64,000 nt of DNA from NCBI GenBank assembly GCA_944380265.1, contig CALWGY010000003.1:62001-126000 (forward strand), written 5' to 3'. Positions 1 through 64,000 of this stretch are shown piece after piece. Source of the stretch: an uncultured Clostridia bacterium. GTDB lineage: Bacteria; Bacillota; Clostridia; Christensenellales; UBA1242. The number at the start of each line of letters is the position of its first letter. Position 1 is the stretch's first letter. Position numbers and translations under genes: made by a program. The notes under the pieces are model-generated. The model was not told the origin of the DNA, did not search any database, and saw nothing but the letters and a program-made list of their open reading frames with translations.

Positions 1-34
1 CCTTCTAGGCGCACCAATAACACTTAAAAAACAG

Positions 35-62
35 AAAAAGGGCTGCCAGCGCCTTTTTTTTT
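35..62. terminator. Hairpin terminator at left edge
   Basis: An A-tract, a G+C-rich stem (AAAAAGG-GCT / AGC-CCTTTTT with one bulged G) and a T-tract lie just past the end of the minus-strand membrane protein gene. It can work in both directions. In one plus-strand frame bases 1-27 end in TAA (PSRRTNNT-stop), so they could be the tail of an upstream gene, but this is too short to judge. Confidence 0.6.
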
Positions 63-633
63 ATTTTTCGTTATTTTGTTGTGTGTTATTTGTTTCTTCT
101 GTTGTGGTTTGTGATGGATTGGTGGTAACAACTGTTCCCTTATTTTCCACATTTGTGTTTTCTGTTGTAACAACGTTTTCTGTGTTTGTTTGTTCAAATT
201 GCTTTGCCAATAGTTTTTTATTTCTTTTCATGTCAATAGCAATTAACACAACACCGGCAACTAAAGCAATTGCACTTAAAAGTGAAAGAATATTAAACTC
301 TTGTATTATTCCATAAACAAAAATGGCTACTGTAATAATGTTGAAAACAATAACTGTTATTAATTTTCCTTTGTTTTCTTCAAATTTGCTTGGTTGCATT
401 GTAACACGCTTAAAACTTACGCCTGAAAAAATTGCACCCAAAACAGCAATTACCAAAGGAATAATTAAAGCACCAAGCGCAATAATGCCAGCCATGTTTA
501 AAATGGCACCAGTAACAGTTTCTCCACCACCAGCACCAATAAGACTAAACATTGCTATTGCAGCAATAAATGAAGAAACTGCCAAATAAATATAAATTAT
601 TATGCTTAAAATTAATCCAATTAGCAAACACAC
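61..633 (-). CDS. Small membrane protein, start probably frameshifted
   Basis: A 190-residue protein of unknown family. It shows about four hydrophobic segments (roughly residues 1-27, 35-70, 90-112 and 113-135), then a Thr/Asn/Gln-rich hydrophilic tail of about 50 residues. The in-frame start would be a GTG at 633 without a usable ribosome binding site. A well-placed AGGGGG sits upstream of an ATG at 650, but that ATG runs into TAA after four codons. One extra A in the run of six A following it would join both parts as MKKTLRVCLLIGLILS, a typical membrane N-terminus. So the gene carries either a one-base deletion, a sequencing error or a slippage site. No partner genes suggest a function. 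Confidence 0.6.
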   Translation of the reverse strand: MCLLIGLILSIIIYIYLAVSSFIAAIAMFSLIGAGGGETVTGAILNMAGIIALGALIIPLVIAVLGAIFSGVSFKRVTMQPSKFEENKGKLITVIVFNIITVAIFVYGIIQEFNILSLLSAIALVAGVVLIAIDMKRNKKLLAKQFEQTNTENVVTTENTNVENKGTVVTTNPSQTTTEETNNTQQNNEK

Positions 634-768
634 CCTTAAAGTTTTTTCATAAATTCCCCCTTTTTATTTTATAATTAATAAATATCAAATTATTAATAGT
701 TTGTCAAACATATTGTTTTGCTCTTTAAAACAAGAAAAATTCAAGAAAACAAACATGTTGTTATGTTA

Positions 769-1929
769 TCATTCTTTTTCCAAACAAACCAAAGTTTCAA
801 CATGGTTTGTTTGTGGAAACATATCAAACGGAGTTATTTTTTTTGTTTTAAATCCAAAACCTGTTAACACCTTCAAATCTCGCGCTAAGGTTTTTGGATT
901 GCAACTTAAATACACAATTTTTTGTGGGTTAACTTCATTAATTGCTTCCAACACGCTTAGTTGTGCGCCAATGCGTGGCGGATCCAAAAACACAGAAATA
1001 ACACCATTTTCAACATATAATTTTTTATAGTTTAATCGTTCTAACACATTTTCACATTTGCCAAGATATGGTGTTATTTGTTTTTCGCAACCATTAAGTT
1101 TAATTAATGTTTTGGCATCGTTAACTGCTTCCGGAACACTTTCAATTGAAACAACTTTTGCACCATGCTTTGCAAAAATTAAGCTGGTAATTCCAATTCC
1201 CGAATAAAGATCCAAAATAACGGAATTTTTTGAAATGTTTAGATCTTCAAAAATTTGTTTATAAATTTTTTCGGTTATTTGGGTGTTAACTTGAAAAAAT
1301 GAGTTTGGCGAAAGTTCAAACTTAACACCAAGCATTTCGCCCCTTAACTTTTTAAAGCCAAATTTGTGAATAAATTTTTTATCTTCAAAAACAGCATTAT
1401 CAGTGCGAGTGTTAACATTAATGTAAAAACTAACGTTTTTAAACGCTGTTTTAAGTTGTTCAAAAAACCATTCGCAACCAACAATTTTATGGTTTGTAAC
1501 AACCAAAGTTACCATAACTTCTTGCCCAACACATCTTGCCACAACATATTTTAATGTTCCAGTTTGTTTGCGTTTGTTGTATGGTTCAATTTTAAATTTT
1601 TTAACATACTCGCGTGTTAGTTTTATTAATTTTTCAACCCAAGAATCGTGAAGTAAACACTTTTCAACATCAACAATTTTGTTGCTGTTTTCTTCAAAAA
1701 ATCCAATTTGTGTTTTTCCTTTAACATCTCTAACTGCCAAATGCACTTTGTTGCGGTACTTAAACGGAAAAAACATGCCCACAGTTTTTTCAACTTTAAA
1801 ATTTAGTCCAAATTCCTTTAAAGCATTTTGAACTTCCTGTTGTTTTAAAGCCAGTTGTTTTTCATAACTTACGTTTAGCAAACTGCAACCGCCACACATA
1901 TTAAAATTTGCACATTGTAACATTTTCAT
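769..1929 (-). CDS. rlmD: 23S rRNA (uracil-5-)-methyltransferase, RlmD/RumA family
   Basis: A SAM-dependent enzyme that methylates C5 of uridine in 23S rRNA (RlmD/RlmCD group; TrmA-type tRNA activity cannot be excluded). Cys6, Cys12, Cys15 and Cys91 match the four ligands of the family 4Fe-4S cluster. The SAM-binding motif LDLYSGIG lies near residue 240, the catalytic Cys in SCNPKTL at 343, and the general-base Glu in HVETLV near 378. At 386 residues it is shorter than RumA (about 430-460) because it begins directly at the cluster motif, without the N-terminal TRAM RNA-binding domain. It stands alone on the minus strand. Confidence 0.9.
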   Translation of the reverse strand: MKMLQCANFNMCGGCSLLNVSYEKQLALKQQEVQNALKEFGLNFKVEKTVGMFFPFKYRNKVHLAVRDVKGKTQIGFFEENSNKIVDVEKCLLHDSWVEKLIKLTREYVKKFKIEPYNKRKQTGTLKYVVARCVGQEVMVTLVVTNHKIVGCEWFFEQLKTAFKNVSFYINVNTRTDNAVFEDKKFIHKFGFKKLRGEMLGVKFELSPNSFFQVNTQITEKIYKQIFEDLNISKNSVILDLYSGIGITSLIFAKHGAKVVSIESVPEAVNDAKTLIKLNGCEKQITPYLGKCENVLERLNYKKLYVENGVISVFLDPPRIGAQLSVLEAINEVNPQKIVYLSCNPKTLARDLKVLTGFGFKTKKITPFDMFPQTNHVETLVCLEKE

Positions 1930-2044
1930 GTTTTTAGTTTACTATATTATTAAAAATTTTTAAAGTGAAAACTTGTTGTAACACCAAAAAAAAACAAGCA
2001 TAATTTTTTGCTCGTTTTTTGTTTATTTTATGTTTTCTTTTGGT

Positions 2045-3202
2045 TTACGCCCAATTTGCAGGCATTTGTCTGTTTTCCAAAAACCATGCCGTATCTTTTA
2101 ACACGGTGTTTGAGTTAGAACATTCAACTTCAAACTTTCCGTTTAAACTTTTAAACACAATGTTGCCATTAAAACTGAAATATTCACCGGTGTCTTTATA
2201 TTTTGTTAGCCCTGTGTCGGCATCAATTCCATTTTCTTCAATTGTGGCATAGGTTGTAACATACACGTTTTTTGTCCACTTAGAAATTCTGTTAATAAAA
2301 TCTTGTGTTGGAAAAGTGTTTTCCAAATAAACTTTTGCATATTCAACCGAACCTGCCACACATGTTACAACACAATACTCGGGTTGAATTATGTTAAGTA
2401 AAATATCGTTGGAAGAAGTTTTTGAACCATGATGCCCAGCCTTAAATAATTTTACTTTGCTAAGTTCATTATACTCAACCAAATATTCTTCACCTTTTTC
2501 TTCTAAGTCACCTGTGAACAAATATTTGTTGTCGCCTTCTTCAATTTGAAAACAAACGGAATAGTTGTTTTCATCGCTTGATTTGTTTTCATAATAGTAA
2601 TTATACAAAATGTTTAGTGTTGTGTTTTTACCAATTTCGTAACTGCGTTTTGCACCATTTTGATTGTTGTAACATTCAAGTGCTGTGTAGTGTTCTGCTC
2701 CACTTGCAACTTCTGCATCTCGTTTTGCATAATAGTCTCTCAAAATTTCAGTTTCCTTACTTCCAACTTTGTTGGTTTTTGGAAAATCAATTATGGTTTC
2801 AACTTCAAAATTATCAAACAAACTTGCATTTGTTCCATCTCCTGCAAAAGCAGCAATATGGTCACGGTCGGCATGAGTTACAATAACAAACTCTAAAACA
2901 TCATCTGGCATTTGATTATTTAAGTAATTTGTTATTGTTTTGGAACTATTAGTTCTGGAACCTGCATCAACCAAAATGTCGGTTTCGCCACACTTAATGT
3001 AAATGCTATCACCAGAATAATTGTTGCCAAGTTCCAAAAAATGAATTTCTAGCCCTTCACCATAAACAACATCACTTTTAAAAATTTCGTTTGTTGACCT
3101 ATCATAATAAAGCCCAACAAAAGCACCGCAAGCAAAGCCAACAATTAAAAATATTATTGAAAGTAAAAAGGTTAAACCTTTGGAAAATTTTTTGTTACTC
3201 AT
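2045..3202 (-). CDS. Membrane-anchored ComEC/Rec2-like metallo-beta-lactamase-fold hydrolase
   Basis: One N-terminal membrane segment (about residues 9-31) is followed by an extracellular metallo-beta-lactamase domain with the metal-binding motif THADRDH at 109-115. Further family motifs are LVDAGS near 80, FTGDLE and GHHGS. This is the hydrolase part of ComEC/Rec2; the channel-forming competence domain is missing, so it is probably a free-standing extracellular phosphodiesterase or nuclease. A C-terminal stretch of about 80 residues is not recognised. The start is the ATG at 3202, with GGAG seven bases upstream. The next gene upstream also encodes an anchored surface protein. Confidence 0.8.
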   Translation of the reverse strand: MSNKKFSKGLTFLLSIIFLIVGFACGAFVGLYYDRSTNEIFKSDVVYGEGLEIHFLELGNNYSGDSIYIKCGETDILVDAGSRTNSSKTITNYLNNQMPDDVLEFVIVTHADRDHIAAFAGDGTNASLFDNFEVETIIDFPKTNKVGSKETEILRDYYAKRDAEVASGAEHYTALECYNNQNGAKRSYEIGKNTTLNILYNYYYENKSSDENNYSVCFQIEEGDNKYLFTGDLEEKGEEYLVEYNELSKVKLFKAGHHGSKTSSNDILLNIIQPEYCVVTCVAGSVEYAKVYLENTFPTQDFINRISKWTKNVYVTTYATIEENGIDADTGLTKYKDTGEYFSFNGNIVFKSLNGKFEVECSNSNTVLKDTAWFLENRQMPANWA

Positions 3203-3367
3203 CAAATTTCTCCATTAAATGTTTAAATTTTTAATTGGGCTAACACCCACAACTAAACAGCACGTCAAATTTTCAGCAAATTCAAAGTTAAAATTTCGCC
3301 AAACAACTAGCAAACTTGTTAACTAACAAATAAAACTTTTTGTTTATTTGGTTTAATGGTTTTCAAG

Positions 3368-3733
3368 TTAAACAACATTAACAACCCTAACCTTTTTAAC
3401 ATTGTTAAATTTAAAGTTGTTAATTGTGTAAGTTATGTAATATGTTCCAACTTGGCTTGTGTTAACATCGCCTTCAATTTTAACATCTTTTGAAACATCT
3501 TTTCCAAATGCAACAACTTTTGCACCGCTTTCAACATATGTGTCGTGCAAACTTAAAGTTATTTCTTTTTCGCCCAAAAGCTCAAACGTGTCGTTTTTAG
3601 AAATTAAAGAGTAGCCAAACCATCCACCAAGGGCTCCCACAACAAAAACAATTAGCACAATTACTATTGTTAAAAAGTGTGTGTTTTTAATTTCCTTTTT
3701 AATTTTGGTTTCAACTTTTGATTTTCTAGCCAT
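3368..3733 (-). CDS. Membrane-anchored protein with one DUF5011/Ig-like domain
   Basis: About 121 residues. A short basic N-terminus precedes a membrane segment (roughly 19-42) and one extracellular domain. The run ITLSLHDTYVESGAKV...SQVGTYYITYTI is typical of DUF5011/HYR-like bacterial immunoglobulin folds, which usually occur as several copies in surface proteins. Here there is only one, so the role is unclear. The start is the ATG at 3733, preceded by AAGGTGG. It is transcribed toward the ComEC-like hydrolase about 165 bases away and may share a transcript with it. Confidence 0.65.
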   Translation of the reverse strand: MARKSKVETKIKKEIKNTHFLTIVIVLIVFVVGALGGWFGYSLISKNDTFELLGEKEITLSLHDTYVESGAKVVAFGKDVSKDVKIEGDVNTSQVGTYYITYTINNFKFNNVKKVRVVNVV

Positions 3734-3920
3734 AAAGTACCACCTTTTTGACAAAAACTATAATTTAAAGTTCAATAAATAAGAAAATAATGTTATACAA
3801 ATTTTATAAAAACTCATGTTGGTTTTTAATTACCGTAAATTTGTTATTAAATTTCTAGTACAATTATATGATACACAAAACAAAAAAATTAGGCAACGAT
3901 GTTTAATAATTATTTAAAAC

Positions 3921-3949
3921 TTGATAAATATAAATTATTTTGCTATACT
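3921..3949 (+). promoter_or_regulatory. Promoter of tRNA-Gln
   Basis: TTGATA (3921-3926), a 17-base spacer and TATACT (3944-3949) lie 16 bases before the first tRNA nucleotide, an ideal layout for a stable-RNA promoter. Confidence 0.75.
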
Positions 3950-3965
3950 AACAATGCTTAATTTT

Positions 3966-4042
3966 TGGGGTGTAGCCAAGTGGCTAAGGCAGAAGATTCT
4001 GACTCTTCCATTTCGTGGGTTCAAATCCTACCACCCCAGCCA
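3966..4042 (+). tRNA. tRNA-Gln (anticodon CTG)
   Basis: A complete cloverleaf. The acceptor stem TGGGGTG/CACCCCA has the weak U1-A72 pair characteristic of glutamine tRNAs, discriminator G73 and an encoded CCA. The anticodon stem GAAGA/TCTTC encloses the loop TTCTGAC, giving anticodon CTG (reads CAG). The T arm GTGGG/CCTAC carries loop TTCAAAT. A CAG-specific tRNA in so A+T-rich a genome implies a second tRNA-Gln(TTG) elsewhere. Confidence 0.93.
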
Positions 4043-4080
4043 ATAAAAAAACACACATTTAATTTGTGTTGTTGTGTTAC

Positions 4081-4114
4081 AAAAAAGCATCTAAAAATTT
4101 TTAGATGCTTTTTT
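4081..4114. terminator. Bidirectional terminator between tRNA-Gln and ybaK
   Basis: A perfect 17+17 base palindrome (AAAAAAGCATCTAAAAA and its complement) gives a strong hairpin with A- and T-tracts at its ends. It serves the plus-strand tRNA and the converging minus-strand ybaK. Confidence 0.85.
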
Positions 4115-4159
4115 GTTGTTAAACTTTAATTTTTAATCTTTGTTTTTCTAGTTTTATTT

Positions 4160-4624
4160 TTACATTGCAATATCTGAAAAAGAGCAATTAACAATTTGTT
4201 TTAAATCTTGCGGACTCATTTCCACCTGAAAGCCAACACGACCAGCACTAAAAATTATCGTTTCAAAATTAAGTGCTGATGCGTCAACAACAGTTTCAAA
4301 TTGCTTTTTCATGCCGATGGGTGAACAGCCACCATGAATGTATCCGGTTAGTGGCAACAGTTCTTTTTGCTTTATCATTTCAATGCTTTTTTGCCCCACC
4401 GCTTTTGCTGCAAGTTTTAATTTTAGGGTTTTGTTTACTGGAACAACAAACACATAGTGGTTTAGGTTTGAACCCACAGTTACCAAAGTTTTAAAAACTT
4501 GATTTGCATTTAAGGAAAGTGCTTTTGCAACATCTTCACCATTTAAAATGTTTGCACTATATGTGTGCGGAACATAGTTTATGTGTTTGCTTTCAATAAT
4601 TCTCATAACATTTGTTTTAATCAT
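4160..4624 (-). CDS. ybaK: Cys-tRNA(Pro)/Cys-tRNA(Cys) deacylase, YbaK/EbsC family
   Basis: A trans-editing enzyme that hydrolyses cysteine mischarged on tRNA(Pro). At 154 residues it matches the YbaK family length. The invariant lysine is at about 45 (QVFKTLV), and the family glycine motifs are GYIHGGCSPIGMKK (near 92-105) and SAGRVGFQVEMSP near the end. It acts in the cytoplasm alongside prolyl-tRNA synthetase, which is not in this window. Monocistronic, ending at the shared terminator with the tRNA gene. Confidence 0.9.
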   Translation of the reverse strand: MIKTNVMRIIESKHINYVPHTYSANILNGEDVAKALSLNANQVFKTLVTVGSNLNHYVFVVPVNKTLKLKLAAKAVGQKSIEMIKQKELLPLTGYIHGGCSPIGMKKQFETVVDASALNFETIIFSAGRVGFQVEMSPQDLKQIVNCSFSDIAM

Positions 4625-4875
4625 ATTTTTCCAACTGATAAATTTATTTTTATTTAAAATTTTTTTAACACAATATATTTTAACAGGTTAAAATTGCTTG
4701 TCAACAATATTTTATTTTATAATTAAATCGTTAATAAAAATTTTTCTATAACAAAATTTTGCGTTTGAAAATTTACTTTAATTCTGTATGTAAATATATA
4801 AATAATTTTAATTTACCTATTCCATTTTACCATTTCATGTGCTACAATGTTATAAACTAAATATTAGAGGTTTTT

Positions 4876-5310
4876 ATGGGAGATCAAACAATTTCAAAAA
4901 TTGAAGAGCAAACTTATGTTGCAAACAAAATTTTACTAGCAAACAAGCAAGATAAAAGCTTATCACCAAAGTTTTTAATAACAACCACAACATTAAAATT
5001 TGACAGATCAAAAGTTTTGGCAACAATTTCATATGATGGAAATGTTTATGGCGAAATGTTAATTTTTTTGCTTGAACGCAACAAAGAAGGTAAAGTGTCA
5101 AAACATGAATTTGTAGGTAAAGCAGGGTTTCATGTTTTAGGACAATTACAAAGTGATAAACTTCAAGAATTTGTTCCAGGAGAACAAGAAAACAAAACTG
5201 CTGATGAACTTACAAAAATGGAAATTTCATTAAAAGACATTAAAGGTGCAATTGATAGGCATTTACAACACATTCAAACAAAAAACCTTAACATGGGCCA
5301 ATCGAAATAA
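4876..5310 (+). CDS. Hypothetical cytosolic protein, 144 aa
   Basis: No family recognised. The protein is soluble with no membrane segment. Residues 1-95 alternate in a beta-strand-like pattern (KFLITTTTLKF, VLATISYDGNVYGEMLIFLLER), and the last 55 residues are charged and probably helical, ending in a Gln/Asn-rich tail. It starts at ATG 4876 with AGAGG upstream; TGCTACAAT before it could be an extended -10. It is one of few plus-strand genes on this arm, isolated between two minus-strand genes and closed by its own terminator, so it is a real transcription unit. Confidence 0.7.
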   Translation: MGDQTISKIEEQTYVANKILLANKQDKSLSPKFLITTTTLKFDRSKVLATISYDGNVYGEMLIFLLERNKEGKVSKHEFVGKAGFHVLGQLQSDKLQEFVPGEQENKTADELTKMEISLKDIKGAIDRHLQHIQTKNLNMGQSK

Positions 5311-5333
5311 TAATTATTGCCTATAAGCAACAT

Positions 5334-5364
5334 AAAAAGAGAGAAAACCATTCTCTCTTTTTTT
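5334..5364. terminator. Terminator between hypothetical gene and asnS
   Basis: A 12-base stem AAAAAGAGAGAA / TTCTCTCTTTTT with loop AACCA and a T-tract sits between converging genes, so it can end both. Confidence 0.85.
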
Positions 5365-5412
5365 ATTTTTAGTGTTTTTACTATTAAAAAATATAATAAA
5401 TTTTTTCTTATT

Positions 5413-6798
5413 TTAAAATTCGCAATTTTTTGGAGTGCGAGGGAAAAGTTGAACATCACGAATGTTTGCTACCCCTGTTACATACATAATAAATCTTTCA
5501 AAGCCAAGCCCAAAACCACTGTGTTTAACTGAACCAAATTTTCTTAAATTTAAGTACCACCAATAATCTTCTTCTTTAAGTCCACATTCTTTAACACGTT
5601 GTTTTAAAACATCATATCTTTCTTCCCTTTCACTTCCGCCAACCATTTCACCAATGCCCGGAACCAAAAGGTCGCATGCCCTAACTGTTTTGTTGTCGTC
5701 GTTTAAACGCATATAAAATGCTTTAATTTCTTTTGGGTAGTCTGTAACAAAAACAGGTTTTTTAAACACTACTTCACTTAAATATTTTTCGTGTTCGCTT
5801 TGCATATCACAGCCCCAATATGCTTTAAATTCAAACTTATCATTGTTCTTTTCTAAAAGTTTAACTGCTTCGGTGTAAGTTATGCGTGCAAATTGGTTGT
5901 TAACAACATTGTGCAATCTTTCAAGCAAATTTTTGTCAACAAAGTTGTTGAAAAATTCAAGTTCAGTTTTGCAATGTTCAAGCAAATAGTTAATTAAATA
6001 TTTAACCATGTCTTCAATTAAATCCATGTTTTCTTCAAGTTCATTAAACGCAACTTCTGGTTCAATCATCCAAAACTCGCTTGCATGCCTTGTTGTGTTG
6101 GAATTTTCGCTTCTAAATGTTGGCCCAAAAGTGTAAATTTTTCCAAAAGCAAGCGCAAGTGCTTCGCCTTCCAACTGCCCAGTTGGAGACAAGAAAACTT
6201 TTTTACCAAAAAAGTCGGATTCTGGTGTGAATTTTTCTTTTGGATTTTCATCATACAAATTGTGTGTGGTTACCCTAAAAACATCGCTTCCGCCTTCGCA
6301 ATCGAAACCTGTTATTATTGGTGTGTGGGTGTAAATAAATCCGCGTTCATTAAAAAACTTGTGGATTGCAAAAGCAGATTCGCTTCTAACCCTAAACACA
6401 GCATTAAACAAATTTGTTCGTGGTCTTAAATATGCAATTTCACGCAAAAATTCAACTGAATGGCGTTTTTTCTGCAAAGGATATTCTTCATTTGTTTCGT
6501 TTAAAATTTCAATGCTTTTTGCATGAACTTCAAATGGTTGTTTGTTTTCTGGTGTTAAAACAAGTTCCCCAACAATAAAAAGTGAAGAGCCTGTGTCAAC
6601 CTTTGACACTTTATCGTAGTTACTCAAATCAGAATTAAAAACAATTTGAATTCCCTTAAAACAAGTTCCATCTGTAAGTTCAATGAAACCAAAATTTTTC
6701 AAATCTCTAACAGTTTTAACCCAACCACCCAAATTTAGTTGTGTGTTTAAAAATTGGTTTGGGTTTTTATAAATTTCACTAATATCAACTTTTTTCAT
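5413..6798 (-). CDS. asnS: Asparaginyl-tRNA synthetase
   Basis: A class IIb synthetase that charges tRNA(Asn). At 461 residues it has the normal bacterial length. An N-terminal OB-fold anticodon domain (about 1-110) carries the AsnRS pattern GWVKTVRDLKNFGFIEL. The catalytic domain shows motif 2 (FRSENSNTTRHASEFWMIEPE) and motif 3 (GFGLGFERFIMYVTG). Its start at 6798 has AAGG upstream. It lies 212 bases downstream of aspS with no terminator between, so the two probably share a transcript governed by the aspS leader. With AsnRS present, the cell does not depend on transamidation of Asp-tRNA(Asn). Confidence 0.95.
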   Translation of the reverse strand: MKKVDISEIYKNPNQFLNTQLNLGGWVKTVRDLKNFGFIELTDGTCFKGIQIVFNSDLSNYDKVSKVDTGSSLFIVGELVLTPENKQPFEVHAKSIEILNETNEEYPLQKKRHSVEFLREIAYLRPRTNLFNAVFRVRSESAFAIHKFFNERGFIYTHTPIITGFDCEGGSDVFRVTTHNLYDENPKEKFTPESDFFGKKVFLSPTGQLEGEALALAFGKIYTFGPTFRSENSNTTRHASEFWMIEPEVAFNELEENMDLIEDMVKYLINYLLEHCKTELEFFNNFVDKNLLERLHNVVNNQFARITYTEAVKLLEKNNDKFEFKAYWGCDMQSEHEKYLSEVVFKKPVFVTDYPKEIKAFYMRLNDDNKTVRACDLLVPGIGEMVGGSEREERYDVLKQRVKECGLKEEDYWWYLNLRKFGSVKHSGFGLGFERFIMYVTGVANIRDVQLFPRTPKNCEF

Positions 6799-7010
6799 TG
6801 TTAATCCTTAAATATGTTTTAATTTTTATGTTTGTTATTTGTGTTTACTATTTTTGATTATTTTTTTACGTTTTGTTTTATAGTTTTTTATTTTTTAATT
6901 TTTTGTGGTTGCTTAATCTTTTTTATAGTTTTAAATTTTTAATTTTTTAATTAAACAATATTATTTTTTTATAAACAACTTGTTTCTTTTTTATTTATTA
7001 TTTTGTTCCA

Positions 7011-8297
7011 TTATGGTGTTATGCGGTTTGGGCCACGGAAGATAAATTCAACTTCCTTAATTGTTGGAATGTTTAGTAGTAACATTGTAATTCTGTCAAG
7101 CCCAAGCCCAAAACCACCATGTGGTGGGCAACCATATTTGAAAAAGTCTAAGTAAAACTTAACATCTTCACCCAAACCTTTTTCATCGGCTTGTGCTTTA
7201 AGCTTATCATAGCGGTGTTCACGTTGTGCACCTGTTGTTATTTCTACACCACGCCAAATTAGGTCGTAACCTTGTGGCACGCCATTTTTTCTCATATGAT
7301 AAAAGGCACGTTTATCTTTTGGATAGTCGGTTATGAACATAAATTCATGGCCAAATTTGTCCATTGAAAGTTTGTAAACAAGTTTTTCGGCTTCGGTTGA
7401 CAAATCAAGTTTGTCTTCTTCTGTTTCTTGATAACCATATTTAACAATTTCGCTATAAACTTGTTTTAGCGTCATGCGAGGGAAAGGTTTTTTTGGAACA
7501 ACAATTTCTGTTCCAAACACTTCTTTAACAATTTCGCCATATTCATTTTTTGTTTTTTGCAAAGCATAAATTAACAAATCTTCTTCTAAGTTCATAACAT
7601 CTTCAAAACTGTCGATGTAACTAAACTCCACGTCAAATCCAGAAAACTCGGTGGAATGGCGGTTTGTGTAAGATTGTTCAGCCCTAAACACTGGGCCACT
7701 TTCAAAAATTCGTTCAAAACCTGCCGCCATTGCCATTTGTTTGTAAAATTGTGGGCTTTGCGCCAAATATGCTTTTCTATCAAAATATTTAACTTCAAAA
7801 ACATCGGCTCCACTTTCGCTTGCCGCACCAATAAGTTTTGGTGTGTGAATTTCAATGAAATTGTTTTTAACCAAAAATTCACGCATTGCATTTGTAAAAC
7901 AACTTTGAACTTTAAAAATTAAGGTGTTTCTGTCACTTCTTAAATCAATCCAACGGTAGTCTAGTTTGTTATCAATGTTTGCATCGTCCATAATTGGAAG
8001 TGCTTCGGCAACACTTAAAACTTCCAAACTTGTTGGAATAAATTCTTGTCCGCCCATTTTAACATATTCGCTTTTAACTGCTGTTCCTGTAACGCTAACA
8101 ACAGAATGAGCAATAACACCTTTTAGGCTTTCAACAATTTGAGGCATTTTTTCTTTTTCAATTGTTACCTGAATTTTTCCAGTTATGTCTTTAACAACCA
8201 AAAAAATCATGTATTTTGAATCTCTAATTTTTTCAATCCAACCTTTAATTGTGCATGGTTTGTTAAATTCTAGTTCGTTAATTAAAACTCTGTTCAT
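7011..8297 (-). CDS. aspS: Aspartyl-tRNA synthetase, archaeal-type (AspRS2)
   Basis: A 428-residue class IIb synthetase lacking the GAD insertion of the usual bacterial AspRS (about 590 residues). It is the short archaeal-genre form, often nondiscriminating in bacteria (charging both tRNA(Asp) and tRNA(Asn)). The OB domain comes first (GWIEKIRDSKYMIFLV), then motif 2 (FRAEQSYTNRHSTEFSGFDVE) and motif 3 (GFGLGLDRITMLLL). AGGAG precedes the ATG at 8297. A promoter, short leader ORF and terminator immediately upstream form a candidate attenuator. Whether it discriminates cannot be read from sequence alone. Confidence 0.93.
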   Translation of the reverse strand: MNRVLINELEFNKPCTIKGWIEKIRDSKYMIFLVVKDITGKIQVTIEKEKMPQIVESLKGVIAHSVVSVTGTAVKSEYVKMGGQEFIPTSLEVLSVAEALPIMDDANIDNKLDYRWIDLRSDRNTLIFKVQSCFTNAMREFLVKNNFIEIHTPKLIGAASESGADVFEVKYFDRKAYLAQSPQFYKQMAMAAGFERIFESGPVFRAEQSYTNRHSTEFSGFDVEFSYIDSFEDVMNLEEDLLIYALQKTKNEYGEIVKEVFGTEIVVPKKPFPRMTLKQVYSEIVKYGYQETEEDKLDLSTEAEKLVYKLSMDKFGHEFMFITDYPKDKRAFYHMRKNGVPQGYDLIWRGVEITTGAQREHRYDKLKAQADEKGLGEDVKFYLDFFKYGCPPHGGFGLGLDRITMLLLNIPTIKEVEFIFRGPNRITP

Positions 8298-8320
8298 TGT
8301 TTTTTCTCCTATTTTTTACT

Positions 8321-8347
8321 AAAAAAGCCCTTAAAACATTTAAGGGC
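8321..8347 (-). terminator. Intrinsic terminator (attenuator) in the aspS leader
   Basis: On the minus strand GCCCTTAAA-TGT-TTTAAGGGC is followed by six T, 24 bases before the aspS start codon. It lies downstream of the leader promoter, not of the preceding gene, so it acts on aspS transcription. The A-run and GCC just 5' of and inside its left arm can instead pair with an upstream GGCTTTTTT. Confidence 0.85.
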
Positions 8348-8416
8348 GATTTTTTTACAAATTTTCAGATTGCGTAAGTGAAACTTTTAAAAAAGCCTAC
8401 CCATTTTTATGTGTAA

Positions 8417-8458
8417 TTAAAAGTTATTGCAATCATCAATTTTAATAATTTTTTTCAT
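8417..8458 (-). CDS. Putative aspS leader peptide MKKIIKIDDCNNF
   Basis: A 13-codon ORF with AAAGGA five bases before its ATG and a TAA stop, located between the promoter at 8479-8508 and the terminator at 8321-8347. Codons 8-9 are GAT GAT (Asp-Asp) and 11-12 are AAT AAC (Asn-Asn). The downstream genes make the synthetases for exactly these two amino acids. GATTGC, spanning codons 9-10, is complementary to GCAATC at 8368-8373. That pairing crosses, and so excludes, the antiterminator GGCTTTTTT:AAAAAAATCGCC. A ribosome stalled at the Asp or Asn codons would mask GATTGC and favour read-through. This is an inference from sequence; short Asp/Asn runs can arise by chance at this base composition. 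Confidence 0.6.
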   Translation of the reverse strand: MKKIIKIDDCNNF

Positions 8459-8478
8459 ATTATTCCTTTTGCTAAAAT

Positions 8479-8508
8479 ATAATACCACTTAAAAAAGTTA
8501 AAAGTCAA
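8479..8508 (-). promoter_or_regulatory. Promoter of the aspS leader
   Basis: On the minus strand TTGACT (8503-8508), an 18-base spacer and TATTAT (8479-8484) place the transcript start just before the AAAGGA of the leader ORF. The preceding gene ends at 8531, so aspS-asnS forms its own unit. Confidence 0.7.
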
Positions 8509-8530
8509 ACCAAAAAAATAATAATATTTT

Positions 8531-9442
8531 TTATTTTTTAAATTCTTTTGGAATTTTTGCAATTTGTTCCTTAGAATTTTTTGCCAATTTTTCGTAATAT
8601 TGCCATTGTTCTTTTGTTAAATTGAAATGATTTTGTTTTAAAGCTTCCAACACTTTACACATAATAACTTCGTGATTTTGCAAAATTGTTTTTTGTTGTT
8701 GATAAGTCATGTAATGCAAATAAGACTTAAAATCAGCAAAAGCAGAAAAAATATCACGTGTAATATCTAAGTCCGACAACGAATATTTTGCAGTTCCAAC
8801 TTCCAAGTCAACAAACGAAAAACCTGCAGTTTTATCAAACAAAAAGTTTTCGGACCTGCCATCATCAATGTAAACATGATTTAAAGTTAAAACCTTAAAA
8901 TCTCTAACAAATTTATTAAAGAGCCTTTGATCGGCTTCTTTAAGTTGTTTTTGCATTGCAACGTTGTATCTATACATTGCATAACCAATTTGTTGCATTT
9001 CGGAAGGTTTAATTTCGCTTTCGTTTGCAATTTCAACATCGGTGTTGTTGTTATCTAAAACAGTTGTGTTAAAGGCAATTGCCCTGGCTGTGGAAGCATA
9101 GTGAACACTAAGCACACTTCCTTTTGCCCTTTCTTCAATTTTATAAAAATGATGTTTTCCTTTGTAACAACACAAAAGTTCTGGCGTGTTAACATTTTGT
9201 TCATTTTTAAGTTTGTTTAAAAACTCTTTTTGTTCTTCAAACACTTCTTCCAAATGAACACCTTGCTTGTCAACGTCAATTTCCGAAATATTTTTTAAAA
9301 TAACATAATCACCAAAATAGTAACAATATGAGTGCGCACCTTTTGTGTTTGGTTTAACACGCTTACCCCTTATGGCATATAGGTGCCCATGAATCATTTT
9401 GTTAAGCCTTATGTTTTCAATAAGTAATTCGCCTGCTGTCAT
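8531..9442 (-). CDS. Putative phosphotransferase with aminoglycoside/choline-kinase-like fold
   Basis: About 303 residues from ATG 9442, chosen because AAGGAGAAGGGG lies just upstream. The C-terminal half carries a kinase-like catalytic pattern, HVYIDDGRSENFLF followed 9-10 residues later by FVDLE. This resembles the H-x-D...N and D-x-D/DFG segments of APH/choline-kinase folds. The N-terminal half has YYFGDYVILKNIS and YKIEERAKGS, possible nucleotide-lobe strands. The fold assignment rests on these motifs alone and the substrate is unknown. No resistance or sugar-metabolism genes are adjacent. Confidence 0.5.
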   Translation of the reverse strand: MTAGELLIENIRLNKMIHGHLYAIRGKRVKPNTKGAHSYCYYFGDYVILKNISEIDVDKQGVHLEEVFEEQKEFLNKLKNEQNVNTPELLCCYKGKHHFYKIEERAKGSVLSVHYASTARAIAFNTTVLDNNNTDVEIANESEIKPSEMQQIGYAMYRYNVAMQKQLKEADQRLFNKFVRDFKVLTLNHVYIDDGRSENFLFDKTAGFSFVDLEVGTAKYSLSDLDITRDIFSAFADFKSYLHYMTYQQQKTILQNHEVIMCKVLEALKQNHFNLTKEQWQYYEKLAKNSKEQIAKIPKEFKK

Positions 9443-9528
9443 TATCCCCTTCTCCTTATAAATTAGCATAGCACAAAAAACCCGTTGATTCAATGGTTAA
9501 TTACTTTTTAAAATAATAAAATTTTTGT

Positions 9529-9557
9529 TTGACATTTTGCTTTTATTGTTTTTAAAT
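9529..9557 (+). promoter_or_regulatory. Promoter of the acyl-ACP thioesterase gene
   Basis: A perfect -35 TTGACA (9529-9534), a 17-base spacer and a weaker -10 TTAAAT (9552-9557) lie about 30 bases before the ATG at 9589. Confidence 0.5.
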
Positions 9558-9588
9558 TATTTTGAATTAAGCAATTAGAGGTAAGAAA

Positions 9589-10302
9589 ATGGCAGTTATG
9601 AAATATCAAACCAAAATAACACTTTATAACAGTTATTTTGATTATAACAACAAAATTAGTCCAGCAAAAGTTTTGGCAATTTTTCAGGACGTTGCAGCAC
9701 ATCATGCAGAAGAACTTGGCGTTGGATATTTGCCAATGCTTGAAAAAAACTTGTTTTGGGTGGTTAGCAGAATTAAGTTTGATGTGATTTGTGAGCCTCA
9801 AATTAATCAAACTGTTATTGTTGAAACATGGCCACACGAAAAAGGCAGAATTGATTTTGACCGTGACTATTTAATTTCTGATGAACAAGGCAAAGTTTTA
9901 GTTAAAGGAACCAGCAAGTGGTGTGTTATTAATGCAACAACCCGAGCACTTACCAGAACCGACGAAGTAAGTTATGTTGGTGAGTATTACAACAAAGTTA
10001 ATTACACGGAAAAATTTGCTAAAACACCAAACTTTGAAACTAGCGGAATGACCCCAGTTTATAACCATAAAGTTTATTTTTGCGAACTTGACCACAACAA
10101 ACACATGAACAACACAAACTATGCAAATTTGGTTTTGAATGTTATTGAAAACAAAAACATTAACCATTTTCAAATAAACTTTATTAACGAATGTAAACTT
10201 GATGACGTTATTTCAATTTACTACTTAAAACAAGATGGTGTTCAGCTTGTTAGCGGATATGTGGATGGAAAGGTTGTTTTCACAGCAGAAGTTAATGCCT
10301 AA
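9589..10302 (+). CDS. Acyl-ACP thioesterase (double hot-dog fold)
   Basis: A 237-residue enzyme of the acyl-ACP thioesterase family (FatA/FatB-like, PF01643 type), predicted to release fatty acids from acyl carrier protein in the cytoplasm. The N-terminal hot-dog domain shows YNSYFDYNNKISPAKVLAIFQDVAAHHAEELGVG in shortened clostridial form. The second domain begins near residue 150 with CELDHNKHMNNTNYANL, where Asn/His are catalytic candidates. It starts at ATG 9589 with AGAGGT upstream. It stands alone on the plus strand against the local direction; no fatty-acid synthesis genes adjoin it. Confidence 0.85.
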   Translation: MAVMKYQTKITLYNSYFDYNNKISPAKVLAIFQDVAAHHAEELGVGYLPMLEKNLFWVVSRIKFDVICEPQINQTVIVETWPHEKGRIDFDRDYLISDEQGKVLVKGTSKWCVINATTRALTRTDEVSYVGEYYNKVNYTEKFAKTPNFETSGMTPVYNHKVYFCELDHNKHMNNTNYANLVLNVIENKNINHFQINFINECKLDDVISIYYLKQDGVQLVSGYVDGKVVFTAEVNA

Positions 10303-10421
10303 TTAAAACCAAATGATAACAAATTTGTGTTATAGAAAAATGCTAGTAATGCACAAAACCTTAAAATTTTTTAGCATCACCATAAAATTTTTAAAACAAC
10401 AATCAAAAAAATATATAAATT
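10303..10421. other. Intergenic stretch after thioesterase gene
   Basis: A+T-rich spacer. ATGCTA near 10340 and TAGCAT near 10370 could pair as a loose hairpin, but there is no T-tract and no ORF. Nothing else supported. Confidence 0.4.
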
Positions 10422-10452
10422 AAAAAGACTAGTTTTCTAGTCTTTTTTTTTT
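10422..10452 (+). terminator. Terminator downstream of thioesterase gene
   Basis: AAAAAGACTAG-TTTT-CTAGTCTTTTT followed by further T. It lies 120 bases after the thioesterase stop and ends that transcript before the glycosyltransferase gene. Confidence 0.8.
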
Positions 10453-10560
10453 ACAGTTTTATACAATTTATATAAAAATTTGTTGCAGTGGGGACACTTC
10501 TTTTAAAATTTGGTTTACATATTTAAAAAAAACAATTAAAATTAAAAAATAATTAAAAGA

Positions 10561-10616
10561 TAAGTTATATGCAAAAATCCCTTGCGGAACTGTTTGCATT
10601 TAACTTATGATAATAT
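10561..10616 (+). repeat. Partial copy (3' hairpin module only) of the structured intergenic element
   Basis: TAAGTTA (10561-10567) pairs with TAACTTA (10601-10607) and, inside a T-T mismatch, ATGCAAA pairs with TTTGCAT, giving a 14-bp stem. The apex has CCCTTGCGG and the element ends in GATAATAT. The layout GCAAA-AATCCC...-TTTGC-...AACTT-GATAATAT is that of the 3' half of the full copies at 26.4-26.8 kb, but the outer stem has different, still complementary bases. It sits just upstream of the glycosyltransferase gene. Confidence 0.65.
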
Positions 10617-10669
10617 TGATTAAAATTATTGAATATACTACTATAAAATAATAATGTAAGGAACAAAAC

Positions 10670-12037
10670 ATGTACGCACAAGTTTTAGACATTGTTAACT
10701 GGACCATGATTGCCCTTATGGGTGTTTCGGTTCTGTTACTTATATATAAAATATTTTATCACATTTATGGCTTAATGCCGGCAAAAAAATTTCCTGATGC
10801 AAAACAAAACCACAAATATGCAATTTTAATTCCTGCCAGAAATGAAAGTTCGGTTATTGAAGGATTGCTAAAAAGTTTGAGAGAACAAGACTATCCACAC
10901 GAATTGTTTGACACATATGTTGTGGTGGAAACCGATTCCGACCCAACAGTGGAAATTTGCAAAAAATATGAAAATGTTTATTCTTTTGTTAGACCCGACC
11001 TTAATGTTAAAAGCAAAGGCGGAGCACTGGACCACATTTTAAAACACTTGTTAAATTCCGGCATTGCTAAGCAAAAAGGGTATGAAGCATATTTTATTTT
11101 TGATGCCGACAACACATTAAAACAAAACTTTTTAACAGAAATGAACAAAACATTTGATGCTGGATACGAAATTGCGTTAAGTTACCGAAATGCAAAAAAC
11201 TGGAACGATGGCTGGGTGGCAAGTTGCAGTGCATTAACATTTAGCATGTTAAATACCTTTCAAAACAAATGCAGATCCCGATTTAATCAAAATGTTTTGG
11301 TTAGTGGAACAGGGTTTTACATTGCAGCCCGAGTTATTAACGAACTTGGCGGTTGGCCATTTCAAACCCTAACAGAAGATGTTGAAATTTCTAACTATGC
11401 AGTTTTAAACAACATTAAGGGTGCATACAACGAAAACACCGAATTTTTTGATGAACAACCAATAAAACTAAAAATTAGTTGGAATCAACGCATTAGATGG
11501 GTTAAGGGTCACATGCAGGTTACAAAAAAATATTCCAAAAAACTAATTGAAAGTTCCTTAATTTCAAAAGAAAACAGGCTTGGAAAACTTGAATTTGGTT
11601 TGAACATTATTCCAATTGCAATTCCACTTGCAACCATAATTGTTTATTCCATAATAACACTGGTTATGGGCATTGTTGGTGTTTCAATTGGCGTGCCTAC
11701 CCCACAATGGAAACTGGCATTTATAAACTTTGGCGCAACAGTTTTTGGAAGTTACTTCTTCTTTGTTTTCTACACACTTGCAATGTTGTTTGCTGAAAGA
11801 AAACACATTAACATAACCACAAAAAATGCAATTAAAACTGTTGTTATGAATCCATTTTTTATGGCGTTATATTTACCAATATTTTTAACAGCCTTGTTTA
11901 AAAAAGAAGTTAAATGGAAACCAATTGACCGAAAACAAAATTGTTACAACTCCTCAATTGTTGAAAGCACCCTAACCGATTGTCCAACAAAAGAAGATGT
12001 TAAAAAAGACTTAGATGCAGAATTTATTAATAAATAA
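10670..12037 (+). CDS. Membrane glycosyltransferase, family GT2
   Basis: A processive-type GT2 enzyme of 455 residues. It has one N-terminal membrane segment (about 12-31), a cytoplasmic GT-A domain (about 48-300) and three or four C-terminal membrane segments (about 315-430). Catalytic motifs in order are ETDSD near 84, FDADNT near 145 (DxD), TLTEDVEIS near 240 (the ED base) and QRIRW near 275 (the Q/RxxRW motif of cellulose/hyaluronan synthase-like enzymes). The sugar donor is unknown. It starts at ATG 10670 with AAGGA. It is monocistronic, between a partial structured repeat and a bidirectional terminator. Confidence 0.85.
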   Translation: MYAQVLDIVNWTMIALMGVSVLLLIYKIFYHIYGLMPAKKFPDAKQNHKYAILIPARNESSVIEGLLKSLREQDYPHELFDTYVVVETDSDPTVEICKKYENVYSFVRPDLNVKSKGGALDHILKHLLNSGIAKQKGYEAYFIFDADNTLKQNFLTEMNKTFDAGYEIALSYRNAKNWNDGWVASCSALTFSMLNTFQNKCRSRFNQNVLVSGTGFYIAARVINELGGWPFQTLTEDVEISNYAVLNNIKGAYNENTEFFDEQPIKLKISWNQRIRWVKGHMQVTKKYSKKLIESSLISKENRLGKLEFGLNIIPIAIPLATIIVYSIITLVMGIVGVSIGVPTPQWKLAFINFGATVFGSYFFFVFYTLAMLFAERKHINITTKNAIKTVVMNPFFMALYLPIFLTALFKKEVKWKPIDRKQNCYNSSIVESTLTDCPTKEDVKKDLDAEFINK

Positions 12038-12065
12038 ATAAAAAAATAACTAATTAATAACCAAT

Positions 12066-12097
12066 AAAAAAATAGTTCTTAACGGAACTATTTTTTT
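12066..12097. terminator. Bidirectional terminator, glycosyltransferase / MFS genes
   Basis: A 13-base stem AAAAAAATAGTTC / GAACTATTTTTTT with a six-base loop between two converging genes. Confidence 0.85.
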
Positions 12098-12195
12098 ATA
12101 ACTTTTTAAATTTGTTTTTTATTTTAAATTTTTTGCATGTTACTTTTTAAGTTAAACAAACAAAATTTCAAATTGTTTAAAACCCATTTGAATTA

Positions 12196-13497
12196 TTAGT
12201 TGTTTTTGTTTTCACTGTTTGTTTGGATTGGGTTGGTTTTCTTATTGGTTTTTTTGGTTGTTTGCTCATTTTGTTTTTCAATTAGTTCATCAAGCATTTT
12301 GGCTTCATCTTTGTTTTTTGCCAAAATTTTTAATTCTTCCAAAGTTAAGCCATCTTCCTTTAACTTATCTTTTTTGTATTCATATGTGTAAGGTATGGCA
12401 TACAAGTAATATGCAACACCACCAATAATTATGCCAATTGGCAAAATGCAAGTTGCAACAGCAATTGTTGCTGGCAAAATTTTTGCACCAATTATTACTG
12501 CTTCACGGTTGCACACGTCATTAATCAACCTTGCATCTGGAACACCAACAAATTTGGAAAACATAACATTAACACAAAATGGATTAAGTAGCCCAATTAC
12601 AACTGTGTAAACCACCACAAACACATCATTTATAAAGAATGGAACAACCATTAAAAGTGTGCCAAGCAGTGCCGAGCAAACCAAACTTATAACATACCAA
12701 TGTTTTTCCGTGCTGATAAACGATGTTATTATGTTAGAAACAATAATTCCAAGTTCTAGCATTGTGTAGGACAAACCAATAATGTTAACATCAATGTTTT
12801 TAACTGCCAAAATTAGTGGCAATGTTTGGTCGATGGCAAAATCACGAAGTCCCATTAAAGCATAAAACCAAAGCAAGTTTGAACGATTGTTTTTAATGTT
12901 GTCTTCCAAAGTGTTTTTGGTGTTTGCAACTTCTTTAACCCTGCCATTTATTTCCTTAACATTAATAAGCAAAAACACAATGGAAACCGAATAAAACACA
13001 AAACAAATTAAAATGTTTACCCACAAATAATTGTTAAAAATTAACACACCACCAATAAGTGGAGCAATCATTTTACCCAAGTTTCCTGCATTTTCAAATG
13101 CAGAAACCGCTTTTGCGGTGTTGGGGTGTTTGTTAGTAACAGCAAAAATTGTGTTTAGTTCTGGCCAATAAAATGCGGTGTTAATTGCAACCAAAGTTGC
13201 CATAATTAACACAATCCACCAAGTAAAATTAATGTTAACAACAAACAAAACTTGCAAAGCAACAAGAGTTATTAACCTTAAACTGATTAAAAGCACCGGG
13301 TTTTTTGCACATATTTTTTTTGTTAACAAAATTAGAGTTGCCCTAATAACTTGTTCAAACAATAAAAAAAGCAATGCAAGAAACAAATTTTGCGTTGCAT
13401 TGTATATTAACACCGGAACAAAAAAACTAAAAAGTTTGTCCGCAATGTTATTAAATAATCTGTGCAGAGTTATGCTCATTTGTAAACTTAATTTCAT
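12196..13497 (-). CDS. MFS-type transporter
   Basis: A 433-residue polytopic protein with about 12 hydrophobic segments between residues 10 and 385, then a cytoplasmic tail rich in Lys, Glu, Asn, Gln and Thr. The layout (two six-helix halves separated near residue 190 by the charged NVKEINGRVKEV segment) fits a major facilitator drug or solute exporter; the substrate cannot be inferred. The assigned ATG at 13497 has no Shine-Dalgarno sequence and overlaps the end of a structured repeat (13496-13650); an internal ATG at 13479 lacks one too. Arrival of the element may have replaced the original start region. Confidence 0.75.
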   Translation of the reverse strand: MKLSLQMSITLHRLFNNIADKLFSFFVPVLIYNATQNLFLALLFLLFEQVIRATLILLTKKICAKNPVLLISLRLITLVALQVLFVVNINFTWWIVLIMATLVAINTAFYWPELNTIFAVTNKHPNTAKAVSAFENAGNLGKMIAPLIGGVLIFNNYLWVNILICFVFYSVSIVFLLINVKEINGRVKEVANTKNTLEDNIKNNRSNLLWFYALMGLRDFAIDQTLPLILAVKNIDVNIIGLSYTMLELGIIVSNIITSFISTEKHWYVISLVCSALLGTLLMVVPFFINDVFVVVYTVVIGLLNPFCVNVMFSKFVGVPDARLINDVCNREAVIIGAKILPATIAVATCILPIGIIIGGVAYYLYAIPYTYEYKKDKLKEDGLTLEELKILAKNKDEAKMLDELIEKQNEQTTKKTNKKTNPIQTNSENKNN

Positions 13498-13650
13498 ATT
13501 ATCGGAAGTTTTGTCTGCAAGCGCCGTTAGGCATTTGCAAGCAAAACTGATGTTTATTTAAACTACGGTGTTGTGCGAAAGCACAAAAAATTCGTTAGAA
13601 TTTGTTAAAATTTTATGCTAGTAAAATTTTAATTCCGCATAGTTTATATT
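13496..13650 (-). repeat. Structured intergenic element, divergent full copy
   Basis: Read on the minus strand it begins AATATAAACT and ends AACTTCCGATAATAT like the copies at 26.4-26.8 kb. Most internal sequence differs, but the same helices form: TTGTGC-GAAA-GCACAA (13571-13586), AAATTC-GTTA-GAATTT, a long TTAAAATTTTA/TAAAATTTTAA stem, and the outer AGTTTTG/CAAAACT stem with TGCAA/TTGCA inside. Its end overlaps the MFS gene start codon. Confidence 0.8.
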
Positions 13651-13689
13651 AAATATAATACCACAACAAAAACTAACTAAAAAATAAAA

Positions 13690-14220
13690 TTAATCAAAAT
13701 TTAAAAACACTATTTCTGAATTTTTTAAGTTTTCACATCTATGAAGTTCACGCCTTAAAAGTGGTCGCCTAATAAAAAACAAATCAACCGCTTCCCACAA
13801 AAACACCCAAGCCATAATTGTTACAATTTCGGTTAAAACCTGAATGTTAAATTTTGCAACAACCAAAAACAAAACTAACAAAACCACAACAGAAATGGCA
13901 AAAAGTATTAATGTTGCAATTAAATTAAATTTTAAATTTCTTTTAATTTCAGCAGATTCGTTTTCGTAATAATTTTTTATTGCACGCAAATAAATTGGTT
14001 TTTCGTTTTCTGCAATAGTTTTGCTTTTTATGTTTATTTTAAGAGAACTTGTTGGTTTTATTTGTTTTGCACTGTTTTCCAAAAAACCAGCAACTTCATC
14101 GGAAATAATTTCTTCGTTATCACTTGAATAAGGCGACAAAAAACTTGAATCATCATAAACTGTTAAGCTTATTGATGCAGGTTTTTTGTCTTCATTTTTT
14201 GTTTGTTTTAAATCATCCAT
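13690..14220 (-). CDS. Hypothetical two-TM membrane protein
   Basis: About 176 residues from ATG 14220, which has GGTG five bases upstream. Residues 1-85 are charged and soluble (DDSSFLSPYSSDNEEIISDEV), then come two membrane segments (roughly 105-127 and 133-152) and a short basic C-terminus. Within the second segment WVFLWEAVDLFFIRRP stands out: a Glu and an Asp next to a Phe-Phe-Ile-Arg-Arg boundary. I do not recognise the family. The HEIH-motif protein lies 140 bases upstream on the same strand, so they may be co-transcribed. Confidence 0.65.
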   Translation of the reverse strand: MDDLKQTKNEDKKPASISLTVYDDSSFLSPYSSDNEEIISDEVAGFLENSAKQIKPTSSLKINIKSKTIAENEKPIYLRAIKNYYENESAEIKRNLKFNLIATLILFAISVVVLLVLFLVVAKFNIQVLTEIVTIMAWVFLWEAVDLFFIRRPLLRRELHRCENLKNSEIVFLNFD

Positions 14221-14360
14221 TTTTTCACCATCAAATTTATTTTTTATAGTTTTAAAATTTTGTAGCATTTTAACAACATAAGTTTTAAGTAAATTTTAAC
14301 TGCTCTTATTAAATTTAATTACAATTTTTTTTAATAAAATTTTTAAACTTTTTAACTGAA

Positions 14361-15125
14361 TTACTTAACAAGTTTTTCAACCAACTGTTTGTTTTCGTTT
14401 AAAAACTTTAAGGATTTTATTAAAAAGTTTTCAAAATTGTTCGACTTATAAAGTTTTCTAAAAAAGTTTATAACACTTTCATCATTAATTTTTGTTTCAT
14501 AAAAAACATCGTATGCAGGTCTAACGGAACAAACTTCTCTAAGTTTTGAAAAATATATTATTGGGTCAACTGCAATTTCGGAAAGCAACCATTCAACATG
14601 CGGTGATTCAAATTTATCAGTTGAAATTTCAGGATAATATTCGCTAAACAACTGAAACCAATAAAAATGAATAAGTTCATGAATGCAAACTTCCAAAACC
14701 TCTTCCTTCTTTTTAATGTAAAACACATCAAAAGCATCTTCACTTAAATAGCGTGGGTTAACAGGGTTTAAGTTTACTTGTGCATTAAAACGCCTTATTC
14801 CTTTAAAAGCAATTTTAAAAATTTTTTCAAATTCCAAACAAACAAAGCGTTCGTTCTCGTTCCAAAAGGTTTGATATTCTTCAACCTTTTTTTTCATTTG
14901 ATTTTGTTTTATGTTATAAATTGGTGTTACAAAATTTTTGATTATTTCTTTTCTTTCTTGTTCAGTTTTTCCAATCAGTTCTTTTTTTTCAATTCCTAAA
15001 TTGGTTAAAATGTAGTTTGCAACGGTTGCATTTAAGTCTTCATCTGTTTTTAAAAATTCTGTTAAAATGTTAATTTGGTCATCTAACGTTTTAACACTAA
15101 AAATAACTTGTGGTTTTGAATACAT
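14361..15125 (-). CDS. Putative zinc metallopeptidase-like protein (HELIH motif)
   Basis: A 254-residue soluble protein without signal peptide. Residues around 147-151 read HELIH in ...EVCIHELIHFYWF..., a canonical HExxH zinc site. About 35 residues later WLLSEIAVD offers a Glu third ligand, as in gluzincins. The N-terminal 100 residues are helical and charged. There is no inhibitor motif, propeptide or export signal, so it would act in the cytoplasm. The family is not recognised; activity is inferred from the motif only. The next gene downstream on the same strand encodes a two-TM protein. Confidence 0.6.
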   Translation of the reverse strand: MYSKPQVIFSVKTLDDQINILTEFLKTDEDLNATVANYILTNLGIEKKELIGKTEQERKEIIKNFVTPIYNIKQNQMKKKVEEYQTFWNENERFVCLEFEKIFKIAFKGIRRFNAQVNLNPVNPRYLSEDAFDVFYIKKKEEVLEVCIHELIHFYWFQLFSEYYPEISTDKFESPHVEWLLSEIAVDPIIYFSKLREVCSVRPAYDVFYETKINDESVINFFRKLYKSNNFENFLIKSLKFLNENKQLVEKLVK

Positions 15126-15250
15126 AAAGTGTTTTTCCTTTTTTGTGTTTTAATTTTGTCAATTTCTTATATGTTTTTGTCAATAACATGTAAGTTTTTA
15201 AAAATTATTTGTTTTATTGTGGCATTTTTAATATTGTGTGCAAACAAGCA

Positions 15251-16051
15251 TTAGCTCTCAACTTTTTTTGCATGCTGTTTAACTATTTCCAAAATTTTAT
15301 CATGCAAAACACCATTAGTTAAAATTGCACCATCAATATCGGTGTCATATGGTTGGTTTGTTCCTTTAAAACTTGTAACCTTTCCACCTGCTTCTTCAAC
15401 AATAACTTTGGCTGCGGCAATGTCAACATTTTTGCCTTTTGTTCCGCCAAACACAACATACGAAAAGTCGCCTGTTGCAACATACATTGATGCATGTGTT
15501 ACCGACCCAACTCCCAAAACATATGTGTTTTTGCTAAGAACTTTTATAACATCGTTGCAATCATATCCCCAATATGGCCAAACATCAATGTGCCCCATTG
15601 TTTTCATGTTTTCAAACCCTAAACTGTTAACTTTAATTTGTTTACCATTTAAAAATGCCCCTTCACCTTTAACTGCATAGTAGGTTTTGTTTGTGAACGG
15701 ATCCAAAACAACGCCAACAATTGGTTCACCTTTATTTAACAGTGCAATGGAAAAAACCGCAATTGGAATGTGTTTTGCATACATGGCTGTTCCATCAACA
15801 GGATCGCACACCCAAACAAAATCACTTTTTCCAAAAGACTCTTCTTCACCATTAACGCTGTGCAGTGGGAAATGTTTTTTAACTTGCTTAATAACATAGG
15901 AGTTAATTGTTGTGTCTGCCTTTGTTACAATTGTGTTGTCTGCTTTGTATTTTTCGCCGTTATCATGCCTAAAATATTTTAACATTATCTTTTTTGCAAA
16001 TTTACTCATCTTTAAAGCAAATTTTAAGTATTCTTTGTGGTCTTCCTGCAT
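15251..16051 (-). CDS. Inositol monophosphatase family protein (SuhB/CysQ-like)
   Basis: A 266-residue Mg-dependent phosphatase of the IMPase superfamily. Metal-binding motifs are GEEESF near 69, DPVDGTAMYA (about 82-91) and the C-terminal GKNVDIAAAKVIVEEAGG, where Asp is a metal ligand. The true substrate (inositol phosphate, PAP or fructose 1,6-bisphosphate) is not determined by these motifs. It starts at ATG 16051 with AAAGGA. The UlaG-like hydrolase gene ends only 21 bases upstream, so the pair forms an operon. Confidence 0.85.
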   Translation of the reverse strand: MQEDHKEYLKFALKMSKFAKKIMLKYFRHDNGEKYKADNTIVTKADTTINSYVIKQVKKHFPLHSVNGEEESFGKSDFVWVCDPVDGTAMYAKHIPIAVFSIALLNKGEPIVGVVLDPFTNKTYYAVKGEGAFLNGKQIKVNSLGFENMKTMGHIDVWPYWGYDCNDVIKVLSKNTYVLGVGSVTHASMYVATGDFSYVVFGGTKGKNVDIAAAKVIVEEAGGKVTSFKGTNQPYDTDIDGAILTNGVLHDKILEIVKQHAKKVES

Positions 16052-16072
16052 AAGTTTTATCCTTTCGTTTTT

Positions 16073-16690
16073 TTATTTTACTAAAATTTTAACTTTTATT
16101 TGTTTATCAACATTTTGAACAAAAACTTTTTCATCTTCCTTTGAGCCAACAATGCAGTTATAATGCACAGGCACAACCATTTTAGGTTTTATTATGTTTG
16201 TTAAATTTGCCGCTTCCAACGCATTCATTGTGTATGTTCCGCCAATTGGAACAAACAAAACATCGGTTTTAATTTTTTTAAGTTCTTCTGTTGCATCGGT
16301 GTCGCCACAAATTGTGTAACTAACACCATTTAAAACTATGGTGTAACCCACAAAGCCCAAACTTAAAAAATGATGGTGCCCAACATTGTATGCTGGAAAT
16401 GTGGAAAACTTAATGCTTTGCACTTCATAACTTTTGTTTGGTTCAACCACAACAATTTGGTTGTTTATGTTCTTTTCTTCTAAAATTTTTGCAGAATCGG
16501 CGGTGCAAACAATTATTGTTTGGTTGTTTATAACATTTTTTATGGAACCCATATCCAAATGGTCGTAATGCGAATGTGTTATAAAAACAATTTTTGCATT
16601 GTTTAGTTTTGTGTTTATTTTAAAAGGATCAACATAAATGTTCCCGTTAATACAAATTGAACTGTGACAATTAACACTTAAATTATCCAT
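16073..16690 (-). CDS. Metallo-beta-lactamase-fold hydrolase, UlaG-like
   Basis: A 205-residue cytosolic metallo-beta-lactamase-fold protein. The metal motif THSHYDHLD lies near 35-43, followed by a conserved His in NVGHHHF near 104, GDTDAT near 129 and VPVHYN near 174. The single-domain layout matches the UlaG/YtkL group of metal-dependent hydrolases rather than beta-lactamases. The substrate is unknown. It starts at ATG 16690 after GAGG and is the first gene of a two-gene unit with the IMPase homologue. Confidence 0.85.
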   Translation of the reverse strand: MDNLSVNCHSSICINGNIYVDPFKINTKLNNAKIVFITHSHYDHLDMGSIKNVINNQTIIVCTADSAKILEEKNINNQIVVVEPNKSYEVQSIKFSTFPAYNVGHHHFLSLGFVGYTIVLNGVSYTICGDTDATEELKKIKTDVLFVPIGGTYTMNALEAANLTNIIKPKMVVPVHYNCIVGSKEDEKVFVQNVDKQIKVKILVK

Positions 16691-16812
16691 ACAAAAAACC
16701 TCGCTTTATTTTTTTATTATAAAATAAATAGCATAAAAAATCTATTAATAGATTTTTAATAATTAAAAAATCAAAAATTATTTTTTTATAAAAGTAAAAA
16801 TTATATAAAACC

Positions 16813-16849
16813 AAAAAAGTAACTCACGAATTTATGAGTTACTTTTTTT
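16813..16849. terminator. Terminator downstream of the ABC transporter gene
   Basis: AAAAAAGTAACTCA / TGAGTTACTTTTTT, a 14-base stem with an eight-base loop. Confidence 0.85.
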
Positions 16850-16904
16850 AGCATTAAAATGTTTTGTTTTTATTTAAAAATTTTCCATTAACAACAAAAC
16901 ATTT

Positions 16905-19490
16905 TTATTCACTTCTAAGTGCTTTAACAGGGTCTTTTTTTGCAGCAATTCTGGAAGGAATTAATCCAGAAATTAAGGTTAAAACTGTGCTTATTGCAAC
17001 AAGCAACAACGCATGAAGTGGATTTAGCACTGCAAGTGATGTGTTAATCACTCCGTTTGCAAGATTTAAAATTATTAAGTTTATTATTGGGCATAGTGCA
17101 TATGAAATAATAATTCCAATAAGACCTGCCGCAAACCCAATTATGAATGTTTCGGAATTAAATACCCTAGAAATATCTTTTTTTCTTGCACCAATGCTTC
17201 TTAACACCCCAATTTCTTTTGTTCGTTCAATAACACTTGCATAAGTTAGCACCCCAATCATAACTGAACTAACAATTAGTGAAATGCTTGCAAAAGCAAT
17301 TAAAACATATGAAATTATGTTAACCATTTGTCCCATTGTTGAAGACAACATTTGTGTTGCATCGGAAAACACAATTTTGTTTGTTTTGCCTTGTTCGGTG
17401 TTGTTCCAGTTTGATAGATATGTGGTTATTTTGTCTTTTCCATCAAAATCTTTTGGATAAATTTTTATTGATGTTGGAATTGTGCTTGCACAAAGCCCTT
17501 GCAACGCATATTCAATAACTTGCTCGGTGGAAAGTTCAACATCATATGCATTTTTAACAAACGCTTTAAAATATGGGATGTTGGAAAAACTTTGATTTAG
17601 TCCAAGTTCGGAAACATTCATAACATAAGGAACAATAAGGTTTGTTTGTTCGTTAAGTTGTGTCTTAACAATTTCACTTTGTCTTTCAATGCTGTTTATG
17701 TATGATGTTAGTTCTGGGCTGTAAACAATGCCACTTGAATAAACTGAAAGTGCAGTTTCTGGTTTAACCCTTAAAATTCCTGAAACTTTTAATGTTATGT
17801 TGTTTGAATTATCATAAAGTCCTTCCAAATCGGCACTGGTTGGTTTGTCTTGCGAGTCAGGAACATTTTGTGTTGTCCACCTAAAATTATCTGTTCCATA
17901 ATAATCGTTGTTTAAAACAATTTTATATTCTTTTCCATTTTCGCCAACAATATCACTAAAATTAATGTTTTCATATCCGCTTTCATTTGCTGTGTATTCA
18001 ATTCCCAAAGCATCAAGCATGCTTTTTTGCATTTGGTTTGTGGAAGAAATTACAAGTGCAACTTCAAATTTGTTTGTTGGATATGAGCCATATAAAACAT
18101 CATATTGCGATTCAATAAAACTCTTGCTTGGAAGCCCTTCATAAAATGCAGCACTTGTGCTACCTGAAACAACACTGTTTGTTATGTTGGTTGAAACCTT
18201 AACAACACTGTTACCTTTTTTTGTTAATATGTTAAGTGGGCTTGCATAGGAAAAAGATATGTCGTTTATGGTTTTGTTGTTATCATTTTTTTCATATTCT
18301 TTAACATAATTAATAAATTCTGGACTAATAAAGTTATAATGTGAAAAAGAAATGTAGTTGTTTGATGGTTCGTTAACAATAATTTCGTCGCCATCAGGAA
18401 ATTCTTGTGGTCGTTCGTTGTCCGCCAAACTTCCATCTGTTATGGTGTTTAAGTCAACCGCCACCGTTGAAATTGCAATTGGATAACCAGAAAGTGTGTC
18501 GCTTTGCAATTTGTTTATGTAATTAGTAAATCCGTTCGAAATTGCTAAAACAAGCGCAACTCCAATAATTCCAATGCTTCCGGCAAAGGATGTCATGAAT
18601 GTTCTGCCCTTTTTGCTTAACAAATTTTTACCAGACAAACTTAGTGCCGTGCCATAACCCATTGCACTTTTTTTAAGTTTTTTACGTCTTGGTTTTTTTG
18701 TTTCGTTTTTGTTAGGTTCAGTTGAAACTTCCTTGTTTGTGTTGTTTAGTTCTGTTTTGTTTTCTTCCAAATTTTCATTTAAAGAAGTTTCTTCTGTGTT
18801 TTTGTTTTCTATTTTATAAGGATTGTTGTCATCAATAATTTCTCCATCTGTCATGGAAATTATACGGCTGGAATATGCGTTTGCAAGTTCCGCGTTGTGG
18901 GTTACCATAATTATTAATTTGTTTGTTGAAATCTTTTTTAAAATGTTCATAACCTGAACACTTGTTTTGGAATCTAGTGCCCCAGTTGGCTCATCTGCCA
19001 AAATTATGTCGGGGTCATTAACAAGAGCTCTTGCAATGGCAACACGTTGCATTTGCCCACCACTTAATTGGTTTGGCTTTTTATTTGCTTGGTCTTTAAG
19101 TCCAACTTCTTTTAACGCATTTAACGCAAGTTTTTTTCGTTCCTTTTTTGACACTCCCGACAAACTTAGCGCAAGTTCCACGTTTCCTAAAACACTTAAA
19201 TGTGAAATTAGATTGTAACTTTGAAACACAAAACCAATGGAATGGTTGCGGTATGTGTCCCAGTCGGCATCTTTAAATTCTTTTGTTGATTTTCCGTTAA
19301 TAATTAAGTCGCCAGAAGTGTAACGATCCAAACCACCAACAATGTTTAATAAAGTTGTTTTTCCGCAACCGGACGGACCCAAAATTGAAACAAACTCCGA
19401 TTCCCTAAAATCAACACTAACACCTTTTAGGGCTTTAACCGTGGTGTCACCTGCAACATAATTTTTAACAATGTTTTTAAGTTGTAACAT
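16905..19490 (-). CDS. ABC transporter, fused ATPase-permease (MacB/FtsX type)
   Basis: An 861-residue fusion. The N-terminal ABC domain has Walker [10 protein letters not shown] (38-46), signature LSGGQ (142-146) and Walker B IILADEP (162-168), of the LolD/MacB subfamily. After a charged linker (about 225-285) comes a membrane segment near 295-315, a large extracellular domain (about 320-715) and three C-terminal segments (about 730-850) ending in [16 protein letters not shown], as in FtsX/MacB permeases. Such transporters drive mechanical work or peptide/lipid export rather than classic uptake. It starts at ATG 19490 after AAAGGAG. No two-component or MacA partner adjoins it. Confidence 0.9.
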
Positions 19491-19721
19491 TTTTCTCCTT
19501 TAAAATTTTAATGCAGCAAAGCATTATATTTTTATTAATAAATTTGTATCAAAATTTTAGTTATTTGTTTTTTTATATTAAACTTTATTTAATTAATTTT
19601 TAAAAAAATTAAACCCAAACATTATATTATTTTAACATTAATTTAATTATATTTTTTTATAACAAAACTTGTCAAACTTTATGCACTTTTAAATAAATTT
19701 GTTTAAATTTTGTTTTGGGTA
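19491..19721. other. A+T-rich intergenic stretch
   Basis: Spacer between the divergent ABC transporter and GNAT genes. It is nearly all A and T, without a hairpin, ORF or repeat I can support. Confidence 0.5.
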
Positions 19722-19750
19722 TTGAAAATGCACAAAAACTTTATTATACT
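19722..19750 (+). promoter_or_regulatory. Promoter of the GNAT-like gene
   Basis: TTGAAA (19722-19727), a 17-base spacer and TATACT (19745-19750), about 80 bases before the coding region. Confidence 0.65.
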
Positions 19751-19828
19751 AATATAACTTTAAATTAAACAAAAATAGTTAATATAATATTTGTTTTATT
19801 AAAAATAAAAAAAGGAGTGTGAAAAAAT

Positions 19829-20602
19829 ATGAAGAGTTTGGTTGGTGGTGTTAAAATTAATATAAATGAAGCATTAAAAATTACGAATTTTTTAAATTCT
19901 ATTTCACATTCTCAAAAAGAATGCTATGGTTATGCCACCACAAAAGATGGTCAACTTTTTGTTATTTATAACAATAAAAAACATGTGGAAGCAGTAACTT
20001 TTAAGTATGTTCAAAAACACACCAAAAATGGAGTTACGCAAGAACTTGTTCCAGTTAAAGTTGGACACGCATTAATTCAAATTATAAAACCTGAAAGGCG
20101 TTTACACATTTCCTTTATTAAAGTTGAAGATGAATTTAAAAACCACGGAGTTGGCAGCGAACTTTTATCCTATATTGAAACATATGCAAAAGAAAAAAAT
20201 TTAAAATCTGTTACACTTGATAGTTTGTGCACCTACACAAATGGAAAACAAACTGTTGCATTTAGAGGCGATGAAGAAGACAGAATTAAACTTATGCAAA
20301 TTAAACAATCGGGAAAATATGTTGACAAAAATTTGTTATTTTACTTAAAAAACGGATACCGTTTGCAAAGTGGCAGAAAACCAGAATGGGAATATTTAAA
20401 ACCAATGATTAAAACACGCATTGTTGCACGAAAACCACAAGTTTCAAAAATTGCATCTGTTGTTAGTGTTAGTGTGTTTAGACTCAAAAAACCACTTGTT
20501 TATCGCGTACCAAAAAGCACATCTGTGTTAATACAAAAGAAAACAAAAAAACGCAAACAAAACTACAATGCATTAACAATAACTGGCGGAAAACAAATTT
20601 AA
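19829..20602 (+). CDS. GNAT-family N-acetyltransferase with basic C-terminal tail
   Basis: A 257-residue protein. Residues about 75-175 form a GNAT domain with the acetyl-CoA motif A region ISFIKVEDEFKNHGVGSELLSYIETYAKEKN (R/QxxGxG/A appears as NHGVGS). The last 70 residues are very basic (KTRIVARKPQ, QKKTKKRKQN), so it may bind nucleic acid or ribosomes. It starts at ATG 19829 with AAAGGAG. Transcribed alone against the local direction and closed by its own terminator. Acceptor unknown. Confidence 0.75.
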   Translation: MKSLVGGVKININEALKITNFLNSISHSQKECYGYATTKDGQLFVIYNNKKHVEAVTFKYVQKHTKNGVTQELVPVKVGHALIQIIKPERRLHISFIKVEDEFKNHGVGSELLSYIETYAKEKNLKSVTLDSLCTYTNGKQTVAFRGDEEDRIKLMQIKQSGKYVDKNLLFYLKNGYRLQSGRKPEWEYLKPMIKTRIVARKPQVSKIASVVSVSVFRLKKPLVYRVPKSTSVLIQKKTKKRKQNYNALTITGGKQI

Positions 20603-20678
20603 AATAAACTTATAGGATTATAAATTTGCAAGTAAATAAAAAACCAAAATTTAAACTCATAAATTTAAATAGTACAGC

Positions 20679-20710
20679 AAAAAAAGTAACACATAAAAGT
20701 TACTTTTTTT
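20679..20710 (+). terminator. Terminator of the GNAT-like gene
   Basis: AAAAAAAGTAAC-ACATAAAA-GTTACTTTTTTT. Confidence 0.8.
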
Positions 20711-20833
20711 ATAAATTCAACAATTATTAAACAAAATTAAAAAATAATCATTTTTAAAAACATTTTGTTAACACTTTTTTAAAACATAAAAAAATAGTAA
20801 AATAAATAAAAAAAACAATTAAGGTTTAATTTT

Positions 20834-21994
20834 ATGCAAAACAAAAACATTCTAATAATTGGCGGTGGTGCAAGCGGGCTTATGTGTGCCCTAACCTGCG
20901 TTTTAAACAACAAAAGCGTTTGTGTGCTAGAAAGCGGGTTTAAGGTTGGCAAAAAAATTTTGGTTAGTGGCAATGGCAGATGCAACCTAACAAACAAAAA
21001 TATTTTAAAAAATTGTTATAACAATTATCCTGAACAACTTAATGTTTTTAATAACGCAAAAACATTAGAACTTTTTTCTTCACTGGGGCTTGAAACATAT
21101 TTTGATGAAGAAGGCAGATGCTACCCAATTTCAAACCACTCAAAATCGGTGTTAGATGTTATTTTAAACAAACTTAATAACCCACTTTGCGAAATTATTA
21201 CAAATAGCGAAGTTAAAAACATTGAAAAAATTGGCGACCATTTTATTGTTAAAACAAGCACAGAAACATTTAAGGCAAACAAAGTTGTTTTGGCAACTGG
21301 CGGAAACAGTGTTTTGCCAATTTTGAAAAGTTTAAACATTCCACACAAAACCTTTAAGCCAAGTTTGTGCGGACTTAAAACCACGCAAAACTTGAAGCAA
21401 CTAAATGGAATTAGGGTTAATGCTTTGGTTTCGCTTTTAAAAGGTAACAAATTGGAACACAGCGAAGTTGGCGAAGTTTTGTTTAAGGAAGATGGTTTAA
21501 GCGGAATTTGCATTTTTAACATTTCTGCAAAAATGAATTGGTTAAACCTAGAAAATGCAAAAGTTGTTGTTAACTTGTTCCCAAACCTAACTTTTGAAGA
21601 ACTAACTAAAAAATTAAAAACAAGAGTTAATAATTTAAGTAATTATGCCACACACAAATTTTTTGATGGCATGCTTCAACCAGCACTTGCAAACGAGATT
21701 TTTTTTAGAACCAAAATTAACACAAACAAAATTATTAAATCTTTATCGGATGAAAATTTAGCACAACTTGCCAAGATTTTGCAAAGTTTGGAATTTAATG
21801 TTTGCGGAACACAAAACAACTTTCAGGTTTTTAGCGGAGGCATTGAACTAAGCAGTATTACAAAAACACTGGAATGCAAAACTGTTAAAAACTTGTTTTT
21901 CTGTGGTGAAATTTTGAACGTTGATGGAATGTGTGGCGGTTACAATTTGCAATGGGCATGGACAAGTGGACACATTGTTGGAGAAAACCTATGA
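20834..21994 (+). CDS. NAD(P)/FAD-dependent oxidoreductase, HI0933/BaiN family
   Basis: A 386-residue flavoprotein. The N-terminal Rossmann motif IIGGGASGLMCAL (about 6-18) binds FAD, VSGNGRCNLTN (near 44-54) is diagnostic of the HI0933/YhiN/BaiN family, and the C-terminal CGGYNLQWAWTSG completes the FAD site. Members are thought to reduce C=C bonds (BaiN acts on bile-acid intermediates in gut clostridia), but most have unknown substrates. It starts at ATG 20834 with AAGG. Its stop overlaps the start of the next flavoprotein (ATGA), so the two are translationally coupled. Confidence 0.85.
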   Translation: MQNKNILIIGGGASGLMCALTCVLNNKSVCVLESGFKVGKKILVSGNGRCNLTNKNILKNCYNNYPEQLNVFNNAKTLELFSSLGLETYFDEEGRCYPISNHSKSVLDVILNKLNNPLCEIITNSEVKNIEKIGDHFIVKTSTETFKANKVVLATGGNSVLPILKSLNIPHKTFKPSLCGLKTTQNLKQLNGIRVNALVSLLKGNKLEHSEVGEVLFKEDGLSGICIFNISAKMNWLNLENAKVVVNLFPNLTFEELTKKLKTRVNNLSNYATHKFFDGMLQPALANEIFFRTKINTNKIIKSLSDENLAQLAKILQSLEFNVCGTQNNFQVFSGGIELSSITKTLECKTVKNLFFCGEILNVDGMCGGYNLQWAWTSGHIVGENL

Positions 21995-23568
21995 TTAAAA
22001 TTGAAAATTTAAAATTTGCACCATGCTATGTTGAAAACGATATTTTAAATTTGGTTTCAAAAACTTTAAAATGCAAACTTGCCGATATTGAAAATTATGT
22101 TGTTTTAAAAAAATCTATTGATGCAAGAAAAAAGCCTGACGTTAAAATTGTTTTAACTTTGGCTGTTAAATTAAAAAACAAAAACCATGTTGCAGGGTTT
22201 GAAGATATTACGCCAAATTTTTCGGGTCTAGAATATGAAAACATTTCAAATGCGTTGCCAACAAATTTTTTAAGACCAGTTGTGGTTGGGTTTGGACCTG
22301 CCGGAATGTTTTGTGCATTAAGCCTTGCCTATATGGGACTAAAACCAATTGTGGTTGAACAAGGCAAAAGTGTTGAAGACCGAACAAAAGATGTTTTAAC
22401 CTTTTGGGAAACTGGAAAAATTAATCCATTTTCAAATGTTCAATTTGGTGAAGGTGGTGCAGGAACTTTTAGTGATGGAAAACTTAACACCAACCTAAAC
22501 AACACATATTGCAAAAAAGTTATTAACGAATTTGTTTTGATGGGTGCACCAAATGAAATTGCTTATGTTAACAAACCACACATTGGAAGTGACAACCTAA
22601 AAACAGTTGTTAAAAACATAAGGCAAAAAATAATTCAACTTGGCGGAACAGTTTTGTTTAACACACAGTTTGTTAACTACACCGCAGTTTCTGACAATTT
22701 GCGTGGGGTTATTGTTAAAAACCTGCAAACAAATGATACAAAAATCATAAACACAAATCATTTGATTTTGGCTGTTGGACACAGTGCACGCCAAACTTTT
22801 AACACTCTTTTTAACAATGGTTTGGAAATTAAACAAAAGCCTTTTGCCATGGGTGTTAGAATTGAGCAAAGCCAATCCGACATTAACATTAGCCAATATG
22901 GCTCTAACAACAAACTGTTGCCAAATGCCGATTACAAACTTGCGGTTCATTTAAGTAGCGGCAGAAGTGTTTTTACATTTTGCATGTGTCCAGGCGGTGT
23001 TGTTGTTAACTCGGCAAGTGATGAAGGAGAAATTGTAACTAACGGAATGAGTTATTTTGCACGTGACAAACAAAATGCAAACAGTGCAGTTTTGGTTAAC
23101 GTTTTGCCAAGCGACTTTAAAACCGACCACCCACTTGGTGGTGTTTACTTTCAGCAAAAATATGAACAACAGGCATTTAACCTAACAAAAAGTTTTTATT
23201 GCCCTGCCCAAAGTGTGGGTGAATTTTTAACTGGAAAAAAGACACCGTTGAAAATTGAGCCCAGCCTGAAAGTTAAAATTTGTGACATAAAAAAATGCTT
23301 GCCAAACTTTGTGGTGGAAAGTTTGATGGAAGCATTACCAATGCTTAACAATAAATTAAAAAATTTTGCACACCCACAAAATTTGCTTATTGCCATTGAA
23401 AGCCGAACATCTTCACCCATAACCATTGTTAGAAACGAAAAGTTACAAACAAAAATTAAAGGAATTTTCCCGTGTGGCGAAGGCGCTGGTTATGCAGGTG
23501 GAATTATTAGCAGTGCTGTTGATGGTGTTAAAGTTGCAGAACAAATTTATTTGGAAAACAAAAGTTAA
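21991..23568 (+). CDS. FAD-dependent dehydrogenase (COG2509-type)
   Basis: A 525-residue flavoprotein, start chosen at ATG 21991 because GGAGAA lies seven bases upstream and the codon overlaps the previous stop. After an 80-residue N-terminal domain, the FAD motif VVGFGPAGMFCAL (about 94-106) is followed by NPFSNVQFGEGGAGTFSDGKL, a hallmark of this large uncharacterised dehydrogenase family. FPCGEGAGYAGGI lies near the C-terminus. No obvious membrane segment. It probably works with, or on a related substrate to, the coupled HI0933-family protein. Confidence 0.85.
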   Translation: MIKIENLKFAPCYVENDILNLVSKTLKCKLADIENYVVLKKSIDARKKPDVKIVLTLAVKLKNKNHVAGFEDITPNFSGLEYENISNALPTNFLRPVVVGFGPAGMFCALSLAYMGLKPIVVEQGKSVEDRTKDVLTFWETGKINPFSNVQFGEGGAGTFSDGKLNTNLNNTYCKKVINEFVLMGAPNEIAYVNKPHIGSDNLKTVVKNIRQKIIQLGGTVLFNTQFVNYTAVSDNLRGVIVKNLQTNDTKIINTNHLILAVGHSARQTFNTLFNNGLEIKQKPFAMGVRIEQSQSDINISQYGSNNKLLPNADYKLAVHLSSGRSVFTFCMCPGGVVVNSASDEGEIVTNGMSYFARDKQNANSAVLVNVLPSDFKTDHPLGGVYFQQKYEQQAFNLTKSFYCPAQSVGEFLTGKKTPLKIEPSLKVKICDIKKCLPNFVVESLMEALPMLNNKLKNFAHPQNLLIAIESRTSSPITIVRNEKLQTKIKGIFPCGEGAGYAGGIISSAVDGVKVAEQIYLENKS

Positions 23569-23671
23569 AAACTATTTTTGTTTTCCTTTTTTTGTTAAGT
23601 AATTTTTTTATTTTTTAATTGTTTTGTTTTTTTTTACCTATTATTTGTTTAGGTTTTGGTGTTTTATTTTT

Positions 23672-24259
23672 TTATTTTTCGTTCTTTTTATTTTCCATTT
23701 TGGTTTTATCAACAAAACTAAAATTTTCGTCTTTAATTTTCACCCAATAAAGTTTGTTTTCTTTTAAGTTTCCACGATAAAAGATGTGTGTTTGCAAAAC
23801 CTGTTCGTCGTTTTCAACTTTATAGGAAATTTTATAAAAGTTGAAACCTAAAATGTTTAAAAACGGATTAATGTAAAACAATTTGTTTTTAACGTAAACA
23901 ACTCCAATCATGCAAAGAATTAAAACAAAAACAACAACCATGCTGACTTTTGACAAATCAAAAGTTATTGCAAACAAAACAAATAAGGAAAAGTAGCCTA
24001 AAAAATGTCTGTCTGTTATGTTGTTCCACTCCATTATTATTACTTTTTGTGATTTTTCCTTTTGATTAAAAATTTCCAATTTTAAACCTAGCAAACCAAG
24101 AGCAATAACCACAATTAGCGCAACAAAAACAATGGTGTTTAACACATTGAAATGCAAATTATCATTTATTAGTTCCATAACAAGTTTAACCCAAATTAAA
24201 AAATACATTGGTATGAATGCCGACAAAAACAGCATTATGTTTTTAAGTGTTTGTTTCAT
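23672..24259 (-). CDS. Small four-TM membrane protein of unknown function
   Basis: A 195-residue protein with four membrane segments (about 5-28, 38-60, 88-105 and 107-125) followed by a cytoplasmic region of about 65 residues. The stretch RHFLGYFSLFVLFAITFDLS...FYINPFLNILGFNFYKI has a distinctive Asn-Pro-Phe and looks conserved, but I cannot assign a family with confidence. It starts at ATG 24259 after AAGGAT. No co-transcribed partner: the neighbours are a converging flavoprotein gene and the collagen-like gene behind a terminator. Confidence 0.6.
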   Translation of the reverse strand: MKQTLKNIMLFLSAFIPMYFLIWVKLVMELINDNLHFNVLNTIVFVALIVVIALGLLGLKLEIFNQKEKSQKVIIMEWNNITDRHFLGYFSLFVLFAITFDLSKVSMVVVFVLILCMIGVVYVKNKLFYINPFLNILGFNFYKISYKVENDEQVLQTHIFYRGNLKENKLYWVKIKDENFSFVDKTKMENKKNEK

Positions 24260-24463
24260 TGTTTATCCTTTTTTTTAATTATTAACAAAATTTTAAAAAA
24301 CTAAAACTTTTAATTTGTTGCTTTATGCTTTAACATAATTTACATAAATAATAATTAAAAACAAACAAAGAAAAAAGCACTTATTTTTCACACTACTTTT
24401 CTTAATTTTCCAATTAAACACAAGCGGTTTGTTGGTTTTATTTTTAGAATTTTTTACGCATCT

Positions 24464-24498
24464 AAAAAAAAGCAAAGTTCTATTTCTAGAACTTTGCT
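24464..24498 (-). terminator. Terminator of the collagen-like gene
   Basis: AGCAAAGTTC and its complement GAACTTTGCT around a short loop, with a T-run on the minus strand, ten bases after the stop codon. Confidence 0.8.
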
Positions 24499-24509
24499 TG
24501 TTGTTTTTA

Positions 24510-25628
24510 TTATGGGCCAGTTGGACCTGTTGGTCCGGTTGCACCGGTTGGGCCTGTTGGACCAGTTGGACCTGTTGCACCAACCAAACCTTGAATTCCT
24601 TGTGGACCAGTTGGACCTGTTGCGCCCGTTGGCCCTGTTGGGCCAGTTACACCTGCTGTTCCTGCTGGACCTGTTGGGCCAGTTGCACCAGCTAAACCTT
24701 GAATGCCTTGTGGTCCGGTTGGACCGGTTGCTCCGGTAGGACCAGTAGCACCTGTTGTTCCTGCTGTTCCGGCTGCACCTGTTGGACCAGTTGGGCCAGT
24801 TACACCTTGCAATCCTTGAACACCTTGTGGACCAGTTGGACCTGTTGCGCCAGCCAAACCTTGTGGACCTGTTGGGCCAGTTGCACCAGCCAAACCTTGA
24901 ATACCTTGTGGGCCAGTTGGTCCGGTTGCGCCTGTTGCTCCCGCAGGTCCGGTTGGACCGGTTACACCTGCCAAACCTTGAACACCTTGTGGGCCAGTTG
25001 GTCCGGTTGCGCCTGTTGCTCCCGCAGGTCCGGTTGGACCGGTTATACCTGCCAAACCTTGAATTCCTTGTGGACCAGTTGGACCTGTTGCGCCTGTTGG
25101 ACCAGTTGGACCAGTTACGCCAGCACCACCACTTGGGCCAGTTGGTCCTTGTGGAATTGTTAAGTTTAAAAAGAAGTTAGGACTAACACCCGTTATGCTT
25201 GCCGAAGCAGCACTTCCTGGTGCGCCAGTTGTAACTATTCCAATTGAAATTGTTGGAGTGGAGCCATTTGCACCAGCAGGGCCTGTTGGACCTGTTGGAC
25301 CGGTTGCGCCTGTTGCTCCGGTTGCACCTGTTGGTCCTTGTGGTCCTTGAATTCCCTGCGGACCAGTTGGTCCGGTTGCACCACGAGGAATAAAGAAATT
25401 TAGTGTGTGGTTTGGTGCACCTGTTGTGTCAATAACAGCAGCATCTGTGCCCGGTGCTGTTGTGGTTGTTGTGCCAATTGTTATTGTTTCGGTTGCAGGG
25501 CCAGTTGGTCCTGTTGGACCGGTTGGGCCTTGTGGTCCACGAGGCCCTGTTGCGCCACGACAACTTGAACAGGTGCAACTGTTGCAACCACAACCACCAC
25601 AGCCACATGAGTTATTAAAAAAGCACAT
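24510..25628 (-). CDS. Collagen-like repeat protein (exosporium/surface type)
   Basis: A 372-residue protein dominated by Gly-X-Y triplets, mostly GPT, GAT and GPQ, in repeated blocks such as [17 protein letters not shown]. The first 25 residues are Cys-rich ([15 protein letters not shown]), which may crosslink or anchor it. Two non-collagen inserts (near 45-85 and 128-165) share TISIG..TTGAPG..., a spacer seen in clostridial collagen-like proteins. It ends inside the repeats with TGPTGP-stop, so the C-terminal trimerisation domain of BclA is absent. It starts at ATG 25628 after AGGAG. Such proteins usually form spore exosporium hair or surface filaments; the role here is inferred. Confidence 0.85.
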
Positions 25629-25804
25629 AGTTTCTCCTAATATTTTTTTGTAGTAAAAAATTATAATTTTTTATGTTGTAAAAAGTTTTTGTGTAGGTTT
25701 TTTAACTTGTTAACTTTTTTTACTACTTACTTATATTATGAGTTTTAATTGTTATTTTGTTAAAACAACAATTATTTAATAAATTTGCATATCCTTTTTT
25801 GTAT

Positions 25805-25845
25805 AAAAAAATCACATTGCCTTTTTTTTGACAAAGTGATTTTTA
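25805..25845 (-). terminator. Terminator downstream of the NUDIX gene
   Basis: Arms AAAATCACATTG / CAAAGTGATTTT with one A-A mismatch and flanking A/T tracts, between the NUDIX stop and the collagen-like gene. Confidence 0.65.
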
Positions 25846-25896
25846 TTTTTTTTATTTACTTTAAAAATTTTTTTTAACTAACTGTTTAAATTAATA

Positions 25897-26355
25897 TTAT
25901 TTTATTTCTCCTAAAACAAACTTCACGTTGTTTCGAAGATTTTTTCCGTTTTTTGTGTAATCATTGTAAAAAGCCGACGCCACTTCGGGTGGCATAAGTG
26001 GAATTTTTGGAATATCGGAAATTTCAATTAACTTTGGAATATAAACTCCATTGTTTCGGTTTTCCTGAAACTCTTCGCCCTGTCCGGAACCAAACACCCC
26101 ATCAATCCACTCTGCCAAGAAAAAATGTTCAATGCTGTTTTTGTTTTCATAAGTGTACACTTTCTTTATTGGTTTTATTATTATACCAAACTCTTCAAGA
26201 ACTTCTCTTTGAACACACTCTTTTTCAGTTTCATTTTCTTCCATACCGCCACCAGGAAATGTGTAAAATATTCTTCCTTGTCTTTCGCGGTACATTGTTA
26301 CAAGTTTTCCTTCTTTAATAATTATTGCTCTTGAACGAATTCTTTTTTCTTCCAT
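25897..26355 (-). CDS. NUDIX hydrolase
   Basis: A 152-residue pyrophosphohydrolase. The complete Nudix box GGGMEENETEKECVQREVLEEFGI-I (GX5EX7REUXEEXGU) lies at about 35-58 and provides the Mg-binding glutamates. The length suits a single-domain MutT/ADP-ribose pyrophosphatase-like enzyme, and the substrate cannot be told from sequence. It starts at ATG 26355 after AGGTG. It is separated from gyrA by a 620-base region filled with structured repeats. Confidence 0.88.
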   Translation of the reverse strand: MEEKRIRSRAIIIKEGKLVTMYRERQGRIFYTFPGGGMEENETEKECVQREVLEEFGIIIKPIKKVYTYENKNSIEHFFLAEWIDGVFGSGQGEEFQENRNNGVYIPKLIEISDIPKIPLMPPEVASAFYNDYTKNGKNLRNNVKFVLGEIK

Positions 26356-26403
26356 AATTGTGTTTTCACCTATTTTTTAATAATCATTTTTTCAAATTTG
26401 ATT

Positions 26404-26548
26404 AATATAAACTACGTGATATTAAAATTTGAACAAGCAAATTTTAAATTGCCGATGGCAATTCCACAATAAATTGTGGCATCACAGTTTGAATAACCAT
26501 CAGTTGTTTGCAAATATCCCTTCGGGCTGCTTGCCTCCAACTTCCGAT
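26404..26548 (+). repeat. Structured intergenic element, tandem copy 1
   Basis: A 145-base unit from AATATAAACT to AACTTCCGAT. It differs from copies 2 and 3 mainly by paired changes: closing helix GTGAT/ATCAC, hairpin CCACAAT/ATTGTGG (26464-26479), hairpin AATTGCC-GAT-GGCAATT (26447-26463), and the A+T stem TTAAAATTTG/CAAATTTTAA. The 3' module AGTTG...CAACT with CCC-TTC-GGG is the same as in copy 2. Confidence 0.85.
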
Positions 26549-26695
26549 AATATAAACTAAGCGGTGTTAAAATTTAAACAAGTTAAATTTTAAAGTTTGC
26601 TAACGCAACCTGCACAATACTTGTGCCACCGCAATTTGAATAACCATCAGTTGTTTGCAAATATCCCTTCGGGCTGCTTGCCTCCAACTTCCGAT
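26549..26695 (+). repeat. Structured intergenic element, tandem copy 2
   Basis: A 147-base unit. Helices: closing GCGGTG (26561-26566) with CACCGC (26627-26632), A+T stem TTAAAATTTAA/TTAAATTTTAA, TTGC-TAAC-GCAA, GCACAA-TAC-TTGTGC (26612-26626), then AGTTG/CAACT enclosing GCAA and CCC-TTC-GGG. Its first 100 bases are identical to copy 3. Confidence 0.88.
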
Positions 26696-26844
26696 AATAT
26701 AAACTAAGCGGTGTTAAAATTTAAACAAGTTAAATTTTAAAGTTTGCTAACGCAACCTGCACAATACTTGTGCCACCGCAGTTTGAATAAACATCAGTTG
26801 TATGCAAATATCACTTTCAGTGCTGCTTGCCTTCAACTTCCGAT
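26696..26844 (+). repeat. Structured intergenic element, tandem copy 3
   Basis: A 149-base unit. The first half equals copy 2. In the second half the apical hairpin is changed from CCC/GGG to CACT/AGTG-type pairing with the loop kept. Another AATATAAACT follows directly, as if a further unit had started. The remaining bases to the gyrA stop (26845-26975) are A+T-rich without features. Confidence 0.85.
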
Positions 26845-26975
26845 AATATAAACTTTGTTGATTTGCTAATATCAAAATTTATTATTAAAAAATTTTCTTT
26901 TGTTCATTTGTTTATTATTTAGTTTTTAATTTTTAATCTTTAAATTAAAACAAACATTAAAATTTTTAATTATTT

Positions 26976-29564
26976 TTAAATTTCGTCATCACCATCAACA
27001 TTTTCGGTGCTGTTTGAATTTTCGGTTTCATCTAAGCTAAGTTCAACTTCCGTTAAGTTTTGTGGGGTGTTGTTTTGCTTTGATTCTTCCAAACTTTCGG
27101 CAAGTTCTTGTTCTGCTTCTTCACTTGGAGTAACTGCAACGCAAACAATTTTTGCATCTTCGTTAAGTCTCATAACTTTAACACCTTTTGTGTTTCTGCC
27201 AATAATTGAAATTTCGCTTGCCTTAACTCTAATTATTGTTCCATCATCGGCAATCATCATAACATCATCGGAATCGGTTACTTGTTTTAAGTTTACAAGT
27301 TTTCCAGTTTGTTCGTTAAACACGCCTGCTTTAATACCTTTTCCTGCTCTGCCTTGAATACGGTAATCTTCTTGCAAACTACGTTTTCCGTAACCATATT
27401 CGGAAACTGTTAGCATGTATGCATCTGGTTTTATAACCGACATATCAACAACATATTCATCATCATTAAGCCTTATGGATTTAACACCTTGTGTGTCACG
27501 ACCCATAATTCTAACTGCGCGTTCGTTAAACCTTATGCATTTTCCTTCCGAACTTGCAATGATAATTTCGTTGTTTCCATTTGTGATGTAAACAGAAATT
27601 AGTTCGTCGCCTTCAACAAGTTTAATTGCAATTTTGCCAACCTTTCTAATACTTTCAAATTCGGTTATGTTGGTCTTTTTAATTAAACCTTTTTTGGTTG
27701 CCATAACCAAATATCCAATTGTGTCTTTTTTAACTGGAATTATGGTTGTAATTCTTTCTTGCGGGCTTAATTGCAACAAATTAACCATTGCTCTGCCTTT
27801 GCTTGTTCGTGGTGCTTCTGGAACTTCGTAGCCCTTAATTTTGTAAACTCTGCCAAATGTGCTAAAACACAACAAATCATCATGTGTTGATGTTGTGAAA
27901 ATGCTTTCAACAAAATCTTCTTCTTTTGTGGTGTGTGCAATAATACCTTTTCCACCACGATGTTGACTTTTATATTCGCTAACTGGCATACGCTTAATGT
28001 AACCATCGTGTGTTAATGAAATAACAACATCTTCTTCTTCAATTAAGTCGGCAATGTCAATGTCGCCATAATCGGTTGAAATTTCCGATTTTCTTGGAAC
28101 ACCATATTTGCCTTTAATTGTTAATAGGTCGGTTTTAATTATGTTATATAGTTTTGCTTTATCACTTAAAATGCTTTGAAGTTCTTTAATTAAGTTGTGA
28201 ACATCTTCCAAATCTTGTTTAAGTTTTTCAACTTCCAAACCTGTTAGTCGTTGCAAACGCATTTCCAAAATTGCAACTGCTTGTTTTTCGGTTAACAAGA
28301 ATTTTTCAATAAGTTTTTCTTGCGCTTCAACTTTGTCGGCACTTTCCTTAATTGTTTTAATAACTTCATCAATGTTTGCCTGAGCAATAACCAAACCTTC
28401 CAAAATGTGTGCTTTTGCTTGTGCTTTGTCAAGGTCGAACTCAGTTCTTCTGGTTATAACTTCTTCTTGGAACAACAAATAGTTTTGCAAAATTTCCTTT
28501 AAATTTAAAACTTTTGGTGCATTGTTAACAAGTGCAAGCATAATAACACCAAAACTAATTTGAAGTTGTGTGTGTTTAAACAATGTGTTTAAAACCACTT
28601 GTGGGTTTGCATCACGTTTAACATCAATAACAACTCGCATACCACTTCTGTCACTTTCTTCCTTAATATCACTAATGCCATCAATACGTTTGTTTTTAAC
28701 CATGTCGGCAATTTGCATAATTAATTTTGCTTTGTTAACTTGATATGGAATTTCAGTTACAACAATTCTGTGTCTTGTTCCGTTGTTAAACTCTTCAATT
28801 TCGCACTTACTTCTAATTAAAAACGAACCTTTTCCTGTTCTGTATGCTTGCCTTATTCCTTGCCTTCCCATAATTATTCCTTTGGTTGGAAAATCTGGTG
28901 CAGGAATAATTTTCATAAGGTCATCAACATCCATTTCTGGGTTTTCAATTAATGCAACGCAACCATCAATAACTTCTGCCAAGTTGTGTGGTGGAATGTT
29001 TGTTGCCATGCCAACAGCAATACCATCGGAACCATTAACTAGCAAGTTTGGAAAACGTGATGGCAAAACGGCAGGCTCAACTTCCGATTCATCAAAGTTT
29101 GAAACAAAGTTAACTGTGTTTTTATCAATGTCAGAAAGCATTTCCGATGCAACCTTGCTTAGTTTTGCTTCGGTGTAACGCATTGCTGCTGGTGGGTCGC
29201 CATCAACAGAACCAAAGTTTCCGTGTCCATCAACAAGTGGAGCATTAATTGTAAAATCTTGTGCAAGCCTTACAAGCGCATCGTAAACTGCGATGTCGCC
29301 ATGTGGGTGATATTTACCAATAACGTCACCAACAATTCTAGCACATTTTTTATATGACTTATCGTTAAACAAATTAAGTTCGCCCATTGCATACAAAATT
29401 CTTCTATGCACAGGTTTTAAACCATCTCTAACATCTGGAATGGCACGACTAACGTTAACAGCCATTGCATACGACAAAAATGAATTTTCTAGTTCTTCCT
29501 TAATTTTAACATCTAACACTTTTGTTTTATCAACAATTTCTGGTTTATCTTTTTCGTTTTCCAT
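26976..29564 (-). CDS. gyrA: DNA gyrase subunit A
   Basis: The breakage-reunion subunit of gyrase, 862 residues. The active-site tyrosine is Tyr130 ([11 protein letters not shown]). Six beta-pinwheel repeats fill the C-terminal third, with the GyrA box-type motif [10 protein letters not shown] near 758. An acidic Glu/Asn-rich tail of about 50 residues follows. The quinolone region reads [12 protein letters not shown]: the residue equivalent to E. coli Ser83 is Ile (codon ATC, 29292-29294), while the Asp87 equivalent is kept. It starts at ATG 29564 after AAAGGAAA, 91 bases downstream of gyrB on the same strand, the usual gyrB-gyrA operon order. Confidence 0.97.
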
Positions 29565-29655
29565 AAAGATTTCCTTTTTAATTTTATTTGGTTTTTGACA
29601 AAAACTTGTTTTTATTTGTCAAAATTTGCAAAGTTAAAGTTAAAAATTTGATTTA

Positions 29656-31745
<2,090 letters not shown>

Positions 31746-31963
31746 AAAAATAAGGCTGTATGACACAAAATTAAAACTAACGTGAGGATTGTTTAGATTT
31801 TTTGCTTTAAGTCAAAATTTGGAAATTTGGCGGTTATGTGGTGTTTGTGGGAAAGTTCTTAAAAAGTGTTTTCAAAATTTTTTAAAGTGTTTTTTGTAAT
31901 ATTAGTGAGGTTTACGGTGTGATTACATGGTTGTTTTCGTAATAAACCACTATGTGGTTTTTT
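31746..31963 (+). ncRNA. Candidate small RNA between gyrB and glmS
   Basis: About 200 bases of G+T-rich, C-poor sequence on the plus strand, unlike both the flanking A/T tracts and the coding bias of either strand. It ends with a terminator-like hairpin AAACCAC-TAT-GTGGTTT and T-run (31944-31963). A -10 could come from the TATAAT-like A+T tract before it. There is no ORF of note. The alternative is a decayed mobile element. Weak call, based on composition and the terminator only. Confidence 0.3.
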
Positions 31964-32001
31964 ATGTTGTTTAATTTTTATAGAATTTAAAAATATAAAA
32001 C

Positions 32002-32033
32002 AAAAAACTTTATCATAACCGATAAAGTTTTTT
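32002..32033 (-). terminator. Terminator of glmS
   Basis: A 13-base stem AAAAAACTTTATC / GATAAAGTTTTTT with loop ATAACC, 65 bases after the glmS stop. Confidence 0.85.
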
Positions 32034-32097
32034 ATTGTTGTTTTCTTATTAATGGTTTTTATTTTCTTTTTAATATTTTTTACTTTTAAATTTTTAA

Positions 32098-33945
32098 TTA
32101 TTCCACCGTAACACTTTTTGCCAAACTTCTTGGTTTGTCGGGGTTGTTGCCAACCGCCAAACTTGTGTGGTATGCAATTTGTTGCATGTAGGTTACCAAA
32201 ACAAGTGGCATATAAAATTCTTCCACGCTTGGCAGTTTAACAAACTTAAAAAAGTTTGGTTGATTAATGTTAAACTGGCTAAACACAATAACTTTTCCGC
32301 CACGCGAAATAACTTCGTTAACATTGCTTAATGTTTTTTCTTTTGTTAGTTCCTGTGTTATAAACGCAAAAACAAACTTTTCGCTATCAATTAACGAAAT
32401 TGTGCCGTGCTTTAACTCTCCTGCTGGATAAGCTTCGCAATGAATGTAGGAAATTTCTTTAAGTTTTAAACCTGCTTCCTGTGCTGTGTAATAATCCATT
32501 CCCCTGCCAATCATGTAAACACTTAAACAGTTTTTTATGTTATTTGCAATTTCTTTGCAAATTGGTGCAATGTTGTTGTTTTTAATAACATTTGCAATTT
32601 GAATTAGTTTTTTGCTTTCTTCAAAAACAAGTTCTGGAACTTCTGTTTTAACCGCGTTTATGTAAGCACTAAGCAAATAAAACATTGTTACTTGGCAATT
32701 ATATGCTTTTGTGCTGGCAACTGCAATTTCTGGCCCTGCACTGGTATACAAACAATAGTCAACTTCAAAACAAATGGAACTTGATTTAACATTTGTTATT
32801 GCCACTGTTTTTAAGCCATAAGCTTTACTCATTTTAACTGCTTTAATTGTGTCGGCTGTTTCGCCACTTTGGCTAACAAAAATTGTTAATGTGTTTTTGT
32901 TTGGTTTAAAATTGTTATATCTAAACTCACTTGCAATTTCAACATCAGTTTTAATTCCGCAGTTTTCTTCAAACAATTTTTTACCAATTAAACCTGCATG
33001 ATATGCTGTTCCGCACGCAATTATTAAAATGTTTTTTGTTTGTTTTATTAAACTTTTTGGAAGTTCTTTTCTAATTTTGTTAAAAGTGTTATATTCCGCC
33101 ACCGTTTTTGTTATTGCGTTTGGAATTTCCATAATTTCTTTTAACATAAAATGTGGGTAATTTCCAAGTTCGTTTGCACCAATTAAATTTGTTGGTTTTG
33201 TTTCCTTTAATTTAATTTCATTTTTATCTTTATCAAAAATTGTAACGCAATTTTTTTCAACCACCGCAAAATTGTGGTTGTTTAAAACAAACAACTTTTC
33301 CGCTTTTGTTACTGCATTTAGGTCGGAACACACAACTCCAAAATTTTTGCCATATCCAACAACACAAGGGCTGTTAAGTTTTGCAACATAAATTTTGTTT
33401 GGGTCGGGTGCATAAATTATTGCAAGTGCATAGCTTCCAATTAGCATGGAACAAACTTTTATTATTGTTTCCATAACATCGCCATTAAAATGTTTACTTA
33501 AAAGCATGGCAACAACTTCTGTGTCGGTGCAACTTGAAAATTTTGTGCCAGTTAGTGTGTTTTTTAGTTCCAAATAGTTTTCAATAATTCCGTTGTGAAC
33601 AACAATCCAATTTCCATTTTCGCTGTAATGTGGGTGTGCGTTTTCAACACTTGGTTTGCCATGTGTTGCCCAGCGCGTGTGACCAATTGCAATGCCACTT
33701 TTTGGGTTTAAGCAATTAAAAATTTTTTCTAGTTTGTTAATTTCTCCTTCTTCTTTAATAATGTTAAAACCATTTTTAAAAGTTTTTATGTTATTTGTAA
33801 AATTTTTAATGTTGTCATTTAGTTTAAAACTGTTGTTATAAAATGCTATTCCAGCAGAATCGTAACCCCTATATTCCAATTTTTTTATGCCTAACAAAGT
33901 TTCGTTTGTTGCGTTATATCCAACATAACCATAAATTCCACACAT
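32098..33945 (-). CDS. glmS: Glutamine-fructose-6-phosphate aminotransferase (isomerizing)
   Basis: Makes glucosamine-6-phosphate from fructose-6-phosphate and glutamine, the first step to UDP-GlcNAc and peptidoglycan. The 615 residues include the N-terminal glutaminase nucleophile Cys2 (MCGIYGYVG), the substrate motifs EYRGYDSAG and HTRWATHG, and two SIS domains with SQSGETADT near 350. The C-terminus KPRSLAKSVTVE is typical. It starts at ATG 33945 after AGGAG. The 126-base divergent region to recF is too short for, and does not contain, the glmS ribozyme. A hairpin AAAAACTAT/ATAGTTTTT sits in its leader. Confidence 0.96.
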   Translation of the reverse strand: MCGIYGYVGYNATNETLLGIKKLEYRGYDSAGIAFYNNSFKLNDNIKNFTNNIKTFKNGFNIIKEEGEINKLEKIFNCLNPKSGIAIGHTRWATHGKPSVENAHPHYSENGNWIVVHNGIIENYLELKNTLTGTKFSSCTDTEVVAMLLSKHFNGDVMETIIKVCSMLIGSYALAIIYAPDPNKIYVAKLNSPCVVGYGKNFGVVCSDLNAVTKAEKLFVLNNHNFAVVEKNCVTIFDKDKNEIKLKETKPTNLIGANELGNYPHFMLKEIMEIPNAITKTVAEYNTFNKIRKELPKSLIKQTKNILIIACGTAYHAGLIGKKLFEENCGIKTDVEIASEFRYNNFKPNKNTLTIFVSQSGETADTIKAVKMSKAYGLKTVAITNVKSSSICFEVDYCLYTSAGPEIAVASTKAYNCQVTMFYLLSAYINAVKTEVPELVFEESKKLIQIANVIKNNNIAPICKEIANNIKNCLSVYMIGRGMDYYTAQEAGLKLKEISYIHCEAYPAGELKHGTISLIDSEKFVFAFITQELTKEKTLSNVNEVISRGGKVIVFSQFNINQPNFFKFVKLPSVEEFYMPLVLVTYMQQIAYHTSLAVGNNPDKPRSLAKSVTVE

Positions 33946-34054
33946 ATTAAACTCCTAACAAAAAATTGTTATAGTTTTTTTTTGTTTAAAAACTATCACC
34001 ATAATAGTTTTTATGTTTTTAAACTTTTTTTTGATTTTAATTTTGTGTGGTTTT

Positions 34055-34063
34055 TGATATAAT
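34055..34063 (+). promoter_or_regulatory. Extended -10 of recF
   Basis: TGATATAAT, with -10 hexamer 34058-34063, ends only nine bases before the recF ATG. A start site about seven bases downstream would give a nearly leaderless mRNA. Confidence 0.55.
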
Positions 34064-34071
34064 GAAGGTGT

Positions 34072-35154
34072 ATGGAAATAAAAAGTGTTCAACTAAAAAA
34101 TTTTAGAAACTACACAAATGAAGTTGTTTTTTTTAATAAAAACCTAAATGTTTTGGAAGGAAAAAATGCCCAAGGAAAAACAAATTTGCTTGAAGCAGTT
34201 TTTTTGTGTGCAATTGGAAAAAGCCCACGCACCAACAAAGAAAAAGAACTTATTAAATGGAACGAAAATTTAGGAAAAGTTACCATTGAATTTAACAAAA
34301 TTTCCGGCAATAAAAAAATTGAAATATATTTGTTTTCAAACCAAAACAAAGCCGTTAAAATTAACGGCGTTCCAATTAAAAAACTTGGCGAACTTATGGG
34401 TGAACTTAATGCAATTTATTTTTCTCCTGATGAATTAAAGTTGGTTAAAGATAGCCCAGATGAACGCAGGCGTTTTATGGATATTGACCTAAGCCAGTTT
34501 AACAAAAACTATTTTTACGCTTTAAACAAATACAACAAAATTTTAAATCAACGCAACAAACTTTTAAAGTCTGGAAACGAAAACAGCATTAAAGAAACAA
34601 TTTCAATTTGGAACGAGCAATTAAGTGAACAAGCGTGCTTTATAATTTTAAAAAGACTTGAACTTATTGAACAATTAAAAGTTTTTGCAAAAAAAGCGCA
34701 TTTTTATTTAACTGACAATGCGGAAGAAATGAATTTAAGTTATGTTGGTTTAACCGACACAAACAAAGAAACCTTAAAACAAAAATTGCTAAAACTTTAT
34801 GATGAAAGTTTGGAAAAAGACTTAAACCTTGGTTACACCACTGTTGGCCCACACAGAGATGATATTAAAATTGTGGTTAACAACATTGACGTTAGGCATT
34901 TTGGAAGCCAAGGACAACAGCGAACCTGTGCCCTAAGTTTAAAACTTGCAGAACTTGAAATTTTTAAAACCAATTTGGGTGAATACCCTGTGCTTTTGTT
35001 AGATGATGTTTTAAGTGAATTAGATAAAACCAGACGAGAAAAACTTTTAACCATAATAAACAACTTTCAAACTTTGCTAACTTGCACGGAATATAACCTA
35101 AACATTCCAGCAAATGTTTTAAAAGTTAAAAGCGGAAGCATTGTTAAAAATTAA
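34072..35154 (+). CDS. recF: DNA replication and repair protein RecF
   Basis: An SMC-like ATPase that loads RecA at gaps with RecO and RecR. At 360 residues it has the standard length. Walker A is GKNAQGKTNLLEA (about 31-43), the signature region is GSQGQQRTCALSLKLAEL and Walker B is LLLDDVLSELD. The start MEIKSVQLKNFRNY is canonical. In most Firmicutes recF follows dnaN; here it precedes dnaA on the same strand, 86 bases away. It is divergent from glmS. Confidence 0.96.
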   Translation: MEIKSVQLKNFRNYTNEVVFFNKNLNVLEGKNAQGKTNLLEAVFLCAIGKSPRTNKEKELIKWNENLGKVTIEFNKISGNKKIEIYLFSNQNKAVKINGVPIKKLGELMGELNAIYFSPDELKLVKDSPDERRRFMDIDLSQFNKNYFYALNKYNKILNQRNKLLKSGNENSIKETISIWNEQLSEQACFIILKRLELIEQLKVFAKKAHFYLTDNAEEMNLSYVGLTDTNKETLKQKLLKLYDESLEKDLNLGYTTVGPHRDDIKIVVNNIDVRHFGSQGQQRTCALSLKLAELEIFKTNLGEYPVLLLDDVLSELDKTRREKLLTIINNFQTLLTCTEYNLNIPANVLKVKSGSIVKN

Positions 35155-35177
35155 CACATGTGCGTTAACACTTTTAC

Positions 35178-35206
35178 TTTACAAATAAAATTTGTGCTTA
35201 TATACT
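35178..35206 (+). promoter_or_regulatory. Promoter of dnaA
   Basis: TTTACA (35178-35183), a 17-base spacer and TATACT (35201-35206), 34 bases before the dnaA ATG. No DnaA box is seen in this interval. Confidence 0.7.
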
Positions 35207-35240
35207 AAATAAAGATAAATATTTAAAAAGGAAAATTTTA

Positions 35241-36584
35241 ATGTTAAAAATTGATGAAATTTGGCAAAAAACTTGTAACATTCTTCAACACGAAGTAACT
35301 GCTGTTTCATATGATTTGTGGATAAAAAGCCTTGAACCACTAGATTACACCGATGGCGTTTTATATTTGTCCACTTCAAGCGAAACCGCAAAACAACGTG
35401 TTTTAAAACTTCATGAACAACAAATTAAAAATGCATTAACAGAAGTTGAACCAGAAATTAAAAACTTTGTTGTTTTGGATCCTGATGAAAAAGAAAATTA
35501 TTTAAACAAACCAATTGAAACAAAACAAGAAGTTAACAAATTCACTCCACTTTGCAATTTTAATCCAAAATACACTTTTGATAATTTTGTTGTTGGAAAC
35601 AGTAATAAATATGTTTATGCGGCAGCACGTGGTGTTGCTGAACACCCTTTTAACAAAATTAATCCATTGTTCATTTATGGTGGTGTTGGTCTTGGAAAAA
35701 CTCATTTGTTGCATGCAATTGGAAACTACTTAACAAAAAACAATCCAGAACTTAAAGTTTTGTATGTTACTTGCGAAAAGTTTACACACGATTATGTTGA
35801 AAGTTTGAAAAGTTCAAAAGCACAAGCAAACAGCGAATATCGTGAAAAATATAGAAGTGTTGATGTTTTGATGGTTGATGACATTCAATTTATTTCAAAC
35901 AAAACCGGCACACAAGAAGAATTTTTCCACACTTTTAATGACCTATATCAAAATCAAAAACAAATTATTATTGCTTCCGACCGCCACCCAAAAGAAATTG
36001 CAAGTTTGGAAGAACGTTTAAGAAGCAGGTTTAGCATGGGTCTTATGCAAGACATTCAAATTCCAGACTTTGAAACAAGGCTTGCAATTTTGCAAAAAAA
36101 GGCACAGCAAGAACATTACAGTGTTGATTATGAAGTTATTAATTTTATTGCTGAAAAATGTGACACAAACATTAGAGAACTTGAAGGAATGCTTAGCAAA
36201 GTTTGTTTTTATGCAAGTTTGCTTGGAAAACCAAGTGCAACCTTAGAAGATGTTAATGAAGCATTAAAAGACCAAATTTCAACAACAAAACAAAACCTAA
36301 CTGCCGACCGCATTATTGATTGTGTTTGCAAATATTTCAGCATTTCAAAAGATGACTTGATTGGAAAAAAGAAAAACAAAGAAATTGTTGAGCCACGTCA
36401 AATTTGCATGTATTTAATTTGCGAAATGTTAGACTTACCACTTGTTTCTGTTGGACAACTTTTTGGTGGACGTGACCACACAACAGTTATTCATGCACGA
36501 GAAAAAGTTTCGGAACTAATTAAAGAAAACAACCGCATAAAAGTTACCGTTAACGATTTAAAAAGCATGGCAAACAGAACTTAA
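35241..36584 (+). CDS. dnaA: Chromosomal replication initiator protein DnaA
   Basis: The AAA+ initiator that binds DnaA boxes and melts oriC. Its 447 residues include N-terminal domain I (about 1-80) and AAA+ domain III with Walker A GGVGLGKTHLLHA (about 145-157), Walker B VLMVDDIQF and sensor motifs. C-terminal domain IV carries the signature GGRDHTTVIHA, which contacts the box. It starts at ATG 35241 after AAAGGAAA. The oriC-like spacer to dnaN follows directly. Confidence 0.98.
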   Translation: MLKIDEIWQKTCNILQHEVTAVSYDLWIKSLEPLDYTDGVLYLSTSSETAKQRVLKLHEQQIKNALTEVEPEIKNFVVLDPDEKENYLNKPIETKQEVNKFTPLCNFNPKYTFDNFVVGNSNKYVYAAARGVAEHPFNKINPLFIYGGVGLGKTHLLHAIGNYLTKNNPELKVLYVTCEKFTHDYVESLKSSKAQANSEYREKYRSVDVLMVDDIQFISNKTGTQEEFFHTFNDLYQNQKQIIIASDRHPKEIASLEERLRSRFSMGLMQDIQIPDFETRLAILQKKAQQEHYSVDYEVINFIAEKCDTNIRELEGMLSKVCFYASLLGKPSATLEDVNEALKDQISTTKQNLTADRIIDCVCKYFSISKDDLIGKKKNKEIVEPRQICMYLICEMLDLPLVSVGQLFGGRDHTTVIHAREKVSELIKENNRIKVTVNDLKSMANRT

Positions 36585-36798
36585 ACACATTAAAATGTGA
36601 AAATGTTTATAACTTAACTAAGTTGTGCACCAAGTTGTGCACATCAAAAAAACAATATGTTGTGTTTAAAAAAACGAAATTTCGTTAAGCTTAACACTAT
36701 ATGGTGTGCTAAATAAAAGTTGTCCACATTTTCACACTGCTAATAATAATTATTGTTATTAAAAACAAAATAAATTAAATAATTTGGAGGATGAAAAA
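36585..36798 (+). other. Probable origin of replication (oriC, dnaA-dnaN spacer)
   Basis: Two tandem DnaA-box-like nonamers TTGTGCACC (36623-36631) and TTGTGCACA (36635-36643) are spaced 12 bases apart. A third, TTGTCCACA (36720-36728), differs from TTATCCACA at one position. It is followed by an A+T-rich stretch (36741-36787) with TAATAATAAT triplets, a likely unwinding element that could carry DnaA-trio motifs. The dnaN ribosome binding site GGAGG is at its right end. Location and motifs fit the unwinding half of a Firmicutes oriC. Confidence 0.8.
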
Positions 36799-37899
36799 AT
36801 GAAACTAATTTGTGATGGACTAGACCTTAGCGATGCAGTTATGAAAGTTATTAAAGCAATAAGCCAAAAAACAACCAATCCAATTTTGGAAGGCATTAAA
36901 CTTGTTGCAGAAGATGATTTTTTAACGCTTAGTGCAACCGACCTTGAACTTTCAATGGAAAAGAAAATTAAAGCAGAAATTTTTGTTGAAGGAGAAACAG
37001 TTGTTCCTGGTAAGTTTTTTGCAGAATACATAAAAAAATTAACAAACGAACAAATTGAACTTAGTTCAAACGAAAAAAATATGCTAACCATAAAATACAC
37101 CGACAGTTCTGGAAACATTCAAGCCCTTAGTGCAGAAGAATTTCCTGCAATTAAAACACTTGAAAATGCAGAATATTTTGAAATTACTTCAAAAGATTTA
37201 AAAGCATTAATAACAAAATCGGTTTTCTGCGTTGCTGTTGATGATAGCAGACCAATTTTGAAAGGTGTTTTATTTGAAATTTCAGATAAAAAAATTAAGG
37301 CTGTTGCCCTTGATGGTTATAGGCTTGCAATGGTTAACAAAGAACTTAAAAACAACACAGCAGAATTTAGTTGCATAATTCCTGCAAGAAGTTTAAGTGA
37401 AATTAGCAAACTTTTGGATGACAGCGATGAACTAATTAAAGTTTATGTTCAAAAAAATTATTTGATGGCGGAAATTGACGACACAAAAATTATAACAAGG
37501 CTGTTAGATGGTGACTTTATTAACTACAAACAAATAATTCCAACCCAATTCACAACAGAAATAACCATTAACAAAGCGCAACTTGAAGATGGATTGGACA
37601 GAGCAAGTTTGTTAAGCCGAATTGACAAAAACAATTTAGTTAAGTTTGATATAACCGAAAAACTTATGATGTTAAGCAGTAAAAGCGACATTGGCGACAT
37701 TAAGGAAAACATAACAATTGCCCTAAACGGAAAGGATTTAACCATTGCGTTTAATGTTAGATATTTTAATGAAGCATTACGTGTTATTAATGATGAATTT
37801 ATAAAATTAAGTTTCACAACACCAAGTGCTCCTTGCATTATTAAAAGCAGCGAAACTGATGAGTATGTTTATTTAATTTTGCCTGTTAGAGTTATTTAA
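36799..37899 (+). CDS. dnaN: DNA polymerase III beta sliding clamp
   Basis: The processivity clamp, 366 residues from ATG 36799, selected because GGAGG lies just upstream and MKLICDGLDLSDAVMKVIKAIS is the family N-terminus. It has three repeated clamp domains; PILEGI near 31 and FVVR-like LPVRVI at the C-terminus form the expected dimer and peptide-binding surfaces. It is followed by its own terminator, so dnaN and the next GNAT gene are separate units. Confidence 0.97.
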   Translation: MKLICDGLDLSDAVMKVIKAISQKTTNPILEGIKLVAEDDFLTLSATDLELSMEKKIKAEIFVEGETVVPGKFFAEYIKKLTNEQIELSSNEKNMLTIKYTDSSGNIQALSAEEFPAIKTLENAEYFEITSKDLKALITKSVFCVAVDDSRPILKGVLFEISDKKIKAVALDGYRLAMVNKELKNNTAEFSCIIPARSLSEISKLLDDSDELIKVYVQKNYLMAEIDDTKIITRLLDGDFINYKQIIPTQFTTEITINKAQLEDGLDRASLLSRIDKNNLVKFDITEKLMMLSSKSDIGDIKENITIALNGKDLTIAFNVRYFNEALRVINDEFIKLSFTTPSAPCIIKSSETDEYVYLILPVRVI

Positions 37900-37917
37900 T
37901 TTATTTGTTAAAAAACT

Positions 37918-37947
37918 AAAAAAGAGAAATTTGTTTCTCTTTTTTTA
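37918..37947 (+). terminator. Terminator of dnaN
   Basis: AAAAAAGAGAAA-TTTG-TTTCTCTTTTTTT, 20 bases past the dnaN stop. Confidence 0.85.
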
Positions 37948-38121
37948 TTGTATTTAATTTTATAAAAAAAATAAGAGTTAGTTTTTGCATAAAAAAATAT
38001 TGTAAAAAAATTAAAAGCATATTGAAAACATGCTTTTTGTGTGATAAAATTTTTAACGTTAAATTTTAAAATTTTAATTTATAGAAAAGTATAAAATAAA
38101 AAAATAAAAAAAAGGTTAAAA

Positions 38122-39093
38122 ATGATAATTCTTTCAAATAAACCAAGTGGTAATCCACAAATTGAAATTAGAGAATTAAACTATGATAGTGCTGACATTT
38201 TAAAACTTATGGTTCTTGCAAAACAAGAAATGCCTGAATATTTGGTTGGATTAAATTTATATTTAAAAAATAAAAGTTACAAAGCAATGTTTGGAGCATT
38301 TGATAAAAGAACTAATGCTCTTGTTGGTGCATGTTTGGTTTTAGATAAAAAAATTGTTTTGGAAGGTTATGAAGAAGAAATTAAAGCGTTACCAGGCAAA
38401 ACAATGCAACTAGATTTTTTGTTTGTTGATAAAAAATATACTCATCAAAAAATTGGATCTAGTCTTATTAACAGTGTTTATGAATATTGCAAAAATAACA
38501 ATTATTCATATATTGACTTAATGTGTCCATTAAAAAATTCTAAAAAAGCAAATGTTTATGATAAAAATGATTTTAACAGAATTGCAATTCAAAATCAGTA
38601 TAATCCAATTTTTTTGTTGTTTAGAGCAAGTGTTGAAAAACCTGTTAGGCAGTTTGCAAAAATTTTGTATGCCACAATTTTGGATGCTTATGAAACAAAT
38701 TTTTTTAATTATGAAGAATACAAACAAAAACTTGTGGAAGGATATGTTCCACCAACCATTTCAAAAATTTATGGATTAACACCAGCAAGGTTTAAAAAAA
38801 TTGTTAATTTAAAACAATTTGATTTGTTTGATAATGCAATAAAATCTGTTTTAGATGAAGGAAATTGTGTGCTTGATGCAAACAATCAAATTAAAAGATG
38901 TTTAAAAATTAAAAAAGATAGCGAAATTCCTGTTTACAAAAAACCAAACATGGAAAACATAGGAAACTCAATTTTACAAAATTATTTAACAGATGAATAT
39001 TCTTTAAAACAAGTTAATTTTGTTAACCAAACATTTGAAGAAGTTAAAAACAAATTTATTAATGATTACATTTTGGGTGGAATAAACAAATAA
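38122..39093 (+). CDS. GNAT-like acetyltransferase with C-terminal extension
   Basis: A 323-residue protein. Residues about 10-180 form a GNAT domain: LQLDFLFVDKKYTHQKIGSSLINSVYEYCKNN contains the core strand and the acetyl-CoA loop (HQKIGS). The C-terminal 140 residues are Lys/Asn-rich and not recognised. It starts at ATG 38122 after AAAGG. Its place between dnaN and rpmH, inside a usually conserved set of housekeeping genes, is unusual. The acceptor is unknown. Confidence 0.7.
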   Translation: MIILSNKPSGNPQIEIRELNYDSADILKLMVLAKQEMPEYLVGLNLYLKNKSYKAMFGAFDKRTNALVGACLVLDKKIVLEGYEEEIKALPGKTMQLDFLFVDKKYTHQKIGSSLINSVYEYCKNNNYSYIDLMCPLKNSKKANVYDKNDFNRIAIQNQYNPIFLLFRASVEKPVRQFAKILYATILDAYETNFFNYEEYKQKLVEGYVPPTISKIYGLTPARFKKIVNLKQFDLFDNAIKSVLDEGNCVLDANNQIKRCLKIKKDSEIPVYKKPNMENIGNSILQNYLTDEYSLKQVNFVNQTFEEVKNKFINDYILGGINK

Positions 39094-39129
39094 TTAAGCA
39101 ATTATATTAATAAAAATGAAATTTTATTG

Positions 39130-39158
39130 TTGACACAACCAAATCAAAAAAGTATAAT
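39130..39158 (+). promoter_or_regulatory. Promoter of rpmH
   Basis: TTGACA (39130-39135), a 17-base spacer and TATAAT (39153-39158), a perfect sigma-A promoter as expected for a ribosomal protein gene. Confidence 0.9.
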
Positions 39159-39181
39159 TAAACAGCAAAGTGAAAATGATT

Positions 39182-39205
39182 AGCGAGTTAAACTCGCTTT
39201 TGTTT
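39182..39205 (+). promoter_or_regulatory. Hairpin with T-rich tail in the rpmH leader
   Basis: AGCGAG-TTAAA-CTCGCT followed by TTTGTTTT, starting about 17 bases after the predicted transcript start. It looks like a weak terminator or a 5' stabilising hairpin. It lies inside a possible 10-codon ORF (MISELNSLLF, 39176-39208) that has no clear ribosome binding site. Confidence 0.5.
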
Positions 39206-39234
39206 TAAAAATAATTTAAGGAAGGAAACGTATA

Positions 39235-39369
39235 ATGAAAAGAACTTATCAACCTAAAAAAAGACAACGCAGCAAAGTTCACGGATTCCGTGCAAGAATG
39301 AAAACAAAAGGTGGAAAACGTGTTTTAGCACGCCGTAGAAATCGTGGCAGAAAACAACTTTCTGCATAA
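39235..39369 (+). CDS. rpmH: 50S ribosomal protein L34
   Basis: A 44-residue, highly basic protein of the large ribosomal subunit: [20 protein letters not shown] at the N-terminus and [12 protein letters not shown] at the end, both diagnostic of L34. It starts at ATG 39235 after AAGGAAGG. It has its own strong promoter and a terminator before rnpA. Here it points the same way as dnaA, whereas in most bacteria it diverges from dnaA. Confidence 0.98.
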
Positions 39370-39410
39370 TTTTACTTTTGTTGTGGCGTGAAAAGAAATT
39401 AAATAAAAAA

Positions 39411-39447
39411 ATAAATGCCTTTAACGTTGTTTAAAGGCATTTTATTT
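39411..39447 (+). terminator. Terminator between rpmH and rnpA
   Basis: AAATGCCTTTAA / TTAAAGGCATTT with loop CGTTGT and a T-rich tail. It probably lowers rnpA expression relative to rpmH. Confidence 0.8.
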
Positions 39448-39552
39448 ATTAATTTTGCAAATATTTGTTAACAACCAGCAATTTAATTTAAAAAAAAATT
39501 TATTTATGTTATACTAATTTTGTTGGGTAATTAAAATTTTTAGAGAGAAATT

Positions 39553-39891
39553 ATGCTTAAAGAAAACAATAGATTAACAAAAAGAAAAGAATTTGGTTAT
39601 GTTTACAAACATGGAAAATATGTTTTTAACGATTTTTTAACTTTAATGTTTGTTCCAACAAAATTAAAAACTCCACGCATTGGTTTTTCGGTTAGTAAAA
39701 AAACTGGAAAAGCATGGTTAAGAAACAAAATTAAAAGACAACTTAGGGAAATTGTTAGAAACTTAATTGAAAGCATTAATCCAAACTTTAATTATGTTTT
39801 TGTAACCAAACCAAAAATTACAACACTAACTTATGACGAAATAAGGAATGCTTTAATTGACGTTTTGAATAAAGCACAAATGATTAAATGA
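39553..39891 (+). CDS. rnpA: Ribonuclease P protein component
   Basis: The protein subunit of RNase P, which matures tRNA 5' ends. It has 112 residues with the hallmark basic helix RNKIKRQLREIVR (about 57-69) and an N-terminal LKENNRLTKRKEFGYVYKHGK. It starts at ATG 39553 after AGAGAG. Its TGA stop overlaps the yidD ATG by four bases (ATGA), coupling the two. Confidence 0.96.
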   Translation: MLKENNRLTKRKEFGYVYKHGKYVFNDFLTLMFVPTKLKTPRIGFSVSKKTGKAWLRNKIKRQLREIVRNLIESINPNFNYVFVTKPKITTLTYDEIRNALIDVLNKAQMIK

Positions 39892-40157
39892 TTTTAAAAA
39901 TAATATTTTTTCCAATTACAATAGTTTGTTATGGTTTAATTTATTTTTATAAATTTGTTATATCACCATTACTTCCAAACACATGCATTTACTACCCCAC
40001 TTGTTCCACTTACATGCTTTTAAGCATTAAAGAACATGGTGTGTTTAAGGGTGTGTGGTTGGGAATTAAACGTATTTTTAGGTGCACACCAAAGCATCAG
40101 GGTGGAATTGATTTGGTTCCATTAAACATTAAAGGAGATAAAAAATGGATTTTTTAA
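39888..40157 (+). CDS. yidD: Membrane protein insertion efficiency factor YidD
   Basis: An 89-residue protein with one amphipathic/membrane helix at the N-terminus and the family signature ISPLLPNTCIYYPTCSTYMLLSIKEHG plus GGIDLVP. It assists YidC-dependent membrane insertion. It overlaps rnpA by four bases and yidC by 13, a tight rnpA-yidD-yidC unit. Confidence 0.95.
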   Translation: MILKIIFFPITIVCYGLIYFYKFVISPLLPNTCIYYPTCSTYMLLSIKEHGVFKGVWLGIKRIFRCTPKHQGGIDLVPLNIKGDKKWIF

Positions 40158-41263
40158 ATATTGGCTCAATGCTTTTAGAAGTTTCTAAACCAACGGGTAT
40201 GTGGGAATATTTTATTTTTGGTTTGGAAAGTTTGGTTAAAAACTATGGCTTAACAATTATATTAATTACCCTTGCAATTAAACTTATTATGCTACCATTT
40301 GATTTTTTTAACAGATACATAAACAAAAAGAACTCGTTAAAAATGGCAGTAATAAAACCAGAACTTGATAAAATTCAAAGCAGATATGGTTCAAACAAAG
40401 AATTGTTAAATCAAAAAACTATGGAACTTTATAAAAAACATAATTACAACATTATGGGAAGTTGCTTAGGAATGATTATTAACATGGCAGTAACCATGAC
40501 AATATTCTTTACATTGTTTACTGGACTTAACAAAATTGCAGCATACAAAATTTATTCGGAATATATAACACTTCAAACAGAATATGAAACCCAAATTGGT
40601 GGAAAACTAGAAGAAGTTAAAATTGAAGGTGAAGGCGAAGAAGCACAAACAAAACTTCAAGTTGTGGTTTATAATAAAGAAGGACAAGAAGTTGACAGAT
40701 TTGATTTAACAGAAAATTTAATTAACAAAGCAAATGCAGCAGTTGTTAAAAAACATGATGAAATTAAAGAAGACTTTTTGTGGATTAAAAACATTTGGCG
40801 ACCAGACACAAATGCAAGCATAATTTTAAGTTATGATGACTTTGTTTCTAATGCAAAAATTGATAAGTCTGAGTTAAGTGAAAGTGTTTATAATCAAATA
40901 ATGAATCCAATAAAAGCAGAAAACAGTGGCTGGAACGGATATTTCATTTTAATTATTATGTCGGCAATAATAACATATTTATCATCACAAATTAGCATTT
41001 GGATTGGAAAAGCAAAAGCTAAAAAGAGTGGAAAACCATTTGTTGACGCAATGGCACAAAACAAAATTTTAATTTACTTAATGCCAATTATCATGGCACT
41101 GTTCACGCTATTCTATAATGCTATGTTTGCAATATACATTGTTACAGGTGCATTGTTTGGATTAGTAACAAGCCCATTAATTACATTGTTAGTTGACAAA
41201 ATGTATGATAAATCAGTTAAAAAGGAAGAAGAAAAAGTTAAAGTTTCTTATTCAAGAAAGTAA
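40145..41263 (+). CDS. yidC: Membrane protein insertase YidC/SpoIIIJ/Oxa1 family
   Basis: Inserts and folds membrane proteins. At 372 residues it is longer than typical Firmicutes YidC (about 260). There are membrane segments near 30-55 and 108-130, then an extra charged, probably extracellular, region of about 120 residues (roughly 135-255). The remaining segments lie near 260-285, 302-322 and 325-350. No lipobox is seen at the N-terminus. In spore formers a YidC paralogue (SpoIIIJ) works with the downstream jag. It starts at ATG 40145, overlapping yidD. Confidence 0.9.
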   Translation: MDFLNIGSMLLEVSKPTGMWEYFIFGLESLVKNYGLTIILITLAIKLIMLPFDFFNRYINKKNSLKMAVIKPELDKIQSRYGSNKELLNQKTMELYKKHNYNIMGSCLGMIINMAVTMTIFFTLFTGLNKIAAYKIYSEYITLQTEYETQIGGKLEEVKIEGEGEEAQTKLQVVVYNKEGQEVDRFDLTENLINKANAAVVKKHDEIKEDFLWIKNIWRPDTNASIILSYDDFVSNAKIDKSELSESVYNQIMNPIKAENSGWNGYFILIIMSAIITYLSSQISIWIGKAKAKKSGKPFVDAMAQNKILIYLMPIIMALFTLFYNAMFAIYIVTGALFGLVTSPLITLLVDKMYDKSVKKEEEKVKVSYSRK

Positions 41264-41282
41264 CATTTTTTTGGGGGTAAAA

Positions 41283-42218
41283 ATGAAAATTGAAGTTAGT
41301 GCAAAAACAATTGAAAAAGCAATTGAAGAAGGTTTAAAACAACTAAACACAACACTTGAAAATGTTGATGTTAAAGTTATTTCGGAAGGTGGACTTTTCA
41401 AAAAAGCAAAAATTGAAATGGAATTTAACGATGAAACAGGTGAAAATGATCTTTCTGAAAACGGTGCAAGCCAAACACAAGAATCAAACAACAATGTAGA
41501 AACAAAAAGTGTTGAACAAAACAAAATGAAAAATATTCAAAATTTTGTTAAACAAAACGAAAATGAAAATAACGAAAACTTTGAAAATTTAGAAGAAATT
41601 AATTCTGAAACAAAAACAAATGAAAATGCTGTTGTAATTGAAACAGAAGTTACCGAAGAACAAATTGAACCAAAAAAAGTTTTAGAAGAAATTGTTAAAG
41701 TTAGTGAAAACATTGTTGACACATTATCCGATGAAGAAAAACAAGCAAGAAAACATGAATTAATTAACAAAACAATGGAACTTGCAAAACAATGGTTAGA
41801 TGGTTTAATTTACACCTACAACATTAATGCATCTTGCGAAATTGAACCAAGAGAAAACGATGTTTATGCAAACATTGTTGGCGAAAATTTGGGTGTTTTA
41901 ATTGGATATCATGGCGAAGCAATGGAAGCAATTCAACATTTATTAAACACATATCTATACAACAAACTTAAAGGAGCAAAACGTGTGTTCATTGATGTTG
42001 CTGGTTACAGAAGCAAACGCCAAGCAGATTTAAAAGAACTAGCAAACAAAATTGCAAACAAAGTTCTAGAAAACAAACGTAGTTACAAACTTGACCCAAT
42101 GAACAGTTTTGAAAGAAGAATTATTCATGAAGAGCTTAGCAAAACACCTCACATTTTAACACACAGCGAAGGTGTTGAACCAAACAGATTTTTAATTATT
42201 GAATACACAGAAAATTAA
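41283..42218 (+). CDS. khpB: RNA-binding protein Jag/KhpB
   Basis: A 311-residue protein from ATG 41283 (GGGGGT upstream). The Jag_N domain (about 1-50, with GGLFKKAKIEM) is followed by a long acidic, Glu/Asn-rich linker (about 55-160). Then come KH (GENLGVLIGYHGEAMEAIQHL) and R3H (LDPMNSFERRIIHEELS...THSEGVEPNRFLII) domains. KhpB binds RNA with KhpA and is linked to cell-wall elongation and division control. It lies 19 bases after yidC in the conserved yidC-jag pair. Confidence 0.94.
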   Translation: MKIEVSAKTIEKAIEEGLKQLNTTLENVDVKVISEGGLFKKAKIEMEFNDETGENDLSENGASQTQESNNNVETKSVEQNKMKNIQNFVKQNENENNENFENLEEINSETKTNENAVVIETEVTEEQIEPKKVLEEIVKVSENIVDTLSDEEKQARKHELINKTMELAKQWLDGLIYTYNINASCEIEPRENDVYANIVGENLGVLIGYHGEAMEAIQHLLNTYLYNKLKGAKRVFIDVAGYRSKRQADLKELANKIANKVLENKRSYKLDPMNSFERRIIHEELSKTPHILTHSEGVEPNRFLIIEYTEN

Positions 42219-42237
42219 AAATTATAACTAAAAAAAT

Positions 42238-42266
42238 AAAAACAGATTTTAACAATCTGTTTTTTT
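42238..42266 (+). terminator. Terminator after jag
   Basis: AAAAACAGATT-TTAAC-AATCTGTTTTT followed by more T. Confidence 0.85.
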
Positions 42267-42281
42267 AATTATGCTTAACAC

Positions 42282-42310
42282 TTGAAAATGTGCATAATTT
42301 GGGGTAAAAT
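42282..42310 (+). promoter_or_regulatory. Promoter of mnmE
   Basis: TTGAAA (42282-42287), a 17-base spacer and TAAAAT (42305-42310), 29 bases before the mnmE ATG and directly after the jag terminator. Confidence 0.7.
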
Positions 42311-42339
42311 ATTTTATAACTTAAAAAAAAGAGAATGTT

Positions 42340-43695
42340 ATGGAAGAAGAAAGAACAATTGCAGCCATTTCAACACCAATTGGGGTTGGTGGCATTAGTG
42401 TTATTAGACTAAGCGGAAAAAATGCGCTTAAAATTGCAAACAAAGTTTTTAACACAACTTTAAAAATAGAAAAAATTGAACCAAGAAAAATGTATCTTGG
42501 TAATTTTATTGCACAAAGTTTTAAAGAAAAATGCATGATGGTTTGGTTTAAAGCACCAAATTCATACACAGGCGAAGATGTTGTGGAGTTTCAGTGCCAT
42601 GGTGGAACAGTTATTGCAAACGGAATTTTGGAAACTTTAATTGAAAATGGTGCTGTTCTTGCTGGGCCGGGTGAATTTACAAAGCAAGCATTTGTTAATG
42701 GAAAACTAACACTCGATGAAGCCGAAGGTGTTATGGACATGATTAATGCCGAAAGTGAAAGCGAAGTTAGAGCTGGATATAATTTAATGCAAGGAAGTTT
42801 GAGCAAAGAAATTAACAACTTGCAAAACGAACTTACAAAAATGATTGCTAAAATTGAAGTTACACTCGACTACCCTGAAAATGATTATGAAGAACAAACA
42901 GCATCTGAAACAATTGATGGACTGCAACACATAAAAGAAAAACTTGAACATATTTTAAAAACTTCGCAAACTGGTCAAATTGTTAAAAACGGAAGCAAAA
43001 TTTTAATTTTAGGAAAACCTAATGTTGGAAAAAGCAGTTTGTTAAATGCAATTTTAAATTTTGAAAGAGCAATTGTTACTTCCATTAAAGGAACAACTAG
43101 AGATATTTTGGAAGAAACCTACACATATAAAGGTGTTAAGTTTGTTTTAACCGACACAGCGGGACTTCATGAAGCAAATGATGTTGTTGAAAAAATTGGA
43201 ATTGAAAAAGCCAAAAAAGCAGTGAATTTTGCAGATGTTATTTTGCTTGTTATTGATGCAAGCGAGCCATTAACACAAGAAGATGAAGAAATTTTGGAAC
43301 TTGTTAAAAACAAAAAAACAATTGTTGTTAAAAACAAAACTGATCTAAAAAATGTTGTTAACCTAAACAAATATAACTTTAAACATATTGTTGAAATTAG
43401 TGCATTAAATGGGCAAGGTGTTGAAGACCTTAAAAATTTAATTTACAATTTGGTTATTGATGAAAACATTATTAATTCAAACTTAATGTTAACAAACATG
43501 CGCCATGTGGAAGCAATTAAAAAAGCATTAAAATTTTTAGATGAGTGTTTGAAAGGTTTGAACGCAGGAATAACGCTTGATGTTGTTTCAATAGATTTAA
43601 AAAATTTGTGGATGGCTCTTGGCGAAATTACTGGAAACAACAACAACGAAGAAATTATTAACGAAATTTTTAGTGGCTTCTGTGTTGGAAAATAA
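42340..43695 (+). CDS. mnmE: tRNA modification GTPase MnmE
   Basis: With MnmG it installs the 5-carboxymethylaminomethyl group on wobble U34. Its 451 residues hold an N-terminal THF-binding domain with GPGEFTKQAFVNGKLTLDEAE, a G domain (G1 GKPNVGKSS near 224-232, G2 TTRDI, G3 DTAG, G4 NKTD) and the invariant C-terminal FCVGK. It starts at ATG 42340. A GNAT gene separates it from mnmG. Confidence 0.97.
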   Translation: MEEERTIAAISTPIGVGGISVIRLSGKNALKIANKVFNTTLKIEKIEPRKMYLGNFIAQSFKEKCMMVWFKAPNSYTGEDVVEFQCHGGTVIANGILETLIENGAVLAGPGEFTKQAFVNGKLTLDEAEGVMDMINAESESEVRAGYNLMQGSLSKEINNLQNELTKMIAKIEVTLDYPENDYEEQTASETIDGLQHIKEKLEHILKTSQTGQIVKNGSKILILGKPNVGKSSLLNAILNFERAIVTSIKGTTRDILEETYTYKGVKFVLTDTAGLHEANDVVEKIGIEKAKKAVNFADVILLVIDASEPLTQEDEEILELVKNKKTIVVKNKTDLKNVVNLNKYNFKHIVEISALNGQGVEDLKNLIYNLVIDENIINSNLMLTNMRHVEAIKKALKFLDECLKGLNAGITLDVVSIDLKNLWMALGEITGNNNNEEIINEIFSGFCVGK

Positions 43696-43738
43696 GTTTT
43701 AATTTTAAAATTAAAAATAAAAAGGAAAGAAGTTTTAT

Positions 43739-44236
43739 ATGAATTTTGAATGGAAGCAAACAACAGAACAAGATTTGGAACAATTTAATAATTGGGGTAA
43801 AAAAGATTTAAAAATTCAAAAATTTGTTGATGGTAAAAATTTAGGCAACAAAATTTTGGAAATGGTTGAAAACATTGGTTATGATTCTGGTGTTTTTAGA
43901 GTTAGAAGTGTTTATGATAATGATGTTTTGGTTGGTGTTTGCGTGGTTATTATTAACAAGGCAACAAAAAAATCAAGAAACACATTAACGCTTTACAACA
44001 TTGTTGTTAATCCAGAATTGCAAAACAAGGGGTATGGGTGTGCAATGATGTTTGACATTGTTAAAAATTGTGAACAAATTTTTGGATTTAAACCAAGGGT
44101 TATAAAGTCGTATGTTGATAAAGATAATGTTGCAAGCAACAAGATGCATGTTAATGCCGGATTTGAGCTTGATAAAAAATTAAACAAAAAATTAAAGAAA
44201 GGCAAAAACATTCATTACGAAAAAACTTTAAATTAA
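43739..44236 (+). CDS. GNAT-family N-acetyltransferase
   Basis: A 165-residue single-domain GNAT protein. Strand 4 and motif A are LYNIVVNPELQNKGYGCAMMFDIVKN (QNKGYG binds acetyl-CoA), followed by VDKDNVASNKMHVNAGF, the typical C-terminal half. It starts at ATG 43739 after AAAGGAAAG and lies 43 bases after mnmE, probably in the same transcript. The acceptor is unknown; the setting between mnmE and mnmG is suggestive of tRNA or ribosome modification but does not prove it. Confidence 0.8.
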   Translation: MNFEWKQTTEQDLEQFNNWGKKDLKIQKFVDGKNLGNKILEMVENIGYDSGVFRVRSVYDNDVLVGVCVVIINKATKKSRNTLTLYNIVVNPELQNKGYGCAMMFDIVKNCEQIFGFKPRVIKSYVDKDNVASNKMHVNAGFELDKKLNKKLKKGKNIHYEKTLN

Positions 44237-44419
44237 AACAAAAAAGTTATTTACTAAACATAAAAAAATAATTAAAATTAAAACTGCAATGTGTTTTGGT
44301 GAAAAAATAATTTTAGTAAAGTTTTCATAACAATTTTTATAAAATAAAAACAATGTAAAAAACACAAAGTGAAAAAAGTTAAGAAGAATTTTAATAAAAC
44401 AAAAAAACAAAAGGAAAAT

Positions 44420-46276
44420 ATGATTAATAATTTTGATGCAATTGTAATAGGTTCTGGTCATGCTGGTTGCGAAGCCGCACTTGCTCTTGCCAGAATGGGA
44501 CAACAAACTTTGCTATTAACCTTAAATTTGGATAGCATTGCTTTTTTGGCATGCAACCCTAGCATTGGTGGAACAGCAAAAGGACATTTGGTTTGTGAAA
44601 TTGATGCTTTGGGTGGCGAAATGGGAATTATTGCCGACAAAGCAACCATTCAACGCCGAATGCTAAACAGTTCGAAAGGACCAGCAGTTCAATCACTAAG
44701 AACACAAACCGACAAAATTATGTATCACACCGAAATGAAAAAGGTTTTGGAAAACACAAAAAATCTTTTTGTTAAACAAGGTGAAGCAAAAAACATAATT
44801 GTTAAAAACGGAAAAGTTCAAGGTGTTAAAACTTTGCAAGGTGACACATTTAAAGCAAAGGCTGTTGTTGTTTGTACAGGGGTTTATTTAAAAAGTGATG
44901 TTATTATTGGAAAGGTTAGAACAAACAGTGGACCAAATGGTTTTGCACCAGCAAACCATTTAACAGCATCATTAAAAAAATTGGGTTTAACCATTAGGCG
45001 TTTTAAAACAGGAACCCCAGTTAGAGTTCATTCCGACACAATTGATTATTCTGAATTAACTGAACAATGTGGCGAAGATGATATTCAAACATTTAGTTTT
45101 ATGACAAAAACCCCACCTAAAAATGTCATAAAGTGTTATTTAACTTACACAAATCCACATACTCATGAAATTATATTAAACAACCTAGACAAAGCACCAA
45201 TGTATAATGGTGAAATTAAAAGCGAAGGACCAAGATATTGCCCTAGCATTGAAAGCAAGATTGTTAGGTTCTCCGACAAATCACAACACCAGTTGTTTTT
45301 GGAACCAGAAGCGCTTTCCACAAAAGAAGTTTATGTTCAAGGTTTTTCAACAAGTATGCCAACATATTTGCAACATGAAATGGTTAAAAGTGTTAAGGGC
45401 TTAGAAAACGCACACATAATGCGTGATGCATATGCAATTGAATATGATTGCATTGATAGTTTGCAACTATATCCAACATTACAATACAAAAACATTGAGG
45501 GTTTATATTTTGCTGGACAAGTTAATGGAACAAGTGGTTATGAAGAAGCAGCCGCACAAGGAATTATTGCTGGTATTAATGCTGCATTGTTTTTACAAAA
45601 CAAAGAACCATTTGTTTTAAAACGCAATGAAGCATATATTGGGGTTTTGATTGATGATTTAACCACCAAAGGAACAAACGAACCTTACAGAATGATGACA
45701 AGCAGAGCGGAATATAGATTGCAGCTAAGGCAAGACAATGCAGATTTAAGATTAACACAAAAAGGTTACGACATTGGACTTGTTTCAAAAGAAAGATATA
45801 AGGTGTTTTTAAAAAAAATAAAACAAATTAATGAGTTTAAAGAACAATTAAAAACTGTTGTTTCGCCTAAAAAAATTGAAAAAATGTTTAATGAGAAAAG
45901 CGAAACAGTGCCAAAAGTTGGAATTTCAATTAAAGATATATTAAAACGAAGCAATATTACGGTTGAAGATTTGGTTGAATGTTTTCCAGAATTTAAAAAG
46001 TACCCATATAACGTTTTAAAAGAAATTGAAATTGATGTTAAATATGAAGGTTATTTGGCAAAACAAAACATTCAAATTGAACAATCTAAAAAACAAGAAA
46101 ACACTGAACTGCCAGATGACATTGATTACAAAAAAATTAAAGGTTTAAGATTGGAAGCACAACAAAAACTAAATCAAATTAAACCATTAACTTTGGGTCA
46201 AGCAAGCAGAATTAGTGGTGTTAGCCCGGCGGACATAACGGTTTTAACTGTTTACTTAAAAACTTTGGTAAAATAG
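44420..46276 (+). CDS. mnmG: tRNA uridine-5-carboxymethylaminomethyl modification enzyme MnmG (GidA)
   Basis: The FAD-dependent partner of MnmE, 618 residues from ATG 44420, chosen because AAGGAAA precedes it and [20 protein letters not shown] is the canonical N-terminus. The FAD motif GSGHAG is at about 11-16, with [21 protein letters not shown] and [16 protein letters not shown] further on; the C-terminal domain ends [13 protein letters not shown]. Located between a GNAT gene and a converging SPFH gene. Confidence 0.97.
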
Positions 46277-46500
46277 TGAGTTGTTTTTAGTTAATAAAAT
46301 AAAAAATGATTGTTATTTTATGCAAAGTAAAAGCATTACACAAAAATAAGAATAATATCAATAGAAACTAAGTTAAAAACAAGTGAATAAATTAAATAAT
46401 AAATTAATAAAAATTGTTATTAAATTATAACTGTTTAATTTTATAAATATTGTTTTATTTGTTAATGTTAATTTTAAAAATTGATTAACTAAAAAAAAAT

Positions 46501-46528
46501 AAAAATGGCTTAATTTAGCCATTTTTTT
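46501..46528. terminator. Bidirectional terminator, mnmG / SPFH gene
   Basis: AAAAATGGCT-TAATTT-AGCCATTTTT with extra T between converging genes. Confidence 0.85.
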
Positions 46529-46570
46529 TATGTTTGATTATTAATTTATTATGTTGTTAACTTAATGTTT

Positions 46571-47449
46571 TTAACTTAAATCTTTGTTGGTTGTAATTAC
46601 TGGTTGTGCATTTTTATCTCCGCACAAAACAATTAATAAATTTCCAACAATTTCTGCTTTGCTTTTATCTGTTAAAGTTACAATGTTTTTCTTTTTTAAA
46701 TCGTTCAAAGCCATTTCAACCATACTAACTGCACCTTCAACAATAATTTTTCTAGCAGCAATGATTGCACTTGCTTGTTGTCGTTGCAACATTGCAGCCG
46801 CTATTTCTTGTGCATATGCAATGTGGTTTATTCTTGCTTCCAAAACTTCCACACCAACTTTATCAAGTCTTTTTTGAACAGAAGCTTGCAAATTTTTGTT
46901 AACTTCTTCGTTGTTATCTCGCAAGGTTACAACATTTTCACTTGTGTCATCAAACAAATCGTAAGGATACATTCCTGCTAGTTCCCTAAGTGCACTTTCA
47001 CTTTGAGTTTCAACATATGTTTCGTAGTTTTCAACATCAAAACATGCTTGGTATGTGTCTTCAACTGCCCAAACCACAACTGCGCTAATTTCAATTGGGT
47101 TGCCTAATGCATCATTTACTTTAATTTTATCAACATTAAAGTTTCTTTTTCTTAAACTCATTTTTCTTTTGAAGTAAAAAGGATTACACCAATTTAATCC
47201 TTGTGCACGGCAAGTACCTTTATACTTTCCAAACAAAGTGAAAACTTTTGCTTCGTTTGGTTGATTTGTGAAAAATCCAACGCAAACAAACAATGCGCAT
47301 AAAAATAAAACTACTGATATTGGTGATAAAAATGCTAAATTTTCAAATATCAGTGATATTGCAAACAAAACTATTGCTGTAATCAAAAAAACCGCTAACA
47401 AAACAAAGCCTTTTACTAAACTAATTTTTTTATTTTCAAATTCTTTCAT
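46571..47449 (-). CDS. SPFH/Band 7 (stomatin-like) membrane protein
   Basis: A 292-residue protein with two N-terminal membrane segments (about 12-34 and 38-60), then an SPFH domain: LFGKYKGTCRAQGLNWCNPF, VNDALGNPIEISAVVVWAVED, and the C-terminal helix EVLEARINHIAYAQEIAAAMLQRQQAS. It resembles stomatin/prohibitin scaffolds of membrane microdomains. It starts at ATG 47449 after AAGGAG. It is the only minus-strand gene in the origin-proximal right block, and a structured repeat copy lies 44 bases upstream of its start. Confidence 0.88.
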   Translation of the reverse strand: MKEFENKKISLVKGFVLLAVFLITAIVLFAISLIFENLAFLSPISVVLFLCALFVCVGFFTNQPNEAKVFTLFGKYKGTCRAQGLNWCNPFYFKRKMSLRKRNFNVDKIKVNDALGNPIEISAVVVWAVEDTYQACFDVENYETYVETQSESALRELAGMYPYDLFDDTSENVVTLRDNNEEVNKNLQASVQKRLDKVGVEVLEARINHIAYAQEIAAAMLQRQQASAIIAARKIIVEGAVSMVEMALNDLKKKNIVTLTDKSKAEIVGNLLIVLCGDKNAQPVITTNKDLS

Positions 47450-47493
47450 ATAAAAATCTCCTTATATTTAAGTTGTATTAACTTAACACAATC

Positions 47494-47657
47494 ATATTAT
47501 CGGAATTATCGAAAGTTGTAGGCAAACAGCACTGAAAGGGATATTTGCATACAACTGATGTTTATTCAAATTGCGGTGGCACAATTTATTGTGCGGTTTG
47601 CGTTAGTAAACTTTAAAATTTAATTTGTTTAAATTTTAATACCACCTAGTTTATAAT
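47494..47657 (-). repeat. Structured intergenic element, divergent full copy upstream of SPFH gene
   Basis: Same orientation relative to the downstream minus-strand gene as the copy before the MFS gene. Helices: AGTTGTA (47514-47520) with TACAACT (47550-47556) enclosing GCAAA/TTTGC; GGTGG (47575-47579) with CCACC (47642-47646); GCACAAT-TT-ATTGTGC (47579-47594); GTTTGC-GTTA-GTAAAC; TTAAAATTTAA/TTAAATTTTAA. The end AATCGG-side carries a short extra insertion compared with other copies. Confidence 0.82.
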
Positions 47658-47962
47658 ACCATAATTATATATATATTTCCTATTGTTTTTATAAAATTGT
47701 TGTTAAGAAAAGCAATAGTTAGCAATTTTTAGCTTTTTACAATATTATAGTTATATTGTTTTGTGTGGCGGTATATTCGTAAATTAATTATTTATATTAA
47801 ACTTTTTCTCATTTTAATAATTTTGTTATATATTACATTTTAAATTAAATTTTTTTTAAAAAATTAAAAGGAACTAAAAAAGAATAAAGAAAAAATAAAA
47901 AAGATTAAATGAAAAAGTTGTTAATTTTGTTTAAAATAAATGCTGTTTTTTATTTTGTTTTG
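47658..47962. other. A+T-rich intergenic stretch
   Basis: Long A/T tracts with no stable hairpin and no supported gene. A hydrophobic 18-codon frame at 47909-47965 lacks a ribosome binding site. Confidence 0.5.
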
Positions 47963-47971
47963 TGATATAAT
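47963..47971 (+). promoter_or_regulatory. Extended -10 of rsmG
   Basis: TGATATAAT (hexamer 47966-47971), about 115 bases before the likely rsmG start. The same nine bases precede recF, gyrB and parA. Confidence 0.5.
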
Positions 47972-48057
47972 ATTTTTAGTAAAAAATGGAAATTTAACTA
48001 GAATTAAAAAATTTTTATTATGCGTCTAGCATTTTTCTTAAAATAATTTATGAAAAA

Positions 48058-48073
48058 TGTTTCACGTGAAACA
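48058..48073. other. parS site 1
   Basis: TGTTTCACGTGAAACA, a perfect 16-base palindrome differing at one position from the B. subtilis consensus TGTTCCACGTGAAACA. It is the centromere-like site bound by ParB encoded 2.5 kb away, and it overlaps the first ATG of the rsmG frame. Confidence 0.95.
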
Positions 48074-48089
48074 TTTTGAGAGGTGTTTT

Positions 48090-48800
48090 GTGGAGTTTAA
48101 AGAAGATTTGTTAAAAGTGTTTGCTGAATATGGAATAACAATTACCGATACCCAAGTTAAACAGTTTGAATTGTATTATAAACTAGTTTTGGAATGGAAT
48201 GAAAAATTTAATTTAACATCAATTCTGGAACAACACGATGTTATTATTAAACATTTTTTAGATAGTGTTTTAATATGTGAACATTTAAAAGAAAATGCAA
48301 AACTAATTGATATTGGTGCTGGTGCTGGATTTCCAAGTGTGCCAATTAAAATTTTAAGACCAGATATTGAAATTGTTATGGTTGATGGCTTAAATAAAAG
48401 AATAACATTTTTAAATGAAGTTATTACTAAGTTGGGTCTTAAAAACGCAACTGCAATACACGAACGCTGCGAACTTTTGGCTCACAAGCCAGAGTTTAGG
48501 GAAAAGTTTGATTATTGTGTGGCACGTGCAGTTGCTGAAACTAACGTTTTGTCAGAGTATTGTTTGCCGTTTGTTAAGTTGTTTGGTTATATGGTTGCTT
48601 ACAAATCTAGAAGTGCAAACGAAGAACTTGAAAAAGCAAAATCAGCAATTGAAGTTTTGGGTGGAAAACTAACAGACGTAAAAAACTACAAATTAAAGGA
48701 AATTGATGCTGAACGCAATCTAATTTTTATTCAAAAGAAGTTTAAAACCCCAACAAAATACCCTAGGGGTCAAAACAAACCAAAACTTAGTCCATTATAA
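48090..48800 (+). CDS. rsmG: 16S rRNA (guanine-527-N7)-methyltransferase RsmG (GidB)
   Basis: Methylates G527 of 16S rRNA using SAM. I place the start at GTG 48090 (236 residues), with GAGAGG just upstream; EFKEDLLKVFAEYGI...QFELYYKLVLEWNEKFNLTSI then aligns with the B. subtilis N-terminus. The frame also opens at ATG 48057, but those 11 codons (MFHVKHFERCF) are parS plus spacer. The SAM site is LIDIGAGAGFPSVPIKI near residue 72-88. A second parS follows its stop. Confidence 0.95.
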   Translation: MEFKEDLLKVFAEYGITITDTQVKQFELYYKLVLEWNEKFNLTSILEQHDVIIKHFLDSVLICEHLKENAKLIDIGAGAGFPSVPIKILRPDIEIVMVDGLNKRITFLNEVITKLGLKNATAIHERCELLAHKPEFREKFDYCVARAVAETNVLSEYCLPFVKLFGYMVAYKSRSANEELEKAKSAIEVLGGKLTDVKNYKLKEIDAERNLIFIQKKFKTPTKYPRGQNKPKLSPL

Positions 48801-48805
48801 AAAAT

Positions 48806-48821
48806 GTTTCACGTGAAACAT
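48806..48821. other. parS site 2
   Basis: TGTTTCACGTGAAACA, identical to site 1, six bases after the rsmG stop. The flanking A and T runs extend the palindrome (AAAAATGTTTCACG...), so it may also act as the rsmG terminator. Confidence 0.95.
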
Positions 48822-48954
48822 TTTTTGTTTTTTTTATAACATTATTATTATGTGTGCCAGTGTTTTATTTGGATTGTTTTCTAACTTTCCTTTTTTACAA
48901 CATATATATTTTTTTGTTTTTATATTTTATATTTTTTTAATTATTATTAAGTAG

Positions 48955-49046
48955 TTATTCAAACCGTGATGTCACTTTTAAGCGGATTTGTGTTTAGCAA
49001 ATTGGTTTGCGAACATTACGAGCAAAACAACATCACATGGTTATAA
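48955..49046 (+). repeat. Degenerate partial copy (multibranch module) of the structured element
   Basis: Begins TTATTCAAA as in the linker of the full copies (antisense orientation). A closing helix GTGATGT (48966-48972) / ACATCAC (49030-49036) contains a clear GCAAA-TTGG-TTTGC hairpin (48997-49010). The 3' hairpin module is absent. It lies between parS sites 2 and 3; homology is weaker than for the other copies. Confidence 0.45.
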
Positions 49047-49048
49047 AA

Positions 49049-49064
49049 TGTTTCACGTGAAACA
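49049..49064. other. parS site 3
   Basis: TGTTTCACGTGAAACA again, about 195 bases before the parA start. Three identical sites within 1 kb make a parS cluster immediately upstream of parA. Confidence 0.95.
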
Positions 49065-49195
49065 TTTTTGTTGACTTGTTTTTAAAAATAAATTTGGATA
49101 TTGTATGCGTCCATCATATACCCTATAATTTTTTGTTAAATTCGCATAAATAATTTTAAAACAGCTATAATTAAGTTTTAATTTTTATTTTGTTT

Positions 49196-49204
49196 TGATA
49201 TAAT
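49196..49204 (+). promoter_or_regulatory. Extended -10 of parA
   Basis: TGATATAAT (hexamer 49199-49204), 55 bases before the parA ATG. Confidence 0.55.
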
Positions 49205-49258
49205 TTTATTAACAATGTTAAATAACAAATGTTAATTAAATTTAAGGAAGTTTTGTTT

Positions 49259-50023
49259 ATGGGTAAAATTGTAAGTTTTATTAACCAAAAAGGTGGCGTT
49301 GGAAAAACCACCACATGTGTTAACATGGCAAGTTATTTGGCTGTTATGGGAAAAAGGGTTTTGCTTGTTGATTTAGACCCACAAGGAAATGCAAGCAGCA
49401 GTTTGGGAATTGATAAGGATAACAACCTTAAAACAATTTATAATGTTATTGTTGATGATAACCTTTTAGATGAAGTTATAATCAAAAGTAAGGTTGACAA
49501 TTTAGACATTGTTCCAAGCAATGTTGACCTTGCAGGAGCAGAAATTGAATTAGTGCAGATGAATAATAGAGAAAAAGTGGTTAAAAAGATTTTGCAAACC
49601 GTTAGAAACAGTTATGACTTTATTTGCATTGACTGCCCTCCAAGTTTAGGCCTTTTAACTGTTAATGCCCTAACTGCAAGCGATTCGATTATTATTCCAA
49701 TTCAGTGCGAATATTTTGCTTTGGAAGGATTAACCCAATTAATGTACACAATCAAATTGGTTAAAAAGCACTTAAATCCAGAAATTACGGTTGAAGGTGT
49801 TGTTTTAACCATGAAAGATTCCAGAAGCAATCTTGGAAACTCTGTCGCTGCCGACATTACTAAATATTTTAATAATAAGGTTTACGACACAATAATTCCA
49901 AGAAATATAAGGCTTGCAGAAGCACCAAGTTATGGTGAACCAATTTGCTTATATGACCCAAAATGTAGTGGAGCTTTTGCATATAAGATGTTAACCGAAG
50001 AATTTTTAAAAAGAAACAAATAA
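49259..50023 (+). CDS. parA: Chromosome partitioning ATPase ParA (Soj)
   Basis: A deviant-Walker ATPase acting with ParB and parS in origin segregation. It has 254 residues from ATG 49259 (AAGGAAG upstream). The deviant Walker A is KGGVGKTT (about 10-17) after IVSFINQ, with DLDPQGNAS near 40 and Walker B FICIDCPPSLG near 121. It lies downstream of three parS sites and upstream of parB, from which an ASCH gene separates it. Confidence 0.96.
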   Translation: MGKIVSFINQKGGVGKTTTCVNMASYLAVMGKRVLLVDLDPQGNASSSLGIDKDNNLKTIYNVIVDDNLLDEVIIKSKVDNLDIVPSNVDLAGAEIELVQMNNREKVVKKILQTVRNSYDFICIDCPPSLGLLTVNALTASDSIIIPIQCEYFALEGLTQLMYTIKLVKKHLNPEITVEGVVLTMKDSRSNLGNSVAADITKYFNNKVYDTIIPRNIRLAEAPSYGEPICLYDPKCSGAFAYKMLTEEFLKRNK

Positions 50024-50127
50024 TTTGGTTTAAAACATTATAGAATTAGTTTTTGACAATAAATATGCACTTTTTGTCAAAAATGCAAAATTTAAATAAA
50101 ATCAGCATAAATCAAGGGATTATTGTA

Positions 50128-50463
50128 ATGGCTATAATGCATTTAAAGGAAGAACCGTTTAACAGCATTAAAAATGGAACAAAAACCATTGAGATGCGTT
50201 TGTTTGATGAAAAAAGACAACAATTAAAAATTGGTGAAAACATAAAATTTATTAATGACAAAACAGGTGAAGAACTTTTAACGCAAATTGTTAATTTACA
50301 TAAATTTAAAAGTTTTGAAGAGTTATATAAAAATTTTGACAAAATAAAACTTGGCTATAAAGAGTGGGAAGTTGCAAAAAGTTCCGATATGTTAAAGTAT
50401 TACCCACAAAGTGAACAACAAAAATATGGTGTTGTTGGAATTGAAATAAAACTGATTAAATAG
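50128..50463 (+). CDS. ASCH-domain protein
   Basis: A 111-residue protein that is essentially one ASCH domain (PUA-like RNA-binding fold): MHLKEEPFNSIKNGTKTIEMRLFDEKRQQLKIGENIKF is the family signature (GxKxxExR) and GVVGIEIK the last strand. The start ATG 50128 has AAGGGA upstream. ASCH proteins are proposed RNA-binding regulators, and some hydrolyse acetylated nucleosides. It is inserted between parA and parB, which are normally adjacent, and is probably co-transcribed with them. Confidence 0.8.
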   Translation: MAIMHLKEEPFNSIKNGTKTIEMRLFDEKRQQLKIGENIKFINDKTGEELLTQIVNLHKFKSFEELYKNFDKIKLGYKEWEVAKSSDMLKYYPQSEQQKYGVVGIEIKLIK

Positions 50464-50577
50464 TTTTAAACTTGTTTAATTAAAAAGTTGCAACGTATGA
50501 GTTGTTCTAATTAATAAATTAATGTTTATGTTGCAATAAAATTTAAAAAAATTAATTTTAAGGAAGGATAAATTGTT

Positions 50578-51465
50578 ATGGAAAATAAAAAAGGTTTAGG
50601 AAGAGGTTTAGGAAGCTTACTTGGAATGTTTGATGATGATGAACCAGTTGAAGTAAAAAAAGATGCAAAAGGCAAAATTGAAGAAATTAATGGGGAAAAG
50701 GTTTCGGAAATTGATATTAAACTTATTGATGTTAACCCAAACCAACCACGTAAAAATTTTGAACCAACTGCCCTAAAAGAACTTGCAGATTCAATTAAGG
50801 TTCATGGCGTTATTCAGCCAATAATTGTTAATAAAACTGGCGATAGATATATTATTGTTGCGGGCGAAAGAAGGTTTAGAGCAAGCAAACTTGCTGGGTT
50901 AAAAACCATTCCAGCAATTGTTAAAAACTATACCGAACAACAAATTAAGGAAATATCTTTGCTTGAAAACATTCAACGTGAAGACCTTAACCCTATTGAA
51001 GTTGCAAATGCAATGAAAGAGCTTTTGGAAATTTATGGTTGGACACAAGATGTTTTGGCAGATAGACTAGGAAAAAGCAGACCTGCAATTGCAAACACAT
51101 TAAGGCTTTTAACATTGCAACCAGAAGTTATTGCATTAATTGAAAGCGGAAAATTAAGTGCAGGACATGCAAGAAGTTTGGTTGTTGTTTCCGACCCTGA
51201 AACCCAAGTTAAACTTGCAAAACTTGCTGTTTCAAAAAAGGTTACTGTTAGGGATTTAGAAAAAACAGTTAAACAACTTTCAAACCCAAAGCCAAAAAAG
51301 ATTAACATTGAACCAAGTGTTGAACTTAAAGAATTAATTGAAATAATGCAACATAAATTTGCAACCAAAGTAAGTTTTATGGGTAACGACAAAAAGGGAA
51401 GAATTTATATTGACTATTATTCAAAAGAAGACCTAGACAGAATTTTAGATTTTTTAAATAAATAA
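50578..51465 (+). CDS. parB: Chromosome partitioning protein ParB (Spo0J)
   Basis: A CTP-dependent clamp that loads at parS and spreads. Its 295 residues include the N-terminal ParA-interacting segment KKGLGRGLGSLLG, the CTPase domain with GERRFRASKLAG (about 97-108) and LLENIQREDLNPIE, and a central HTH (TQDVLADRLGKSRPAIANTLRLLTL). A C-terminal dimerisation domain completes it. It starts at ATG 50578 after AAGGAAGG. It ends before a strong terminator. Confidence 0.96.
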   Translation: MENKKGLGRGLGSLLGMFDDDEPVEVKKDAKGKIEEINGEKVSEIDIKLIDVNPNQPRKNFEPTALKELADSIKVHGVIQPIIVNKTGDRYIIVAGERRFRASKLAGLKTIPAIVKNYTEQQIKEISLLENIQREDLNPIEVANAMKELLEIYGWTQDVLADRLGKSRPAIANTLRLLTLQPEVIALIESGKLSAGHARSLVVVSDPETQVKLAKLAVSKKVTVRDLEKTVKQLSNPKPKKINIEPSVELKELIEIMQHKFATKVSFMGNDKKGRIYIDYYSKEDLDRILDFLNK

Positions 51466-51524
51466 CATTTATTTTAAGTAACTTTTATTTAATAAAACTA
51501 TATTTAATACAAATTTAATACAAC

Positions 51525-51554
51525 AAAAAAAGCACGTAATTAACGTGCTTTTTT
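51525..51554. terminator. Bidirectional terminator, parB / CvpA-like gene
   Basis: AAAAAAAGCACGT-AATTA-ACGTGCTTTTTT between converging genes. Confidence 0.88.
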
Positions 51555-51594
51555 AATTTTTAACTATCTATATTATTGTTGCTTTTTTGTTTAA

Positions 51595-52377
51595 TTAACA
51601 AGCAACCCTAACTGTTTGATTGTTTGGAAGTGTTAAGGTTAAGTAGCCAGCAACTTGTGCAGCATTTTCTTCTTGACCAGTTTCTGTGCCATCAGTTGGA
51701 GTTTGGTCGTCTGTGCCTGTTTCACCATCTGCTCCTTGGTCAGGATTTCCAGGTTCTTCTGTTGAAGGTGTTTCGCCTTTTCCTAGAAAATCGTCAATTC
51801 TATCTTCTAATGTTGTGCCAACCCATTCGCTTATGTAGCCATAAAAGAAATTGCTCATTTTATTTTTTTCCATCAAATCTTTAACGCCGTTAACACCGCA
51901 CAAACTTAAAATTGCAGCAAGGCCTAAACCAATGCAGCCAATTAAGAAACCTTTTGCAGCACCAAAAATCAAACCTAAAACTCTGTTTAGTCCGCTGATT
52001 GCTGAATTGCTTGTTGTTGCGCTGTCGAACAATTTTGAAAGTAACAAAATTGCAAGTTTAATTAAAATCCAAACAGCAATAATAGAAATTATTATTGTGC
52101 AGGTGTTACCAATTTGTTCTGGTGTGTAAACCTTTCCAAAAATTGTTGCACCTTCTTCGCTAATCCAACCCCATTTAATTAATAAGTCGGAAAAGAATTT
52201 GTTTGCATCAACCATTTTGTTTATGAATGCTGCAACGTGTTTTGAAACCAAAATTGCAACAACAACCGACAAAACGGAACTGAAAATTGATAAAATGGAT
52301 TCAAACAACCCCTTAGCCAAGCCAATTATTGCACATAACACAATTATTACAATAAAAACAATATCAACCCAACCCAT
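51595..52377 (-). CDS. CvpA-family membrane protein with acidic tail
   Basis: A 260-residue protein with four membrane segments in its first 165 residues. The N-terminal MGWVDIVFIVIIVLCAIIGLAKGLFESILSI and SAISGLNRVLGLIFGAAKGFLIG match the CvpA/colicin V production family. The last 60 residues form a Pro/Thr/Asp/Gly-rich acidic stretch ending in a short hydrophobic piece and a terminal Cys, which is unusual for the family. The role is unknown (linked to envelope homeostasis elsewhere). It starts at ATG 52377 after AAGGGG. Confidence 0.8.
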   Translation of the reverse strand: MGWVDIVFIVIIVLCAIIGLAKGLFESILSIFSSVLSVVVAILVSKHVAAFINKMVDANKFFSDLLIKWGWISEEGATIFGKVYTPEQIGNTCTIIISIIAVWILIKLAILLLSKLFDSATTSNSAISGLNRVLGLIFGAAKGFLIGCIGLGLAAILSLCGVNGVKDLMEKNKMSNFFYGYISEWVGTTLEDRIDDFLGKGETPSTEEPGNPDQGADGETGTDDQTPTDGTETGQEENAAQVAGYLTLTLPNNQTVRVAC

Positions 52378-52556
52378 AAAATACCCCTTTTATATATTTT
52401 CCTAGTTGTAATTCTTAATAATAATATATCACATAATTTGTTGCTTGTCACTAATTGTTTAAAAAAAAGTTGAAAACATAAAAATAAATTTGATGTTTTA
52501 AAGACAAATTTTAGTTAATAATTAAACTAAAAAAGTTGGAAGTTTAGGAGTTTAAT

Positions 52557-53123
52557 ATGGGTGAATATGGAATTTATTATAAAGAAAACATTAACATGGT
52601 TGCGTTTGAGTTTGCAAATTTGATTGTTAACAAGGGTGGAAACGAACCTGTTTTTTTGTGTTTAGGAAATTCTAATGTTGTGGGCGATTTGTTTGGACCA
52701 ATGTGTGGCGAAATTTTAAGTAAAAATTTTAAAATTAAAAATGTGTATGGAAATTTGTCTAACAACATAACAAGCAAAAATTTGAAACAAACGTTTTTGG
52801 AAATTAAACAAAAACACCCATTTAACCCGCTTGTTGTAATAGATTCAGCGTTAAGTGAAATTTATGAGGTGGGAAATGTTAAATTTTTGCCATATGGTTG
52901 TTTGCCCGCACATGAAAACAACAACACCATTATGGGGGATTGTTGTTTTTTAGGAAATGTTAATGTTTTGGGAATTAATGGTTTAATGTTTTTAAAAACC
53001 GTTAAGTTTGAAATGGTTCAAAAAATGTGCAATTTTGTTTGTTTGGCAATTAAAAAAAGTTTTGAATATTTAAAAAATTATCAAAATTCTTCCAATAATT
53101 TAGCCATTAGTTTTGGTTATTAG
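52557..53123 (+). CDS. yyaC: YyaC-like sporulation protein (DUF1256, GPR-protease-like fold)
   Basis: A 188-residue protein. VFLCLGNSNVVGDLFGPMCGEIL (about 31-53) and NPLVVIDSALSEIYEVGNVKF...IMGDCCFLGNVNVLG match DUF1256, whose members (B. subtilis YyaC) are sporulation-associated and related to germination protease GPR. Sequence drift is considerable (N for the usual T in GTDR). It starts at ATG 52557 after AGGAG. In B. subtilis yyaC is also near parAB. It supports a spore-forming ancestry. Confidence 0.75.
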   Translation: MGEYGIYYKENINMVAFEFANLIVNKGGNEPVFLCLGNSNVVGDLFGPMCGEILSKNFKIKNVYGNLSNNITSKNLKQTFLEIKQKHPFNPLVVIDSALSEIYEVGNVKFLPYGCLPAHENNNTIMGDCCFLGNVNVLGINGLMFLKTVKFEMVQKMCNFVCLAIKKSFEYLKNYQNSSNNLAISFGY

Positions 53124-53145
53124 TATTGTAAACTTAAAATTTCAC

Positions 53146-53219
53146 AACCTAACTAAAAATTTTTGAATTAGGTTAACCACTTTTTATTTTTGTGGTTTTA
53201 AAGGTTTTATAAAAAAACC
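53146..53219 (+). other. Three tandem hairpins after yyaC
   Basis: AACCTAA/TTAGGTT (53146-53174), AACCAC/GTGGTT (53175-53197) and GGTTTT/AAAACC (about 53203-53219) follow one another. The second has a T-rich loop and tail. Probably the yyaC terminator region; no single hairpin is a textbook terminator. Confidence 0.4.
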
Positions 53220-53348
53220 GACAATTTTTTTGTTTTATATTGTTATATATTAATATTAAATAAAATAAGAATTGTTATATTAGTGTACAACTAAAACATT
53301 TTATGGTAAAATTACTAAGCATTAAAAATTTTAGCGGAGGAATTATTT

Positions 53349-55772
53349 TTGGAAAATAAGAAAAAAAGTAGTTGGTCAGGAATTATAACTGTAATAATTA
53401 TGGTTCTTGCGGTTATTTTAGTATTTTACTTGGCAGGAAAAGGAAATCCTGGCGAAAAAATTGATTGGACAGCGTTTCAAAACATGATGGAAAGTGGGCA
53501 AGTTGCCGATGTTTATTTAAACAATGGTGGAACTGCTCAAATTAGAAAGGTTGATAGCGAAATTTCAGATAGAGAATGGCCAAAATCTTCGGACTGCTAT
53601 TTTGAGTTTGTGTTTTCTTCACAGTTTGATGAAATTAACAATTTCAACAAAAAAATTGACAAGGCAAATGGCATAGGGCTTGAAAATGGTGAAAGTGCAG
53701 AAGATTTTGCAAGATACAAAGATTTTCAAAAAATAACAATTGAAACAGCAACCGTAAAACAAAGTTTTCTTGCAACAATTTTGCCTTATACAAGCATTAT
53801 TATTGTTTTGATTATTGGCATTTTAATGTTTAGAATGCTAAGCGGAAAAGGTCAAGGTGCTGGTGGCGGATTTGCAAAAAGCAAAGCAAGATTAAATGAA
53901 AAAACCAACATCAAATTTTCCGACATTGCTGGTGCAGAAGAAGAAAAAGAAGAAACAAAAGAAATTGTTGAGTTTTTAAAGAACCCATCAAAGTTTAAAG
54001 CATTAGGAGCAAGAATTCCAAAAGGAGTGTTGCTTGTTGGCCCACCAGGAACTGGTAAAACTTTGCTTGCAAAAGCTGTTGCAGGCGAAAGCAATGTTCC
54101 ATTCTTCTCAATTAGTGGTTCCGACTTTGTTGAACTTTATGTTGGTGTTGGTGCAGGCCGTGTTAGAGATTTGTTTGAAACAGCAAAACGCAGTGCACCA
54201 TGCATTGTGTTCATTGACGAAATTGATGCTGTTGGTCGTCAACGTGGTGCAGGCCTTGGTGGTGGAAACGATGAAAGAGAACAAACATTAAACCAACTTT
54301 TGGTTGAAATGGATGGTTTTGAAAGTTATGAAGGCATAATTGTGCTTGCAGCAACAAACCGTGCCGATGTTTTGGATCCAGCACTTTTGCGTCCGGGCAG
54401 ATTTGACAGACAAATTTATGTTAATGTTCCAGATGTTAAGGGCAGAGAAGGCATTATTAAAATTCACGCTAAAAACAAACCAATTGAAGATGGTGTTGAC
54501 TTTAAAGAAATTGCAAGGTTAACAAGCGGATTCACTGGTGCCGACATTGAAAACTTTTTAAACGAAGCAGCAATTTTGGCTGCACGTGATGGCAGATTAA
54601 CCATAACAATGGAAGACATAACCGAAGGCATTAACAAAGTTTTGGTTGGCCCTCAGAAAAAATCTAAAATTATTACTGATGAAGACAAAAAATTAACTGC
54701 ATATCATGAATCTGGTCATGCAATTTTGGCAAAACTTTTAAATTATGGTGATGCAGTTCATGAAGTTTCAATCATTCCTCGTGGAATGGCTGGCGGATTT
54801 ACTTCAACAAGACCAGAAAATGATAATGACCACCTATTCTACAAAAAATTATGCGACAAAATTAGCATGACAATGGGTGGCAGAATTGCAGAAGAAATTG
54901 TTTTTGGTGACATAACAGCAGGTGCAAGTTCCGACATTTCTCATGCAACCGACATTGCAAGACGCATGGTTACTGAATGGGGAATGAGTAAAAAACTTGG
55001 ATTTATTAATTTAGGAAAATCGAGCGAAGTGTTCATTGGCAGAGATTATCAAACACAAGTTCAATATTCCGATGAAACCGCAGCAATTATCGATTCCGAA
55101 ATTAAAGCAATTATGGATTCTTGTTATGCAAAAGGTAAAAAGGTTTTAACCGAAAACAGAAAAATTTTGGATAACATGGCAAACTTGTTAATTGAAAAAG
55201 AAACAATTTATGCCGAAGAAGTTGATGCAATAATAAACGGTGCAGATTACAAAGAAGTTGTTAAAACTCTTGAAGCAAAAGAGGCCGAAGCTAAAAAGCG
55301 CAACGAAGAACGCAAGAAAAAGGCAGAAGAAGAAAACATGAAAAGAATGCAAGAGTTAAAACTTAAAGCTGCCGAAGCATTAACAAACGCTGGTGTAATT
55401 TCAAAACAAGATTATGAAATGATTAAAAACGAAGCTTTAATGCAAACAGGGGAAGCACAACAAAAACCGGAAGAAGAAAAAACCGAAGCTGAAAAGCGTG
55501 CAGAACTTGAAGCAAAAAAAGAACTAAGTGAAGTAATTAAAAACGAACAAACTGAACAAAAAACGCAAGAAGAAAACAAAACAGAAAAAACTTTAACAGA
55601 CGAAATTGTGGTTGAAGTGGAAGATGATGCTAAAAAGAAAGTTGAAACCAAAAAACAAAAAACTAATGCATCAGCAAAAAAAGAAACAAGCGGTGAAACC
55701 ACAAAAAAACAAGGAACAAAAAAATCCGCATCAAGCACAAAAAAGAAAACGGAAAAACAAAATAAAGATTAA
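53349..55772 (+). CDS. ftsH: ATP-dependent zinc metalloprotease FtsH, long C-terminal tail
   Basis: A membrane AAA+ protease for quality control. The start is TTG 53349 with GCGGAGG at good distance. Two membrane segments (about 9-27 and 140-160) flank an extracytoplasmic domain. The AAA module has Walker A GPPGTGKT near 230-237, Walker [12 protein letters not shown] near 286 and [12 protein letters not shown]; the zinc site is HESGHA near 452. The usual family length is about 640; here about 160 extra residues of Lys/Glu-rich, probably disordered or coiled sequence follow (from about 645 to 807). Confidence 0.95.
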
Positions 55773-55803
55773 AACCTAGAAAACAAAAAGGATTAATTTT
55801 GTT

Positions 55804-55832
55804 TTGACAATTAAACGCTAATATAATAAAAT
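55804..55832 (+). promoter_or_regulatory. Promoter of the secreted hypothetical gene
   Basis: TTGACA (55804-55809), a 17-base spacer and TAAAAT (55827-55832), 34 bases before the ATG at 55866. Confidence 0.65.
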
Positions 55833-55865
55833 TGAATTTAGAAAATTAAACAAAAGGTATTAAAC

Positions 55866-56474
55866 ATGAAAAACACATTAACAAAAGTATTAACCATTGT
55901 AGCAATTGTTTTAGTTGGTTTAATTGCTGTTTCAGCAATTACATTAGCACTTGTTAAATCAAATTTTAATCAAGTTATTGATATGTCAAAGGTGGAAGGC
56001 ATAACTGTTTACACCGATTCAAAAGACAACTATTATTCAGAAGACACAAACAAAGAAGTTTTTGAACAACTTAAAAAACTTTATAACAAAGGAACAGAAG
56101 AAAGTGTTATTAGTGCACTTTTCCAAGGAGCTTATTCAAAAAGAGCAAAAGCAGAAGTTATAACAAGCACTGTTAGTGTTGACACATTAAAAAATCCTGC
56201 AAGTGGAACTTATGTTTTAAAGTTTAGTTTAAAGGACACACAACAACTAAAAGTTAATGGCGAAGTTGTTGAAGACAGTTCAAAATATGGTTCAGACAAA
56301 TCAATTTACTACAACACTGTTTATGTTAACATTGAAAATAACACTGCATTAACAAAAATTAGATGCTACATCATTTCTGAAACCAGCATTAATTACAGTT
56401 ACACACAAGTTGATTTTGTTGCACACCACAGTGAATTATTCGACTATATTTCTGACCTAGATTTTCCTGGTTAA
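55866..56474 (+). CDS. Membrane-anchored extracytoplasmic hypothetical protein
   Basis: A 202-residue protein with a basic N-terminus and one hydrophobic segment (about 9-29) without lipobox, so probably anchored with the rest outside. The soluble part has regular beta-strand-like stretches (YVLKFSLKDTQQLKVNGEVV, YNTVYVNIENN) and many Ser/Thr/Tyr. The family is not recognised. It has its own promoter after ftsH and a terminator downstream. Confidence 0.65.
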   Translation: MKNTLTKVLTIVAIVLVGLIAVSAITLALVKSNFNQVIDMSKVEGITVYTDSKDNYYSEDTNKEVFEQLKKLYNKGTEESVISALFQGAYSKRAKAEVITSTVSVDTLKNPASGTYVLKFSLKDTQQLKVNGEVVEDSSKYGSDKSIYYNTVYVNIENNTALTKIRCYIISETSINYSYTQVDFVAHHSELFDYISDLDFPG

Positions 56475-56491
56475 TAATTTAATTTAGTAAC

Positions 56492-56525
56492 AAAAAAGAA
56501 CGAAAATTAATTCGTTCTTTTTTTT
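56492..56525. terminator. Terminator left of the aldehyde dehydrogenase gene
   Basis: AAAAAAGAACGAA-AATTAA-TTCGTTCTTTTTT. Almost identical to the terminator at 60695-60726. Confidence 0.88.
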
Positions 56526-56587
56526 GTTTAACTTAAAACTTTTTATGTTGAAACATTTTTACATTTAATATTTATAACATTAATTTG

Positions 56588-58033
56588 TTATTTTATTGGG
56601 TTTAAAATGTTTTTTAGTGTTATGGTTTTAACTTTTGTTACAGCATCAAATGTGCTCATAACACCTTCTGTTCCAATTCCGGAAAATTTGTAACCGCCAA
56701 AAGGCATTTCAAAACTGCGGTGGAAACTTGCACCATTAATAACAGTTCCGCCACATTCAAGTTGTTTAACAACATTGAAAGCGGTTGTTATGTTTTTTGT
56801 GAAAACGCAACCACTCAAACCAAATTTTGAAGAGTTTGCAATTTTTATTGCTTCGCTCACAGTTTTGAATGGGATAACCGAAACAACTGGTCCAAAAATT
56901 TCTTCATCGGTTGCAACATCGGCAGTTGCAGGAATGTTTGTTATTAATGTTGGATAAATTGTTGCACGTTTTCTTTGTCCGCCCAAAACAAGTTTTCCGC
57001 CTTGTTCAACAACTTTTTTAATTTGATTTTCAACTTTAATTGCTGCGGCTTCGGTTACTAGGCAACTAATGTCGGTTCCGTTTTTAAGTGGGTCACCAAC
57101 TTTTAGTTTGTTAAGCCTTGCAACTGCTTTTTCAACAAATTCATCCAAAACAGTTTCCTGAACCAAAAATCTTTTTGAAGCACAACAAACTTGTCCGTTG
57201 TTGTACATTCTGCCCCAAATCATTTCTTCCACAGCAAGATCGATGTCGGCATCTTCAAGCACAATGAATGCATCGTTTCCGCCAAGTTCAAGGGCGGTGT
57301 GTGCAAGGTTTTGTGCTGCGTTTAAGTAAGTTAAAATTCCAACAGCGGTGCTACCTGTGAAAGTTATGTTGTTAACAAGTGGGTGTGTTGCAAGGGCGTT
57401 TCCTGTTTTAGGACCATCACCAGTTACAACACTAACAACTTCTTTTGGAATGCCTGCTTTTAACAACAGTTCCACAAGTTTAATAAGTGTTAGTGGGTTT
57501 TGGTGTGGTGGTTTAACAACAACAGCATTTCCTGCAAGCAATGCAGGTGCAACTTTTTGGTCGAACAAGTCGCAAGGGAAGTTGAAAGGAATTATGCATG
57601 CAACCACGCCAACTGGTTCTCTAAGTGTTAGTTGCAAAGTTTTTTCTTGTCCTGCTTCTGTTCCAAAAGGAATAACGTTTCCGTAAAGGTGTTTTGCTTT
57701 TTCAATAAAGCCTTCAAATCCAATTCTAACATTGCCAATTTCGGCATGTGCTTGGCTTAATGGTTTTCCTGTTTCGATTGACAAAGTTAATGCCAAGTCT
57801 TTTTCGTTTTCATCAACCAAATCTAAAAATTTCTTTAAAATTTCAACTTTTTTGGTTAATGGAACATCTTTCCAAGTTAAATATCCTTTGTGTGCAGTTT
57901 TAACAGCCAAATCAACATCTTTTTTTGAAGCGTTTGGAACTGTGTCGTAAACTTTTCCGGTGTAAGGATTAACAATGTTTAATGTTTGTTTGTCGGAAGA
58001 ATCAAGATATTTTCCGTTAATAATCATTTTCAT
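56588..58033 (-). CDS. NAD(P)-dependent aldehyde dehydrogenase
   Basis: A 481-residue ALDH-superfamily enzyme oxidising an aldehyde to an acid. FNFPCDLF (near 148) lies in the cofactor-binding domain, with FTGSTAVG near 225, the catalytic Glu in ALELGGND (about 250) and the nucleophile Cys in NNGQVCCASKR (Cys283 or 284). The overall pattern is closest to glyceraldehyde-3-phosphate (non-phosphorylating), lactaldehyde or succinate-semialdehyde types; the substrate is not fixed. It starts at ATG 58033 after AAGGAG, 12 bases downstream of the FIST gene on the same strand. Confidence 0.92.
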   Translation of the reverse strand: MKMIINGKYLDSSDKQTLNIVNPYTGKVYDTVPNASKKDVDLAVKTAHKGYLTWKDVPLTKKVEILKKFLDLVDENEKDLALTLSIETGKPLSQAHAEIGNVRIGFEGFIEKAKHLYGNVIPFGTEAGQEKTLQLTLREPVGVVACIIPFNFPCDLFDQKVAPALLAGNAVVVKPPHQNPLTLIKLVELLLKAGIPKEVVSVVTGDGPKTGNALATHPLVNNITFTGSTAVGILTYLNAAQNLAHTALELGGNDAFIVLEDADIDLAVEEMIWGRMYNNGQVCCASKRFLVQETVLDEFVEKAVARLNKLKVGDPLKNGTDISCLVTEAAAIKVENQIKKVVEQGGKLVLGGQRKRATIYPTLITNIPATADVATDEEIFGPVVSVIPFKTVSEAIKIANSSKFGLSGCVFTKNITTAFNVVKQLECGGTVINGASFHRSFEMPFGGYKFSGIGTEGVMSTFDAVTKVKTITLKNILNPIK

Positions 58034-58045
58034 ATTGTGTTCTCC

Positions 58046-59212
58046 TTATTTTGCAAATGCTGTAAATGATAGCATTAATCCACCGCAAGTGTTACGTCCA
58101 TCTTTTTCATAGCCATATTCACCAAAAGTGAATTCTGTTATAAATGGTGTGTTTGGAACAACACGTTTAATTGCGTCATAAACTTCATTAATTCTTGCAT
58201 CAATGCCTGCACGTCTGCCACCGCAGTGAACCAAATGATAGAATGCAGCAGGTTTGCCCAAACGTTTGTTTAGTTCAACCAAAGTGGTTTCAACGCTTTT
58301 AATTAATTCATCAACGCTTGCTTCCATTCTAATAACGCAAGTGCCAGTTGCAAGTTTGTTACCAATGTTCATGCTAAAATCAGCATTGCCTGCCATTGGG
58401 TGACGAATTGCAATCAAATCGCCAAGTGGGTCCTTAACTCCAAGTGGGCTTGTTATTGTTGCAGAAAGCAAGTTTCCACCCATTAATTGTTTTGGATTCA
58501 TGCCACGCCATTTTGCATATTCTTTAAGGGCTGGCTTTCCGTTGATTTCAACCAAAGTGCGGTGCCCATCAACTTTTGTTATAATGCCCATATCTGTGGT
58601 TTCACGATATGCACCAGTAAACACGTTTGCAAAATCTTTGTTAGTGTAAATAAATGCAACAGCAACACCTTCTGGGAAAACTGTTGTGTTTGCAAACAAA
58701 CTCCAATTTCCTTCAATTGTGTTGTCGGCAGCAGAACCACCAAAGAAAGGAACACGGCCAACAACTTTTGAAATTCCTTTTAGGAAATATTCTTCTTCGG
58801 TTGGGCTTGCAGCCATGTACATAACTTGTGGAGCATAGTTAAATCCAGCATCTTTAAGTGCTTTTTTAGCAACAGCTTCACCCATTGCAACAGCACATTC
58901 ATCTGGTGATGATTTTTTAACACATGCAACACCAACTTCCAAGTCGTTGCCACAAACTGTTAAAATTCCAACAAATGGTGTGTTTCCGCCAACATATCCG
59001 TTTGGCAAAATCACTCCGGTAAACGACGTGTTTCCAATAATTGGGCAGTCGTAAACCTGTTTTAATCCTTCAATAACTTTTTTAACATTGTAGTCGCAAC
59101 TAACGTAAGCAAAAATTATTTTGGCAGTTGAACTGTGTCCTGCCATTTTTGCAGCTTCAATTCCTGCTTGAAGTGCGTTTTGGTTTGTACTAAAACCATT
59201 GTAAGCATTCAT
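58046..59212 (-). CDS. FIST-domain sensory protein
   Basis: A 388-residue protein made of FIST N (about 1-215) and FIST C (about 216-375) domains: AKIIFAYVSCDYNVKKVIEGLKQVYDCPIIGNTSFTGVI opens FIST_N and FGEYGYEKDGRNTCGGLMLSFTAF closes the C domain. FIST domains are thought to bind small ligands such as amino acids in signalling proteins; here no output domain is fused. The start ATG 59212 follows AGGGGG. It forms a two-gene operon with the aldehyde dehydrogenase and is divergent from the alcohol dehydrogenase. Confidence 0.85.
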   Translation of the reverse strand: MNAYNGFSTNQNALQAGIEAAKMAGHSSTAKIIFAYVSCDYNVKKVIEGLKQVYDCPIIGNTSFTGVILPNGYVGGNTPFVGILTVCGNDLEVGVACVKKSSPDECAVAMGEAVAKKALKDAGFNYAPQVMYMAASPTEEEYFLKGISKVVGRVPFFGGSAADNTIEGNWSLFANTTVFPEGVAVAFIYTNKDFANVFTGAYRETTDMGIITKVDGHRTLVEINGKPALKEYAKWRGMNPKQLMGGNLLSATITSPLGVKDPLGDLIAIRHPMAGNADFSMNIGNKLATGTCVIRMEASVDELIKSVETTLVELNKRLGKPAAFYHLVHCGGRRAGIDARINEVYDAIKRVVPNTPFITEFTFGEYGYEKDGRNTCGGLMLSFTAFAK

Positions 59213-59307
59213 TTTTTTATTTCCCCCTTTTAAATGAATTTCCATATTAAAAGTGTAACATTATAAATTTTTTTTAACAAACATTTTGTAATAACTTGGC
59301 AAATTTT

Positions 59308-59324
59308 GTAAATTAATATTTTAC
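59308..59324. promoter_or_regulatory. Possible operator in the FIST/ADH divergent region
   Basis: GTAAA and TTTAC arms around a seven-base A+T centre, within TTGTAAA...TTTACTAA. It resembles, but does not match, clostridial Rex sites. It lies midway between the divergent FIST and alcohol dehydrogenase genes. Confidence 0.25.
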
Positions 59325-59407
59325 TAATTTAGGCAAAAACTATATAATAATATTGTTAGTAAAAATTATTAAATTATTAAAATTTTATTAATGTGAGGAG
59401 AAAAAAA

Positions 59408-60562
59408 ATGGAAAGAGTTATTTTAAACGAAACTAGTTATTTTGGCTATGGTTCAATTAGTGAACTTAAAAACATTTTAAATTCTAGGGGCTACAAAAAA
59501 GTTTTGGCATTAACCGATGCTGAACTAATTAAGTTTGGAGTTTTTGAAAAAGTTGAAAATGTTTTAAAAGTTGCAAAAGTAAAATATATGGTGTTTTCAG
59601 AAATTCAAGCAAACCCAACTGTTGAAAATGTTAAAAATGCATTAAAAGCATTAAAGAAAAGCAAAGCAGATGTTTTGGTTGCTGTTGGTGGCGGAAGTGT
59701 TATTGACACAGCAAAAGCAGTTTCTGTTATTGCAACAAACCCAGATTTTAACGATGTTGTTAGCCTTGATGGAACAGCAAACACAAAACACAAAGGCATG
59801 CCATTAATTGCCTGCCCAACAACTGCTGGGACTGCTGCCGAAGTTACAATTAACTATGTTATAACTGACACAACTCGTGGTAAAAAAATGGTTTGCGTTG
59901 ACCCACACGACATACCAAGTGTTGCAATTGTTGATGCTTCACTTATGGAAACAATGCCAAAGGGCATAACCGCAAGCACCGGCATGGACGCATTAACTCA
60001 TGCACTTGAATGCTTAATAACAAAAGGTGCAACACAACTAAGCGACATGTTTGCTTTGGAAGCGGCAAAAACCATTTATAAATATCTTCCAATTGCTGTT
60101 AAAGATGGCAAAAACCGTGAAGCACGCGAAAAAATGGCTTATGCACAATATGTTGCAGGAATGGGATTTAGTAATGTTGGATTAGGTATTGTTCACTCAA
60201 TGGCACACCCATTAGGTGGCAGATTTAACATTGCGCACGGTCTTGCAAATGCAATGATTTTGCCAACAGTTTTAAAATATAACATGGAAAGCCCATCACT
60301 TCCAAAATATAGATTGATGGCACAAATTTTTGGAGTTAAAACAGAAGGATTGACTGATGAACAATGTGCTAAAAAAGCAATTGCTTGTGTTGAAAAATTG
60401 AAAAAAGAAGTTGGCATTCCAGAAAAATTGAGTGAACTAGGAATCACCGAAAAAGATTTGGACGTTTTGTCGGTTGATGCATACAACGATGTTTGCACAG
60501 GTGGAAACCCACGTGAAACAAGTGTTGCCGACATTAAAAAACTTTACAAGAAAATTCTGTAA
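59408..60562 (+). CDS. Iron-containing alcohol dehydrogenase
   Basis: A 384-residue group III (FucO/DhaT-like) alcohol dehydrogenase from ATG 59408, with GAGGAG upstream. The NAD site is VGGGSVIDTAKA near 94-105. Metal ligands are Asp and His in GMDALTHALE (about 194 and 198), His in VHSMAHPLGG (about 262) and His in IAHGLANAM (about 276). It interconverts an aldehyde and an alcohol using NAD(P)H. With the divergent FIST-ALDH unit it suggests a shared aldehyde metabolite oxidised by one enzyme and reduced by the other. Confidence 0.93.
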   Translation: MERVILNETSYFGYGSISELKNILNSRGYKKVLALTDAELIKFGVFEKVENVLKVAKVKYMVFSEIQANPTVENVKNALKALKKSKADVLVAVGGGSVIDTAKAVSVIATNPDFNDVVSLDGTANTKHKGMPLIACPTTAGTAAEVTINYVITDTTRGKKMVCVDPHDIPSVAIVDASLMETMPKGITASTGMDALTHALECLITKGATQLSDMFALEAAKTIYKYLPIAVKDGKNREAREKMAYAQYVAGMGFSNVGLGIVHSMAHPLGGRFNIAHGLANAMILPTVLKYNMESPSLPKYRLMAQIFGVKTEGLTDEQCAKKAIACVEKLKKEVGIPEKLSELGITEKDLDVLSVDAYNDVCTGGNPRETSVADIKKLYKKIL

Positions 60563-60694
60563 TTTAAAAATTGAAGAACCAAAAAATTGAAAAATTATAA
60601 ATGTTAATAATTTACTTATTGGTTTTTTAAATTAAAGTTAAAATACTTTAAAAAAAACAAAAAAGTTTTGCTTAAAACAACTTGAAAAATAAAT

Positions 60695-60726
60695 AAAAAA
60701 GAACGAAAATGAATTCGTTCTTTTTT
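60695..60726. terminator. Terminator right of the alcohol dehydrogenase gene
   Basis: AAAAAAGAACGAA-AATGAA-TTCGTTCTTTTTT, one base different from the terminator at 56492-56525. Also serves the converging gene at 60789. Confidence 0.88.
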
Positions 60727-60788
60727 TTGTTACTTAATTTTTTATAATTGTTTTATGTTTGGTTTTATTTAACAATTTTTATGTGTGT

Positions 60789-61217
60789 TTAGTTTTGTTC
60801 TTCGTTATTTGTTTTTTCGTTTTTTAAATTTTTACTGTCAGAGTTTTTATCGTTTAAATTTTCATTGCTGGTGTTTTTGTTGTGTTGTTTTTTCTTTGAT
60901 TTTTTTGTGTTTTGTGATGTAGGTGAAGGTTCTTCGGTTTTGTGTTCTTCATTAATTTTTGCATTTTTTGTTATGTTGTTAACACTTTCTGCATTTTGTT
61001 GTTTTAGTTTTTTAATTATTCCTTTATAGTAGGTTTTTTGCACCTTTTTTAACAACTTAATAATTTCTGGATTATATGCTCCAACAAAGGAAGTAAAAAC
61101 ATCGCCGTTGTTGTTTAACGAAATTGTTAATGCAGTGCAAACATCTTCTTCCACCAAAACTTCTTTGTTTTTTGTTATTTTAATATTAAGTTCGTTTAAG
61201 GTTTTATATTTTTCCAT
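60789..61217 (-). CDS. Hypothetical protein with low-complexity tail
   Basis: About 142 residues from ATG 61217 (AAAGGAAG upstream). Residues 1-85 are probably folded (ALTISLNNNGDVFTSFVGAYNPEIIKLLKKV). The rest is Lys/Asn/Glu/Ser-rich, low in complexity and likely disordered. No family recognised. It lies 52 bases downstream of ychF on the same strand and probably shares its transcript. Confidence 0.6.
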   Translation of the reverse strand: MEKYKTLNELNIKITKNKEVLVEEDVCTALTISLNNNGDVFTSFVGAYNPEIIKLLKKVQKTYYKGIIKKLKQQNAESVNNITKNAKINEEHKTEEPSPTSQNTKKSKKKQHNKNTSNENLNDKNSDSKNLKNEKTNNEEQN

Positions 61218-61269
61218 AACACAATCTTCCTTTAAAAACACAAATTTTATTTATGTTTAAATTTTGTTT

Positions 61270-62367
61270 TTAAACATTAAATTTAAACAAAATAACATCT
61301 CCATCTTTAACAACATAGTCTTTGCCTTCCATTCTAACTTTGCCTTTTTCTTTTGCTTTTAAAAAGTTTCCGGCTTCAACCAAGTCTTCATAACTAACAA
61401 TTTCTGCTTTAATAAAGCCACGTTCAAAATCGGTGTGGATTTTTCCAGCCGCTTTTGGTGCTTTTGTTCCTTTTGTTATTGTCCATGCTCTAACTTCTTT
61501 TTCGCCAGCAGTTAAGTAGCTAATAAGCCCCAACAAGTCGTAACTTGCAACAATTAATTTGCTAAGTCCGGTTTCTTTTAGTCCAAGTTCAGTTTTAAAA
61601 AGTTCAGCTTCTTCATCGGAAAGTGAACAAAGTTCTTCTTCAAATTTTGCACAAACAACCACAACTTTTGCGTTTTCTTTTTTTGCAAAATCTTTAACTT
61701 GTTTAACATATTCAATGCTGTCTTCATCTTGTGCAATTTGGTCATCGGAAATGTTTGCACAATAAATAACTGGTTTAGATGTTATTAAAAAGAAACTTTT
61801 AATTAGTTCTTTTTCTTCATCAGTTGCATTGTAACTTCTAACAGGCTTTTCGTTTTCTAACAAGTTTTGTAGTTTTTGAAGCAAATTAACTTCATCAATA
61901 ATTTCTTTGTTTCCAGTTTTGTAAAGTTTTTGTGATTTTTCTAGCCTTTTGTTAACCGCTTCTAGGTCCGACAAAATTAGTTCCAAATTAATTTCTTCAA
62001 TATCTCTAATTGGATTAACACTTCCATCAACATGGGTTATGTTTGGGTTGTCGAAACATCTAACAACATGAACAATTGCATCAACTTCTCTAATGTGGCT
62101 TAAAAATTTGTTTCCCAAACCTTCGCCTTTGCTTGCACCTTTAACAAGACCAGCAATGTCAACAAATTCAATAATTGCAGGTGTTATTTTTTTTGTGTTA
62201 TACATTTCGCCCAAAACTTCCAAACGATTGTCAGGAACCGCAACCACACCAACGTTTGGTTCAATGGTGCAAAAAGGATAGTTTTCGCTTGGAATACTGT
62301 TTTTTGTTATTGCATTAAAAAGTGTGCTTTTGCCAACGTTTGGCAATCCAACAACTCCTAGTTTCAT
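61270..62367 (-). CDS. ychF: Ribosome-binding ATPase YchF (Obg family)
   Basis: A conserved P-loop protein of 365 residues that binds ribosomes and prefers ATP. G1 is GLPNVGKST (7-15), G3 DIAGLVKGASKGEGLG (near 69-84) and the NxxE-type G4 is CANISD. The C-terminal TGS domain ends KDYVVKDGDVILFKFNV. It starts at ATG 62367 after GGAGAT. Confidence 0.97.
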   Translation of the reverse strand: MKLGVVGLPNVGKSTLFNAITKNSIPSENYPFCTIEPNVGVVAVPDNRLEVLGEMYNTKKITPAIIEFVDIAGLVKGASKGEGLGNKFLSHIREVDAIVHVVRCFDNPNITHVDGSVNPIRDIEEINLELILSDLEAVNKRLEKSQKLYKTGNKEIIDEVNLLQKLQNLLENEKPVRSYNATDEEKELIKSFFLITSKPVIYCANISDDQIAQDEDSIEYVKQVKDFAKKENAKVVVVCAKFEEELCSLSDEEAELFKTELGLKETGLSKLIVASYDLLGLISYLTAGEKEVRAWTITKGTKAPKAAGKIHTDFERGFIKAEIVSYEDLVEAGNFLKAKEKGKVRMEGKDYVVKDGDVILFKFNV

Positions 62368-62636
62368 GGTTATCTCCGTAAAAAATTATTTTGCTTTAAT
62401 AGTATATATTAAAAAATAAATAATTAAAAGTGAAAAACTAGAATTAATGGAACTAATTTGAAATATAATATTTTAAAATAAAAATATTTTTAGGAAAAAC
62501 AGATTTTATAAAAATAGATTTTGGCAGAATTAATTAAACAAAAAGATTTAATACTTTAAGTTTAACAATTTTTGTTTTATGAAACTTTTAAAAAATATTT
62601 TTTAGTTAATAATAAATTAAAAAGAGAAGTTGAATT

Positions 62637-63482
62637 ATGTCAATTTGGGTAATTATAATTTTAGGGCTGGTGCAAGGGGCAAGCGAATTTTTGCCTATTA
62701 GTTCAAGCGGACATCTTGTGCTGTTTTACAACATTTTTAAAGTTGAAGATAACACAATTTTGCTAAGTGTTATTTTGCATGTTGCCACACTTTTGGCTGT
62801 GTTGGTTTGTTATAGAAAACAAATTTTTGAACTTATAAAACACCCCTTTTGCGAAACTAACAAAAAGTTGATTGTGGCAACAATTCCCACAGTTATAATT
62901 GTGATAATATTAAAAAACTTGGTTGAACAAACATTTAGTGGCGATTTTATTATTGTTGGATTTATAATAACTGCAATTGTTTTGCTAATTTCACAAATGA
63001 TGGATAACAAGTCAAACAAACAACAAAATAATAACTTTGTGGCAGATGGTAACGTGTTTTTGACAGAACCATATAATATAACAAACTTAAATGTTTCCTA
63101 TAAACAGGCATTGTTAATTGGCACAGCACAAGGCATTGCAATTTTTCCGGGCATTTCCAGAAGTGGTTCAACCATTGCAACAAGTTTAATTGCAGGTGTT
63201 AAAAAACGTGTTGCGGCAGACTTTTCATTTTTATTGAGCATACCAATTATTATTGGAGGACTTTTGTTTGAAGTGTTGGAAGTTTGCATGGGAAATGCAG
63301 AACTAAACATTAACTTTTTAAGTTTGGGTGTGGGCTTTTTGTTTAGTTTTTTAAGTGGTTTGTTATGCATAAACTTAATGCTAAAATTTGTAAAAAAACA
63401 AAAGTTAACTTTGTTCAGTTTTTATTTGGTTTTGCTGTCTTTGTTTTTGGTGTTAAACAAGTTTGTTTTCCATTTGTTTTAA
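62637..63482 (+). CDS. uppP: Undecaprenyl-diphosphatase UppP (BacA)
   Basis: A membrane phosphatase that recycles undecaprenyl pyrophosphate for cell-wall synthesis and confers bacitracin tolerance. It has 281 residues, about eight membrane segments, and the active-site motifs GASEFLPISSSGH (about 14-27) and GISRSGSTIATSL (about 173-185). It starts at ATG 62637 after AAGAGA. Monocistronic, with a hairpin downstream. Confidence 0.95.
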   Translation: MSIWVIIILGLVQGASEFLPISSSGHLVLFYNIFKVEDNTILLSVILHVATLLAVLVCYRKQIFELIKHPFCETNKKLIVATIPTVIIVIILKNLVEQTFSGDFIIVGFIITAIVLLISQMMDNKSNKQQNNNFVADGNVFLTEPYNITNLNVSYKQALLIGTAQGIAIFPGISRSGSTIATSLIAGVKKRVAADFSFLLSIPIIIGGLLFEVLEVCMGNAELNINFLSLGVGFLFSFLSGLLCINLMLKFVKKQKLTLFSFYLVLLSLFLVLNKFVFHLF

Positions 63483-63492
63483 AGTGTGATTT

Positions 63493-63518
63493 AAAGTGCT
63501 TTTTAAATTGCACTTTTT
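63493..63518 (+). terminator. Terminator of uppP
   Basis: AAAGTGC / GCACTTT with an A+T loop and a TTTATTTTT tail, ten bases after the stop. Confidence 0.75.
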
Positions 63519-63595
63519 ATTTTTAAAAATTTAATTTGTGTGATATTATTTAACAGATAATGTATTTTTAAATATTTAATTGTAAGGAAGAATTT

Positions 63596-64000
63596 ATGAA
63601 TTTAAAAAATGAAGTTTTACAAGAACTAAAAAAATTTGATTTAACATATAATTTATCTGATTTTGAAAACTTGTTTGTGCTTAGTGTTGATGCAAAAAAT
63701 GGTGATGTTTGTTTGCCATGTTTTATGCTTGCAAAACAGTTTAAAACCGCGCCAAACATAATTGCTCAAAATTTGTGTGATGAAATTGCAAAGCAGGTTT
63801 CAAAAAATGGACTAATAGAAAAAGTGGAAGCGGTTAATGGTTACTTAAACATTTTTGCAAACAAGGAAATGGTTGCAAAAAAAATTGTTACTGAAATTTT
63901 AACTGAAAAACAAAACTTTGGAAAGTTTGATTTATACAAAGGCAAAACCGTTGTTCTAGATTATTCAAGTGTTAACCTTGCAAAATATATGCACATAGGG
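63596..64000 (+). CDS. argS: Arginyl-tRNA synthetase, N-terminal part
   Basis: The first 135 codons of a class I synthetase; the gene runs off the window. The N-terminal additional domain (about 1-120) specific to ArgRS is followed by LDYSSVNLAKYMHIG, where HIG starts the HIGH motif and S-NLAKYMHIG is diagnostic of ArgRS. It starts at ATG 63596 after AAGGAAG. No T-box precedes it. Confidence 0.93.
   Translation, partial: MNLKNEVLQELKKFDLTYNLSDFENLFVLSVDAKNGDVCLPCFMLAKQFKTAPNIIAQNLCDEIAKQVSKNGLIEKVEAVNGYLNIFANKEMVAKKIVTEILTEKQNFGKFDLYKGKTVVLDYSSVNLAKYMHIG

What the first reader, a model, noticed from the sequence alone, without database searches (positions are those of the whole stretch)
8297..8508. 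Candidate ribosome-mediated attenuator with Asp/Asn leader peptide before aspS-asnS
Seen: on the minus strand a promoter (TTGACT-18-TATTAT), AAAGGA, a 13-codon ORF MKKIIKIDDCNNF, then GGCTTTTTT, GCAATC, AAAAAAATCGCC, a GCCCTTAAA/TTTAAGGGC terminator with six T, and aspS. GATTGC in codons 9-10 can pair with GCAATC (8368-8373). GGCTTTTTT (8389-8397) can pair with AAAAAAATCGCC (8345-8356), which includes the terminator arm. The two pairings cross, so they exclude each other. Known: leader-peptide attenuation needs codons of the regulated amino acid, and Firmicutes synthetases normally use T-boxes. Inferred: stalling at Asp-Asp or Asn-Asn codons masks GATTGC, lets the antiterminator form and raises aspS and asnS. 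A dual-amino-acid leader before both cognate synthetases would be new to me.
Basis: partly seen in the sequence, partly recalled or inferred. Interest (0 to 1): 0.9.

Follow-up and report, generated by a model that had tools for sequence, protein, structure and literature searches.

The report
Asparagine leader peptides control Asn-tRNA genes
In a family of uncultured gut Clostridia, tiny genes full of asparagine codons (sometimes with aspartate codons) sit before the genes that make asparagine-loaded tRNA and look like ribosome-read switches that turn those genes on when asparagine runs short; the reported site is a weathered copy of this switch.

Summary
Comparative searches uncovered a family of Asn/Asp leader-peptide attenuators in the window's bacterial family: SD, short ORF with a run of Asn (or mixed Asp/Asn) codons, ACRCAU...AUGGGU, intrinsic terminator, then aspS2 (nondiscriminating AspRS), aspS1, gatCAB or asnA. 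The own genome has two textbook copies (MVIIVLNNNNNNNFELTQ before aspS1; MIRVINNNNNNNFLTH before gatC). Over 42 leaders, the antiterminator pairing is far stronger with the leader's own terminator than with swapped ones (0 of 20,000 permutations). At aspS2 the leader replaces a T-box. G303 has MRFIVDNNNDNNLKNA before the same aspS2-asnS operon. The window copy keeps the ORF, the ACACAT-ATGGGT signature at family spacing and a specific helix 1:2, but its antiterminator is not better than chance, and its nearest relative (G002) keeps promoter and terminator without the ORF. It is a diverged, possibly decaying, member. Leader-peptide attenuation is known, also in Firmicutes (His, Leu); I found no report of an Asn or Asp/Asn version. 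A second conserved short ORF (NAVAGE) before asnA is unexplained.

The parts
8479..8508 (-). sigma-A type promoter TTGACT-18-TATTAT (extended TG)
   Evidence: aligned counterpart TTGACT-18-TATTAT in G002
8464..8469 (-). Shine-Dalgarno AAAGGA of the leader ORF
8417..8458 (-). leader peptide ORF MKKIIKIDDCNNF
   Evidence: 0 of 20,000 shuffles give such an ORF; family of Asn/Asp leaders
8423..8437 (-). sensing codons Asp-Asp-Cys-Asn-Asn (region 1)
   Evidence: counterpart of the N-run of the family; 20 nt from the last Asn codon to GGG, inside the family's range 9-29
8399..8414 (-). ACACAT...ATGGGT signature: apical part of helix 1:2 and start of region 2a
   Evidence: 1 match in the window, 0.11 expected; conserved in the family with covarying pairs
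8382..8425 (-). helix 1:2 core AACTTTTAA / TTAAAAGTT, flanked by GATTGC 8434-8429 / GCAATC 8373-8368
   Evidence: duplex -14.4 kcal/mol; 0.3-1.2% of shuffles reach it; stronger than nearly all cross-pairings with other leaders
8344..8402 (-). candidate antiterminator: GGGTAGGCTTTTTTA (8402-8388) with TAAAAAAATCGCCC (8357-8344)
   Evidence: about -10 kcal/mol but not better than cross-pairings or shuffles: unproven
8321..8347 (-). intrinsic terminator, 9 bp stem plus six T
   Evidence: terminator at the same place in G002
7011..8297 (-). aspS2, nondiscriminating-class aspartate--tRNA(Asn) ligase
   Evidence: NCBIfam NF003483, 448.7 bits
5413..6798 (-). asnS, asparagine--tRNA ligase
   Evidence: NCBIfam NF003037 651.6 bits, TIGR00457 610 bits

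Best explanation
The site is a diverged member of a lineage-specific family of ribosome-mediated transcription attenuators that sense charged tRNA-Asn (and, at aspS genes, probably tRNA-Asp). Region 1, the Asn/Asp codons plus ACRCAU, can pair with region 2 (AUGGGUUYC + UUGUUGUUG); region 2a (GGGUUYC) can pair instead with the 5' arm/loop of the terminator (region 3); region 3 pairs with region 4 as terminator. When Asn-tRNA is short, a ribosome stalls on region 1, frees 2a, the antiterminator forms and the gene is read; when Asn-tRNA is plentiful, the ribosome runs to the stop codon on or beside 2a, blocks it and transcription stops. In the window the same layout stands before aspS2-asnS, with codons DDCNN. 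Shown by sequence: parts, codon runs, covarying pairings, exchange with T-boxes. Inferred: stalling, response to Asn/Asp, and that the window copy still works.
For: Own genome: MVIIVLNNNNNNNFELTQ + terminator before aspS1 and MIRVINNNNNNNFLTH + terminator before gatC. Same genus: aspS1 leaders MVKVMVNNNNNNNFFVTQ (G002) and MTKVILVNDNNNNNFFVTQ (G003). Family: asnA preceded by an Asn leader in 22 of 27 genomes with upstream sequence; aspS2 with leaders such as DNNNDNN (G303), NNNDNND (G309), NDNNNDNN (G306), NVNDDDD (G076); gatC/gatA leaders. Among one unselected locus per genome in the first 30 genomes of the pattern scan, all 8 in-frame short D/N-run ORFs precede asnA or aspS2. Antiterminator: own pairing -14.7 kcal/mol against -10.2 permuted (sd 0.40), 0 of 20,000; helix 1:2 -14.6 against -12.0, 0 of 20,000. 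Modelled pairing of 2a with the terminator: 0.88 with a ribosome on the Asn codons, 0.23 (median 0) with one at the stop codon. Leaders and T-boxes exclude each other: 28 related aspS2 genes carry 21 T-boxes, 3 leaders, 4 neither, none both. Asp codons in the run: 9 of 21 aspS leaders, 1 of 29 asnA/gatC leaders (p 0.0009). Window copy: ORF (0 of 20,000 shuffles), ACACAT-ATGGGT, spacing 20 nt (family mode), helix 1:2 specific to itself.
Against: Window copy only: antiterminator not better than cross-pairings; a covariance model of the Asn leaders gives it 9.2 bits, best locally and correctly aligned, but far below chance matches elsewhere in the window (up to 22 bits); its stop codon lies 14 nt before 2a, the extreme of the family (shared only with G309's leader), and modelling shows no response to ribosome position; G002 lost the ORF. 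Family: no expression data; sequences are related, so permutations overstate independence; the pairing regions were chosen after seeing several examples.
Confidence: 0.77

Rival explanations
1. The window copy is a decaying remnant: the Asn leader of an ancestor has lost its codon run (DDCNN instead of N7) and its antiterminator, and now only the constitutive terminator with partial readthrough remains, as already in G002.
For: G002 keeps promoter and terminator but no leader ORF; window antiterminator at chance level; 9.2 bits in the family model; no modelled response to ribosome position.
Against: Intact SD and ORF with four D/N codons; helix 1:2 matches its own partner and few others, which a decaying copy would not maintain; spacing and ACACAT-ATGGGT signature kept; mixed D/N codons recur at other aspS2 genes.
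Confidence: 0.3
2. Simple terminator of the upstream gene or constitutive attenuator without a sensor; the short ORF is chance.
For: AT-rich leader, modest fold z-score; G002 lacks the ORF.
Against: A promoter lies before the terminator and there is no room for one after it; 0 of 20,000 shuffles give such an ORF; own genome and family carry the same architecture with long Asn runs.
Confidence: 0.08
3. A reduced T-box riboswitch that reads uncharged tRNA directly.
For: T-boxes stand at this gene in many relatives.
Against: No Rfam T-box match in the window at the gathering score, nor below it in the leader; only about 150 nt of leader, no T-box sequence; leaders and T-boxes exclude each other.
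Confidence: 0.02

Closest known systems
Classical amino-acid leader-peptide attenuators (trp, his, phe, leu operons of Proteobacteria; own knowledge)
   Same: short ORF rich in the regulated residue, mutually exclusive helices, intrinsic terminator
   Different: Asn or mixed Asp/Asn codons; clade of Bacillota; antiterminator partner lies in the terminator loop/5' arm
His leader peptides before hisS/hisZ of bacilli (Naville and Gautheret 2010, PMC2965389) and the Leu-rich attenuator peptide of the S. aureus branched-chain amino acid genes (title and abstract of PMC5794164)
   Same: leader peptides in Firmicutes; the His case concerns a synthetase gene where others use a T-box
   Different: other amino acid, other genes; here a multi-gene set for one aminoacyl-tRNA (aspS1, aspS2, asnS, gatCAB, asnA)
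[quoted passage not shown] 2012, 2013; as cited in PMC4206432 and PMC4052509)
   Same: same pathway and signal, terminator/antiterminator switch, one leader answering to two tRNAs
   Different: senses uncharged tRNA directly without translation; here the sensor is a translating ribosome

Membership tests
Ribosome-mediated (leader-peptide) transcription attenuator | translatable short ORF with SD enriched in codons of the regulated amino acid | tested here: met
   window: 4 of 13 residues D/N, 0 of 20,000 shuffles; family: D/N runs of 4 or more
Ribosome-mediated (leader-peptide) transcription attenuator | intrinsic terminator between ORF and gene, downstream of a promoter | tested here: met
   family
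Ribosome-mediated (leader-peptide) transcription attenuator | antiterminator exclusive with helix 1:2, supported by covariation | tested here: inconclusive
   met for the family as a whole (0 of 20,000 permutations); helix 1:2 met but antiterminator at chance level in the window copy
Ribosome-mediated (leader-peptide) transcription attenuator | regulated genes use the sensed amino acid | tested here: met
   aspS2, asnS, aspS1, gatC, gatA, asnA by NCBIfam
Ribosome-mediated (leader-peptide) transcription attenuator | expression rises when the amino acid's tRNA is uncharged | not testable with these tools
   needs reporters or RNA-seq
Asn-leader family described here | ACRCAU...AUGGGU signature about 20 nt after the codon run | tested here: met
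   8414-8399; spacing 20 nt
Asn-leader family described here | recognised by a model built from the other leaders | tested here: not met
   9.2 bits, not among the matches of the 64 kb window
T-box riboswitch | Rfam RF00230 structure and T-box sequence | tested here: not met

The most novel reading that the evidence does not exclude
One clade of Bacillota has replaced T-boxes by a regulon of leader peptides that watches every route to Asn-tRNA(Asn) (AsnA, nondiscriminating AspRS + GatCAB, AsnRS), and at the AspRS genes, including the window's aspS2-asnS, mixed Asp/Asn codons make one leader a sensor of two amino acids, matching an enzyme that charges two tRNAs.
Probability: 0.45. Interest if true: 0.78.

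Novelty: new variant of a known kind. Interest (0 to 1): 0.64.

Why it matters
Amino-acid leader peptides are thought rare in Firmicutes, where T-boxes rule. Here orthologous genes in one family carry either a T-box or an Asn leader, never both in the set tested, so the evolutionary exchange of an RNA sensor for a ribosome sensor can be followed case by case. It also links the regulation of direct and indirect Asn-tRNA formation and offers a possible two-amino-acid sensor at a synthetase with two tRNA substrates.

Tried and rejected
Second hit of the leader DNA in the own genome (C10:5231): AT-rich chance match inside unrelated sequence. T-box or other Rfam element in the leader: none. Judging by the closest relatives alone (G002, G015, G010, G023) suggested refutation: none has the ORF; wider sampling changed this. 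Covariance model of the Asn leaders as a finder of the window copy: failed on 64 kb because the model is AT-rich and weak in structure. Distribution outside the family: 297 genomes drawn from the order (22 of them of the window's own family); the five hit genomes outside the family whose loci were read show N-termini of ordinary proteins, a sixth (G448, L376) was not read; so no leader was seen outside this family at that stringency (six AAY codons). Literature searches for Asn leader peptides found none; the library holds open-licence papers only.

Full report
Observation. The minus-strand leader was read directly and every claimed element is at the stated place. The promoter and the terminator are found independently. 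There is no room for a promoter between the terminator (8347-8327, T-run to 8321) and the aspS start codon (8297), so the operon must be transcribed through the terminator: an attenuator position. [quoted passage not shown] TIGR00458 just under its cut-off) and AsnRS. The genome has 1.2 Mb, lacks asnA at the threshold used, and has a separate bacterial-type AspRS and gatC.

First look at relatives. In the same genus, G002 keeps the upstream gene, the promoter (TTGACT-18-TATTAT) and a terminator before aspS2, but no leader ORF rich in Asp or Asn codons. G015, G010 and G023 have no such leader ORF either. Many family members have a T-box there.

The turn. G303 (another genus) has TTGACA-17-TATAAT, AGGAG, the ORF MRFIVDNNNDNNLKNA, a complementary GGGTTGTTGTTGTC, a terminator and then aspS2 and asnS. 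A scan of 309 family genomes for SD + ATG + five Asp/Asn codons gave, in one locus per genome for the first 30 genomes with a locus, eight in-frame short ORFs; all eight lie before asnA or aspS2. Further loci bring the number of analysed leaders to 42, window included, from about a dozen genera. asnA has such a leader in 22 of the 27 genomes whose upstream DNA is held: most were found by the D/N-run script, three by the covariance model (G010, G179, G168) and two by eye (G258, G020). gatC or gatA follows MLSNNNNNNNNSKHMR, MIAFIINNNNNNNLNHISM, MIITIINNNNNNNLNHI and others.

The own genome. It carries two textbook copies outside the window: MVIIVLNNNNNNNFELTQ, TTTGGGTTTTC...GGGAAAACCTAA terminator, before aspS1 (C2:50646-50697), and MIRVINNNNNNNFLTH, ATGGGTTTACTTTTTTTAAG, terminator, before gatC (C3:44098-44144). 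The aspS1 leader is kept in G002 (MVKVMVNNNNNNNFFVTQ) and at an aspS of G003 (MTKVILVNDNNNNNFFVTQ). So this organism's lineage uses Asn leaders, and the window's ATGGGTAGGCTTTTTTAAAAG closely resembles the gatC leader's ATGGGTTTACTTTTTTTAAG.

Mechanism tests. Region 2 of each leader pairs with its own terminator 5' arm/loop at -14.7 kcal/mol on average, against -10.2 (sd 0.40) when terminators are swapped; none of 20,000 permutations reaches the observed value. Examples: GGGUUCC with GGAACCC (G063), GGGUUUC with GAAAUCC (asnA group), CAAGGUUG with CAGCCUUG (G064), UUGGGUUUUC with GGAAAACCUAA (own aspS1). Helix 1:2 also prefers its own partner (-14.6 against -12.0, 0 of 20,000), and the apical ACRCAU/AUGGGU pairs keep pairing through changes on both sides in three positions. 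Folding with a ribosome placed on the Asn codons gives 0.88 mean pairing of 2a with the terminator; with the ribosome on the stop codon 0.23 (median 0). This is the logic expected of ribosome-mediated attenuation. The gatC and aspS1 leaders have little helix 1:2 and seem to rely on the terminating ribosome alone. Caveat: sequences are related, so permutation counts overstate independence, and the regions were defined after several examples had been seen.

T-box exchange and Asp codons. In the 28 closest aspS2b genes, 21 have a T-box, 3 a leader, 4 neither, none both (T-boxes by a sequence pattern). Asp codons inside the run occur in 9 of 21 leaders of aspS genes but 1 of 29 of asnA/gatC (Fisher p 0.0009; 0.0019 without the window; tallied by hand; not corrected for kinship). 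This fits sensing of Asp-tRNA as well where an AspRS is regulated, but is indirect.

The window copy. For: an SD-led ORF with DD, NN and at least four D/N in 0 of 20,000 shuffles; ACACAT-N4-ATGGGT, expected 0.11 times in the two strands of the window and found once, at the right spot; 20 nt from the last Asn codon to GGG, the commonest value of the family; helix 1:2 of -14.4 kcal/mol, reached by 0.3 to 1.2% of shuffles and by few cross-pairings. Against: the antiterminator (about -10 kcal/mol) is no better than chance, the stop codon lies 14 nt before 2a, an extreme shared only with G309's MMHVNNNDNNDF, the state model shows no ribosome effect, and the family model scores it at 9.2 bits, correctly aligned but not detectable in 64 kb. 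My reading: a diverged member, about two chances in three still functional, otherwise on the way to the state seen in G002.

Known context. Leader peptides replacing T-boxes in Firmicutes are on record for hisS/hisZ in bacilli (PMC2965389), and a leucine-rich attenuator peptide in S. aureus (abstract of PMC5794164). T-boxes control tRNA-dependent amidation in C. acetobutylicum, one of them with two codons for two tRNAs. Nondiscriminating AspRS plus GatCAB as the indirect route to Asn-tRNA is established. No Asn or Asp/Asn leader peptide was found in the papers searched. Hence: new variant of a known kind.

Noticed in passing
L392-L411 (for example L393, L394, L405, L408), between the Asn attenuator and asnA: A second SD-led short ORF with nearly invariant codons AAY GCC GTR GCG GGC GAR (peptide ...NAVAGE/D..., often followed by D/N codons); the DNA pattern occurs in 19 family genomes, nearly all before asnA, once before aspS2. 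A downstream CUCCUUAAA can pair with the end of this ORF (own pairing better than permuted, p 0.007) or with the Shine-Dalgarno of asnA (not better than permuted, the SD being constant): candidate translational attenuator in series; the role of NAVAGE is unexplained.
   Followed up: partly
L401:626-1381, L403:648-1409, L411:652-1434: Proteins of 252-261 aa directly behind the NAVAGE ORF, in two cases between it and asnA, without any Pfam match.
   Followed up: no
L005 (G002), leader of aspS2: Promoter spacer CTTATTGTGCTTTTAA and leader TTAAAGCACAATAAG form a long inverted repeat; the leader also holds AATAAGGG, complementary to the terminator arm CCCTTATT. Possibly a different control element replaced the leader peptide.
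   Followed up: no
L316 (G020) and L314 (G258), before asnA: Degenerate leaders MITKTFCVVNNNANNTLEPR and MQINNLKINNFITDVL with terminators, showing that eroded Asn runs like that of the window occur elsewhere.
   Followed up: no
window 8531-9493 (-): Gene upstream of the leader (320 aa) has no Pfam or NCBIfam match; a homologue stands at the same place in G002.
   Followed up: no
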